NCBI GenBank assembly: GCA_902806275.1 | Contig: CADCVY010000093.1 | Coordinates: 1 to 45,655 of the forward strand | Direction of reading: 5' to 3' | From: an uncultured Sphingomonas sp. | GTDB taxonomy: Bacteria; Pseudomonadota; Alphaproteobacteria; Sphingomonadales; Sphingomonadaceae | DNA length: 45,655 bases | Shown: one piece after another, positions 1-45,655 of the stretch | Position numbering within the stretch: position 1 is the stretch's first letter | Layout of the letters: every line of letters starts with the position of its first letter | Made by a program: the position numbers and the translations under genes | Notes under the pieces: model-generated | What the model was told of the DNA's origin: nothing | Seen by the model: the letters and a program-made list of their open reading frames with translations, nothing else | Databases searched by the model: none

Positions 1-1
1 C

Positions 2-1144
2 AACGGCCGCCTGGCGCTGCATGCCGTTCGCCTGGACGGGAGCATGGCGGACACGCTCGTTGCCGAGAACCCCAAGGTCGACGTCGACGGCGTGATCCGC
101 GTCGGCGACGGCGGCAAAGTCATCGGCTACACTTTTGCCGAAGACAAACGGACCTCGATCTACACCGATCCGCAGTTCAGCGGCCTGGCCAAGTCTCTGT
201 CCAAGGCCTTGCCGAAGCTGCCGCTCGTCAACTTCCTCGACGCGACGCCGGACGGGCAGAAGCTGCTGATCTTCGCCGGCAGCGACAGCGACCCGGGGCG
301 CTACTACGTGTTCGACCGAACCAAGAAGACGCTGGCCGAAGCGATGTTCGCGCGCCCGGCACTGAGCGGGCGGACACTTGCCCAGGTCAGATCGGTGGCC
401 GTGCCAGGCGCCGGCGAAGTCACGATCCCGGCTTATCTAACGCTGCCGGCTGGGCGGGACGCCAAGAACCTTCCGGCCGTGGTCCTCCCGCACCGTGGAC
501 CAAGCGCTCGCGACGAGTGGGGTTTCAACTGGCTGGCGCAATTTCTCGCCGCCCGCGGCTATGCCGTGCTGCAGCCGCAGTACCGCGGTTCCGCCGGCTT
601 CGGCGATGCGTGGCTCAACGAGAACGGCTTCCGCAACTGGCGGACGTCCATCGGCGACATCACCGCCTCGGCCAAGTGGCTCGGCACCCAGGGCATCGCC
701 GACCCAAGCAAGCTCGCGATCCTCGGCTGGTCTTATGGCGGCTATGCAGCGCTGCAGTCCGCGGCTACCGAGCCCGAGCTCTACAAGGCGGTGGTGGCGA
801 TCGCGCCGGTGACCGACCTGGCGCTGACCAAGGCGGAAGCGCAGGGCTTCACCAACCGCCGCATTGTCGAGCGGGAGATCGGTTCCGGCCCCCACGTCGC
901 GGAGGGCTCCCCGCTGCGCAACGCCGGCGCAATCCGGGCGCCGGTGCTGCTGGCCCACGGCGATCTCGACAGCAACGTGCGTATCGGCCAATCGCAGAAG
1001 ATGGATGCGGCCCTGAAGGCGGCTGGCAAGCAGAGCGAGTTCCTCACCTTCAAGGGGCTCGACCATTATCTCGACGATTCCCGCGCGCGCACCCAGTTGC
1101 TGACCCGCGTCGGCACCTTGCTCGAGCGGACCATCGGTCGGTAG
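2..1144 (+). CDS. S9-family serine peptidase (prolyl oligopeptidase type), 3' part
   Basis: The reading frame is open to the left edge, so about 380 C-terminal codons are visible and the start lies outside the window. The last ~250 residues form an alpha/beta-hydrolase domain like those of dipeptidyl/acylaminoacyl peptidases. Counting from the Met codon at 44, the nucleophile is Ser230 in GWSYGG, the acid probably Asp309 in HGDLDSNV, and the base His341 in GLDHYL. The upstream part looks like the end of the beta-propeller. S9 enzymes cleave short peptides or acyl-peptides, and many sphingomonad members are periplasmic, but the signal region is not visible. It converges on rpsD across a shared hairpin. 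The exact substrate cannot be told. Confidence 0.88.
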   Translation, partial: NGRLALHAVRLDGSMADTLVAENPKVDVDGVIRVGDGGKVIGYTFAEDKRTSIYTDPQFSGLAKSLSKALPKLPLVNFLDATPDGQKLLIFAGSDSDPGRYYVFDRTKKTLAEAMFARPALSGRTLAQVRSVAVPGAGEVTIPAYLTLPAGRDAKNLPAVVLPHRGPSARDEWGFNWLAQFLAARGYAVLQPQYRGSAGFGDAWLNENGFRNWRTSIGDITASAKWLGTQGIADPSKLAILGWSYGGYAALQSAATEPELYKAVVAIAPVTDLALTKAEAQGFTNRRIVEREIGSGPHVAEGSPLRNAGAIRAPVLLAHGDLDSNVRIGQSQKMDAALKAAGKQSEFLTFKGLDHYLDDSRARTQLLTRVGTLLERTIGR

Positions 1145-1152
1145 AACGCAGA

Positions 1153-1174
1153 GGGGCGGCCAAATGGCCGCCCC
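1153..1174. terminator. Bidirectional hairpin between the S9 peptidase and rpsD
   Basis: A perfect 10-bp inverted repeat (GGGGCGGCCA / TGGCCGCCCC) with a 2-base centre lies between the convergent stop codons at 1144 and 1202. There is no long T-run on either side, only TT after it on the plus strand. The position and perfect pairing favour a shared transcription terminator. Confidence 0.65.
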
Positions 1175-1201
1175 TTGATGTACTTCCGGTGGAAGGTCGG
1201 C

Positions 1202-1816
1202 TCAGCGCGAGTAGAACTCGATCACGAGGTTTGGCTCCATGCGCACCGGGTATGGCACTTCGTCGAGCTTGGGAACGCGGGTGTAGGTGACCTTCGACGT
1301 GCCGTCCGGAACCACGTAGTCGGGGATTTCGCGCTCGGCCAGGCTCTGCGCCTCAATCACCAGCGCCATTTCCTGTGCCTTGGGGCCAAGCTCAATCACG
1401 TCGTTCAGGTTCACTCGCCGGGACGCGATGTTGCACTTGACGCCGTTGACCCGGACGTGGCCATGGCTGACCAGCTGGCGCGCGGCCCAGATCGTCGGCG
1501 CGAACTTGGCGCGATAGACGACCATGTCGAGCCGGCGCTCGAGCAGGCCGATCAGGTTCTGCGAGGCGTCGCCCTTCATCGCGCTGGCCTCGGTGAAGGT
1601 GCGCTTGAACTGCTTTTCGGTGATGTCGCCGTAATAGCCCTTCAGCTTCTGCTTGGCGCGCAGCTGGATGCCGAAATCGCTGATCTTGCTCTTGCGGCGC
1701 TGGCCGTGCTGGCCGGGGCCGTATTCGCGGCGGTTGACCGGGCTCTTGGGCCGTCCGAAGACGTTCTCGCCCATGCGGCGGTCGAGCTTGTATTTGGCGC
1801 TGGTGCGCTTGGTCAC
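1202..1816 (-). CDS. rpsD: 30S ribosomal protein S4
   Basis: A 204-residue protein of normal S4 length. The N-terminal part binds 16S rRNA during early assembly of the small subunit body. The S4 RNA-binding domain begins near residue 94 ([15 protein letters not shown]) and continues through [12 protein letters not shown]. The protein starts [14 protein letters not shown] and ends IEFYSR, as in alphaproteobacterial S4. It stands alone here and not in the alpha operon with rpsM/rpsK/rpoA, which is usual in alphaproteobacteria. The 134-bp gap to trmJ at 1951 should hold its promoter. Many bacterial S4 proteins autoregulate translation, but no leader structure is obvious here. Confidence 0.97.
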
Positions 1817-1950
1817 GTGCTATTCTCCAATTCGCTTTTGTCGAAGCGCCCGGACCGCACCGCCTAGCCTGTTGCTGAACGCGACCACCGCTTCACCGGG
1901 CATGCGGGATCAATTGCGAGCCGCGCCCCTAGCTAAGCACCTGGCGAAGG

Positions 1951-2676
1951 TCAAGGTTCGCCGCGCTTCCGGGCTGGGTTCACCAAGGCCCGGACGACCC
2001 CGCGGACCGCTTTCACCTCGCGCGACGACCAGCCGGTCTTAGTGAAGATGGTGCGCAGCGTATTACGCGTCGCTTCCGTGCGCGACGGCGGGTGGAAATA
2101 GCCTTTGGCGACCAGCGCTTGGTCGAGCTGCCCGATGAGGCCCTCGAGTTCGCCATGCGGCGCCGCCGGCTCAGGCTCCTTGGCCGGCGGCTGCGCAAGC
2201 TGCGTGCTTCGCGACCATTCGTAGGCGAGCAGGATCACGGCCTGGGCCAGGTTCAGCGAGCCGAATTGCGGGTTGATCGGCACGGTCACGATCGCATTGG
2301 CGAGCGCGACTTCATCGGTCTCCAGGCCCGAACGCTCGGGGCCGAAGAGGATCGCCGACCGCCCCGGCGAGTTCGAGATGCGAGCCGCCATCTCCTCCGG
2401 ACCGATCACCGGCATGATCAGGTCGCGGCGGCGGACCGTCGACGCATAAACCTGCGCGCAATCGGCGATGGCGTCCTTGACGGTGTCGAACACCCGCGCC
2501 TGTTCGAGCACCGCGTCGGCGCCGCTGGCCGAAGGGCCTGCGTCAGGGTTCGGCCAGCCGTCCCGCGGCGCCACCAGCCGCATTTGGGTCAGCCCGAAGT
2601 TGAGCATCGCCCGCGCCGCCTTGCCGATGTTCTGCCCGAGCTGGGGACGGACGAGGACGATGGCTGGTGCTGTCAC
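1951..2676 (-). CDS. trmJ: tRNA (cytidine/uridine-2'-O)-methyltransferase, TrmJ family
   Basis: A 241-residue SPOUT methyltransferase. The knot motifs are visible: a start rich in hydrophobics ([19 protein letters not shown]), FGPERSGL near the middle, and [13 protein letters not shown], which forms the SAM-binding trefoil knot. A C-terminal helical extension follows, as in TrmJ proteins that methylate the 2'-O of tRNA position 32. The start is GTG at 2676, overlapping the nrdR stop as GTGA, so translation is probably coupled. It is the last gene of rpiB-glyA-nrdR-trmJ. TrmJ is the best family match. A related rRNA/tRNA SPOUT specificity cannot be excluded from sequence alone. Confidence 0.88.
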
Positions 2677-3152
2677 AGCAGCTTGTCCTGGCCGGGCGGG
2701 ACTCCTTCCTTTTCCACCCGCTCGGCGATTTCGGCGAAGTCGCCCGGATCGGTAAAGTCCTTGTAGATGCTGGCGAAGCGGATGTAGGCAACGTGGTCAA
2801 TGCCGCGCAGCGCATGCATCACCGCTTCACCGATCTGGCCGCTGCGGACATCGTCCCCCTGCGTTTCCAGCCGGCGCTGTATCCCGCTCACCAGCTGTTC
2901 GATCTTGGCTGGGGAGACGTCGCGCTTGCGGCAGGCGAGGCCGATCGCACTCTCAAGCTTGGCGCGGTCGAACGGCTCGCGCTCGCCGCTCTTCTTGACG
3001 ACTGTGAGGTCGCGCAGCTGGGCGCGTTCGAAGGTCGTGAAACGGGCTCCGCAGGCCTCGCATTGGCGGCGGCGGCGGATCGCGGCGCCGTCCTCCGACG
3101 GGCGGCTGTCCTTAACCTGGCTGTCTTCGTGCGCGCAGAATGGGCAGCGCAT
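2673..3152 (-). CDS. nrdR: Transcriptional repressor NrdR
   Basis: A 159-residue protein of standard length. Residues 1-45 form the zinc ribbon, with ligands Cys3, Cys6, Cys31 and Cys34. An ATP-cone domain follows (about 49-139). NrdR senses dATP/ATP and represses ribonucleotide reductase operons by binding paired NrdR boxes. It lies 3 nt downstream of glyA, an arrangement common in alphaproteobacteria (glyA-nrdR), which links one-carbon and deoxynucleotide supply. No ribonucleotide reductase gene lies in this window, so its targets are elsewhere. I did not find convincing NrdR boxes here. Confidence 0.96.
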
Positions 3153-3155
3153 TCA

Positions 3156-4475
3156 TCAACCTTGGTAGATCGGGAAGCGGGCGCAAAGTTCGCGGACTCG
3201 GACGTTGACGTCGCGCTCGACGGCGCTGTTCCCTTCGAGGCCGTTAGCGGCCAGGCCGTCGAGGACGTCAGCAACCATGTCGGCAATGTCGCGGAACTCC
3301 GCTTCGCCGAACCCGCGAGTGGTGGCGGCGGGCGAGCCGACGCGGATGCCGCTGGTCTTCATCGGCGGCAGGGGATCGAACGGAACGCCGTTCTTGTTGC
3401 AGGTGATGCCGGCGCGCTCGAGGCTCTCGTCGGCATCCTTGCCGGAGAGGCCAAGCGGGCGAAGATCCACCAGGGCGAGGTGGGTGTCGGTGCCGCCTGC
3501 TACCAGGTCGGCTCCGCGCTCCTTGAGACGATTGGCGAGCATTCGGGCATTGGCGATGACGGCGCGGGCATAGGCCTTGAACTCTGGCTCGAGAGCTTCG
3601 CCGAACGCCACCGCTTTGGCGGCGATCACGTGCATTAGCGGGCCGCCCTGCAGGCCGGGGAACACCGCCGAGTTGATCTTCTTGGCGATGGCTTCGTCGT
3701 CGGTCAGCACCATGCCTCCACGCGGTCCGCGAAGGGTCTTGTGGGTGGTGGTCGTCACCACATGGGCGTGGCCGAACGGGGAAGGGTGCTCGCCGGCGGC
3801 GACCAGGCCGGCGAAGTGGGCCATGTCGACCATGAACAGCGCGCCAACGTCATCGGCAATCTGGCGGAAGCGCGGGAAATCGAACTGGCGGGGGTAGGCC
3901 GAGCCGCCCGCGATGATCATTTTCGGGCGGCTCTCCCTCGCGAGCCGCTCCACCTCGTCGAAGTCGACCTGGTGGTCGTCCTGCCGGACCCCGTACTGGA
4001 CGGCGTTGAACCACTTGCCCGACTGCGCCGGCGGAGCGCCGTGGGTGAGGTGCCCGCCGGCCGCGAGGCTCATGCCCATGATCGTATCGCCGGGCTTCAG
4101 CAGGCCCATCATCACCGCGCCATTGGCCTGTGCACCCGAGTGCGGCTGGACGTTGACGAAAGCGCATCCGAACAGCTGCTTGGCCCGCTCGATTGCGAGT
4201 GTTTCTACGGCGTCCGAGGGCCCGCAGCCCTGGTAATAGCGGCGCCCAGGATAGCCTTCAGCATATTTGTTGGTGAACACCGAGCCCTGTGCCTCGAGTA
4301 CCGCCCTGCTGACGATGTTCTCCGAAGCGATCAGTTCGATCTGGGTCTGCTCACGGTGCAGCTCGGAGCGGATCGCGTCCTCGACCGACGGGTCAATTGC
4401 CGACAGCCCGCTGGTGAAGAAGCCGTGCGGCGCGCGGTAGGTCTGGTCTTGCTTGAGATCGGCGGCGGTGGCCAT
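3156..4475 (-). CDS. glyA: Serine hydroxymethyltransferase
   Basis: A 439-residue PLP enzyme (fold type I) interconverting serine plus tetrahydrofolate with glycine plus 5,10-methylene-THF in the cytoplasm. Lys246 in the [14 protein letters not shown] segment is the Schiff-base lysine. The LIASEN motif near residues 48-53 and [14 protein letters not shown] at about 71-84 are classic. The start was set at the ATG at 4475, whose A overlaps the last base of the rpiB stop (TGATG). Longer upstream extensions read through rpiB sequence and are not believable. The order rpiB-glyA-nrdR-trmJ is compact, and the first three junctions allow coupled translation. Confidence 0.97.
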
Positions 4476-4921
4476 CAGTCGCTGTCCTGCAGTTGGCGGG
4501 AAAGTTGGTCGACGCGGCGCCCGTGGCGCCCGCCGGCGAAGTCGGTGCCGAGAAACGCGGCAACGCACGCCTTGGCCATGTCGGCGCCGATCAGCCGCGC
4601 GCCGAGGGCGAGAACATTGGCGTCATTATGCTCGCGGGCAAGCGCGGCCGATAATGGATCATCGACGCGAGCGCAGCGGCACTTGGGCTCGCGATTGACG
4701 GCAATGGAGATGCCGACGCCGGAGCCGCAGACCGCGATTCCGCGATCGGCTTGATCAGTGGCTATCGCGCGCGCCAGCGTGGCGCCAAATCGCGGATAAT
4801 CGACGCTGTCTGCGCTGTTGGTGCCAAGGTCCGACACCTGGTGGCCCTGCTCGCGCAGCCAGGCCGCGAGTTCAGCTTTCAAGGTAAAGCCGGCATGGTC
4901 TGCGGCAAGGGCGATGCGCAT
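4475..4921 (-). CDS. rpiB: Ribose-5-phosphate isomerase B
   Basis: A 148-residue RpiB/LacAB-family isomerase converting ribose 5-phosphate and ribulose 5-phosphate in the pentose phosphate pathway. It starts [12 protein letters not shown]. It carries the catalytic Cys65 in [10 protein letters not shown] and the conserved His98 in [14 protein letters not shown], both typical of RpiB. It heads the operon with glyA, nrdR and trmJ, and its stop overlaps the glyA start by one base. A 128-bp divergent spacer separates it from the secreted DUF5694-like gene at 5050. Confidence 0.95.
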
Positions 4922-5049
4922 GAAGGTGCACTAAGCCAAGCACGCGGCAATCGCCAGCGCCGACCATCGCAAAACGGCGGCAGCTGGCCAGCCACTTGCC
5001 ATCGGGGGTGTCGCACTGCATTAGTACAGCATTACATAGGAGAGGTGAG

Positions 5050-5886
5050 ATGCGCCGCGTGCTGCTTGGACTGATCGTTGCGGGGATTGCCACCAGCGTT
5101 GCTGCAGCACCGGCAGCGGAGAAGCCCGTCGAGGTGATGGTGCTTGGCAGCTTCCATTTCGACAATCCCGGCCGCGACATCGCCAATGTGCAAGCCGACG
5201 ATGTGCTGCAACCGAGCTATCAGCGCGAACTTGACGCGATTGCCGCAGCGATTGCAAGCTGGCGGCCAACCAAGGTGATGGTGGAGCGGGTGGCGCCGGC
5301 ACCGGACCTCATCGACCCCAAATATCCGGCATTCACGCCGGCCGACCTCGGCAAGAACAGGGACGAGCGGGTGCAGCTTGGCTATCGGATCGCGGCCCGC
5401 CTGCGAATGCCGACGGTGTACGCCATCGATGAGCAAGGCAAGGAAGGCGGGCCGGATTACTTCCCCTTCCAGCCGGTGATGGATTACGCCTCCACTCACG
5501 GCAAAGCCGCGTTCGTGGCGCAGCTGACGGACGCCGCCAAGGCTTACACGGCGCAAGTTGGACGGGTTCAGCGGGAAAAGGGCGTGGCCGCGGCGTTGCT
5601 GCTCAACAACGATCAAAAGGGCTTCGGTGGCCGCATCGGCGATCATTATCGCCTGCTTGCGGTAGGCGACAGCCAGGCTCAGCCGGCGGCCGATCTCAAC
5701 GCCATGTGGTACCTTCGCAATGCCAAGATTTTCGGCAAGCTGATGAGCGTTGCCGAACCTGGCGACCGCGTGCTGGTCGTTTATGGATCGGGTCACGGCT
5801 ACTGGCTTCGGCATTTCTCTGCGGAAACGCCCGGCTACCGCAACGTCGAGGTCGCCCCGTTCCTAGCCCGGGTTGCACGCCGCTGA
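5050..5886 (+). CDS. Secreted DUF5694-like protein
   Basis: A 278-residue protein with an N-terminal signal peptide (MRRVLLGLIVAGIATSVAAA, cleavage expected near residue 20), so it is predicted periplasmic. The mature part opens with VEVMVLGSFHFDNPGRD and later has a VLVVYGSGHGYWLRHF segment. Both recall DUF5694 and, more distantly, the TraB/GumN group of proteins with conserved His/Glu residues. The biochemical role is unknown. The start at 5050 is preceded by AGGAGAGGTGAG, a good ribosome site, and extending upstream would destroy the signal peptide. It converges on hemA with a 4-nt gap. The DUF assignment is from recall of the motif, not a search. Confidence 0.75.
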   Translation: MRRVLLGLIVAGIATSVAAAPAAEKPVEVMVLGSFHFDNPGRDIANVQADDVLQPSYQRELDAIAAAIASWRPTKVMVERVAPAPDLIDPKYPAFTPADLGKNRDERVQLGYRIAARLRMPTVYAIDEQGKEGGPDYFPFQPVMDYASTHGKAAFVAQLTDAAKAYTAQVGRVQREKGVAAALLLNNDQKGFGGRIGDHYRLLAVGDSQAQPAADLNAMWYLRNAKIFGKLMSVAEPGDRVLVVYGSGHGYWLRHFSAETPGYRNVEVAPFLARVARR

Positions 5887-5890
5887 AGCG

Positions 5891-7102
5891 TCAGGCGGCC
5901 GCCTTCAGCTCCAGCCGGCCCCAGATCTCCACCAGCGCGCCCGTGAGCTCGTCCATCATCGCGGCACTATGCTGCGGGCCGGGGGTGAATCGCAGGCGCT
6001 CGGTGCCGCGGGGCACCGTCGGGAAGTTGATCGGCTGGACGTAGAGGCCGTATTCGGCGAGCAGGATGTCGCTGATGCGCTTGGTCTTGACGGGGCAGCC
6101 GACCAGCAGCGGTACGATGTGAGTAACGCTGGGCATCAGCGGCAGGCCAGCTTCCGTGAACTTGGCCTTGAGCATCGCCGCGGCTTGTTGCTGTGCCTCG
6201 CGCTCGACTGACGACTGCTTGAGATGACGGACGCTGGCGAGCGCGCCGGCAACCAGCACCGGTGACAGCGAGGTGGTGAAAATGAACCCTGGCGCATAGC
6301 TGCGGATGCAGTCGATGATCGTCGCGGCCGCGGCGATATAGCCGCCCATGACACCGAACGCCTTCCCCAACGTGCCTTCGATGATGGTCAGGCGATCGGC
6401 CAGCCCCTCGCGATCGGTGATGCCACCGCCGCGCGGCCCGTACATGCCGACCGCGTGCACTTCGTCGAGGTAGGTCAGCGCGTTGTACTTGTCCGCCAGG
6501 TCGCAGATGGCGGCGATCGGCGCGACGTCGCCGTCCATCGAATAGACGCTCTCAAAGGCGATCAGCTTGGGCGTGCCGGCGTCCTCGGCCGCAAGCAGCT
6601 CCTCGAGATGATCGAGGTCGTTGTGGCGGAACACGCGCTTTTCGCAGCCGGAACTCTTGATCCCGGCGATCATCGAGGCGTGATTGAGTTCGTCGGAGAA
6701 GATCACGCAGCCCGGGAGCAGCTTGCCCAGGGTCGACAGCGCCGCCTCGTTCGAGACGTAGCCGGAGGTGAAGAGCAGGGCGCTGTCCTTGCCGTGGAGA
6801 TCCGCCAGCTCGGCCTCGAGCTGGGTATGGTAATGGGTGTTGCCGCTGATGTTGCGGGTGCCGCCTGAGCCGGCGCCGACTTCGTGCAGCGCGATTTCCA
6901 TCGCCTCGACGAGCTTGGGGTGCTGGCCCATCGCCAGATAGTCGTTGGAGCACCACACGGTGATCGGCTTGGGGCCGTTGCCGCCGAAGCAACGGGCGTT
7001 GGGAAACTGGCCCTTGGTGCGCAGGATGTCGACGAACACGCGGTAGCGGCCCTCGCCGTGTAGACGGTCGATCGCCGAACGGAAGATGCGGTCGTAGTCC
7101 AA
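5891..7102 (-). CDS. hemA: 5-aminolevulinate synthase
   Basis: A 403-residue PLP enzyme condensing glycine and succinyl-CoA to 5-aminolevulinate, the first step of the C4 (Shemin) haem pathway used by alphaproteobacteria. Lys247 in [13 protein letters not shown] is the PLP lysine. The N-terminal [23 protein letters not shown] region is characteristic of bacterial ALAS and separates it from KBL/BioF relatives. The start codon is TTG at 7102, with GAGGG five bases upstream, and no ATG lies nearby in frame. It is transcribed alone, after a 71-bp gap from murI. The haem link fits an aerobic respiratory organism. Confidence 0.96.
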
Positions 7103-7173
7103 CGAAACCCTCGCTTGCGCGGCCCTTTAACTCCGGTGCGGCGTGATTTCCACCGCGAATGACTCGCAAGTGA

Positions 7174-7962
7174 TTAGAGGACGCGGACGTCATCAAGGCC
7201 GAACCGGTCGAGGGCGCCGAGGAGCGTAGCGCGCGGTGGCGCCGTGAAGACGGCGATGCCTAGCGGCAGCTGCGCGGGCCAGGGCTGTTTGCGGGTCAGA
7301 AAGGCGATGCGGCGGGCGATGCCGGCGCCGCCGTCCACATAGGCGACGTCCGGCCAGGCCTCGCGAAGTTCGTCGGCGAGCAGCGGGAAATGGGTGCAGG
7401 CGAGAACCACCGTGTCGATCCTGCTATCGCCGGCAGCGTTGAACATTGGCTGCGCTGCCGCCCGCACATCGGCGACGCTGATGGTGTCCCCGGCCAGCTT
7501 GGCTTCGGCGAGGTCAACCAGATCGGGCGAACCGTGGGGGACGATCGTGCAGTCGGCGGCGAACCGTGAGGCGAGGTCGTCGACATAGGGCTGGCGCACG
7601 GTTGCTTCGGTGCCCAGCACGCCGATGACGCGCGTTCTGGACTGCTCGGCCGCGGGCTTGATGGCTGGCACGGTGCCGACGACCGGCAGATCGAGCGCGG
7701 CTCGCACGTGATCGAGGGCGATCGTCGACGCGGTGTTGCAGGCGATGACCGCGAGCCGAGGGCGAAAGCGCTCCACCAGGCGGCCGAGCAGCGCCGGAAC
7801 GCGGCTGGCAATCTCCGCCTCGCTGCGCTTGCCATAAGGGTATCCGGCACTGTCCGCGGCATAGACAATCGCGGCCCGCGGTAGCAGCGCGCGTGCCGGC
7901 TGCAGCACCGACAGCCCGCCGACACCGGAATCGAAGAACAGGATGGGGGCATCCGCTTGCAA
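7174..7962 (-). CDS. murI: Glutamate racemase
   Basis: A 262-residue cofactor-independent racemase producing D-glutamate for peptidoglycan. The two catalytic cysteines are Cys75 (ACNTAS) and Cys189 (LACTHFPLL). The substrate loop FFDSGVGGLSVL is at residues 9-20. The start is TTG at 7962, with GGAG five to six bases upstream on the minus strand. The nearby ATG is out of frame. Upstream lies a sphingomonad palindromic repeat separating it from plsY on the other strand. It may share readthrough with hemA downstream, 71 bp away. Confidence 0.96.
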   Translation of the reverse strand: MQADAPILFFDSGVGGLSVLQPARALLPRAAIVYAADSAGYPYGKRSEAEIASRVPALLGRLVERFRPRLAVIACNTASTIALDHVRAALDLPVVGTVPAIKPAAEQSRTRVIGVLGTEATVRQPYVDDLASRFAADCTIVPHGSPDLVDLAEAKLAGDTISVADVRAAAQPMFNAAGDSRIDTVVLACTHFPLLADELREAWPDVAYVDGGAGIARRIAFLTRKQPWPAQLPLGIAVFTAPPRATLLGALDRFGLDDVRVL

Positions 7963-7979
7963 ACCAAACTCCGCTCGGG

Positions 7980-8046
7980 CTGAGCTTGTCGAAGCCCTGT
8001 CCTATGGCCCGAAGTAGAGAAAAGGACAGCCCTTCGACAAGCTCAG
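7980..8046. repeat. Inverted pair of sphingomonad CTTCGACAAGCTCAG repeats
   Basis: Two 24-nt arms (7980-8003 and 8023-8046) are inverted copies with two mismatches, around a 19-nt loop. The core is CTTCGACAAGCTCAG. I recall this palindromic unit as very common between genes in sphingomonad chromosomes, similar in behaviour to REP elements. It lies between the divergent genes murI and plsY and could fold into a hairpin. Another lone copy is at 19585-19598. Confidence 0.8.
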
Positions 8047-8097
8047 GGCGAACGGATGTTGGTTGAAGGCGCTCGTGCTTTTGCTACCACGCGCTCG

Positions 8098-8691
8098 ATG
8101 ACCTCCAACACCCTCCTGGCCCTGGCGCTCGGCTATCTGCTCGGGTCGATCCCGTTCGGGCTGCTGCTGACGCGGGTTGGCGGTAAGGGCGACTTGCGCA
8201 AGGTCGGGTCGGGCAACATCGGGGCGACCAATGTGCTGCGCACCGGGAGCAAGCGGCTGGCCGCGCTGACCCTGGTGCTCGACTGCCTCAAGGGAACCGC
8301 CGCGGTCGTGATTGCATCGCGGCTGTTCGGCAACGACGCGGCGCGGTTCGCCGCCGCCGGAGCGCTGGTCGGCCACCTCTACCCGGTGTGGCTCAAGTTC
8401 CGCGGCGGCAAGGGTGTTGCGACGCTGCTTGGCATTCTGATCCCGCTGATGCCGACGGCGGCGATCATCTACGGGGCCATCTGGCTGATGCTCCTGCTAC
8501 TCGTCCGGATCTCGTCGGTCGCCGGAATTGCCGCTGCGATCAGTGCACCGCTGATGGCCTTTGTCTTGGACAATGATTTTCTGCTCCCAATGCTGCTCGG
8601 TTTCGCTCTGCTCGTTGTGTGGAAGCACCGCGAGAACCTCGCCCGCCTGAAGGCGGGAACCGAGCCTCGCATCGGGAGGGCCAAGGGCTGA
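8098..8691 (+). CDS. plsY: Acyl-phosphate glycerol-3-phosphate acyltransferase
   Basis: A 197-residue integral inner-membrane enzyme that transfers an acyl group from acyl-phosphate to glycerol 3-phosphate, the first step of phospholipid synthesis. All three PlsY signature loops are present: SGNIGATN at 38-45, GHLYPVWLKFRGGKGVAT around 92-109, and WKHRENLARL near the end. About five membrane helices alternate with them. The ATG at 8098 was chosen because MTSNTLLALALGYLLGSIPFG is the normal PlsY start. Its TGA stop overlaps the beginning of the dprA remnant, indicating a former plsY-dprA coupling. Confidence 0.96.
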   Translation: MTSNTLLALALGYLLGSIPFGLLLTRVGGKGDLRKVGSGNIGATNVLRTGSKRLAALTLVLDCLKGTAAVVIASRLFGNDAARFAAAGALVGHLYPVWLKFRGGKGVATLLGILIPLMPTAAIIYGAIWLMLLLLVRISSVAGIAAAISAPLMAFVLDNDFLLPMLLGFALLVVWKHRENLARLKAGTEPRIGRAKG

Positions 8692-9767
8692 CCGACGATC
8701 TTCTCGACCGGCTCCGGCTGGTCCGCTCGGCGGGCATCGGCCCGGTCACCTACCGCTAGCTCATCCGCCGCTTCGGAACCGCCAGGGCTGCACTCGATGC
8801 CGTTCCCGATGTGGCACGCCGCGGCGGCGGCGCTCCACCCCGGCTCTTCGGGCGCGACCAGGCCGAGCGCGAGATCGCTCAGGTGGAAAAGCTCGGGGGC
8901 AGGTACCTGGTGCTCGGCCAAGGGCTGTACCCGCGGCTGCTTGCGGCGCTGGACGACGCGCCGCCGCTGCTCACGGCCAAGGGCAACCTCAAGCTGCTCG
9001 ACACACCGATGGTTGGCATGGTCGGCGCTCGCAATGCCTCGGCCGTCGCTTGCCGCTTCGCGCGAGGGCTCGCCCATGATCTTGGGCAGCAGGGACTGAC
9101 GGTGGTGTCCGGCCTCGCCCGGGGCATCGACAGCGCCGCCCATGACGGCGCGCTTGGCACTGGCACCGTAGGTGTGGTCGCGGGCGGCCTCGATGTCTTC
9201 TATCCGCCGGAGAACGAGCCCCGGCAGCGGGCCATGTTCGAGGCCGGCCTGGTGCTGGCCGAGATGCCGCCCGGAACGGAGCCGCGAGCACGGCACTTTC
9301 CCTATCGTAATCGGATCATTTCCGGGATCAGCTGGGGGACAGTGGTCGTGGAGGCGGCGCCGCGCTCGGGATCGCTGATCACGGCCCGGCTCGCGGCCGA
9401 AGCTGGCCGCGAGGTGATGGCGGTGCCTGGATCGCCGCTCGACCCGCGGGCGCAGGGCTGCAACCAGCTGATCCGCGACGGCGCCACGCTGGTCCAGAAC
9501 GCCGCGGACGTCATCGAGGCGCTCTCCCCGTTGCAGTCGCGGGTGGCGGCTCCGGCAGCGCGCTTCGACCCGGCCGCCTAAGAACCCGACGAGACTCTCC
9601 TGGGCGCAATCGAGCAGCTGCTCGGCCCATCACCGGTGCCGGCGGACGAGATCATCCGTATGTCGGGTGCGTCGAGCGGCGCCGTGCAGATGGCGCTGCT
9701 CGAACTGGACCTCGCCGGCCGGTTGGATCGGCATGCCGGAGGCAAGGTGTCGTTGCGAACGGCTTGA
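8688..9767 (+). pseudogene. dprA: DNA-processing protein DprA, interrupted by two in-frame stops
   Basis: One reading frame encodes a whole DprA, but it has three lesions. The expected start overlapping the plsY stop is CTG (8688). A TAG at 8757-8759 interrupts the N-terminal domain after GPVTYR, probably from a Gln CAG. A TAA at 9579-9581 separates the Rossmann domain from the C-terminal winged helix (LLGPSPVPADEIIRMSGASS onwards). Between the stops the DprA/Smf core is intact (VGARNAS, SGLARGIDSAAH, GGLDVFYPPEN, RNRIISG, SGSLITARLA). DprA loads RecA on incoming single-stranded DNA in transformation. A shortened protein from GTG 8811 to 9581 (256 residues) could still be made, so inactivation is likely but not certain. 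Confidence 0.85.
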
Positions 9768-9817
9768 CGGCGGGAATCGAGCGGCCCCACCTTTACGCGT
9801 ATGCGTGAGGACATGTT

Positions 9818-12304
9818 TTGAAACTGGTAGTCGTCGAATCGCCCGCCAAGGCGAAAACCATCGAAAAGTATCTTGGGAGCGGGCACCGCGTGCTGGCGTC
9901 CTTCGGCCACGTCCGCGACCTGCCGCCGAAGGACGGCTCGGTCGATCCGGATCAGGCTTTTGACATGCTGTGGCAGGTCTCGCCCGACCGCGCCAAGCAG
10001 CTGAAGGCGATCACCGACGAGGCGAAGAAAGCCGATACCTTGATCCTGGCCACCGACCCCGACCGCGAAGGCGAGGCGATCAGCTGGCACGTCCAGGAGG
10101 TGCTCAGGGGCAAGAAGGCGCTGCCTAGCGACGTTCAGCGGGTGACGTTCAACGCCATCACCAAGGCTGCGGTAACCGAGGCGATGGGCAAGCCGCGTGA
10201 GCTCGATACCGATCTGATCGACGCTTACCGAGCACGGCGCGCTCTGGATTACCTGGTGGGTTTCACTCTGTCGCCGATCCTGTGGCGCAAGCTGCCGGGC
10301 GCCAAGTCCGCTGGGCGGGTGCAGTCCGTGGCGCTGCGGCTGATCGTCGACCGCGAGCGCGAGATCGAGATCTTCAAGCCCCAGGAATATTGGCAGGTCG
10401 GAGCCACATTCGAGGCCAACGGCCAGAGCTTCCCTGCACGGCTGGTCAACTTCGAAGGCCGCAAGATCGACCGGCTGACGATCGGCAGCAAGGCGGAGGC
10501 CGATGCAGCCAAGGCGGCTGTCGAAGCGGGCAAGTTCACCGTCGCTTCGGTCGAGACCAAGCCGTTCAGCCGCAACCCGCCGCCGCCGTTCACCACCTCG
10601 ACGCTGCAGCAGGAGGCGGCGCGCAAGCTCGGCTTCGCGGCGAGCCACACCATGCGCGTCGCGCAGGGCCTCTACGAAGAGGGGCTGATCACCTACATGC
10701 GCACGGACGGCGTCGACATGGCGCCGGAAGCGGTCAGCGCCGCGCGCAAGGCGATCGCCAGCCGCTACGACGCCGGCTTCGTGCCCGACAAGCCGCGGCA
10801 CTACGCCAGCAAGCAGAAGAACGCCCAGGAAGCCCACGAGGCGATCCGGCCGACCGACTTCTCCAAGGCACGGGCAGGCTCGGCCGACTACGCGCGGCTT
10901 TACGAGCTGATCTACAATCGCGCGCTGGCGAGCCAGATGGCGTCGGCGCGGCTGGAGCGCACCACGGTTGAGCTTGCCGACGGAACGGGAAAAGCGGTGC
11001 TTCGCGCGACCGGCCAGGTAGTGCTCTTCCCCGGCTATCTGACGCTCTACGAAGAGGGCCGCGACGAAAAGGCGGACGACGAGGAAAGCGCCCGCATGCC
11101 AGCGCTGCGAAAAGGCGACGCTCCGGCCAAGACCGGTATCGAAGCGACCCAGCATTTCACCCAGCCGCCGCCGCGTTTTTCTGAGGCGAGCCTGGTCAAG
11201 CGGCTCGAGGAGCTCGGGATCGGCCGGCCGTCGACCTATGCGTCGATCCTGCAGACGCTCAAGGATCGCGAATATGTGCGGGTCGAGAAGAACCGCTTCA
11301 TCCCGGAGGAGAGCGGCCGTTTGGTGACAGCGTTCCTGGAGCGCTTCTTCGAAAAGTACGTCAGCTTCGATTATACAGCCGAGCTCGAGGACGAACTCGA
11401 CGAGGTATCGGGCGGCCGGCTGGATTGGCAGAAGCTGCTCGACGCCTTCTGGCGCGACTTCAAGCCGAAGGCCGGCGAGGTCATGGACCGCCAGCCCTCG
11501 GAGGTCACGGCGGCGCTGGACGAGTTCCTGGCGCCATGGCTGTTTCCCGAGAAGGCCGACGGCTCGGATCCGCGGCTGTGCCCCAATTGCGGCACTGGTC
11601 GCCTGGCGCTGCGGGGCGGCAAGTTCGGGGCATTCGTCGCCTGCTCCAACTACCCCGAATGCAAGTATACGCAGAAGTTCGGGCAGCCGGGTGGCGAGGC
11701 GGGCGAGAGGCCGCAGGAGCTGGGCGACGGCATCACGCTGAAGACCGGCCGTTTCGGACCTTATGTCGAGCGTGGCGAGGGCAAGGACGCCAAGCGCGCT
11801 TCGATCCCCAAGGACATCCCGGTTGACGATGTGACCACCGAAATCGCCGAGCGGCTGCTGTCGCTGCCCCGCGAGGTCGGCAAGCATCCGGAGACCGGGG
11901 AGCCGATCACTGCCTCGATCGGGCGCTACGGACCGTATCTCGCGCACAACGGCAAATATGCGCGGCTTGGCTCCACCGCTGAGGTGTTCGAGACCGGGAT
12001 GAACGCCGCCGTCGCCAAGCTGGCCGACGCCGCGTCCGGCGCCGGACGGCAGCGCGGGGGCGCCCGCGAGCCGCTTGCCGTGCTTGGCGTGCACCCTGGG
12101 ACCGGCAACGAGCTCAAGGTGCTGGAAGGCCGCTATGGACCCTACGTAAGCGATGGCACCACGCACGCGACCCTGCCCAAAGGCGCCGACCCCAAGGCCG
12201 TGACTCTCGACGAGGCAGTGGGCCTGATCGACGAGAAAGCCGCCAAAGGCGCCGTCAAGAAGAAGGGCGGCCGCAAGCCGGCCAGGAAGAAAGCCGGCAA
12301 ATGA
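9818..12304 (+). CDS. topA: DNA topoisomerase I
   Basis: An 828-residue type IA topoisomerase relaxing negative supercoils. The TOPRIM domain opens the protein ([17 protein letters not shown], with DPDREGEAI acidic motif). The active-site tyrosine is Tyr293 in [11 protein letters not shown] zinc-ribbon follows from about residue 588 (CPNC ... CSNYPEC), then repeats of the topoisomerase C-terminal type (GRYGPY appears at least twice) and a Lys/Ala-rich tail. The start is TTG at 9818 after GAGGA, since the ATG at 9813 is out of frame. Its TGA overlaps the dut ATG (ATGA). The gap from the dprA remnant is 50 bp. Confidence 0.97.
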
Positions 12305-12738
12305 TCGACATTGCGCTGCAGCGGCTGCCGCATGGCGAAGGTTTGCCATTGCCCGCCTACGCCACCGAAGGTGCAGCCGGAATGGACGTGGTCGCGGCGG
12401 AGGACGTCACACTCGAGCCCGGGGAGCGGCATGCCGTGGCGACGGGGTTCGCGATCGCGATCCCGCCTGGCTACGAGGTTCAGGTGCGCCCGCGGTCGGG
12501 GCTGGCGCTGAAGCATGGGGTGACCTGCCTCAACACGCCGGGCACGATCGACGAGGATTACCGGGGCGAGGTGAAGGTGATCCTCGCGAACCTGGGCAGT
12601 GCGCCGTTCCCCGTCCGTCGCGGCGAACGCATTGCCCAGCTGGTGCCGGCACCGGTGCTGAAAGCGACGTTTCGCGAGGTGGCGGAGCTCGGCGGCACGA
12701 GCCGCGGGGCAGGCGGCTTCGGCTCCACCGGCCAGTGA
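12301..12738 (+). CDS. dut: Deoxyuridine 5'-triphosphate nucleotidohydrolase
   Basis: A 145-residue trimeric dUTPase hydrolysing dUTP to dUMP and pyrophosphate, which keeps uracil out of DNA and feeds dTMP synthesis. The five family motifs are present in order: [43 protein letters not shown] and [10 protein letters not shown]. The start overlaps the topA stop by ATGA and its own TGA overlaps the GTG of moeB, so the three genes look translationally coupled. Length and motif spacing are normal. Confidence 0.97.
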
Positions 12739-13481
12739 ACTTCACCGACCCCGAACTAGAGCGGTACGCGCGGCATATCGTGCTGCCGCAGGTCGGCGCC
12801 ATCGGGCAGCGCCGGCTGAAGGCGGCGTCGGTCGCGGTGGTTGGCGCGGGGGGGATCGGCAGCGCCGTTCTTCCCGCGCTCGCGGGCGCCGGTGTCGGGC
12901 GGCTGACGATCATCGACGACGACGTTATCGACGTCGCCAACCTTCACCGCCAACCGCTGTTTCGCGAGCGCGATGTCGGGCACCCCAAGGCCGAGCTAGC
13001 CGGGCAGTTCGTGCAGCGCCTCAACCGGTTCGTCGACGCTCGGCCGCTGCAGGTGCGGATCGACCCGCAGAACGCTGCGGAGCTGCTCGGCGGGCACGAC
13101 CTGGTGATCGACGGCAGTGACAATTTCGCCACGCGGCTGGCGGTGAGCGACGCCTGCGTGGAGCTGGGCACCCCACTGCTCTCGGCCGCTGCGGTGCAAT
13201 TCCAGGGCCAGGTCGCGCTGTTCCGCAGCCGTCCGTGCTACCGCTGCTTCGTCGGTGACGCCTTCGACGCCGACGATTGCGACAATTGCGCGCAGTTGGG
13301 CGTGCTTGGGGCGCTGACGGCGGCGGTTGGCGGGTTTGCAGCCTTGCTCGCCGTCAACACGATCGTCGGCATCGGCGATGACGCCGCTGGCAAGCTCCAC
13401 CTGTTCGATGGTTTGGCACTCAGCTGGCGGCCGATCCGCATTCCGCCTGCCGCGAACTGCAAGGCGTGCGCTTCAGCCTAG
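12735..13481 (+). CDS. moeB: HesA/MoeB/ThiF-family adenylyltransferase
   Basis: A 248-residue E1-like enzyme. It adenylates the C-terminal glycine of a ubiquitin-like sulfur carrier (MoaD or ThiS). The nucleotide loop GAGGIGS is at residues 37-43, with an aspartate-rich strand following (IIDDDVID). Zinc ligands are Cys168/Cys171 (CYRC) and Cys242/Cys245 (CKAC), and a further CDNC pair lies at 182-185. The start is GTG at 12735 in a GTGA overlap with dut. MoeB is favoured by length and by the lack of a rhodanese domain, but ThiF activity cannot be excluded. It converges on coaBC with a 9-nt overlap. Confidence 0.88.
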
Positions 13482-14165
13482 GGCCTGCGCGATGCGGGCT
13501 ACCAGGCGTCGGGCGACCTCCTCCTTGCTCATCTCGGGCCAGTCCTCGACGTCTCCGGTGATCAAGTGGACGCGGTTGCGGGGCCCGCCCATCGCGTCGC
13601 CGGAAACGTCGTTCGCCACGATCCAGTCGGCGCCCTTTCGCCGGCGCTTTTCGACAGCGGCCGCGATGACATTGTCGGTCTCTGCCGCGAAGCCGACAAC
13701 TAGCGTCGGCCTTGAGCTGCTGGCCGACAGCTCGGCAAGGATGTCGCGCGTCGCGGTGAACCGAAGCTGCGGAGGTCCAGCGCTTTTCTTGAGCTTGATA
13801 GAGGAGCGCTCGACGCGCCAGTCAGCGACGGCCGCGACCAGGATTGAGGCGTCTGCAGGGAGCGCGGCGAACACGGCGCCGGCCATCTGCTCGGCTGTCT
13901 CTACATCGATCCGGTCCACGCCTGTGGGGGTTGCCAGCGCCACCGGGCCGGCGACCAGGGTGACGCGCGCGCCTGCTGCCGCCGCCGCCGCCGCGATGGC
14001 GAACCCTTGGCGGCCGGAGGAGCGGTTAGCGATCACCCGGACGGGGTCGATCGGCTCGTGCGTCGGCCCTGCCGTGACCAGGATGTGCTTGCCGCGTAGC
14101 TCCTCCCCGGCCTTTGCCGGGGAGGGGGACCGCTCGAAGAGCGGTGAAGGGGTTCTTTCGCTCAG
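13473..14165 (-). CDS. coaBC: CoaB half of split CoaBC: phosphopantothenate-cysteine ligase
   Basis: This reading frame encodes the CoaB domain, which joins phosphopantothenate and cysteine using CTP. From LRGKHILVTAGPTHEPIDPV it runs on through NRSSGRQG, AVADWR, a KLKK segment and VGFAAET to a normal end. It is in a different frame from the upstream CoaC half because a palindromic element sits between them. No ATG, GTG or TTG is available before the conserved start of the domain. The coordinates given begin at an in-frame CTG (14163-14165), preceded by GGAGGGG and five bases, all within the element. That start is an inference. Without it the half is expressed only by slippage or not at all. 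Confidence 0.7.
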   Translation of the reverse strand: MSERTPSPLFERSPSPAKAGEELRGKHILVTAGPTHEPIDPVRVIANRSSGRQGFAIAAAAAAAGARVTLVAGPVALATPTGVDRIDVETAEQMAGAVFAALPADASILVAAVADWRVERSSIKLKKSAGPPQLRFTATRDILAELSASSSRPTLVVGFAAETDNVIAAAVEKRRRKGADWIVANDVSGDAMGGPRNRVHLITGDVEDWPEMSKEEVARRLVARIAQALG

Positions 14166-14220
14166 GAGAACCCCTCCACGAGCTACGCTGGTCCCCCTCC
14201 CCGCGAAAGCGCGGGGAGGA
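14101..14220. repeat. Palindromic MITE/REP-like element inside coaBC
   Basis: A 119-120 bp element with near-matching terminal inverted repeats of about 30 nt (14101-14131 and 14190-14220). Each arm is itself a hairpin: a perfect 10-bp stem at 14102-14125 and a 9-bp stem at 14196-14219. Two smaller hairpins lie between (CCGCTC/GAGCGG and GGGGTTCT/AGAACCCC). It has no coding capacity of its own. It lies exactly at the joint between the CoaC and CoaB domains. Removing 119 nt reconnects them in one frame (ILNF, one residue, LRGK), which identifies it as an insertion. Confidence 0.85.
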
Positions 14221-14734
14221 TGAAGTTCAGAATGTCCGCCGGCTCCGGCAAGCGGCCGAGACCGTATTCGCGGCAGGCCATCTCGCCTTCCGCAGGCTCG
14301 ATCACCTGGACCCCGTCCGCCCTGAGCTGCGCGACATTGCGCTGCGTTGCGGCGTGCAGCCACATGCGGACGTTCATGGCGGGCGCGACCACCACCGGCT
14401 TGTCGGTCGCCAGCAGCAGCGTCGTCGCGAGATCGTCGGCGATACCTGCAGCCATCTTCGCCAGAAGGTCCGCGGTGGCGGGGCAGACGAGCACGAGGTC
14501 GGCGGCGCGGCTGAGCTGGATGTGGCCGATCTCGACCTCGTCTTTGAGGTCCCACAGCGAGCTATGGACCTGACTTTCCGCCAGCGTGCCGAGGCTCATC
14601 GCGGTGACGAAATGCTCGCCGCTCTTGGTCAGCACGGGCGTGACCTGGTGCCTGCTCTTCTTGAGCAGGCGCACCAGCTCCAGGGACTTGTAGGCAGCGA
14701 TCCCACCGCCGACGATCAGGAGCACCCGGGCCAT
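14183..14734 (-). CDS. coaBC: CoaC half of split CoaBC: phosphopantothenoylcysteine decarboxylase
   Basis: A flavoprotein domain of about 170 residues plus a short element-derived tail. It decarboxylates phosphopantothenoylcysteine to phosphopantetheine in CoA synthesis. The start ATG at 14734 gives MARVLLIVGGGIAAYKSLEL, the usual FMN-binding opening. The PAMNVRMW motif with its conserved Asn, and the lid-type GEMACREYGLGRLPEP with the catalytic Cys region, are both present. The frame then enters the palindromic element and stops at TAG 14183-14185 after SRGGGPA. In most bacteria CoaC and CoaB are fused. Here they are in two frames. It is 10 nt downstream of the DUF885 gene. Confidence 0.85.
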   Translation of the reverse strand: MARVLLIVGGGIAAYKSLELVRLLKKSRHQVTPVLTKSGEHFVTAMSLGTLAESQVHSSLWDLKDEVEIGHIQLSRAADLVLVCPATADLLAKMAAGIADDLATTLLLATDKPVVVAPAMNVRMWLHAATQRNVAQLRADGVQVIEPAEGEMACREYGLGRLPEPADILNFILPALSRGGGPA

Positions 14735-14744
14735 AGACGGCAGC

Positions 14745-16421
14745 CTAGCGCGCCGGCGGTCCCGCCGCCATCTCGTCCTCGACGATGGCCCACGGCACGA
14801 TCCCCGATGCGTAGATGGTGTTGAACGTGTCGCGGTTGGAATAGGGGCGGTTCGCGAGCTCGGCGCGATGGGAGGCCGCGGCGAGCAAGCGGTCGAGATG
14901 AGCCTTGCCGACGATGTAGCTCGGCCCGTAGCCCGGCTGGCGGAGGTAGAGCAACTGCTCGAAGCCGACCAGGTGGCTGGTCGGATCGGAAAAGCCGCGC
15001 GGTGTCCATGATGCGTGGAACTTGCCCGCATCGTCGAGACCAATCTCATTGGCCTGGACCCGTAGCGACGCAAGCCCACGTGCGGCGCGATTGGCGAGCA
15101 TGATCCATACCAGTTCGCGGCCGCGGGGAATGTCATCGTATAGCCCGGCCTGCATCAGCACTTCTTCCATCGCCGTCGCGAACCCTTCCGAGCGGTCGGC
15201 ATAGATGTTGAACAGCGGCGCTGTCCGGCGGATCGGACTCGGATGCGGCTCGTCCTTGAGGCGCGCGAGCTCGTTCCAATGGACGAAGTGGGTCATCAAA
15301 GGCGTAGGGTCGAGTGCGTTGATATGCGTGAAGAAATCCCGCTTGTCGGGCGCCGTGTAATCCACTGTCTGCGCAACCAGCGCCGCGCGCGAATGCGGCG
15401 TGTCGGCGAAGAAGCCGGCGCCGACCATGAAGCTCCACAGCTGCTCGGTCCGCTGCTCCGCGAGGCGGCGGTAGGCGGCCGGGTCGCTGACTTCGGCAGT
15501 CGCGGGGAGCTTGCGGTTGCGCACTTCTTCCAAGCGGAGCGACGCAAGGCTTCGGTCCAGTTCGCGCTGCAAGATGACGACCTGTTCGTCGAAGCTATAC
15601 GGGTTGAGTAGGACGTTCTTCAGCCACCAGTCGTAATTGGCCTTTCCCACGCCCGACGGCCCGCTGCGCCTCGGCGCTTCGGCCTTGATCCAGGCGGCGA
15701 AGTCGCTCGTTGACTTGCGTGCCGAGGCGACCGCCGCCAGCAGGCGCGGGGACGCGCCTTTCAGCGACGCTGTGCGGTAGCCATCAAGGTCGCGCAGGAG
15801 GAGCGCGCCCTTCTCCAGATTGGTCAGGGCTTCGGCCTGGTCGAGGAAGCCTTGCGCGCCATAGGCCCACAGGTCGCGCGCGGTACTGGGTGCAAGATTG
15901 ACCCTGGCCTGTGCAAGCAGCGGCGCAACCATTGCGAGCTGCCCGGCGAGCTTGGCCTGGTCGGCAGGGCTGAGCGGCCAGCGGTAGGTGAACAGGTCGG
16001 TGACCGGCTCCGCATAAGTTCCCTCATGCGCGGGCACGTCGCTCATGTCGGGGAAGATGGTGAGGTAGAAGCCGGGATCGCGCTCCCAAGGCTTCAGCAC
16101 CCGGAAGTAGAAGTCGAGGCCGTTCATCTCGGCCTCGACGAGCCGTTTGTCGTTGCGCTGGGCGACGCTCCAGCCGCTCGTATCGAGCGCCGCCAGACGG
16201 GCACGGAATTGGGGAAGCCGCGCGGCCTTCCCGGCCATTGCCGGGGCCGAATAATCGGGCACGCCACCAACGATCGCCGGCTGGTTGAAAGCGCGCCAAT
16301 CGGCGAATAGCTGGACGAGTTGCTGGTAGGCGGGCGCCGGAGTGGCGGCGACCAAAGGAGCGGCCGGCATCACAGCTGCGGTCGGCGCGAGCAGCGCAAG
16401 TCCAAGAGCCAGTCGAAGCAT
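14745..16421 (-). CDS. Secreted DUF885-family protein
   Basis: A 558-residue protein with an N-terminal signal peptide (about residues 1-26, hydrophobic LALGLALLAPTAAV). The rest resembles the DUF885 family, in which a RSEG..AMEEVL helix is followed by GLYDD, an arginine-rich helix and a PGYGPSYIVGK segment. The metal-binding HEGxPGHH signature I would expect upstream of RSEG is not seen: the corresponding region reads MTHFVHWNELARL. The protein may therefore be a non-catalytic or divergent member. The start at 16421 follows GGGGGAGA on the minus strand. It lies 40 nt after ubiB and 10 nt before coaBC. Confidence 0.75.
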   Translation of the reverse strand: MLRLALGLALLAPTAAVMPAAPLVAATPAPAYQQLVQLFADWRAFNQPAIVGGVPDYSAPAMAGKAARLPQFRARLAALDTSGWSVAQRNDKRLVEAEMNGLDFYFRVLKPWERDPGFYLTIFPDMSDVPAHEGTYAEPVTDLFTYRWPLSPADQAKLAGQLAMVAPLLAQARVNLAPSTARDLWAYGAQGFLDQAEALTNLEKGALLLRDLDGYRTASLKGASPRLLAAVASARKSTSDFAAWIKAEAPRRSGPSGVGKANYDWWLKNVLLNPYSFDEQVVILQRELDRSLASLRLEEVRNRKLPATAEVSDPAAYRRLAEQRTEQLWSFMVGAGFFADTPHSRAALVAQTVDYTAPDKRDFFTHINALDPTPLMTHFVHWNELARLKDEPHPSPIRRTAPLFNIYADRSEGFATAMEEVLMQAGLYDDIPRGRELVWIMLANRAARGLASLRVQANEIGLDDAGKFHASWTPRGFSDPTSHLVGFEQLLYLRQPGYGPSYIVGKAHLDRLLAAASHRAELANRPYSNRDTFNTIYASGIVPWAIVEDEMAAGPPAR

Positions 16422-16461
16422 GATCCAATCTCCCCCGAAAGCTGTGCCATGTCGACCAGGG

Positions 16462-17997
16462 TCAGCGCAGAAACAAGGCGGCAATGGCGGCGCCCGCGAC
16501 GGCGGCGGCGACGGCTGTCAAAGCATGGCCCCACAAGTTCCCCCGCTCGACGATGGCGACCTCGGGCAGCGGCGGGGCGGGGGGAGCGGCACCCGGCGGC
16601 GGGTAGTAGTGGTCGATGCGGTGGATGAGCTCGGGGACCTTCTTGATCGCGCGCACCGTGTCGGTGATGCGGTCGGCATAATAGGCTTCGGGGCCAAGCT
16701 CCGAGCGGATCCATTCCTTGAGGAACGGCTCGGCGGTTTCCCACATGTTGATGTCGGGATCGAGCGCGGTGGCGACGCCTTCCTCCATCACCATGGTTTT
16801 TTGCAGCAGCAGCAGGTGAGGCTGGGTGGGCATGTCGAAGTCGCGGGTGATGGTGAACAGGCTTTCGAGCATCCGACCGACCGAGATGTCCTTGACGGGC
16901 AGCCCGCGGATCGGCTCTCCGGCGGCCCTCAGGGCCGTCGCGAACTCGTCGACGCTGTGGTGCCCGGGAACGTACTGCGCCTCGAAGTGGATCTCGGCGA
17001 CGCGCCGGTAATTGCCGGTGATCAGGCCGTAGAGGATCTCGGCCAGCCACACCCGCGCGCGGCGGTCGATTCGACCCATGATGCCGAAGTCGATGGCCGC
17101 GATCTTGCCGTCGGGCAGCGCGAACAGATTGCCGTGGTGAAGGTCGGCGTGAAAGAAGCCGTCCACCACCGCTTGACGCAAGAAGGCCCGGACAAGAGTC
17201 CTCGCGAGCTTGGGGCAGTCGTGGCCGGCGGCGATCAGCGCCCCGCGGTCGTTGAGCTTGACGCCCGGCATCCATTCCAGCGTCAGCACCCGCCGCGCGG
17301 TGCGGCGCCAGTCGATCTCGGGCACATAGAAGTCGGGTTCAGCGACCATATTCTCCTTGAGCTCGGACGCGGACGCCGCCTCGCGCTGCAGGTCGAGCTC
17401 GCGCGCGGTCCACTGGCGGAAATGGGCGACCACCAGCCGCGGGCGCAGGCGCCGCGCTTCGCCGCCATAGCGTTCAACGTAGGCCGCGGCCCATTCGTAT
17501 GTCTCCAGCGCCTCGGCGAATTCCTCCTCGATGCCGGGCCGAAGCACTTTAACCGCGACATCGCGGCCGTCGGTGGTGGTGGCGCGGTGGACTTGGGCAA
17601 TCGAGGCGGCGCCGACTGGGACTTCGTTGAACTCGGCGAACAGACTTGCGAGCGGCGCATCGAACGAGGTTTCGATCGTGCGCTTGATGGCGGCGAACGG
17701 GGCAGGGGGCAGGTCGTCCTGCAGGAGAGAGAGGTTCTGCGCCGCCCGCTCGCCCACCAGGTCCGGACGGGTCGACAGCGCCTGGCCGAGCTTGATCGCC
17801 GCCGGGCCAATGTCCTGGAGCGCCCGCGCATAATCGGGATGCGGCGGCTGGCGCGTGCCGAAACGGGCGATCCGCGCCAGGCGGCGGACTTGGGGCGGCG
17901 TGATCGGATCATTCTCGATGCCTCGCAGCGCGCCATGACGGGCGAGCGTCCGCCCCCATTTGAGCAGCCGCCACAGATGCGTGACGCTGGAGGTCAA
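16462..17997 (-). CDS. ubiB: UbiB, atypical kinase/ATPase for ubiquinone synthesis
   Basis: A 511-residue ABC1/ADCK/UbiB-family protein needed for aerobic ubiquinone biosynthesis. The family KxGQ motif is seen in AAIKLGQALSTRPD. A glycine-poor, alanine-bearing loop follows (VGAASIAQVHRA), then FFHADLHHGNL and AIDFGIMG of the catalytic core. A hydrophobic C-terminal segment (GHALTAVAAAVAGAAIAALFL) anchors it to the membrane. The start is TTG at 17997, overlapping the ubiE TGA as TTGA. Upstream codons belong to ubiE. The ubiE-ubiB pairing is conserved in proteobacteria. Confidence 0.95.
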   Translation of the reverse strand: MTSSVTHLWRLLKWGRTLARHGALRGIENDPITPPQVRRLARIARFGTRQPPHPDYARALQDIGPAAIKLGQALSTRPDLVGERAAQNLSLLQDDLPPAPFAAIKRTIETSFDAPLASLFAEFNEVPVGAASIAQVHRATTTDGRDVAVKVLRPGIEEEFAEALETYEWAAAYVERYGGEARRLRPRLVVAHFRQWTARELDLQREAASASELKENMVAEPDFYVPEIDWRRTARRVLTLEWMPGVKLNDRGALIAAGHDCPKLARTLVRAFLRQAVVDGFFHADLHHGNLFALPDGKIAAIDFGIMGRIDRRARVWLAEILYGLITGNYRRVAEIHFEAQYVPGHHSVDEFATALRAAGEPIRGLPVKDISVGRMLESLFTITRDFDMPTQPHLLLLQKTMVMEEGVATALDPDINMWETAEPFLKEWIRSELGPEAYYADRITDTVRAIKKVPELIHRIDHYYPPPGAAPPAPPLPEVAIVERGNLWGHALTAVAAAVAGAAIAALFLR

Positions 17998-18725
17998 ATC
18001 TTCCAGCCGGAAAAAATGCTGACCAGGCCACCGAGCATGGGCTCGGCGGACGCGCGAACGAAGCCCGCGTCGGCGATCATCGCGCGGAACGCCTCCGGCC
18101 GGGGGAACCGGCGGATGCTCTCGACGAGGTAGCGGTAGCTTTCCTCGTCGTTCGCGACGGCCTTGCCGATCTGCGGGATCACGCGGGACGAATAGGCCTC
18201 GTAGAGCTCGGCAAAGCCCGGCCAGTCGCTCGACGAGAACTCCATGCAATGGAAGCGGCCGCCGCGCTTGAGGCTGCGATATGCTTCCTTCAGTGCGGCA
18301 GGGATGTCAGTCACGTTCCGGATCCCGAACACGATCGTATACGCATCGAAGCGGCCGTCATCGAAGGTCAGCGCTTCCGCGTTTTCGACCTTCCACTGCA
18401 AGCCGGTTAGCCCGCGCTCGGCCGCGCGTTCCTCACCGATGCCGAGCATGTCGGCGTTGATGTCGGCGACGGTCACATGAGCGCCGCGCGCCGCCATCCG
18501 AAACGCGACATCCCCAGTGCCGCCGGCCATGTCGAGAATGTCCTCGCCTGCGCGCGGCTTCACCCGGGCGACGAAGCGGTCCTTCCACAAGCGGTGCATG
18601 CCGCCGCTCATGAGGTCGTTCATCAGGTCGTAGCGGCGGGCGACAGAGCTGAAGACGGCGCCCACGCGCCGCGTCTTCTCCTCCGGGCTGACGAGTTCGT
18701 CGCCGAAATTGACCTGGTCCGCCAT
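17994..18725 (-). CDS. ubiE: Ubiquinone C-methyltransferase UbiE
   Basis: A 243-residue class I SAM methyltransferase that methylates the benzoquinol ring in ubiquinone (and menaquinone where present) synthesis. Motif I is ILDMAGGTGDVAFRMA (about residues 63-78). The family-specific FGIRNVTD and GGRFHCMEFS segments follow, and the C-terminus ends FSGWKI, which is typical. The start ATG at 18725 faces mutM across a 48-bp spacer. Its stop overlaps the ubiB start. The operon continues ubiB, DUF885, coaBC. Confidence 0.96.
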   Translation of the reverse strand: MADQVNFGDELVSPEEKTRRVGAVFSSVARRYDLMNDLMSGGMHRLWKDRFVARVKPRAGEDILDMAGGTGDVAFRMAARGAHVTVADINADMLGIGEERAAERGLTGLQWKVENAEALTFDDGRFDAYTIVFGIRNVTDIPAALKEAYRSLKRGGRFHCMEFSSSDWPGFAELYEAYSSRVIPQIGKAVANDEESYRYLVESIRRFPRPEAFRAMIADAGFVRASAEPMLGGLVSIFSGWKI

Positions 18726-18773
18726 GGTGGGGCGGCTCTAGCGGGCTCCGCGGCGCTCCGCCATATCGCGGCC

Positions 18774-19580
18774 ATGCCCGAACTGCCCGAAGTCGAAACC
18801 ACCGTCCGGGGACTTGCGCGGGTGATGCAGGGACAGCGCATCGACAATGTCGAAGCGCGCCGGCCCGACCTCCGGCGCGCACTGCCGGAAGATTTGGTCC
18901 AGCGGCTCACCGGCGCCGCCGTCACGCGTTTGTGGCGGCGGGCCAAGTACGGGCTGATCGACACCGACCGCGGGGATACGCTGGTGTTCCATCTCGGCAT
19001 GTCCGGCCGGTGGCGCGTCGACCCGGCAGAATTGGAAAAGCACGACCACCTAGTGCTGGCGATCAGCGGCGGGCGACGGGTCGCGCTTAACGATCCGCGC
19101 CGGTTCGGTTCGGTCGATCTAGTGCGAACCGATGAGCTTGCCGCATGGCAGCCAATTGCGGAGCTTGGTCCCGAGCCGTTCGATCTCACGCCCGAGGCGC
19201 TTCGCTCTCGCCTGGCGGGTCGCAAGGCACCGATCAAACCGTTGTTGCTCGACCAGGGCATCGTAGCCGGCCTGGGCAACATCTATGTCTGCGAAGCGCT
19301 GTTCCGCGCGCGCATACATCCAACGCGCGCTGCCGGGTCCATCTCGCTTGCCCGGCTCGACCGCCTGGTGCCTGCCATCAAGCAGGTGCTTAAGGAAGCC
19401 ATTGAGGCGGGCGGATCGAGCCTGCGCGACTTCGCTAGCCCTGCGGGGGACCTCGGCTACTTTTCTAAGAGCTTTTCGGTGTATAACCGCGAAGGCGCGG
19501 CGTGCGCGTGCGGCGGTTCGGTGCGGCGTTTTGTGCAGGGCGGCCGCTCGACCTTTTACTGCACCGCCTGCCAGCGGTGA
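18774..19580 (+). CDS. mutM: Formamidopyrimidine-DNA glycosylase
   Basis: A 268-residue bifunctional base-excision enzyme removing 8-oxoguanine and other oxidised purines. The mature protein begins PELPEVETT, so Pro2 is the Schiff-base nucleophile and Glu3 the catalytic acid. The beta-turn lysine region HLGMSGRWR and the helix-two-turn-helix GIVAGLGNIYVCEALF are present. The C-terminal zinc finger has CACGG and CTACQR, which bind the 8-oxoG site DNA. The start ATG at 18774 is fixed by the need for Pro2. It is divergent from ubiE. Confidence 0.97.
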   Translation: MPELPEVETTVRGLARVMQGQRIDNVEARRPDLRRALPEDLVQRLTGAAVTRLWRRAKYGLIDTDRGDTLVFHLGMSGRWRVDPAELEKHDHLVLAISGGRRVALNDPRRFGSVDLVRTDELAAWQPIAELGPEPFDLTPEALRSRLAGRKAPIKPLLLDQGIVAGLGNIYVCEALFRARIHPTRAAGSISLARLDRLVPAIKQVLKEAIEAGGSSLRDFASPAGDLGYFSKSFSVYNREGAACACGGSVRRFVQGGRSTFYCTACQR

Positions 19581-19584
19581 TCGA

Positions 19585-19598
19585 TTCGACAAGCTCAG
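19585..19598. repeat. Lone sphingomonad CTTCGACAAGCTCAG-type repeat
   Basis: TTCGACAAGCTCAG just after the mutM stop matches the core of the inverted pair at 7980-8046. It is a single copy without a facing arm, and is followed by the putative rpsT promoter. It could be a remnant of a mobile palindromic unit. Confidence 0.7.
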
Positions 19599-19605
19599 CA
19601 CACGG

Positions 19606-19634
19606 TTGACCTTCGCGCCCTCTGTGCGTAGGGC
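19606..19634 (+). promoter_or_regulatory. Putative sigma70-type promoter for rpsT
   Basis: TTGACC (19606-19611) matches the -35 consensus at five of six bases. TAGGGC (19629-19634) is a weak -10, with a 17-nt spacer. The expected transcript would begin near 19641 and leave a leader of about 55 nt before rpsT. This is a motif match only. Confidence 0.35.
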
Positions 19635-19697
19635 GACGGCGCGTCGGCGCGGGCCTAGGTTCTGCGCCGCTTTTCATCAGACTTCACGAGGACGTTC

Positions 19698-19961
19698 ATG
19701 GCGAATACGCCGCAAGCCAAGAAGCGCATCCGTCGCAACTCGACGCGGGCCACCATCAACCATTCGCGCGTCAGCCGCATCCGGACCTTCATCAAGGCCG
19801 TTGAATCGGCAGTTGCTGCCGGCAAGAAGGCCGAAGCTGCCGAGGCACTGCAGAAGATGCAGCCGGAGATCGCGCGCGGCGTTGCGCGGGGTGTCATCCA
19901 CAGGAACACGGCGTCGCGGAAGTTCTCGCGGCTGACCAAAAGGGTTGCCGCTCTCGGCTGA
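19698..19961 (+). CDS. rpsT: 30S ribosomal protein S20
   Basis: An 87-residue basic protein binding the 5' domain and helix 44 of 16S rRNA. It begins [17 protein letters not shown] and has the helical [37 protein letters not shown] region that defines S20. The start ATG at 19698 follows GAGGA. A strong hairpin follows at 19987-20012. It is immediately upstream of dnaA, an order I associate with sphingomonads and relatives. Confidence 0.97.
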
Positions 19962-19986
19962 TCACACGTACCGAACTGCACCAATT

Positions 19987-20012
19987 CGGGCCGTCGGGAA
20001 ACCGGCGGCCCG
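19987..20012 (+). terminator. Hairpin terminator after rpsT
   Basis: Inverted repeat of 11 bp with one T-G wobble (CGGGCCGTCGG / CCGGCGGCCCG) and a GAAA tetraloop, 26 nt after the rpsT stop. It is followed by TAGCGTTTCG, so the T-tract is weak. It separates rpsT from dnaA. Confidence 0.7.
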
Positions 20013-20336
20013 TAGCGTTTCGAGACTGTCCGGAAAAATGCAGCAATTTCCGCGATTCGCACATGGGTTAAGTTGGCGGTAACGGCCTATTTGGCGAAAA
20101 TCCGCCATTTCCGGCAGCTATCCGCTGCTTTCCTATGTCAATAGCCATTATTTCACTTTGATGAAAAAACGGCACTTGCATGCGTGCCCCATGACTCGCA
20201 GTAACAGCATTCCAGGCGCGCTTGTCGCGCTGGGGGCAAGAGCGAAACAAGGCTTCTGGCGGGCGACTCGGTCGTCACGCAACGGAGATGCTTTGCCTTG
20301 CCTCTTGGGGGAGCCGAGAGAGGGAGGCGCGAGCCA
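20013..20336 (+). promoter_or_regulatory. dnaA upstream region with a CtrA-like box
   Basis: These 324 bases hold no gene I can support. The stretch 20055-20175 is A+T-richer than its surroundings. A TTAA-N7-GTAA sequence (20068-20082) matches the CtrA consensus TTAA-N7-TTAA at seven of eight bases. A small hairpin TGGCG/CGCCA lies near 20092-20107. No DnaA box with fewer than about two mismatches was found by eye, so this does not look like a replication origin. The region presumably carries the dnaA promoter. Confidence 0.45.
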
Positions 20337-21731
20337 GTGCAGGGCCAAGGGGAGACCGCGTCTGTTGAACTCGCCGGAGCGGGGGTCGTGGCCCCGCTCG
20401 AGGCCGCCTGGGATTCCATCCGCACCGGTCTTCGCCGCGATCTTTGCGCGCGCACGTTCGACGGCTGGCTGAAGCCCGCCGAGCTCGGCAGTTTCGAGCC
20501 GGATAGCGGCGCACTGGACCTGGTCATGCCGAGCCAGTTCATGGCCGACTGGGTCCGCTCGCATTTCGGCGACCGGCTGGCGCTGGCCTGGAAGACGGTG
20601 CTTCCGGTGGTGCGCGACGTCCGCTTCGTCGCGGCCGTGGACGCGCCGCGCCCGGCGCCGCTGCTGATCCTGGAAGACACGCCGCCGCCCGCTGAGCGGG
20701 ACCCGAGCGCGCCCAATTTCGATCCCCGCTACCGCTTCGAAACCTTTGTGCTCGGCAAGGCGAATGAGGTTGCGGCAACCGCCGCGCGGACGCTGGCGAC
20801 GTCCAAGACGGTCGGCTTCAACCCGCTGTTCATTCACGGCGGCACCGGGCGCGGCAAGACCCACCTGCTGCACGCGATCGGGCACACCTTCACCGCCAGC
20901 AACCGCGGCGCCCGCGTGGTGTCGATGTCGGCCGAAAAGTTCATGGTCGAGTTCATCCGCGCGCTCAAAGACAATGACACCATCGGCTTCAAGCAGCGGC
21001 TGCGCAGCGCCGACCTGCTGTTGATCGACGATGTCCAGTTCATCGCCGGCAAGGATTCGACCCAAGAGGAATTCTTCCACACCATGAACGAGATCATCAG
21101 CGCCGGCCGCCGGCTGGTGATCACGTCGGACCGCGCGCCGCAGGACCTCGACGGCATCGCCCCGCGCATCCTGTCGCGGCTGTCGTGGGGGCTGGTCGCC
21201 GACATCAACGCCGCCGATTACGAGCTGAGGTTCAACATCATCGTGTCCAAGCTCGACGCGCTGCCGGGCGTGCAGATGCAGCGGCCGGTGATTGATTTCC
21301 TGGCTCGCCGCGTGACGTCGTCGGTCCGTGAGTTGGAAGGCGCGCTTAACCGCATCGGCGCTTATGCGATGATGACTGGGCGCGCGATCGACATCGCCTT
21401 CGTGGAAGAGGTGCTCGCCAACGTGCTGCGCGCCAACCAGCGGCGGATTTCCATTGACGAGATCCAGACGCAGGTTGCGGAACATTACCGCATCCGCAAG
21501 GCGGAGATGACGTCGGCGCGGCGCGCGCGCGAAGTCGCGCGTCCGCGGCAAGTGGCGATGTACCTGTCCAAGCAGCTGACGCCCAAGTCGCTGCCGGACA
21601 TCGGGCGGCGCTTCGGCGGGCGCGACCACACAACGGTGATCCACGCGGTGCGGCAGATCGAAAAGCTGCGCGCGAGCGACGCCGAACTCGATGCCGACAT
21701 CCGCCTGCTGACCCGCCAGCTCGAAGGCTGA
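20337..21731 (+). CDS. dnaA: Chromosomal replication initiator DnaA
   Basis: A 464-residue AAA+ initiator that binds DnaA boxes and melts the origin. Domain I covers about residues 20-95 (AWDSIRTGLRRDL). The Walker A GGTGRGKTH is at 168-176 and Walker B LLLIDD at 227-232. The C-terminal domain IV carries the signature GRRFGGRDHTTVIHAVRQIE. The start is GTG at 20337, preceded by GAGAGGGAGGCGCGAGCCA. A TTG 13 codons upstream is possible but less likely. The gene is separated from rpsT by a hairpin and a CtrA-like box. Confidence 0.96.
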   Translation: MQGQGETASVELAGAGVVAPLEAAWDSIRTGLRRDLCARTFDGWLKPAELGSFEPDSGALDLVMPSQFMADWVRSHFGDRLALAWKTVLPVVRDVRFVAAVDAPRPAPLLILEDTPPPAERDPSAPNFDPRYRFETFVLGKANEVAATAARTLATSKTVGFNPLFIHGGTGRGKTHLLHAIGHTFTASNRGARVVSMSAEKFMVEFIRALKDNDTIGFKQRLRSADLLLIDDVQFIAGKDSTQEEFFHTMNEIISAGRRLVITSDRAPQDLDGIAPRILSRLSWGLVADINAADYELRFNIIVSKLDALPGVQMQRPVIDFLARRVTSSVRELEGALNRIGAYAMMTGRAIDIAFVEEVLANVLRANQRRISIDEIQTQVAEHYRIRKAEMTSARRAREVARPRQVAMYLSKQLTPKSLPDIGRRFGGRDHTTVIHAVRQIEKLRASDAELDADIRLLTRQLEG

Positions 21732-21737
21732 TCCGCT

Positions 21738-22038
21738 CAGAAAAGCCCGGCCGGATCGTCAGGAAGATGTGGTTCGCACCGATGATTGGAAACAGCGGGT
21801 CCCCGGCGAGCAAGTAGACCACGGGATAACGCCTGTTGTTATCTGCCCCGTCTCCCTGGGGCAGCCGCTCGTAGATGTGATAGAGATGCTGGGCTTCGGC
21901 TGATTGCAACGGGAAGTAGTCGCCCGCCAGTGCCGGCAAGTGCGTCAGCGGGACGACGCGTGGCTGCACCTGTGCAACTGCCGCGCTTCCGACTGTAAGC
22001 GCTAAGCCGGCAAGCACCGACTCCAAGCAAAGGCCCAT
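21738..22038 (-). pseudogene. 5' fragment of a secreted esterase-like alpha/beta hydrolase
   Basis: Minus-strand sequence encoding about 98 plausible residues. A signal peptide (MGLCLESVLAGLALTVGSAAVA) is followed by GDYFPLQSAEAQ, HIYERLPQG and RRYPVVYLLAGDPLFPIIGANHIFLT. This is the opening of a PF00756-type esterase, where the catalytic Ser, Asp and His would come later. The homology stops beside the dnaA stop codon, and beyond that the frame only reads antisense to dnaA. The catalytic half is missing, so this is a truncated gene, probably cut by a deletion that brought dnaA next to it. The family assignment is by motif recall. Confidence 0.65.
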
Positions 22039-22098
22039 GATGCGCTAAGCTGCCCGACAAGATCACGGCGGCTTAGCGTATCGCTTGAGGCGTCGCCC

Positions 22099-23007
22099 CT
22101 ATGCGGCCGGCAGAAGCTTCCTCTCGCCAGCAAGGCGCAGCAGACCGCCCTGAAGCTTTTCGAACGCTCGCACCTCGATCTGGCGGATGCGTTCGCGGCT
22201 GACGCCGTAAACTTGGCTCAGTTCCTCGAGCGTCTTGGGTTCGTCGGCCAGGCGGCGCTCCATCAGGATGTGCCGCTCGCGCTCGTTAAGACCTTCCAGC
22301 GCGCTCATCAGCAGATCGTGGCGCACGCGGTTTTCCTGATCCTCGGCTATCGCTTCGTCCTGCAGCGGCCCGTGGTCGACGAGGAAGTCCTGCCACTGGC
22401 CTTCGCCGCCTTCGTCGCCCTTCAGCGGCGCGTTAAGGCTGGTATCGCCGCCATGGCCCATGCGGCGGTTCATGGAGATGACCTCGTCCTCGGTCACGCC
22501 GAGGTCGGTCGCGATCTTGGCGACGTCGGCCGGCTTGAGGTCGCCTTCCTCGAACGCGTCGATCTGATTCTTCATCCGCCTGAGATTGAAGAACAATTTC
22601 TTCTGCGCGGCGGTGGTGCCCATCTTCACCAGGCTCCAGGAGCGCAGGATGAACTCCTGGATCGAGGCGCGAATCCACCACATGGCGTAGGTGGCGAGGC
22701 GAAACCCGCGTTCCGGCTCGAACTTCTTCACGCCCTGCATCAGACCGATGTTGCCTTCGCTGATCAGCTCGCTGACTGGCAGGCCGTAGCCGCGGTAGCC
22801 CATCGCGATCTTCGCTACCAGGCGAAGGTGCGAGTTGACGAGCTTCGCGGCCGCGTCGGTGTCGCCATGCTCGCGCCAGCGCTTGGCGAGCATATACTCT
22901 TCCTCGGGGGCGAGGATCGGGAATTTCTTGATCTCGGCGAGATACCGATTGAGCCCGGCCTCCCCGCCGGACGCGGGGAGCGAGACGATCCCTTTTTGCT
23001 GTGCCAT
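22099..23007 (-). CDS. rpoH: Heat-shock sigma factor sigma32
   Basis: A 302-residue group 3 sigma factor directing RNA polymerase to heat-shock promoters. Region 2 (LVNSHLRLVAKIAMGYRGYG and TYAMWWIRASIQEFIL) binds core enzyme and the -10 element. The RpoH box QKKLFFNLRR is at 135-144. Region 4 ends with an HTH (TLEELSQVYGVSRERIRQIE). The start at 23007 (MAQQKG) is the normal RpoH opening. It is 55 nt from rluD, which is on the same strand upstream, and may be co-transcribed. In alphaproteobacteria RpoH level is controlled by DnaK and proteolysis. Confidence 0.95.
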   Translation of the reverse strand: MAQQKGIVSLPASGGEAGLNRYLAEIKKFPILAPEEEYMLAKRWREHGDTDAAAKLVNSHLRLVAKIAMGYRGYGLPVSELISEGNIGLMQGVKKFEPERGFRLATYAMWWIRASIQEFILRSWSLVKMGTTAAQKKLFFNLRRMKNQIDAFEEGDLKPADVAKIATDLGVTEDEVISMNRRMGHGGDTSLNAPLKGDEGGEGQWQDFLVDHGPLQDEAIAEDQENRVRHDLLMSALEGLNERERHILMERRLADEPKTLEELSQVYGVSRERIRQIEVRAFEKLQGGLLRLAGERKLLPAA

Positions 23008-23062
23008 TCTAGTCGTCTTTCTCCCAAGCGGCTGGGGGTTGCACGCCCTAGCCAGTGATGTC

Positions 23063-24013
23063 CTATACACCAAGCGCGTTGAACAGTTCCTGCATGTCAG
23101 GCGGCATGCTGCTGGAGAACGACAACCGGTGTTTCGTGACCGGGTGGGTGAAGCCAAGCTCCGCAGCGTGCAAGGCTTGCCGGTGGAAACCAAGCTCGTT
23201 CAGCAGTTTACCTTGCGTCTTTCCCGAACGGCTGTAAAGCGGGTCGCCGAGCAGCGGGTGCCCGAGCGATGCCATGTGCACCCGCACCTGGTGCGTGCGT
23301 CCGGTTTCGAGGCGGCATTCCACCAGCGTCGCGTCCCGCAATACCTCCAGCCGACTCCAGTGGGTCACCGCGCGCTTGCCGCGGCCTTCCGCGACAATCG
23401 CGATCTTCTTGCGGTTGGTCGATGACCGCGCGAGCGGGGCATCGATCGTGCCTTCGCGGAACTTGGGTACGCCGCTGACCAGCGCCAGGTAGCGGCGGTC
23501 GATTGAGTGCGCGGCGAATTGCCGGGCCAGGCCTTCGTGCGCAACATCGGTCTTGGCCACGACCAGCAGGCCCGACGTGTCCTTGTCGATCCGGTGGACG
23601 ATGCCGGGGCGGGCAACCCCGCCGATCCCGGATAGCGAGCCGCCGCAATGGTGCAGCAGGGCATTGACCAGGGTCCCGTCGGCGTTGCCGGCGGCGGGAT
23701 GGACGACCAGCCCCGCCGGCTTGTCGACCACCAGCAGATGCTCGTCCTCGAAGATGACCCGCAGCGGAATGTCCTGCGCCTGGTTGTGCGCCGGCTCCGG
23801 CTCAGGAACGGCGAGCAGGAAGCTTTCGTCCCCCTTCACCTTGGTCGCCGGATCGCGCACGAGCGAGCCCGATTGCTCCAGCGCACCGCTCCTGATTAGC
23901 GACTTCAAGCGCTCGCGCGACATGGTCGGAACCGCGTCGGCAAGCGCGCGGTCGAGCCGCAGGCCGGCATGGGCAGGCAACAGCCGCACGTCGATCGTCT
24001 GAATGCCCCCCAT
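23063..24013 (-). CDS. rluD: RluD-type 23S rRNA pseudouridine synthase
   Basis: A 316-residue RluA-family enzyme. An N-terminal S4 RNA-binding domain (about residues 16-65) precedes the catalytic domain. The catalytic Asp143 is in HRIDKDTSGLLVVAK. The RTHQVRVHMASLGHPLLGD motif that follows is characteristic. RluD isomerises uridines in helix 69 of 23S rRNA (1911, 1915 and 1917 in E. coli). RluC is the main alternative, but the S4 domain and length fit RluD best. It is divergent from chpT across 84 bp and upstream of rpoH on the same strand. Confidence 0.9.
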   Translation of the reverse strand: MGGIQTIDVRLLPAHAGLRLDRALADAVPTMSRERLKSLIRSGALEQSGSLVRDPATKVKGDESFLLAVPEPEPAHNQAQDIPLRVIFEDEHLLVVDKPAGLVVHPAAGNADGTLVNALLHHCGGSLSGIGGVARPGIVHRIDKDTSGLLVVAKTDVAHEGLARQFAAHSIDRRYLALVSGVPKFREGTIDAPLARSSTNRKKIAIVAEGRGKRAVTHWSRLEVLRDATLVECRLETGRTHQVRVHMASLGHPLLGDPLYSRSGKTQGKLLNELGFHRQALHAAELGFTHPVTKHRLSFSSSMPPDMQELFNALGV

Positions 24014-24097
24014 CGAATGAAGCGATATGGGTCGGAACGGTGGCGGTTCAACCGCCAGTTACTTGCACGCATGTCAACTCTGACGCACTAAACGGGG

Positions 24098-24757
24098 ATG
24101 AACGCGGTCGATCTCGCCAGTTTGTTGTGTTCGCGCCTGTGCCACGACCTGATGTCCCCGGTCGGTGCGCTCAACAACGGCATCGAGCTGCTCGCCGACG
24201 AGCAGGACCCGGACATGCGCGACAAGTGCCTGGAACTGCTCGCGGACAGCGCCCGGGCTTCCGCCAACAAGCTCAAGTTCTTCCGCCTGGCGTTCGGCGC
24301 CGCCGGCGCGTTCGGCGAGGAGATCGACACGCATGAAGCGCATGCCGCCCTCGCAGGCCTGTTCGGGGCGGAGCGTCGCATCGAGCTTGGCTGGATGGTT
24401 GCCGGCGACCGCCTGCCCAAGGGCGCGGCGAAGCTGCTGCTCAACCTCGCGATGCTGGCCGGCGACGCGCTGGTCCGCGGCGGGCGCCTGGACGTGGGCG
24501 GCGAGAGCCGGGATGGGGCGATCGAGCTGGTGATCCGCGCCGAAGGCCCCCGCATCTTGCTCGACCCGGCGCTGCGGGAGACGTTGGCCGAGGGCGGCAG
24601 CGGCGGCACCGTCGAACCCCGCGCTGCCGGCGCGTGGCTGGCGCACAGCCTGGCGGCGGAAGCCGGTGGGTCGATCCAGCTGTCGGACCCTGACAGCTAT
24701 GTGCTGCTGATCGGCGCCGTGCTTCCGCTGCATGCGGCCGCCGGAGAGCAGGGCTAA
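24098..24757 (+). CDS. chpT: ChpT-type histidine phosphotransferase
   Basis: A 219-residue protein of the ChpT family. The DHp-like helical hairpin carries the phospho-accepting His16 in LCSRLCHDLMSPVGALNNGIELL. The C-terminal part resembles a degenerate ATPase domain (RAAGAWLAHSLAAEAGGSIQL). In Caulobacter, ChpT passes phosphate from CckA to CtrA and CpdR. It is the first gene of the chemotaxis run, and the gap to cheA (59 nt) holds a CtrA-like box. It may still serve the cell-cycle phosphorelay, so its presence here does not by itself prove a chemotaxis role. Confidence 0.88.
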   Translation: MNAVDLASLLCSRLCHDLMSPVGALNNGIELLADEQDPDMRDKCLELLADSARASANKLKFFRLAFGAAGAFGEEIDTHEAHAALAGLFGAERRIELGWMVAGDRLPKGAAKLLLNLAMLAGDALVRGGRLDVGGESRDGAIELVIRAEGPRILLDPALRETLAEGGSGGTVEPRAAGAWLAHSLAAEAGGSIQLSDPDSYVLLIGAVLPLHAAAGEQG

Positions 24758-24768
24758 CGGCGCATTAA
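24754..24768 (+). promoter_or_regulatory. CtrA-like box between chpT and cheA
   Basis: CTAA-N7-TTAA (24754-24757, spacer CGGCGCA, 24765-24768) matches the CtrA consensus at seven of eight bases. It lies 49 nt before the cheA start and overlaps the chpT stop. CtrA often controls motility genes in alphaproteobacteria. This is a motif match only. Confidence 0.35.
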
Positions 24769-24816
24769 CTCCTCGGCGGCATAAGGACGCCAAATCCGGG
24801 GGAAAGCCACGCGCCG

Positions 24817-27159
24817 ATGGACGATCTGATCGCCGATTTCGTTGCCGAATGCCGCGAGATGCTCGAAGCTCTGGGCGGCGAGATCGTCGCCTGGGAGGCC
24901 GCGCCCGACGACCGCGCCCGGCTCGACAGCATTTTTCGCTTTGTCCACACCGTCAAAGGCAATTGCGGGTTCTTCGAGTTTCCGCGGCTGGAAGGGCTGA
25001 GCCATGCGGCCGAGGACGCCCTCGCCGACGTTCGCGCCGGCCGGCGGCAAGCCGATGGCCCGCTGGTCAGCGCCGTGCTCGGCATCATCGACCGTATCGG
25101 CGAAATGGTTGCCGCCATAGAGGCCGGAGAGGACATGCCGGCAGGCGACGACAGCGCGCTGATCGGCGCATTGGCGCCGGGGGCAGAGGCAGCCGCCGGG
25201 CCGGCGGTTGCTGCGGCAGCGGAAGGGCAGAAGGCTTCCGCCGCGCCGCGCACAATCCGCCTTTCGGTTGAACTGCTGGACCGCGTCATGAGCACGGTCT
25301 CCGACATGGTGCTGGCGAGGAACGAGCTTGCGCGCCGCTTGCGCGAAACCCAGACCGACGTGTCGGTCGACGGCGCCTTCGAGCGGCTGAGCGCGATCAT
25401 AGCCGAGATGCGCGACGCGATTACCCGCACGCGCATGCAGCGGATCGAGAACCTGTTCGTCGGCCTGCCACGCATGGTCCGCGACCTCTCGGCTGATCTC
25501 GGCAAGCAGGTGCTGGTCGATATCGAGGGCGGTGACGTCGAGCTCGACCGCGAGATGATCGAGATGATCCGCGATCCGCTGACGCACATCATCCGCAATG
25601 CCGTCGATCATGGCATCGAGACCCCGGCCGAGCGGCTGAAGACCGGCAAGCGCGAGATCGGGCTATTGTGCGTTTCGGCGCGGCAATCGGGCAACCAGAT
25701 CCTGATCGATATCCAGGATGACGGCCGCGGGATCGACGGCCGCAAGCTGGTCGAAAAGGCAATTGCCGGCGGCGTGGTGGACAAGTCCGATGCTGCGCAG
25801 ATGTCGGCGCGCGAGCAGCTGGCTCTGATCTTCGAGGCCGGCCTGTCGACCGCCAAGCAGGTCACCGCCATTTCCGGCCGAGGGGTCGGCATGGACGTGG
25901 TCCGCTCCAACGTCGAGCGCATTGGCGGCATCGTCGAGGTCGACAGCAGGCCGGGCGAGGGCACGCGCATGACCCTGCGCGTCCCGCTCACCCTGACCAT
26001 CATCCCGGCGCTAACGGTGTCCATCGGCAACCAGCATTTCGCCATTCCCCGCTCGGCGATCGAGGAGATTGTCCGCGCCAACGGCGAGTCGGTAACGCTC
26101 GAGCATGTCGGCGGCGCCGGCATCGCGACCATTCGCGGCCGCCGCGTTCCCGAGGTTTCGCTCGCCACGGTGCTTGGGCTTGAAAGCCTGATCAACGAGA
26201 AGGACCGTACTCTGGTGGTGCTCCGGCCCGCTGGCGGCGACGTCTATGCGCTGTCGGTCGACCGCATCCACGATCACGAAGAGCTGGTGGTGAAGCCCGC
26301 CGCCCCGGCAGTGATGAACACCGGACTTTATGCGGGAACCACGCTGGCCGACGACGGCAGCCCCATCCTGCTGTTCGACGCTGCCGGCCTGGCAGAGGTC
26401 GGCGGAGTCAAGCTGGAGGTGCAGGAGCGGGCGTCACGCGTTGCGCAAGGGCCGTCGGCCGCAGCGTCGACTGCGACGGAGGTTCTGCTGTTCCGCGGGC
26501 TCGACGGATCGCGCCGTGCGCTTCGCCTGGCGGTCGTCGACCGGATCGAAGAAGTGCCGGCCAGCGCGGTCAAGGCCGCCGCGGGCCAGTTGCGCGTGCA
26601 GCTCGGCGAGGCCATCCTGCCGCTGGCCGGGCTGCGGGGCGAGCAAGTGGGCGACGCCACCGTTCGCCTGTTCCGCCTCAGCGACGGCGTCCACGAGCTT
26701 GCCTATGCCTTCGCCGAGGTCATCGCCTTTGCCGCGATTGAACATGACGTGATCCACGCCGACTGCGAAGGCGAAGTCAGCGGCGTCGCATTGATCAACG
26801 GGGAGCCGGCGGAGCTGATCGACGTCCACTGGTTGTTCGCGCATCATGTCGGCGCCAGCGTCCGCAGTACCCAGCAGCTGGTCTGCCGTCTGCCGATGGA
26901 CGATCCGTGGATGCAGAACATGCTCCGGCCAATCGTCGAAGCGGCAGGCTATCTGGTCATCGGCCGCGAGGACGAGGGCGAAGCCGACCTGGTTATTGCC
27001 GCTCAGGGGGCCGAAGCCGCGAGCGAAACGGCCAAGCGAACGATCTGGCTGCGCACCGAGCCTGAGAGCGCATCCAAGAAGGACGGCAGCATCTACCGCT
27101 ACGATCGCGCCGGTCTGCTGATGGCGCTCAAGAGCGCCGGGTCCGGGAGGGGCAAATGA
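24817..27159 (+). CDS. cheA: Chemotaxis histidine kinase CheA with extra C-terminal domains
   Basis: A 780-residue kinase. The HPt domain holds the phospho-accepting His44 in FRFVHTVKGNCGFF. The dimerisation helices are about 140-215. The ATPase domain has the N box HIIRNAVDHGIE (~252), G1 DIQDDGRGID (~299) and G2 GRGVGMDVV (~354). A CheW-like regulatory domain follows (about 392-525). A second CheW-like segment lies at about 546-680. The last ~95 residues look like a receiver domain that has lost its phospho-accepting Asp (QLVCRLPMDDPWMQNMLRPI, then DLVIAAQGAE, ending YRYDRAGLLMALK). No P2 domain is obvious. The TGA overlaps the cheW ATG. Confidence 0.93.
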   Translation: MDDLIADFVAECREMLEALGGEIVAWEAAPDDRARLDSIFRFVHTVKGNCGFFEFPRLEGLSHAAEDALADVRAGRRQADGPLVSAVLGIIDRIGEMVAAIEAGEDMPAGDDSALIGALAPGAEAAAGPAVAAAAEGQKASAAPRTIRLSVELLDRVMSTVSDMVLARNELARRLRETQTDVSVDGAFERLSAIIAEMRDAITRTRMQRIENLFVGLPRMVRDLSADLGKQVLVDIEGGDVELDREMIEMIRDPLTHIIRNAVDHGIETPAERLKTGKREIGLLCVSARQSGNQILIDIQDDGRGIDGRKLVEKAIAGGVVDKSDAAQMSAREQLALIFEAGLSTAKQVTAISGRGVGMDVVRSNVERIGGIVEVDSRPGEGTRMTLRVPLTLTIIPALTVSIGNQHFAIPRSAIEEIVRANGESVTLEHVGGAGIATIRGRRVPEVSLATVLGLESLINEKDRTLVVLRPAGGDVYALSVDRIHDHEELVVKPAAPAVMNTGLYAGTTLADDGSPILLFDAAGLAEVGGVKLEVQERASRVAQGPSAAASTATEVLLFRGLDGSRRALRLAVVDRIEEVPASAVKAAAGQLRVQLGEAILPLAGLRGEQVGDATVRLFRLSDGVHELAYAFAEVIAFAAIEHDVIHADCEGEVSGVALINGEPAELIDVHWLFAHHVGASVRSTQQLVCRLPMDDPWMQNMLRPIVEAAGYLVIGREDEGEADLVIAAQGAEAASETAKRTIWLRTEPESASKKDGSIYRYDRAGLLMALKSAGSGRGK

Positions 27160-27593
27160 ACGAACTTCTGCTGGTGGTGACCATCGCCGGCGAGCGCGTC
27201 GCCTTGCCCGCGGCTTTGGTCGAGTCCGTCGTCGAGTTGGACACGCTCATTCCCGTGCCGCGTGCCGCTCCGCACGTCGCCGGGCTCTCGGCGCTGCGCA
27301 GCCGGGTCATGACTGTGATCGACTGCATGCGCTCCCTGGAGCTCGGATCGAGCGCCTGTTCCGACGGGATCCGCGAAGCGGCCGTGGTCGAGCTCGACGG
27401 GCACCACTACGCACTGATCGTCGATCTGGTCGAGGACGTGGTCGAAGCCGCGTCGGAGCCGGCGCCCGTGCGCGCCGCGATGGGCTCGGGCTGGGAACGC
27501 GCGTCCCAGGGGATGGTCGAGACCGAAGCGGGGCCGTTGCTGCTGATCGACCCCGCTGCACTGATCGCCGGTGCGGAAGCCAAGGCGGCTTAA
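27156..27593 (+). CDS. cheW: Chemotaxis coupling protein CheW
   Basis: A 145-residue CheW-fold protein of two SH3-like subdomains, without extra domains. It couples receptors to CheA. The features are the hydrophobic start NELLLVVTIAGERVALPAALVESVVEL, the conserved VPRAAPHVAGLSALRSRVMTVID segment, and the LIVDLVEDVVEA strand. It starts ATG at 27156, overlapping the cheA stop by ATGA, so CheA and CheW are likely made in matched amounts. The stop is TAA. A 60-nt gap precedes cheY. Confidence 0.93.
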   Translation: MNELLLVVTIAGERVALPAALVESVVELDTLIPVPRAAPHVAGLSALRSRVMTVIDCMRSLELGSSACSDGIREAAVVELDGHHYALIVDLVEDVVEAASEPAPVRAAMGSGWERASQGMVETEAGPLLLIDPAALIAGAEAKAA

Positions 27594-27653
27594 GACCTTC
27601 GTTACCCTTAGCATCTAGACAGATCACCAATCCGAAGCGGGAAGCTGAGAGCC

Positions 27654-28019
27654 ATGAAGAATTGCTTGATCGTCGATGACTCCAAGGTGATCCGGAAGGT
27701 CGCGCGCCACATTCTCGAGACGCTCGAGTTCGAGGTGGACGAGGCCGGCGATGGCCAGGAAGCGCTGACTCGGTGCGAAGCCAAGATGCCCGATGTCGTC
27801 CTGCTCGACTGGAACATGCCGGTGATGAGCGGCATGGAGTTCCTCAAGATGCTGCGCCAGCGCGGCCACAGCGACCAGCCCAAGGTCGTCTTCTGCACCA
27901 CCGAGAACGACATGGCGCACATCCGCGCCGCGCTCGAGGCCGGCGCCGACGAATATGTGATGAAACCCTTCGACCGCGAGACGCTTCACATCAAGCTGCA
28001 GCTCGTCGGCGTCGCCTGA
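27654..28019 (+). CDS. cheY: CheY-type single-domain response regulator
   Basis: A 121-residue receiver domain without an output domain. The acidic pocket is Asp8-Asp9 (IVDDS) and the phospho-acceptor is Asp52 (LLDWNMPVMSG). The Thr pair is in FCTTEND, and the conserved Lys is in VMKPF. Phosphorylated CheY normally acts on the flagellar motor switch. The sequence is close to the alphaproteobacterial type of CheY lying in che operons. It is preceded by a purine-rich GAAGCGGGAAGCTGAGAG. The next gene, cheB, follows by 10 nt. Confidence 0.93.
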   Translation: MKNCLIVDDSKVIRKVARHILETLEFEVDEAGDGQEALTRCEAKMPDVVLLDWNMPVMSGMEFLKMLRQRGHSDQPKVVFCTTENDMAHIRAALEAGADEYVMKPFDRETLHIKLQLVGVA

Positions 28020-28029
28020 GTCCCTGATT

Positions 28030-29139
28030 GTGGAGCGGGCGCTCGCCAGATCGCGGGACCGCTACGAGCCGGTGCGGCCGCCGCGCCGCCGAATCCGCCT
28101 GATGATCGTCGACGATTCGATGGTCGCACGAGCGGTGCTTTCGCGCATGGTCGAGAGTGACCCCGCCTTCGAGATTGCGGCAGTCGCCGGAACTGCCGAA
28201 GACGCGGTCGAGGCGCTGCACCAGGTCCGCGTCGACGTCATCATCCTCGACTTGGAAATGCCAGGCGCCGGTGGCCTCACGTCCATTCCGCGGATCATCC
28301 GTGCCGCGGCTGGCGCAAAGGTGATGATCGTTTCGTCGCTGGCGGAGGAAGGGACGGAGGAAACCGTTGCCGCCCTGGCGCTCGGCGCCGCGGACACGTT
28401 GCCCAAGCCGGGCACCGGGCGGTTCAACGGCCGCTTTTCGGAGATCCTGCTGAGCAAGTTGAAAGCGCTCGGCTATGCCACCGCCATCGACTTTCCGCCG
28501 CCGCTGGTGGCTCCCGGGCGCGCGGTGCCCCTGCGCCCGATGCCAGGCGACCCAATCGACGTCCTGGCGATCGGCGCCTCGACGGGTGGCATTCACGCTC
28601 TTGGCGTGCTGTTCCAGGCCTTGCCCGACCGGATCGGCGTGCCGATCATGGTCACGCAACATCTGCCCGCCCCATTCATGCCGGTGTTCGCCCGCCAGCT
28701 CGGCGACGCCGCGCGACGCCAGGTCGTCGTTGCGGAGAACGGCATGCATTTGCTTTCCGACCGGATCATCCTGGCGCCGGGCGACGCCCATCTGACGGTG
28801 GATTGCTCCGCCGACACGCCAGTCGTCCGCCTGCTCGACGGGCGGAGCGCCAGCGGCTGCATGCCGTCAGTGGATCCGATGTTCTCTTCCCTTGCAGCCG
28901 CGTTCGGGCGCGGCGCGCTCGGCGTCGTGCTGACCGGCATGGGCCGCGACGGCGTCGAAGGCGCGGCGCGGCTGGTCGCCAGCGGCGGGTCGATCCTCGC
29001 GCAGGACGAAGCGAGCTGCGCCGTGTGGGGGATGCCGCGCGCGGTCCTGGAAGCAGGCCTGGCGTCGGCGGCATTGCCGCCGGAGAAGCTTGCCGGCCGC
29101 ATCGCCGCCCGAACCGCGGAACTGCCGCCGTGCAAATAA
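28030..29139 (+). CDS. cheB: Chemotaxis protein-glutamate methylesterase CheB
   Basis: A 369-residue receiver-methylesterase fusion. The N-terminal receiver has phospho-acceptor Asp74 (IILDLEMPGAGG). The C-terminal esterase has the catalytic triad Ser184 (AIGASTGG), His211 (VTQHLPAPF) and Asp307 (LTGMGRDGVEG). It removes methyl groups from, and deamidates, chemoreceptors. The start is GTG at 28030. It has a basic ~20-residue extension ahead of the receiver (RSRDRYEPVRPPRRR). Its stop lies 8 nt into the cheR reading frame. No receptor gene is present in the window. Confidence 0.95.
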   Translation: MERALARSRDRYEPVRPPRRRIRLMIVDDSMVARAVLSRMVESDPAFEIAAVAGTAEDAVEALHQVRVDVIILDLEMPGAGGLTSIPRIIRAAAGAKVMIVSSLAEEGTEETVAALALGAADTLPKPGTGRFNGRFSEILLSKLKALGYATAIDFPPPLVAPGRAVPLRPMPGDPIDVLAIGASTGGIHALGVLFQALPDRIGVPIMVTQHLPAPFMPVFARQLGDAARRQVVVAENGMHLLSDRIILAPGDAHLTVDCSADTPVVRLLDGRSASGCMPSVDPMFSSLAAAFGRGALGVVLTGMGRDGVEGAARLVASGGSILAQDEASCAVWGMPRAVLEAGLASAALPPEKLAGRIAARTAELPPCK

Positions 29140-30002
29140 GCGACAGCTCAAGCCGCATCCTCGCCGGCCTGCTCGAGGCGCGCACCGGCCAGCAGCTGAC
29201 CATGAGCCGCCGGTGGCGGATCGAGACGGCGCTGTCGTCGCTGCTGCGCGAGCGGGGCGTGAACTCGCTCGACGAACTCATCACCATCCTCGTTATGGGC
29301 AAGGAGCCGAACTTGTCACAGCAAGTCGTGGAAGCGCTGCTCAACAACGAAACCTATTTCTTCCGCGATCGCTCACCGTTCGACCTCATCGCCCGCCACG
29401 CGCTTCCGGCACTTGCCGAGCGGCGCAAGGACCAGCGCCGCCTGCGGATCTGGTCCGCCGGCTGCTCGACGGGCCAGGAAGTCTATTCGCTGGCGATGCT
29501 GTTTGCAGAAGCGCCGCAGCAATGGGCCGGCTGGACGATCGACATCCTCGGTACCGACGTGTCGACCGCGTGCGTCGAGCGCGCCCGAAGCGGCACCTAC
29601 ACCCAGTTCGAAGTGCAGCGCGGCCTTGGCATCAACCAGATGATCAAGTGGTTCGAGGAATGCGCCGATGGCTGGCGGGCTGTCGAGGCCCTGCGCAGGC
29701 CGCTCCGATTCCAGGTGCATAATCTGCTCGAGCAGCCGCCCCATCCGGGGGCGTTCGACATCGTGCTGTGCCGCAACGTCATGCTTTACCTCAGTGCCGA
29801 GAAGAAGACGCTGGCGTTCGAGCGGCTGGCCAGCGCCATGGCGCCGGACGGATGGCTGATGCTGGGCGCCGGCGAGACGGTGATCGGCCAGACGACCAGG
29901 CTCGGCGCCGACCTCAACGCCCGCGGCCTGTACCGCCTGACCGGCGACGGCAGCCTGGTGGAAAAGCGGTCGGGAGATCGCAGGGCTGCCTTAGGGGCTT
30001 GA
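29130..30002 (+). CDS. cheR: Chemotaxis protein methyltransferase CheR
   Basis: A 290-residue SAM-dependent methyltransferase that methylates glutamates of chemoreceptors. The N-terminal helical domain (ISDSSSRILAGLLEARTGQQ) binds the receptor. The SAM motif is RIWSAGCSTGQEVYSLAML. The later motifs LGTDVST and FDIVLCRNVMLYL are also present. The start is GTG at 29130, inside the end of cheB, so the two are translationally coupled. No C-terminal TPR domain or receptor-tail pentapeptide is visible. The amidase gene starts 17 nt later. Confidence 0.94.
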   Translation: MQISDSSSRILAGLLEARTGQQLTMSRRWRIETALSSLLRERGVNSLDELITILVMGKEPNLSQQVVEALLNNETYFFRDRSPFDLIARHALPALAERRKDQRRLRIWSAGCSTGQEVYSLAMLFAEAPQQWAGWTIDILGTDVSTACVERARSGTYTQFEVQRGLGINQMIKWFEECADGWRAVEALRRPLRFQVHNLLEQPPHPGAFDIVLCRNVMLYLSAEKKTLAFERLASAMAPDGWLMLGAGETVIGQTTRLGADLNARGLYRLTGDGSLVEKRSGDRRAALGA

Positions 30003-30018
30003 CCCCGCGCCAAAGCTG

Positions 30019-30717
30019 GTGCGCCATGCACCGGTGCTGGACTTCACAGACCGACCTTCACCCAACTTCGACGAGCGCGCGTCGTCGGTATCGATGATCG
30101 TGCTTCATTATACCGGCATGCCCGACTGCGAAGGGGCGCTGGCGCGGCTGTGCTCGCCCGAGGCGAAGGTCTCCGCCCATTATTGCGTCGACGAGGACGG
30201 CACCATCTACCGCATGGTCGATGAGCAGAAGCGCGCCTGGCACGCCGGCAAGTCGCGCTGGCGCGGCACCACCGACATCAACAGCGCCAGCGTCGGCATC
30301 GAGATCGTCAATCCGGGCCACGAGTTCGGCTATCGCCCGTTTCCGGACGAGCAGATGGCGTCGCTGATCCCGCTGGTTGCCGAGATCAAGGAGCGGCACG
30401 GCATCGGCCGCGGCAATGTCGTCGGCCATTCCGATGTCGCTCCCGCGCGCAAGGAGGACCCCGGCGAGCTGTTCCCGTGGGACGCGCTGGCCAAGCGCCG
30501 GCTGGCGATGCCGAGCCCGACCCGCGACCTCATCGACCCGTTCTGGACGGACGCCGGATTCCTGCTGGCGCTGGAACGGTTCGGCTACGATGTGACGGAC
30601 GAGCAAAAGGCCGTGATCGCCTTCCAGCGCCGCTTCCGCCCCGACCGCATCGACGGCATCATCGACGGGGAGTGCCGGGCCAAGCTGCTGGCGCTGCTGC
30701 TGCCGCGGCCGCAGTGA
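30019..30717 (+). CDS. N-acetylmuramoyl-L-alanine amidase, AmiD/AmpD type with PG-binding domain
   Basis: A 232-residue Amidase_2 protein. Probable zinc ligands are His30 (VLHYTG), His137 (VVGHSDVAP) and Asp147 (KEDPGE), with Glu95 in GIEIVNPG. The C-terminal ~65 residues resemble a peptidoglycan-binding domain 1 (FQRRFRPDRIDGIIDGE). It cleaves the bond between MurNAc and the peptide stem. No signal peptide is seen, which points to cytosolic recycling of anhydro-muropeptides (AmpD-like), or to export by another route. The start is GTG at 30019. It follows cheR by 16 nt, so it may be the last gene of the chemotaxis operon. Confidence 0.9.
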   Translation: MRHAPVLDFTDRPSPNFDERASSVSMIVLHYTGMPDCEGALARLCSPEAKVSAHYCVDEDGTIYRMVDEQKRAWHAGKSRWRGTTDINSASVGIEIVNPGHEFGYRPFPDEQMASLIPLVAEIKERHGIGRGNVVGHSDVAPARKEDPGELFPWDALAKRRLAMPSPTRDLIDPFWTDAGFLLALERFGYDVTDEQKAVIAFQRRFRPDRIDGIIDGECRAKLLALLLPRPQ

Positions 30718-30815
30718 GCGGGGAGAATCATCTTAGCATCAAGAGCTTGACTCACCCCGCTGCCGGGCAGACACCGATGATGGGCCGGTAAATGGCGCCT
30801 TCGGGGGAGGGAAAC

Positions 30816-31295
30816 ATGAAAAACAAGGGTGTAGGGGCCTTGGCCGCGGTCGCTCTGCTGGCTGCCTGCTCATCGCGGCCGCGTGAGTTCTCTCCGGTGC
30901 TTGCGGCGCCGGCCGCAGACCAGGCTGCCTACAACAGAGCGGTGGCGGAATGCGGTCAGTTGCTGGCCGCAGGCAAGCTCACATCCGAGGGCAGGTTGGC
31001 ATCCGGTGCGGCAGGTGCTGCCGCCAGTGGAGCGGCCCTTGCGGTTGGCTCGGCAGCGGCAAGCACCGCCGGCATGTTCGGTGGCCTTGCGGTGGCCGGC
31101 GCGACCATTGTCTTGCTTCCATTCGCCGCGATCGGCGGTGCCTACGGCATGGCGAAGGCCAAGCAGAAGAGAAAGGAACGGGCAATCCAGACGGCGATGG
31201 CCGGCTGCCTGGGCGAGCGCGGCTACCAGGTCGCCGGCTGGCAGCAGCAGGGCAAGGTCATCCCGGTCCGGAAAGCTGCCGACGCTTCTCAATAG
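30816..31295 (+). CDS. Small lipoprotein with glycine-zipper-like segment
   Basis: A 159-residue protein I do not recognise by family. It has a lipoprotein signal peptide, with the lipobox cysteine at Cys18 (VALLAACSS), so it is likely an outer- or inner-membrane lipoprotein. The middle (about residues 60-115) is a long Ala/Gly-rich hydrophobic run (GAAGAAASGAALAVGSAAAS, then GMFGGLAVAGATIVLLPFAA), typical of glycine-zipper proteins. A cysteine pair, one in VAECGQ and one in GCLGERGYQVAGWQQ, could form a disulfide. The start at 30816 follows GGGGAGGG. It is upstream of rnpB on the same strand. Confidence 0.75.
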   Translation: MKNKGVGALAAVALLAACSSRPREFSPVLAAPAADQAAYNRAVAECGQLLAAGKLTSEGRLASGAAGAAASGAALAVGSAAASTAGMFGGLAVAGATIVLLPFAAIGGAYGMAKAKQKRKERAIQTAMAGCLGERGYQVAGWQQQGKVIPVRKAADASQ

Positions 31296-31353
31296 GTCCG
31301 AGGCGCACTTTCTCCTCGACTCGCACCGCTGCAAGGTTCCGGCTATGGCGCTC

Positions 31354-31739
31354 GGGCCAGAGGGCCGGGCGGCCGCGTCGGGGAAACTCGCCGAGGAAAG
31401 TCCGGGCTCCATGGAACCACGGTGCCGGGTAACGCCCGGCGAGCGCCGCTTCGGCGGGGCTTAGGGACAGTGCCACAGAAAGCATACCGCCCGTCTTCGG
31501 ACCGGTAAGGTCGAAAGGGTGCGGCAAGAGCGCACCGCGCGGCTGGCAACAGGCGCGGCACGGTAAACCCCACCGGGAGCAAGACCGAATAGGGGTGGCA
31601 CATGGGCCTGGTTCCGGCTCGCCGCCCGGGTTGGTTGCTTGAGCCCTGGTGCAAGCCAGGGCCTAGAGGAATGGCCGCACATCCGCCTTAGCCTCGGTGA
31701 CGGCGGAGGACAGAACCCGGCTTACAGGCCCTCTGGCAT
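31354..31739 (+). ncRNA. rnpB: RNase P RNA
   Basis: Catalytic RNA of RNase P, bacterial type A, processing tRNA 5' ends. The ends pair perfectly over 11 bp to form P1 (GCCAGAGGGCC at 31356-31366 with GGCCCTCTGGC at 31727-31737). The conserved 5' segment GAGGAAAGTCCGGGCTCCA begins at 31393. ACAGAA is at 31475, GGTAAACCCC and GGAGCAAGACC follow in the middle, and the 3' conserved ACAGAACCCGGCTTACA is at 31710-31726. Ends are estimated from P1, so transcript ends may differ by several bases. It is followed by an inverted repeat at 31755-31819. A TATGGC element just upstream at 31344-31349 could be its -10. Confidence 0.97.
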
Positions 31740-31754
31740 ATCGTTTAACCGCAG

Positions 31755-31819
31755 GCACGAAGAAGAACGCAAGCCACGAAGGGTAGTCTGCACTTCGTGG
31801 CTTCCTCGCTCCTTCGTGC
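31755..31819. repeat. Imperfect palindrome downstream of rnpB
   Basis: Two 27-nt arms (31755-31781 and 31793-31819) form an inverted repeat with about five mismatches around an 11-nt loop. The outer core is GCACGAAG / CTTCGTGC and the inner core is GCCACGAAG / CTTCGTGGC. It resembles CACGAAG-rich dispersed repeats of sphingomonads. It may also act as the rnpB terminator, although there is no T-run. Confidence 0.7.
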
Positions 31820-31874
31820 CTTCGTGTGAGTCAATTCCTTTCCAAAGCCAGCTGCCGCTGGCTAGTGGGGCGCG

Positions 31875-32414
31875 ATGGCCAGGCAGACGCGATCGAACGA
31901 CTGGGGTTTTCCCCGCTGGCGCGCTTACGGCGACAAGGGCCGGAGCGCGGCCAAGGTGCGGCTGTGCGACCGCGAAGGCTGCACCGGGTCCGGTGACCGG
32001 CCGGCACCCAAGGCGCCCAACAGCCAGGAGCGCTGGTACTTCTGCGAAGCCCATGCGGCCGAGTACAACAAGAACTGGAACTACTTCGCCGGCCTCGACC
32101 CCGAAGAGGCCGCCAGGCGCGCGGCCGAGGAGGAGCGGGACTCGTCCGGCTTCCGCCAGTCGGCGCAATGGAAGTGGGCCGGGCCGGGCGACGGCAGCCG
32201 CAGCCGCGACGAGATGCGCGCGCTCGGGGCGCTGGAGCTGGACAGCGATGCCGACTTCCCGACTATCAAGGCCGCCCACCGCCGGCTGGCGAAGGAAAAT
32301 CACCCAGACCTCAAGCAGGGCGACGAAGGCGCGGCGCAACGCTTCAAGCAGGTGCAGGCCGCCTACGACGTCCTGAAAAAGGCCGAGGATCGCAAAAACG
32401 GCAAGGCGGTCTAG
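31875..32414 (+). CDS. J-domain protein with N-terminal Cys-rich part
   Basis: A 179-residue protein. The C-terminal ~60 residues are a J domain (MRALGALELDSDADFPTIKA, AHRRLAKENHPDLKQGDEGA, AAQRFKQVQAAYDVL) with the HPD triplet near residue 144, so it should stimulate a DnaK-type ATPase. The N-terminal half has three cysteines (LCDREGCTG and YFCEAHAAEYN), perhaps a small metal-binding site, and no membrane helix. DnaJ's G/F and zinc domains are absent. This form is common in alphaproteobacteria and not assigned a client. Its TAG stop shares CTAG with the convergent sufE stop. Confidence 0.85.
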   Translation: MARQTRSNDWGFPRWRAYGDKGRSAAKVRLCDREGCTGSGDRPAPKAPNSQERWYFCEAHAAEYNKNWNYFAGLDPEEAARRAAEEERDSSGFRQSAQWKWAGPGDGSRSRDEMRALGALELDSDADFPTIKAAHRRLAKENHPDLKQGDEGAAQRFKQVQAAYDVLKKAEDRKNGKAV

Positions 32415-32827
32415 GCCGCGGCGGCGTAACGCTTGGCGGTGTCTTTCACGAGGCTGATCATGTTGGGCACGCCCTGGGTGCGATTGGCGCTGAGGTGCTT
32501 GCCGAGCTCGAACGGCGCCAGCGCGGCAGTCACGTCCATCCGCGCCACTTCGTCGGCGGGTTTGTCCTGCACGGCGGACAACACCAGCGCGACGATGCCC
32601 TTGGTGATCGCGGCATTGCTGTCGGCGAGGAAATGCAGGCTGGCCCCCTCGGCCGTGGGGTACACCCACACGGAGGCGGAGCAGCCGGGAACCTTGCTGG
32701 CGTCGGTCTTGAGCGCGTCGGTCATCGGTTCGAGCTGGCGGCCAAGATCAATCAGCAGGCGATAGCGATCTTCGCCATCGAGCATTTCGAACTCGTCATA
32801 GATGTCGTGGAGAGGCGGGAGCGGCAC
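32411..32827 (-). CDS. sufE: SufE-like cysteine desulfurase acceptor
   Basis: A 138-residue SufE-fold protein. Cys49 in KVPGCSASVW is the persulfide-accepting cysteine. The conserved SNAAITKGIVALVLSAVQ and NRTQGVPNMISLVK segments are present. SufE takes sulfur from SufS for Fe-S cluster assembly. No other suf genes are in the window, so partner identity is inferred from family. The start is GTG at 32827, 36 nt after the last psp-locus gene, so it may be transcribed with that operon. It overlaps the J-protein stop by 4 nt. Confidence 0.92.
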   Translation of the reverse strand: MPLPPLHDIYDEFEMLDGEDRYRLLIDLGRQLEPMTDALKTDASKVPGCSASVWVYPTAEGASLHFLADSNAAITKGIVALVLSAVQDKPADEVARMDVTAALAPFELGKHLSANRTQGVPNMISLVKDTAKRYAAAA

Positions 32828-32863
32828 GAGCGCGAGATAGGGAGGCGCGGCGCCCCTGTCATC

Positions 32864-33103
32864 CTAACGGTCGCGCAGTTCCTCGATTTCCTTGGCCAGG
32901 CTGTTCTCTTTCTCGACCGTGATCCGCTCAAGGACCTTGAGGCGGTCCTTGAGCATCGTCACTTCCTCGCGCAGCCGGAGCGTTTCCGCGCGCTCCTGCG
33001 GCGCTTCGATCGAGTCTCCACTGCGCCGCGAGTATTTGGCTCGCAGCACCGAGGCGATCATCACCGCGACAACAATGATCGCGACCATTTCAAAAGGGTT
33101 CAT
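32864..33103 (-). CDS. Small membrane coiled-coil protein of the psp locus (1)
   Basis: A 79-residue protein of unknown family. Residues 1-22 form one membrane helix (MNPFEMVAIIVVAVMIASVL), followed by a basic stretch. A coiled-coil tail comes next, with RLKVLERITVEKENSLAKEI at residues 54-73. That tail matches the ends of the two upstream small proteins, PspC and PspB. The start ATG overlaps the stop of the next upstream gene (ATGA), so it is in the psp operon. The function is not known. By position and motif I infer a role in the phage-shock membrane complex. Confidence 0.75.
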   Translation of the reverse strand: MNPFEMVAIIVVAVMIASVLRAKYSRRSGDSIEAPQERAETLRLREEVTMLKDRLKVLERITVEKENSLAKEIEELRDR

Positions 33104-33387
33104 CGAACTGTCTCTCTGCTTGCGATCTGCGGTGGGTCACGAAGGGCTTCAATTTGCGCCGCCGTCTGCGCGCCGCCGTCGGTGACGATTTGCTCCAGAA
33201 TGCGGACGCGTTGCTCGAGCTCGGTGCTGCGTGAGGCATATTGGGCGGCTTTCTCCGCAGCCATACTTGCTTCCACATCCAGCTTCTTCTCCCGCAAGCG
33301 GAAGTATCGGTTGGCGATGATCATCAGCAATATGACGGGTAGTCCAATCACGATCAGCGCAAGAAAGACTTGTCCGGGCCCGATCAT
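33100..33387 (-). CDS. Small membrane coiled-coil protein of the psp locus (2)
   Basis: A 95-residue protein. One N-terminal membrane helix (VFLALIVIGLPVILLMIIA, about residues 7-25) is followed by a basic RYFRLREKK junction. The coiled-coil tail has RVRILEQIVTDGGAQTAAQI at residues 60-79. The tail is the same type as in the neighbouring small proteins. The ATG overlaps the upstream stop as ATGA, and its own stop overlaps the next start in the same way. I do not recognise the family outside this context. The motif resembles the end of PspB (IERIMT). Confidence 0.75.
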   Translation of the reverse strand: MIGPGQVFLALIVIGLPVILLMIIANRYFRLREKKLDVEASMAAEKAAQYASRSTELEQRVRILEQIVTDGGAQTAAQIEALRDPPQIASRETVR

Positions 33388-33713
33388 GCACGGCCTGCCG
33401 TGTCATAGGAGAGATTCTCGATCTCCTTGGCCAGCCGCGATGGCTCGTCGGTGACGATCCGCTCGATGGTCTCGAGCCGGTCCTTGACCGAGCCGAGCTC
33501 GGCGCGGAGCTGGGCGTTCTCTCCGGTCAGCAGCTTGATCCGCTCCATCGACTCGCGGTCGGTCTTCGGGTGCAGCGGCTGGCCCCAGCTGGTCTCCAGG
33601 GGGTAGCCGTTCTTGATCTTCATCCAGGTGGTGAACACCCAGCCGCCGACACTGACCGCGACGATCAAGGCGATCATCGGAAACAGTTCGGCGATCTTGT
33701 CCAAGTTTTCCAT
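33384..33713 (-). CDS. Small membrane coiled-coil protein of the psp locus (3)
   Basis: A 109-residue protein. An N-terminal membrane helix (FPMIALIVAVSVGGWVFTTW, residues 11-30) is followed by a Pro-rich linker (GYPLETSWGQPLHPK), then a coiled coil. The tail RLETIERIVTDEPSRLAKEI (79-98) matches PspB and the two downstream proteins. The layout, one helix plus cytoplasmic coil, is like PspB but longer. It lies 12 nt after pspC and its stop overlaps the next ATG by ATGA. No family name can be given. Confidence 0.75.
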   Translation of the reverse strand: MENLDKIAELFPMIALIVAVSVGGWVFTTWMKIKNGYPLETSWGQPLHPKTDRESMERIKLLTGENAQLRAELGSVKDRLETIERIVTDEPSRLAKEIENLSYDTAGRA

Positions 33714-33725
33714 CTCTCGGGTCCC

Positions 33726-34169
33726 CTAACGCAATTGATCGATTTCGCGGGCGAGCGAGCGGTTCTCGGTCGTCACATAGCTTTCGATGTCGGCCAGGCG
33801 GCGATCGACGTCGCGGAATCGCGAGCGGATGTCGGCGGCGGTGCGGGTCGGCGACGCGCGCACGCCCTGCCAGAACTGCCGTTCCTCCCTGTTGGCCATT
33901 TCAAGCGCGTGCGGCTTCTTGGGCGTCACGAAGCCGGCGATGAAGTAGAAGGGCAGGACCGACCCGCCGCTCATGAACACGGTGGCCAGGAAGCACACCC
34001 GCACCAAGTTGACGTCGAAGCCGGTGTAGTCGGCAATGCCGGCGCACACACCCATAAGCTTGCCGTTGGTCTTGTCGCGGTAGAAGCGGGTCCGGCTGGC
34101 CGCCTGCTCACCAACGTAGCGGTCGTCGCGGGCACGGTCGGGGTAACGGTCGTAGCGTTCGTCAGCCAT
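33726..34169 (-). CDS. pspC: PspC-domain envelope stress protein
   Basis: A 147-residue protein. The central PspC domain (RDKTNGKLMGVCAGIADYTG, then FLATVFMSGGSVLPFYFIAGFV) has amphipathic and membrane parts. A cytoplasmic tail follows, with RRLADIESYVTTENRSLAREI and a final DQLR. That tail has the same coil motif as its downstream neighbours, and E. coli PspC lacks it as I recall. In enterobacteria PspB and PspC bind PspA at a stressed membrane. The N-terminal ~25 residues are unusually Arg/Tyr/Asp-rich (ERYDRYPDRARDDRY). It begins 1 nt after pspB. Confidence 0.9.
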   Translation of the reverse strand: MADERYDRYPDRARDDRYVGEQAASRTRFYRDKTNGKLMGVCAGIADYTGFDVNLVRVCFLATVFMSGGSVLPFYFIAGFVTPKKPHALEMANREERQFWQGVRASPTRTAADIRSRFRDVDRRLADIESYVTTENRSLAREIDQLR

Positions 34170-34170
34170 C

Positions 34171-34452
34171 TTACTCTCCGTCCGCCAGCAGGCGCTGGCT
34201 GTCGCGGCCCGGCATGCATTGCTGGCGCCAGTTGGGGTTCTCCGCGGTCATGATCCGCTCGATGGTGCACAGCCGGTCGTCCAGCCGGCGCGCAGCATCG
34301 TGGAGGTCGTCGAGCAGCTTCTCGTCGGAATAGGTGAGCGTTTTCGCCTGCTTCCATTTGGTCATGTAGTGGAAGATCAGCCACGGCAGGCCGATGAACA
34401 ATGTGATGATGGCCAGTCCGCCCATCATCATCCCCATGATTTCTTCTTCCAT
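34171..34452 (-). CDS. pspB: PspB-like envelope stress protein
   Basis: A 93-residue protein. Its membrane helix (GLAIITLFIGLPWLIFHYMT, residues 12-31) is followed by a coiled coil with the PspB signature DRLCTIERIMTAENPNW at about 59-75. PspB normally ends soon after this. Here about 18 more residues follow (QQCMPGRDSQRLLADGE). It is 6 nt after pspA and 1 nt before pspC. PspB normally works with PspC in sensing membrane stress and recruiting PspA. Confidence 0.9.
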   Translation of the reverse strand: MEEEIMGMMMGGLAIITLFIGLPWLIFHYMTKWKQAKTLTYSDEKLLDDLHDAARRLDDRLCTIERIMTAENPNWRQQCMPGRDSQRLLADGE

Positions 34453-34458
34453 ATGTTT

Positions 34459-35127
34459 CTAATTCCCCTTGGCGCGCAGTGCGGCCTTCATCGCTTCCAG
34501 CTCGGCATCGACCGATTCGCTGGCCTTCAGTTCGGCAATTTCTTCTTCCAGGCTCTTGGGCCCGGTCATTCCCAGCGCGTCGGCGCGGCCCTCGGCGAAG
34601 TCGGCGCGGCGTTCGAGGATCTCGAACCGCGAGAACGCATCCTCGGTCCGGCTGCCGTTGAGCAGCTCGCGCGCCCGGCCCCTCGTCACGGCGCTCTCGA
34701 AGCGCGCAGCGATCGCGTTCTGCCGGGCGCGCGCCTCGCGCAGCTTGGCCTGCAGCTTCGAAATATCGACCTCGTAGCTTTTCAGCGTATCGTCGATGAC
34801 CTTGATCTCCTGCCGCAGACCGTCGCCCATGTCGGCGGCCTTCTGCCGTTCGACGAGGGCAGCCTTGGCAAGGTCCTCGCGGCCCTTGGACAGGGCCAGC
34901 TCGGCCTTTTCCGTCCAGCTGTTCCCCAGTTCATCGAGGCGGTTCATCGCGCGGCGCATCTCCTTGCCGTCGGCGATGCAGCGCGCGGCGCTGGCGCGCA
35001 CTTCAACCAGGGTCTCCTCCATTTCGAGGATAACCATGCGGATCATCTTGGCCGGATCTTCCGAGCGGTCGAGCAGCTCGGTGATGTTGGCGGCAAAGAT
35101 GTCCCGCGATCGGGAAAAGATGCTCAT
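34459..35127 (-). CDS. pspA: Phage shock protein A
   Basis: A 222-residue PspA/IM30 (ESCRT-III-like) protein. The N-terminal amphipathic helix MSIFSRSRDIFAANITELLD binds membranes. Long coiled helices follow (DPAKMIRMVILEMEETLVEV, and later RQEIKVIDDTLKSYEVDISK). It stabilises the inner membrane under stress and in enterobacteria inhibits PspF when unstressed. The length fits PspA and not Vipp1, which has a longer tail. It is the first gene of the minus-strand operon. A sigma54-type promoter lies at 35176-35191, divergent from pspF. Confidence 0.96.
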   Translation of the reverse strand: MSIFSRSRDIFAANITELLDRSEDPAKMIRMVILEMEETLVEVRASAARCIADGKEMRRAMNRLDELGNSWTEKAELALSKGREDLAKAALVERQKAADMGDGLRQEIKVIDDTLKSYEVDISKLQAKLREARARQNAIAARFESAVTRGRARELLNGSRTEDAFSRFEILERRADFAEGRADALGMTGPKSLEEEIAELKASESVDAELEAMKAALRAKGN

Positions 35128-35175
35128 TCAGTTACTCCGGTATGCGAACTGGGCCCTGTACTTGCCCGAATACCA

Positions 35176-35191
35176 TTCAAGACCCGTGCCA
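35176..35191 (-). promoter_or_regulatory. Putative sigma54 promoter of the pspA operon
   Basis: On the minus strand TGGCACG-N4-TTGAA matches the sigma54 consensus TGGCACG-N4-TTGCW apart from A in place of C at -12. It is 49 nt before the pspA ATG. Its location suits PspF control. The GG of the -24 box is intact. The GC of -12 is GA, so strength is uncertain. Inverted copies of CTTGCCCG (35161-35168 and 35207-35214) flank it. Confidence 0.55.
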
Positions 35192-35294
35192 GTTTCACGG
35201 AACATACGGGCAAGCGGGAAAACAGCCGTCAACGGTCGGGTTCGCCAAGAAAATCGCTTGCCAAATGGTGGGATTCACCACCAACTTCTCGCGC

Positions 35295-36359
35295 ATGGAG
35301 CGTAGCGACAGTTTCATCGGACAGAGCTTCCCCTTCCTTGACGCGGTCGAGCGGGCGAGCCGGGCCGCGACGCTCAACCGCCCGGTGCTGGTGATCGGCG
35401 AGCGCGGCACAGGCAAGGAACTGATCGCCGAGCGGCTCCACCATCTTTCCTCGCGCTGGGCCGGACCGCTGATCGTCATGAATTGCGCGGCGCTCCCTGA
35501 GAACCTGATCGAAGCCGAGCTGTTCGGCCATGAGGCGGGCAGCTTCACCGGCGCCGCCAAGACCCGCCACGGCCGGTTCGAGGAGGCCGACGGCGGCACC
35601 CTGTTCCTCGACGAACTCGGCACCCTGTCGATGCCGGCCCAGGACCGCCTGCTGCGGGCCACCGAATACGGGGAGATCACGCGCATCGGCGCATCGAAGC
35701 CGATCTCGGTGGACGTGCGGATCGTCGCTGCGACCAACGAGAACCTTCCGGCCCAGGTCGAGAAAGGGAAGTTCCGCGCCGACCTGCTCGACCGCCTGTC
35801 GTTCGAGGTGATCACCTTGCCGCCGCTGCGGGTGCGCGAAGGCGACATTCCGATCCTCGCCGAGCATTTCGGGCGACGGATGTCGGTCGAGCTCGATTGG
35901 CCGAACTGGCCCGGGTTCAGCGCGCGAACGCTGGCCCAGCTCGAAGCGTTTCACTGGCCCGGCAACGTTCGCGAGTTGCGCAATACCGTCGAGCGCGCGG
36001 TGTACCGGCATGAGGACGCGGAGCGGCCGATTGACCATATTGTGTTCGACCCTTTCCACTCGCCGTGGGCACCTTCCGCCGCTTCGGTGGCAACCGCCCA
36101 AGCGCCTGTCGCGCAGCCGCCTGACCTGGAGCATTCGGAGCCGGCACAGGAACCCGCCCCGGCGGCGGCATTGGCTGCCGCACCGACCGGAACCAGCGAC
36201 CTGCGGGCCGCGGTGGCCAGCTTCGAGCGGCAGCTGCTCGAGGACGCGCTCGCGCGCAATCGCTTCAACCAGCGTGCCACGGCGTCGGCGCTGGGCTTAA
36301 GCTATGACCAGCTGCGCCATGCCTTGAAGCGTCACAAGCTGCTCGATGCCGCCGCCTGA
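35295..36359 (+). CDS. pspF: PspF-type sigma54 enhancer-binding regulator
   Basis: A 354-residue AAA+ activator without an N-terminal sensory domain, as in PspF. Walker A GERGTGKE is at 35-42. The sigma54-contacting loop reads GSFTGA (82-87) where the classic sequence is GAFTGA. Walker B is LFLDEL, with Asp106-Glu107. After an Ala/Pro-rich linker, a Fis-type HTH closes the protein (NRFNQRATASALGLSYDQLR). Activity is normally held off by PspA. The start at 35295 was chosen because MERSDSFIGQS is the PspF beginning. An ATG at 35268 is possible. It is divergent from pspA. Confidence 0.93.
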   Translation: MERSDSFIGQSFPFLDAVERASRAATLNRPVLVIGERGTGKELIAERLHHLSSRWAGPLIVMNCAALPENLIEAELFGHEAGSFTGAAKTRHGRFEEADGGTLFLDELGTLSMPAQDRLLRATEYGEITRIGASKPISVDVRIVAATNENLPAQVEKGKFRADLLDRLSFEVITLPPLRVREGDIPILAEHFGRRMSVELDWPNWPGFSARTLAQLEAFHWPGNVRELRNTVERAVYRHEDAERPIDHIVFDPFHSPWAPSAASVATAQAPVAQPPDLEHSEPAQEPAPAAALAAAPTGTSDLRAAVASFERQLLEDALARNRFNQRATASALGLSYDQLRHALKRHKLLDAAA

Positions 36360-36437
36360 CGATTGGTCGTTTGTCGAAAACGTCGTGTTCCCGACGCTTG
36401 GCAGGAGTAAACAGGACGGAGCATAAGGAGGATGACG

Positions 36438-36986
36438 ATGAAGCTCTACGTCCTTGCAGCCGCGGCGCTCCTGGCCGCCACTCCCACACAAGCCGGCGTA
36501 ATCACCGTTGCGGGCAGCCATGCAGGCTCCTGCTACGATGCCGCTCAGGCGCGCACGCCGACTCAGCAGGCGCTCGCCGTCTGCAACGAGGCACTCACGA
36601 CGCAGGCGCTCAGTCAGGACGATCGCCTGGCCACGCATGTGAACCGCGGTATCCTTCTCATGCTGTCCGAACGGCAATCGCTCGCGCTTGCCGATTACCA
36701 CGCGGCAATGGCCATCGACCCGCGCCATCCCGAGCCGTACCTTAACAAGAGCGTGCTGATCTTCGATGGCGACGGCAGCAATCAGGAGGCGGCCCAGCTC
36801 GCCGAAAAGGCATTGCAGCTGGGCACCAAGCGTCCGGGGATTGCCCTGTACGTCCTGGCGTTGGCCAAGGAGGACGCTGGGGACGTCGAGTCGGCTTACC
36901 GCGACCTCGTCCGATCCGCCGCGCTTGAACCCAAATGGGATCTCCCGCGGCAGCAGCTGCAGCGGTATCGCGCCAAGCAACGCTAG
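36438..36986 (+). CDS. Secreted TPR-repeat protein
   Basis: A 182-residue protein with a signal peptide (MKLYVLAAAALLAATPTQAG, about 20 residues). Two or three tetratricopeptide-like repeats follow, for example HVNRGILLMLSERQSLALAD and NQEAAQLAEKALQLG. TPRs mediate protein contacts, so it probably acts in a periplasmic complex, but the partner is unknown. The ATG at 36438 was chosen because AAGGAGG lies six bases upstream. The earlier ATG at 36432 abuts that site. It ends 11 nt before a 13-bp hairpin. Confidence 0.8.
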   Translation: MKLYVLAAAALLAATPTQAGVITVAGSHAGSCYDAAQARTPTQQALAVCNEALTTQALSQDDRLATHVNRGILLMLSERQSLALADYHAAMAIDPRHPEPYLNKSVLIFDGDGSNQEAAQLAEKALQLGTKRPGIALYVLALAKEDAGDVESAYRDLVRSAALEPKWDLPRQQLQRYRAKQR

Positions 36987-36997
36987 GCTTTGCCGGG

Positions 36998-37026
36998 TCA
37001 TCCGGCCGGCGGTGCCGGCCGGATGA
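36998..37026 (+). terminator. Hairpin after the TPR gene
   Basis: A perfect 13-bp inverted repeat TCATCCGGCCGGC / GCCGGCCGGATGA around a GGT loop, 11 nt after the stop. It has no strong T-tract. It may insulate sodB from the TPR gene. Confidence 0.65.
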
Positions 37027-37049
37027 TTCAATACCTGCTTCAACCGCAG

Positions 37050-37077
37050 TTGGAGTGGCGCCAGGGAACCCTATGTT
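37050..37077 (+). promoter_or_regulatory. Possible promoter for sodB
   Basis: TTGGAG (37050-37055) and TATGTT (37072-37077) with a 16-nt spacer are weak -35/-10 candidates 26 nt before the sodB ATG. This is a motif match only. Confidence 0.3.
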
Positions 37078-37103
37078 AGTCGCGAGACCAACAGGAGGAA
37101 TTC

Positions 37104-37712
37104 ATGGCCTTTATCCTGCCGCCGCTGCCCTACGACCGTTCAGCGCTTGCCCCCGTCATCGACGAGCAGACGATGACGCTGCACCATGGCAAACACCACC
37201 AGACCTACATCGACAATCTCAACAAGGCGGTGGATGCCGATCAGGGCCTGCAGGGCCGCGAGCTTCCCGAGATGCTGAGCACAGCGTCCTCGCTGCCCAA
37301 GGTCGTCCGCAACAACGGCGGTGGGCACTGGAACCACAGCTTCTTCTGGGAAACCATGCGCCCGGGCGGCGGACAGCCGCAGGGTGAGCTCAGCGATGCG
37401 ATCAACTCCAAATGGGGCTCGTTCGAGTCCTTCCAGGAAGCGTTCAATACCGCCGGCACCGGGCAGTTCGGGTCGGGCTGGGTGTGGCTGGTGGCGACGC
37501 CGTCCGGCCTGGAGGTCACCGCCACGCCCAACCAGGACAATCCGCTGATGGACGTCGCCGATGTCAAGGGCACGCCGATCCTCGGCAACGACGTCTGGGA
37601 ACACGCCTACTACCTGACCTACCAGAACCGCCGCGCCGATTACCTGAAGGCGTGGTGGCAGGTGGTGAACTGGGACAAAGCCGCCGAGCGGCTGGCGGGC
37701 GCGGCGCGCTAG
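37104..37712 (+). CDS. sodB: Superoxide dismutase, Fe/Mn family
   Basis: A 202-residue SOD converting superoxide to oxygen and peroxide. Metal ligands are His27, His79 ([11 protein letters not shown]), Asp164 and His168 ([10 protein letters not shown]). The outer-sphere Gln typical of FeSOD (in QVWNH) is replaced by Gly here, while NQDNPLM holds the Gln position of MnSOD. This points to Mn use or cambialistic behaviour, despite the usual sodB label. No signal peptide is present, so the protein is cytoplasmic. The start ATG follows AGGAGGAATTC. Confidence 0.93.
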
Positions 37713-37728
37713 GCCACGCCCGACCGTT

Positions 37729-38124
37729 TCAGGCGGTTGCCGGTTGCTGTCCAAGTGCCGCAGCCTGCAGCAGCGCGATGCCGGCAACCGCAGCCGCCTG
37801 AACGAGCACGAATGCGGTGCCGAGCGGCGTCGGCTGAAGCCACGGACCAGCTACGAGCACCAGACTGCCGACGACCCAGGCGACATTGGCCCCAACAACT
37901 ACCCGGGTAGGGCCTGCGCGGTCGGCGCGCTTTGCTGCCCACGCCACGACGAGGGCAAAGGGTAGCAACAAAATGCCGGCTTCGGTCAGCAGGAAGCGCG
38001 GCAATCCCAGTAAGTCCGACAACGGTTTGGCACCGGACGGCAGCAAGGCGCCCATGGCAGCGCAGGTCGCTGCGTCGAACCAGAGTAGGGGGCGAAGCTG
38101 GAAGGTGAGTTTTATGCTAATCAC
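37729..38124 (-). CDS. Four-helix membrane protein, uncharacterised
   Basis: A 131-residue protein with about four membrane helices (AATCAAMGALLP, AGILLLPFALVVAWA, RVVVGANVAWVVGSLVLVAG, GTAFVLVQAAAVAGIALLQA). I do not recognise its function. Similar small proteins with a LLGLP segment are, in my recall, common as hypothetical proteins in proteobacteria. It is divergent from the MmyB-type regulator gene, with 127 bp between, so it is a plausible target of that regulator. The downstream neighbour sodB is convergent, with 16 bp between. Confidence 0.7.
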   Translation of the reverse strand: MISIKLTFQLRPLLWFDAATCAAMGALLPSGAKPLSDLLGLPRFLLTEAGILLLPFALVVAWAAKRADRAGPTRVVVGANVAWVVGSLVLVAGPWLQPTPLGTAFVLVQAAAVAGIALLQAAALGQQPATA

Positions 38125-38251
38125 TCCATCTTCGATCGGGCGATCCGATCGCCGCTCGCCATTCTTGCCATCGGCTGCGCCCCGTCGATTACCGCACAGG
38201 TAATTGGACCGGGTCCGACCCTCGCTTAATTAGCCGTTCGAGGAGGAGCGC

Positions 38252-39042
38252 ATGCAGCCCCAGATCAGGCCCGTTGGCGAACAGCTCCGCGACTGGCGCC
38301 AACTGCGCCGCCGCAGTCAGATGGACCTAGCCCTCGAGGCGGAATCTCCACCCGCCACCTGAGCTTCATCGAAACGGGGCGCACCCGGCCCAGCCGAGAC
38401 ATGGTGCTTCTGCTGGCGGGTCAACTCGCGGTTCCCCTGCGCGAGCGCAACGCCATGTTGCTCGCCGCCGGCTTCGCGCCCGTTTACGGTGAGCGCAGCC
38501 TCAGCGATGCCGAATTGACTGCGGCGCGGAAGGCGATCGAGATCGTGCTTAGCGGGCATGAACCCTATCCCGCGCTTGCCATCGACCGGCACTGGAACCT
38601 GATCGCCGCCAACCGCGCGGCCGGCCCGCTGATCGCCTCGGCCGCGGCCGAGCTGCTTGAGCCACCGGTCAACGTTCTTCGGCTTAGCCTGCACCCGAAG
38701 GGCATCGCGCCGCTGATCGCCAACCTGGCCGAATGGCGCGCCCACATTCTCGAACGGCTGGAGCGACAGGTGGCCGCAACCGCGGACCGGTTGCTAGCCG
38801 AGTTGCTCGCCGAACTGAGCGGCTATCCGGTAGTCGAGGGCGCTGGCAGCAGGCACGAAATCGGTGACGTGCTTATCCCGCTACGGCTGGCCTCGCCGGT
38901 CGGCGAACTCAGCTTCCTGAGCACCACGATGGTGTTCGGCACGCCGATGGACGTCACGCTGTCCGAGCTTGCGATCGAGTCCTTCTTTCCGGCCGACGAG
39001 GTCACCGGCGAGCGGCTGCGCAGCCTGGCCGCTATTGCTTGA
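38252..39042 (+). pseudogene. XRE/MmyB-type regulator, frameshifted in the HTH region
   Basis: The gene begins well: AGGAGGAG lies at 38241-38248 and an ATG at 38252 gives an XRE helix-turn-helix (MQPQIRPVGEQLRDWRQLRR ... LALEAE). One base then seems to be missing at about 38342-38346, so the frame ends at a TGA after PPAT. In the +2 frame the protein continues as ISTRHLSFIETGRTRPSRDM and runs to 39042 as an MmyB-like ligand-binding domain (AIDRHWNLIAANRA). A single inserted base restores a ~263-residue regulator. Either the gene is inactive or the assembly has an error in the short A-run. Confidence 0.8.
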
Positions 39043-39793
39043 GGCGGTAGCCGGTGCGGAAAATCCACCAGATCGCGCCGAGGCAGGTCAGGAAAAAGGC
39101 GAAGGTCGCCGCGAGGCTGGTCGCGACCGGCACGTCGGCGGTGCCGAAGAAGGTCCAGCGGAAGCCGTTGATCAGGTACACGACGGGATTAAACAGGGTG
39201 ATCGTCCGCCATGGCTCGGGCAGCATCTCGATCGAATAAAACGCGCCGCCCAGGAACGTCAGCGGTGTGACGATTAGCAGCGGAATGATCTGAAGCTGCT
39301 CGAAACCCTTGGCCCAGATGCCGACGATGAAGCCGAACAGGCAAAAGGTCGCGGCAACCAGCAGCAGGTAGAGCAGCATCAGCACCGGATGCTCGACCCG
39401 CACGTCGACGAACAGATTGGCGGTAATCAGGATCACCAACGCGACGCTCATTGCCTTGGTCGCGGCAGCGCCGACATAGCCGATCACCGTTTCGATCGCC
39501 GACAACGGCGCCGACAGGATCTCGTAAATGGTGCCAGTGAAGCGCGGCATGTGGATGCCGAAGCTGGCGTTGAAGATGCTCTCGGTGAACAAGGACAGCA
39601 TCATCAGGCCGGGCACGATGAAGCTGCCGTAATCAATGCCGTTGATCTCGCTCATGCGGCTGCCGATCGCAGCCCCGAAGACGATGAAATAGAGCGAGGT
39701 GGTGATCACCGGCACCGCGAGCCCAGTCCACAGCGTGCGCCGGAAGCGATGCATCTCGAACTTGTAGATGGCCCAAATGCCCCGCCAGTTCAT
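39032..39793 (-). CDS. ABC-2 type transporter permease
   Basis: A 253-residue membrane protein with about six helices ([83 protein letters not shown], a C-terminal helix). The ABC-2 signature region [20 protein letters not shown] is clear. It pairs with the ATPase upstream, whose stop overlaps its ATG by ATGA. The start at 39793 gives [14 protein letters not shown]. Substrate is unknown: similar pairs export lipids, glycans or drugs. The stop lies 11 nt inside the end of the frameshifted regulator on the other strand. Confidence 0.9.
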
Positions 39794-40728
39794 GCCGCGC
39801 TCCGCTGCTCGTGAACCAGGCTGACGAAGATATCCTCCAGGCTCGACTGCTTGGTGTCGAGGTCCTTGAAGGCGATGCCGGCGTCGCGCATCGCGGTCAG
39901 CAGCGAGGGGATGCCGGTCCGATCGGCCTTGGCGTCGAACTCGTAGGTCAGGGTCGCGCCCTCGTCGCTCAGCTGCGGGTTCCATTGCGCCAGCTCGGGC
40001 GGCACCGCAGCGAGCGGCTCAGTCAGCTGCAAGTGAAGGATCTTGCGGCCGAGCTTCTGCATTAGCGCCGTCTTCTCCTCGACCAGGATCAGCTCGCCCT
40101 TGTTGATGACGCCGACCCGGTCGGCCATCTCCTCCGCTTCCTCGATATAGTGGGTGGTGAGGATGATGGTGGTACCGCCCTCGCGCAGGCGGCGCACCAG
40201 CTCCCACATGTCGCGGCGCAGCTCAACGTCGACGCCGGCAGTCGGCTCGTCGAGGAACAGGATGTCGGGCTCGTGGGCGAGGGCCTTGGCGATCATCACG
40301 CGGCGCTTCATGCCGCCCGACAGGTCCTTGAGAATCGCCTTGCGCTTGTCCCATAATGACAGGTCCTTGAGGATCTGCTCGATGCGGGCCGGATCCGGTC
40401 GGCGGCCGAACAGCTCACGGCTGAAGCTGACGGTGTTGAGCAGCGGCTCGAACACATCCATGGTCAGTTCTTGGGGGACCAGGCCGATGCGGGTGCGCGC
40501 CTCGCGGAAGTGGCGCTGCCAGTTCTTGCCGTCGATCAGCACTTCGCCGTCCGTCGGTTTGACGATCCCGCAGACGATGCTGATCATGGTCGTCTTGCCG
40601 GCGCCGTTGGGGCCGAGCAGGGCAAAGATCTCGCCACGGCGGATATCGAGGTCGAGGCTCTTCAGGGCTTCGGTGCCGCTCGCATAGGCCTTGCGCAGGC
40701 GGCGAATGGAGAGGATCGGCTCGCTCAT
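39790..40728 (-). CDS. ABC transporter ATPase subunit
   Basis: A 312-residue ABC ATPase. Walker A GPNGAGKT is at 39-46, the signature LSGGM at 136-140 and Walker B LFLDEP at 157-162. The Q-loop is VPQE. A C-terminal extension of about 90 residues ([16 protein letters not shown] onwards) is of the DrrA/YadG kind. With the ABC-2 permease it forms an exporter. It overlaps yciB and the permease by ATGA on both sides, so the three are coupled. The start at 40728 ([13 protein letters not shown]) is the first reasonable one. Confidence 0.93.
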
Positions 40729-41339
40729 TCTACCGGCCCCGGCTCGACGGGCTGCGCGTCTTCGCGCATCAGCCCGTGTTTCAGCAGCATCGGGACGTTT
40801 GCCGCGGCAAACAGGAAGGTGAGGGGCAGCGCGCCCCACAATTTGAAGCCGACCCAGAAGCCCGTCGAACTGTTGCGCCAGACCAGTTCATTGAGGACGG
40901 CCATGAAGGCGAAGAACAGCGCCCAGTTCCGGGTCAGCTTGAGCCAGCCGCGCTCGTCCAGACCCGGGTAGGTACTGCCAAGCACGCGCTTCAGCAGCGG
41001 CCGGCCGGTGGCCAATCCGAACGCCAGCAGCGCTGCGACTAGCACGTAATAGACGGTCGGCTTCATCTTGATGAAGGTCTCGTTCTGCAGCCAGATCGTC
41101 AGGCCGCCGAGGACCACGACCATAAGCCCCGAGAACCAGAGCAAAGGCGAGATGGAGCGGTGGCGGAGCGCCGAGTAGATCATTGCGGCGACCATCGCGA
41201 TCATGAAGGCGCCGGTAGCAACGAAAATCTTCATCACCTGCGGCACGGGCGCGAGGAAGTTGACCAGGAAGAAGACCAGCAGGGGGCCGAGGTCGATCAG
41301 CAGCTTGGCGGCACCCTGCGGCTCGGCCTTGGTACTCAC
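40725..41339 (-). CDS. yciB: Inner-membrane septation protein YciB/IspZ family
   Basis: A 204-residue inner-membrane protein with about five helices. Features of the family include [17 protein letters not shown] near the start, [15 protein letters not shown] in the middle, and [20 protein letters not shown] with ELVW. YciB (IspZ) influences cell-envelope synthesis and septation in E. coli, with a role not fully defined. The start is GTG at 41339, overlapping the ftsY stop as GTGA. It overlaps the ABC ATPase start by ATGA. A Pro/Glu-rich tail ends it. Confidence 0.93.
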
Positions 41340-42253
41340 TCCGGAGGGAGTCCGGCGATGGCGCGGGCCACGGCGCGCGGGTCGAACGGGCGCAGGTCGT
41401 CGGCCTGCTCGCCGACCCCGATGGCGTGAATGGGCAGGCCGAAGCGTTCGGCCGCGGCAACCAGCACCCCGCCGCGGGCGGTGCCGTCCAGCTTGGTCAT
41501 GATCAGCCCCGTCACTCCGGCGCTGTCGCGGAACACCTCCACCTGCGCAAGCGCGTTCTGGCCGGTCGTGGCGTCGAGCACGAGCAGCACATTGTGCGGT
41601 GCTGCGGGATTGAGTCGGCCGAGCACGCGGCGGATCTTGGACAATTCGTCCATCAGGTGCGCTTTGTTCTGCAGGCGGCCGGCAGTGTCGACGATCAGCA
41701 CGTCCTCGCCGGATGCAGTTGCCTGCTTGACCCCATCGAAGACGATGCCGGCGGCGTCGCCGCCCTCCTTGCCGGAGATGACCGGCGCCCCGATCCGCTC
41801 GCCCCAGATCTTGAGCTGCTCGATTGCCGCCGCCCGGAACGTGTCCCCGGCCGCCAGCAGGACGCCATAATCCTCGTCCTTGAGCCAGCGGCCGAGCTTG
41901 CCGATGGTGGTGGTCTTGCCCGACCCGTTGACGCCGATCACCAGAATGACGTGGGGACGTGGAAACCCGTACACTTCCAGCGGCTTGGCAACCGGCGCTA
42001 AGATCTTCTCGATCTCTTCGGCAAGAATGGTGCGAAGCCCGCGCTCATCCAGCTGCTCGAAGCGGCGGGCGGCGATCGCGTCGCGGATTCGGTGCGAAGC
42101 CTCGGGCCCGAGGTCGGAAGCGATCAGCGCTTCCTCGATGTCGTCGAGCGTCGAGGTGTCGAGCGCCGCACGGCTGGTCAGGCCGGTAAGGTTGTCGGCG
42201 ACTTTGTCGGCAGTCTTGCTGAAGCCGTCGCGCAGCCGGTCGAGCCAACTCAT
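41336..42253 (-). CDS. ftsY: Signal recognition particle receptor FtsY
   Basis: A 305-residue SRP-family GTPase that docks SRP-bound ribosomes at the inner membrane. The N domain (about 15-85) is followed by the G domain, with P loop GVNGSGKT at 107-114, DTFRAAAIEQL, LIVDTAGRL and TKLDGTARGG. The acidic A domain of E. coli is absent, leaving the short form common in alphaproteobacteria. The start at 42253 overlaps the mtaB stop as ATGA. ffh, its partner, is in the same window on the other strand. Confidence 0.96.
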   Translation of the reverse strand: MSWLDRLRDGFSKTADKVADNLTGLTSRAALDTSTLDDIEEALIASDLGPEASHRIRDAIAARRFEQLDERGLRTILAEEIEKILAPVAKPLEVYGFPRPHVILVIGVNGSGKTTTIGKLGRWLKDEDYGVLLAAGDTFRAAAIEQLKIWGERIGAPVISGKEGGDAAGIVFDGVKQATASGEDVLIVDTAGRLQNKAHLMDELSKIRRVLGRLNPAAPHNVLLVLDATTGQNALAQVEVFRDSAGVTGLIMTKLDGTARGGVLVAAAERFGLPIHAIGVGEQADDLRPFDPRAVARAIAGLPPE

Positions 42254-43419
42254 GCCCACTTCGCCTCCAGACGATCGGCATGGGTCGCCGTGATCCGCGC
42301 TGGACCGAATTGCCCCCGCGTGGCCCCGGCGATCGCCACGGGCGCGAAGCTGTCGGTGTGGCCGGCGCCGTCGCTTTCCACCAGCACCGGTAGTACCGTT
42401 CCGTCCAAGCTCGTGAGCCACAAGGCGCGTTGCCGCGCGGCAGCCTCCCGGAGCCGAGCGGCGCGGGCTTTTACCACATCTCGCGGGACCTGCGGCATAC
42501 GGGCCGCGGGCGTGTTCGGCCGCGGCGAGAATGGGAAGATGTGGGCCGCGACGATTTCACAGTCGGCTATGAGTTCGAGGGTGTTAAGCGCCATGTCTTC
42601 AGTTTCGGTGGGAAAGCCGGCGATCAGGTCGGCACCAATGGAAGCAGCTCCGCGAACCTTCCTGATCCGCTCGACCGTGCGCACCGCGTCGGCGCGGCTG
42701 TGGCGCCGCTTCATGCGCTTGAGGATCAGGTCGTCGCCGGCCTGCAGAGACAAATGGAAGTGCGGCATCAGGCGCGGCTCGCCGGCGATCAGCTCGAGCA
42801 GCGCTTCGTCGATCTCGATGCTGTCGAGCGACGACAGCCGCAGCCGCTGCAGCCGCGGCTCGGCGGCGAGCAGGCGCTGGCACAGCTGGCCCAGGCCCCC
42901 CTGGTAATCGGTGATGTCGACACCGGTGAGTACGATCTCCCTGGCACCGCGGTCGATCTCGCGGGCGATGGCATCGCGGATGCCTTCGAACGGCAGCGAG
43001 CGGCTGGCCCCGCGCGCCTGCCAGATCGAGCAAAAGGTGCAGCGATGGTCGCACCCGGTCTGCACCGCGACGAAGCTCTTGACCTTGTGGAGGAGGCCGG
43101 CCGGGACAAGTGGCGCCAAGACGTCGTTCGTCGCCAAGCTGCTGAGCTTGCCTGTGTTTCCCGCGACGCGGGCGACACCGGCCATATGGGCAAAGCTCTC
43201 CGGCTCCAGCTCGGCCGCGCAGCCAGTCACGAGGATGCGCGCGTCCGGCAGTTGGCGATGTGCCCGACGGATGGCCTGGCGGGTCTGACGGACAGCCTCG
43301 TTGGTGACCGCACAGCTATTCACCACCACCCATTGCTCGCCAGGCGGTGCCGCGCGGCCGATCGTCTCGCTTTCGGCAAAGTTGAGGCGGCATCCGAGCG
43401 TGATCGTCTCGACGCTCAC
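42250..43419 (-). CDS. mtaB: tRNA t6A37 methylthiotransferase MtaB
   Basis: A 389-residue radical-SAM methylthiotransferase converting t6A to ms2t6A at tRNA position 37. The UPF0004 domain provides Cys10, Cys36 and Cys67 for one [4Fe-4S] cluster. The radical-SAM cluster is Cys123, Cys127 and Cys130 (CDHRCTFC). The C-terminal TRAM-like part is short (FAPVAIAGATRGQ onwards). The start is GTG at 43419 overlapping the dapF stop as GTGA. MiaB and RimO are alternatives, but the length and the LGCRLNFAESE opening fit MtaB. Confidence 0.93.
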   Translation of the reverse strand: MSVETITLGCRLNFAESETIGRAAPPGEQWVVVNSCAVTNEAVRQTRQAIRRAHRQLPDARILVTGCAAELEPESFAHMAGVARVAGNTGKLSSLATNDVLAPLVPAGLLHKVKSFVAVQTGCDHRCTFCSIWQARGASRSLPFEGIRDAIAREIDRGAREIVLTGVDITDYQGGLGQLCQRLLAAEPRLQRLRLSSLDSIEIDEALLELIAGEPRLMPHFHLSLQAGDDLILKRMKRRHSRADAVRTVERIRKVRGAASIGADLIAGFPTETEDMALNTLELIADCEIVAAHIFPFSPRPNTPAARMPQVPRDVVKARAARLREAAARQRALWLTSLDGTVLPVLVESDGAGHTDSFAPVAIAGATRGQFGPARITATHADRLEAKWA

Positions 43420-44216
43420 TTCAGCGTCTCCACGTCGAGCTGGCCTTCGAACACGTGGGTGGCAGTGCCGCGCATGCGGATCGCCTCGCCGGGTGCCCAG
43501 GAAATGCTCAGTGAGCCGCCCGGCATGGTGACCATCACCGGCGAGGCAGCGCGCTTGCTCCGAATGGCCGCCACCGCCGTAGCGCAGGCGCCCGTTCCGC
43601 ACGCGAGGGTCGCGCCGACACCCCGTTCCCAGGTCCGCAAGCGAATGCCGCCATCGCTCGCCTGGGCGAAGTTGACGTTGATGCGCTCCGGAAAAGCCGG
43701 GTCATTCTCGATGCTTGGCCCGATTTCCTCAAGCAGCACCTCAGCAACATCATCGACAAAGAAGACCAGGTGCGGGTTGCCGACACTGAGCGCCGTCGGC
43801 TGCGCAAGAACGTCCCACGCCATCGGCAGCGGGTCCGTGTCGGTGGGGTAGGCCAGCGGGATCTCGTCCCACGCAAAACGCGGCTGGCCGATGCTGACTT
43901 CAACCTCGGCACCCAGGCTGCTGCCCTCGAGCAAGCCGCCATCGGTCTCGACCGTTGCCGCGCCGGTCAGCTGCACTACGCATCGCGTCGCATTGCCGCA
44001 GCTTGCGACCTCGCCGCCGTCGGCGTTCCAGATCCGCATGCGCAAATCCGCGCGTCCGCTCGGCTCCAGTACGATCAGCTGGTCGCAGCCGACCCCGGTG
44101 CGCCGGTCAGCGATGCTGCGGGCAAGGGCCGGAGTGACGTCGATCGGCTGCTCGCGCGCATCGACGATCACGAAATCATTGCCGAGCCCATGCATCTTGT
44201 GGAAGTGCCGCCGCAT
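43416..44216 (-). CDS. dapF: Diaminopimelate epimerase
   Basis: A 266-residue cofactor-independent epimerase making meso-diaminopimelate for lysine and peptidoglycan. The two catalytic cysteines are Cys73 (ASCGNATRCV) and Cys206 (LACGTGACATA). It starts MRRHFHKMHGLGNDFVIVDA, the family signature, from ATG at 44216. It is the first gene of the minus-strand chain to the ABC permease. Its promoter must lie in the 60 bp shared with the divergent gene at 44277. Confidence 0.96.
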   Translation of the reverse strand: MRRHFHKMHGLGNDFVIVDAREQPIDVTPALARSIADRRTGVGCDQLIVLEPSGRADLRMRIWNADGGEVASCGNATRCVVQLTGAATVETDGGLLEGSSLGAEVEVSIGQPRFAWDEIPLAYPTDTDPLPMAWDVLAQPTALSVGNPHLVFFVDDVAEVLLEEIGPSIENDPAFPERINVNFAQASDGGIRLRTWERGVGATLACGTGACATAVAAIRSKRAASPVMVTMPGGSLSISWAPGEAIRMRGTATHVFEGQLDVETLK

Positions 44217-44276
44217 CGGCCCGCGACTTAGGGAGGGGGCCGAGCTTAGTCCACCAGTCAGCCAAGTTGAGCCACC

Positions 44277-44690
44277 ATGCCCAGAGCCGCCAACGACGTT
44301 ATGCAATCGATCCTGTTCTCGGCTGTGTTGGATGCCGTCGCGGCACTGAAGGCGGGATCGGGCGGATTGCCCAACCAGCTGCTGCGTGACGTTCAGGCCA
44401 TTCATCCCAACGTGACCTTCGCTGACCTGCCCAAGCCGCTCCAGGACGCCATCGTCGAGAGCACGCGCGCGGCGTTCAGCCAGCTGCTCAAGGAGGGCTA
44501 TGCAGTCGGGCCACGCGACCAGGTCCAGCCGACCCGGCCGCTCGACCGCGTGCCGGAGCGAGAACGGCGAGGACCGCCACCCGGCGACCGGCGCGGACCA
44601 CCGCGAGGGCCGGGGCGCGGACCGCGCCCAACCGGCGGTAAACCAGGTGGCGGCGGCAAGCCGGGGGGCGGCGGCAAACCGCGCGGTTGA
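44277..44690 (+). CDS. Small protein with Arg/Gly/Pro-rich tail, uncharacterised
   Basis: A 137-residue protein I cannot assign. Residues 1-80 are ordinary and probably helical (MQSILFSAVLDAVAALKAGS, then IHPNVTFADLPKPLQDAIVE). From about residue 88 it is low-complexity, basic and rich in Arg, Gly and Pro (ERRGPPPGDRRGPPRGPGRG, then a GGGGKP repeat). Such RGG-like tails often bind RNA, but nothing here proves it. It lies between dapF (divergent) and ffh (same strand, 157 bp downstream), with a hairpin after it. A start at the Met nine codons in is also possible. Confidence 0.65.
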   Translation: MPRAANDVMQSILFSAVLDAVAALKAGSGGLPNQLLRDVQAIHPNVTFADLPKPLQDAIVESTRAAFSQLLKEGYAVGPRDQVQPTRPLDRVPERERRGPPPGDRRGPPRGPGRGPRPTGGKPGGGGKPGGGGKPRG

Positions 44691-44764
44691 AGTTTGCCGC
44701 CAGCGCCGCTAAGCGCCGCTCCGTCTTTTAGACATTGATCGATGCTGAGCGTCCACGTGGCGCA

Positions 44765-44800
44765 CGCCGGCCGACGAGGTTTCGTCCGCCGGCGCGTTTT
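44765..44800 (+). terminator. Hairpin with T-tract upstream of ffh
   Basis: CGCCGGCCGACGA / TCGTCCGCCGGCG pair over 13 bp with one mismatch and a GGTT loop (44765-44794), followed by CGTTTT. It lies between the small R/G-rich gene and ffh, and probably ends the former's transcript. The ffh promoter would then lie within the 47 bases before its ATG or overlap the hairpin. Confidence 0.55.
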
Positions 44801-44847
44801 GCGTTTGCTTGCCTCGTATGGGCGGCTCGGCACGGTAGGAGAGGTGA

Positions 44848-45655
44848 ATGTTCGACACTCTGAGCGATCGGCTCGGCAGCGTATTCGACCGGCTTCGCGG
44901 GCGCGGCGCGCTCACCGAAGCCGACGTGCGCGCGGCCATGCGCGAAGTGCGGGTCGCCTTGCTGGAGGCGGACGTCGCGCTGCCGGTCGCGCGCGACTTC
45001 GTGGACCAGGTCACCGAGAAAGCTGTCGGCCAGGAAGTCCTGCGCTCGGTCACGCCGGGCCAGATGGTCGTCAAATACGTCCACGACGCGCTGGTCGAAA
45101 CGCTCGGCGCTGAGACTGCCGAGCTCAATCTTGGCGTCACGCCGCCAGCGGTGATCATGATGGTCGGCCTGCAGGGTTCGGGCAAGACGACCACGACCGC
45201 CAAGCTCGCCAAGCGCTTGTCGGAGAAAGAGCGCAAGCGGGTGCTGATGGCCTCGCTCGACGTCGCGCGTCCGGCCGCGCAGGAGCAGCTAGCGGTGCTC
45301 GGACGCCAGGCTAGCGTCGACACTCTGCCGATCATGCCGGGCCAGCAGCCGGTCGATATCGCCAGACGCGCGCTGCAGTCGGCCAAGCTCCAAGCCTATG
45401 ACGTCGTTCTGCTCGACACGGCGGGTCGCCTGCACGTCGATGATCAGTTGATGGGCGAGATGAAGGCCGTCGCTGCCGCCAGCAGCCCGACCGAGACCCT
45501 GCTGGTGGTTGACGCGCTGACCGGCCAGGACGCGGTCAACGTCGCCAAGGGCTTTTCGGCCGAGGTCGACCTCACCGGGATAGTTCTCACCCGCATGGAC
45601 GGCGATGCACTCGGCGGCGCGGCGCTTTCCATGCGCGCAGTCACCGGCAAGCCGA
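44848..45655 (+). CDS. ffh: Signal recognition particle protein Ffh, 5' part
   Basis: The first 269 codons of SRP54 are visible and the frame is open to the right edge. The N domain (MFDTLSDRLGSVFDRLRGRG) is followed by the GTPase domain with P loop GLQGSGKT at 107-114, DVARPAAQEQL, LLDTAGRLHVDD and a TRMDGDALGG loop. Ffh binds signal sequences through a methionine-rich M domain that lies beyond the window. The start at 44848 follows TAGGAGAGGTG. Its receptor gene ftsY is on the opposite strand about 2.6 kb away, so both SRP components are neighbours here. Confidence 0.95.
   Translation, partial: MFDTLSDRLGSVFDRLRGRGALTEADVRAAMREVRVALLEADVALPVARDFVDQVTEKAVGQEVLRSVTPGQMVVKYVHDALVETLGAETAELNLGVTPPAVIMMVGLQGSGKTTTTAKLAKRLSEKERKRVLMASLDVARPAAQEQLAVLGRQASVDTLPIMPGQQPVDIARRALQSAKLQAYDVVLLDTAGRLHVDDQLMGEMKAVAAASSPTETLLVVDALTGQDAVNVAKGFSAEVDLTGIVLTRMDGDALGGAALSMRAVTGKP

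Follow-up and report, generated by a model that had tools for sequence, protein, structure and literature searches.

The window, the whole 45,655-nt stretch of DNA analysed here, belongs to a draft MAG of an uncultured Sphingomonas sp. in 114 contigs that is 72.5% complete. On its minus strand it carries both domains of the bifunctional CoaBC profile TIGR00521, placed on two different frames (Table 1). The CoaC half scores 187.2 bits and the CoaB half 193.9 bits, each alone below the cut-off of 219.7. As the matched profile parts, 5-178 and 181-391, flank it, a 120-bp palindromic repeat sits between the two domains. Its outer arms are 31 nt each and 87% complementary, the two sides of its inner stem are 13 nt each and 92% complementary, and its predicted RNA fold has a free energy of -87.1 kcal/mol (z -8.05), with 0/200 shuffles equally stable. 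The initial annotation had described an element of 119-120 bp with inverted ends of about 30 nt between CoaC and CoaB, and had placed the CoaC stop at a TAG inside it; both descriptions hold, as do the positions it gave for GGAGGGG, the CTG and the G5 run. Rfam recognized no known RNA family at the repeat, its sole match in the window being a full-length bacterial class A RNase P RNA (31357-31740).

Table 1. Features of the coaC-coaB junction in the window. Coordinates are those of the forward strand.
Feature	Position	Strand	Basis or remark
coaC (phosphopantothenoylcysteine decarboxylase half)	14183..14734	-	183 aa; TIGR00521 profile 5-178, E 4.8e-55
coaB (phosphopantothenate-cysteine ligase half), conserved part	13473..14099	-	TIGR00521 profile 181-391, E 4.3e-57
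First codon (Leu) of the conserved part of coaB	14097..14099	-	
Stop codon (TGA) of coaB	13473..13475	-	
Palindromic dispersed repeat, 120 bp	14101..14220	.	arms, RNA fold, genome matches
Outer arm, CoaB side	14101..14131	.	
Outer arm, CoaC side	14190..14220	.	
Inner stem, CoaB side	14144..14156	.	
Inner stem, CoaC side, holding GGAGGGG	14167..14179	.	
CoaC stop TAG, inside the repeat	14183..14185	-	sequence read by eye
GGAGGGG, Shine-Dalgarno-like, within the conserved inner stem	14171..14177	-	
CTG in the apical loop, CoaB frame, 17 nt past the TAG	14163..14165	-	
GAG codon homologous to the CoaB GTG/TTG start of 22 other split genomes	14103..14105	-	repeat's terminal arm
G5 run	14193..14197	-	

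The CoaC and CoaB frames of the window differ by 2 mod 3. From the CoaC stop to the conserved start of CoaB, the CTG is the only ATG, GTG, TTG or CTG in the CoaB frame. CoaB does lie in another frame, as initially annotated; the accompanying statement that no ATG, GTG or TTG precedes its conserved start is true only downstream of the CoaC stop, since the CoaB frame is open upstream through coaC as far as a GTG at 14555. With equal codon frequencies assumed, 27 random codons would lack ATG, GTG and TTG altogether with a probability of about 0.27, so the absence of a canonical start is not improbable.

Used as a query against its own genome, the repeat gave 44 match rows on both strands at E up to 1. 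Seventeen places were extracted from the source genome, of which 10 were near full length, and shorter matches were excluded. The element at the junction is thus a dispersed palindromic repeat. Pairwise identity among the ten near-full-length copies is 75-94% on the same strand. The copies have in common their outer hairpins, a further hairpin resembling GACCAGCGAAGCTGGT and a variable loop closed by a GTGGAGGGGTTCT / AGAACCCCTCCAC stem, and in most of them the G5 run belongs to the repeat. In the nine copies compared, the termini resemble TCCTCCCC..GGGGAGGA; candidate target-site duplications in these copies were not consistent (one of 4 bp, four of 2 bp, four with none). Compared by eye, the junction copy has GCGTAGC, which contains the TAG, at a place where GCGAAGC or a similar sequence stands in most full-length copies. 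Exact GGAGGGG occurs in 17/20 oriented near-full-length copies. A canonical start is found 3-10 nt past the stem motif in 7/19 oriented copies and a CTG in 2/19, so the proposed start of GGAGGGG and CTG is not distinctive. GGAGGGG lies in the conserved inner stem and the CTG in the variable loop; there is therefore no sign that either was selected at the junction, and judging from the copies the pair is what the repeat gives by default.

By type of element, the repeat is similar to two known groups. Like the MITEs and REP-type palindromes described in PMC10969869, it is small, present in many copies, bounded by terminal inverted repeats and mostly structured DNA; nine copies yield no consistent target-site duplication. 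The Rickettsia palindromic elements (RPE) treated in the same review are likewise short (~100-150 bp) palindromic repeats dispersed over many genomic places; they form several families, and some are located inside protein genes of core metabolism. Linker inserts of fused relatives, described below, are in frame as RPE are. In contrast, the insert in the window is out of frame (offset 2, with the CoaC stop inside it) and interrupts a protein, whereas an RPE extends one. The bacteria are different, and the likeness is one of form and dispersal.

We surveyed the state of coaBC across the genus by profile search. Of 71 genomes, 67 matched TIGR00521, and one weak match was dropped to leave 66 usable coaBC (excluded rows: G005, G072, G078 and G085, which gave no match; G082, which gave just a weak one; and G079b, a piece of CoaC). 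The gene pair is fused in 43/66 and split in 23/66. G079a was counted as fused, its contig beginning inside coaC and one open frame running over profile positions 42-391. Outside the genus but within the same order, 15/16 genomes have a full-length match above the cut-off and 1/16 has no match, indicating that fused coaBC is ancestral.

The 23 split genomes form one branch, and the window is nested within it. The split state is a single change on each tree (SH-aLRT: CoaC only 98, CoaB only 95, both 99). On the tree of four neighbouring genes, topA+ubiB+dut+thiF, which took in 62/66 rows and was built with the careful method, the split branch has support of 100/100 (bootstrap/SH-aLRT). The smallest starred set around the window holds 23 members in the careful tree; clades of 12 and 21 rows were starred in the quick tree only. 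In the quick tree, fused G042 is the sister of the split clade. Gene order was also compared: thiF-dut-topA lie in an inverted order in the window, in fused G042 and in 12 split genomes, and in the other order wherever else these genes were found. The CoaC of the window is 90% identical to that of split G063 and at most 82% identical to those of fused genomes.

CoaB of the 22 other split genomes invariably starts 6 nt ahead of the conserved Leu codon, and none of the 22 carries the element. The start codon is GTG in 21/22 and TTG in 1/22 (G077), and in 21/22 the TGA of CoaC overlaps the CoaB start in frame, giving a 4-nt NTGA overlap. The cultured split species Sphingomonas hankyongi has the GTGA form. 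It should also be noted that coaC of G010 (L066, L085) shows an apparent 1-nt shift upstream of the CoaB start, perhaps a sequencing error. An offset of 2 mod 3 between the frames is shared by the whole split clade and so provides no evidence of a recent frame break in the window.

As the window is nested in the split clade and the 22 others are split without the element, fission preceded the repeat. We consider it very probable that the pair was split first and that the repeat later overwrote the overlap. This is the reverse of the initial annotation, in which the insertion itself split a bifunctional enzyme. The arithmetic behind that model is correct, deletion of 119 nt restoring one frame, and its fused ancestor stands at the deeper level of the order (15/16) and genus (43/66); for the window's own clade, already split, it does not. 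Absence of the element from close relatives had been put forward as a check, and it is indeed absent, yet those relatives are split too. Insertion as the cause of fission is contradicted by the trees, and we give that model almost no credence.

Bifunctional CoaBC is reported for the vast majority of prokaryotes in PMC7794376, and it has the same two enzyme domains as the split CoaC and CoaB of this clade. The streptococcal CoaB and CoaC (TIGR02113/TIGR02114) are also separate chains with these two domains. The sphingomonad split proteins are instead of the bacterial CoaBC type, TIGR00521 scoring far above coaB_strep, which gives the CoaB half of the window 40.9 bits. Beyond the genus set, the best 80 matches among named coaBC loci comprise 74 fused loci, 3 of the GTGA form, 2 split with ATG and 1 with a run of N (L215), which we did not treat as a fission. 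The three GTGA loci may duplicate genomes of the genus set, and we left them out of its count. The two loci split with an ATG start near the stop (L170 and L188, from Sphingomonas sp. QA11 and S. asaccharolytica) appear to stand apart from the genus clade, suggesting that sphingomonads probably underwent coaBC fission on more than one occasion. Among the same 80 best-matching loci, 11 have an in-frame CoaC-CoaB linker of 423-591 nt, several of them in Erythrobacter-type genera (L156, L162, L166, L168, L171, L172, L175, L176, L178, L190 and L192). A search of the open-licence literature, weak evidence in itself, found nothing on coaBC fission or on palindromic inserts in sphingomonad coaBC.

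coaBC is usually viewed as essential. Its depletion has been reported to be bactericidal in PMC7794376. In the window, CoaB departs from the genus at 1/66 otherwise invariant columns, and 20/66 genomes are as bad or worse. NG86 dN/dS is 0.13-0.19 for pairs that include the window's CoaB and 0.12-0.23 for other pairs. Decay of CoaB was rejected as a candidate, with neither measure showing any sign of it and the frame open over its full length. In CoaC, the window reads ACRE (around 14270), whereas 65/65 other genus rows have Gly after Cys (ACGE-type); we take this site to be close to the flexible active-site flap. The end branches of the window's coaBC are longer than the median, 0.11 compared to 0.054 for CoaC and 0.21 compared to 0.13 for CoaB. 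Together, the ACRE change and the long end branches make some relaxation of constraint possible. The age of the insertion cannot be read from intact conservation.

These data bear on whether CoaB is made from this copy at all. The window could carry a recent null allele, compensated by precursor uptake or by another copy that the incomplete assembly lacks. The ACRE change, the lack of a canonical CoaB start and the ~28% of the genome that is missing are all compatible with such an allele. However, the CoaB frame is open and as conserved as in relatives, and a second convincing coaBC occurs in none of the 66 genus genomes: the extra rows are pieces on two contigs in G079 and a weak 19.5-bit match in G055. 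A second coaBC, which the initial annotation had also proposed to look for, was not found in the 72.5%-complete source assembly. We regard a null allele as improbable; CoaB remains conserved and probably continues to be produced as its own polypeptide.

A base or assembly error is a rival of greater weight. Under this explanation the true junction would differ by at least one base within the repeat, leaving an ordinary CoaB start or agreeing frames. The genome is a draft MAG, the site would be error-prone as a hairpin that contains G runs and recurs in similar form at many other places, and the window is alone among the 23 split genomes of the genus in lacking a canonical start at the homologous codon. 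The quality of the rest of the window speaks against an error: of 30 ORFs scanned (8 without a match), 21/22 Pfam-matching ORFs cover most of their profile, and the exception, a DUF885 ORF, aligns nearly full length with relatives in 10 other genomes. A chimeric join is unlikely, both flanks being the expected halves of one gene pair. We judge an error to be less likely than not, yet a serious rival.

If the junction is correct as read, how could CoaB be started? The overlap of coaC and coaB in relatives resembles the overlapping stop/start pairs with termination-reinitiation described in PMC10666635. The window has lost this overlap: the homologous start codon is GAG, and 17 nt separate the TAG from the only NTG-type codon. 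For E. coli, the same paper gives a 40-80% drop in re-initiation at +14 nt and almost none at +38 nt. Furthermore, PMC11497404 reports that initiation on CUG by the initiator tRNA is inefficient. Combined, these two reports suggest weak use of the CTG at best, and the Shine-Dalgarno-like sequence is enclosed in a 13-bp stem and, like the CTG, is not distinctive among copies. The loop region without the 5' part of the inner stem folds weakly (-7.8 kcal/mol, z -0.65), so a ribosome terminating at the TAG could open the inner stem. Overall, use of the CTG as the CoaB start is doubtful. Bypassing of the element by the ribosome, or initiation at an ATC or CTA close to the conserved start, would be further candidates.

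Slippage of the ribosome by -1 at the G5 run would instead yield a fusion of CoaC and CoaB. The frames are related by -1, and the G5 run is followed by strong structure, as programmed -1 frameshifting would require. However, the zero frame GGA GGG GGA is by inspection a poor slippery site, in which we infer that the P-site tRNA would re-pair with AGG; the G5 run is common to most copies of the repeat and so is not specific, and the split clade does without a fusion. We consider a slip very unlikely.

We also compared the CoaC-CoaB linkers of the genus. Linkers of fused members are mostly 69-81 nt. Strong folds (z <= -3) were found in 8/43 fused linkers (G073, G079a, G045, G019, G084, G016, G060, G050), and all eight are open in frame. 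Ten other long fused linkers do not reach z -3 (G051, G057, G008, G009, G004, G042, G044, G080, G020, G074). Linker-to-linker comparison gave three mutually dissimilar groups: the window with G073 and G074, and weakly G080 and G020; G016, G019, G045 and G060; and G009, G050 and G044, with G051. A match between the G016 and G050 linkers falls in the CoaC-coding end. The linkers of G020, G080 and G084 had seemed by eye to hold the window's repeat family. The searches gave this assignment no support: a G073 query had no match at 1e-6 in any of the three genomes, and compared with the window's linker, those of G020 and G080 matched weakly (2e-5) and that of G084 did not match.

Own-genome match rows, which take in the linker itself and both strands, number 25 for G073 and 6 for G074; 15, 25 and 6 for G016, G045 and G060; and 29 for G050 and 3 for G079. 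Searches for dispersed copies gave no match in G020, G080, G084, G083 or G008, and a second linker query gave none in the window's genome. Each of the three palindromic insert families is thus dispersed in at least one host genome, and for this reason repeats seem to have replaced the old CoaC-CoaB linker several times, much like RPE in proteins. A broader claim, that several unrelated palindrome families repeatedly overwrite this linker in the genus and that in the window's lineage the repeat supplies both the CoaC stop and a CUG start for CoaB, is decidedly tentative. A further palindrome of the window (7962-8064; GCTTGTCGAAG-type, 42-nt arms, 83%) occupies the gap between two ORFs, one racemase-like and the other plsY-like. 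By eye it resembles the insert of the G008 coaBC linker; a G050 query did not match the G008 linker.

The reading that we favor, at a probability of roughly 0.5 as a whole, starts from a fission of coaC-coaB in the ancestor of the 23-genome clade, before the arrival of the repeat. A MITE-like 120-bp repeat would then have landed at the already split junction and taken the place of the CoaC stop and the CoaB start that overlapped there. CoaC would terminate at the TAG inside the repeat, and the terminating ribosome would open the inner hairpin. Translation of CoaB as a second chain would most likely depend on weak, coupled re-initiation at some non-canonical codon, for which the CTG is the only NTG-type candidate. 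Within this reading, the dispersed repeat, the prior fission, the lost overlap and the conserved CoaB are observed, while the production of CoaB and the way it is started are predicted.

If CoaB is made, a coenzyme A gene remains in use here even though its translation signals have given way to a selfish-looking repeat, and the junction would be a test of bacterial tolerance for non-canonical starts. Palindromic elements in frame within proteins, best known from Rickettsia, appear to recur at one linker in free-living sphingomonads, where the inserts come from at least three dissimilar families. The split clade itself is a natural set of 23 genomes, some from cultured members, with CoaC and CoaB on separate chains.
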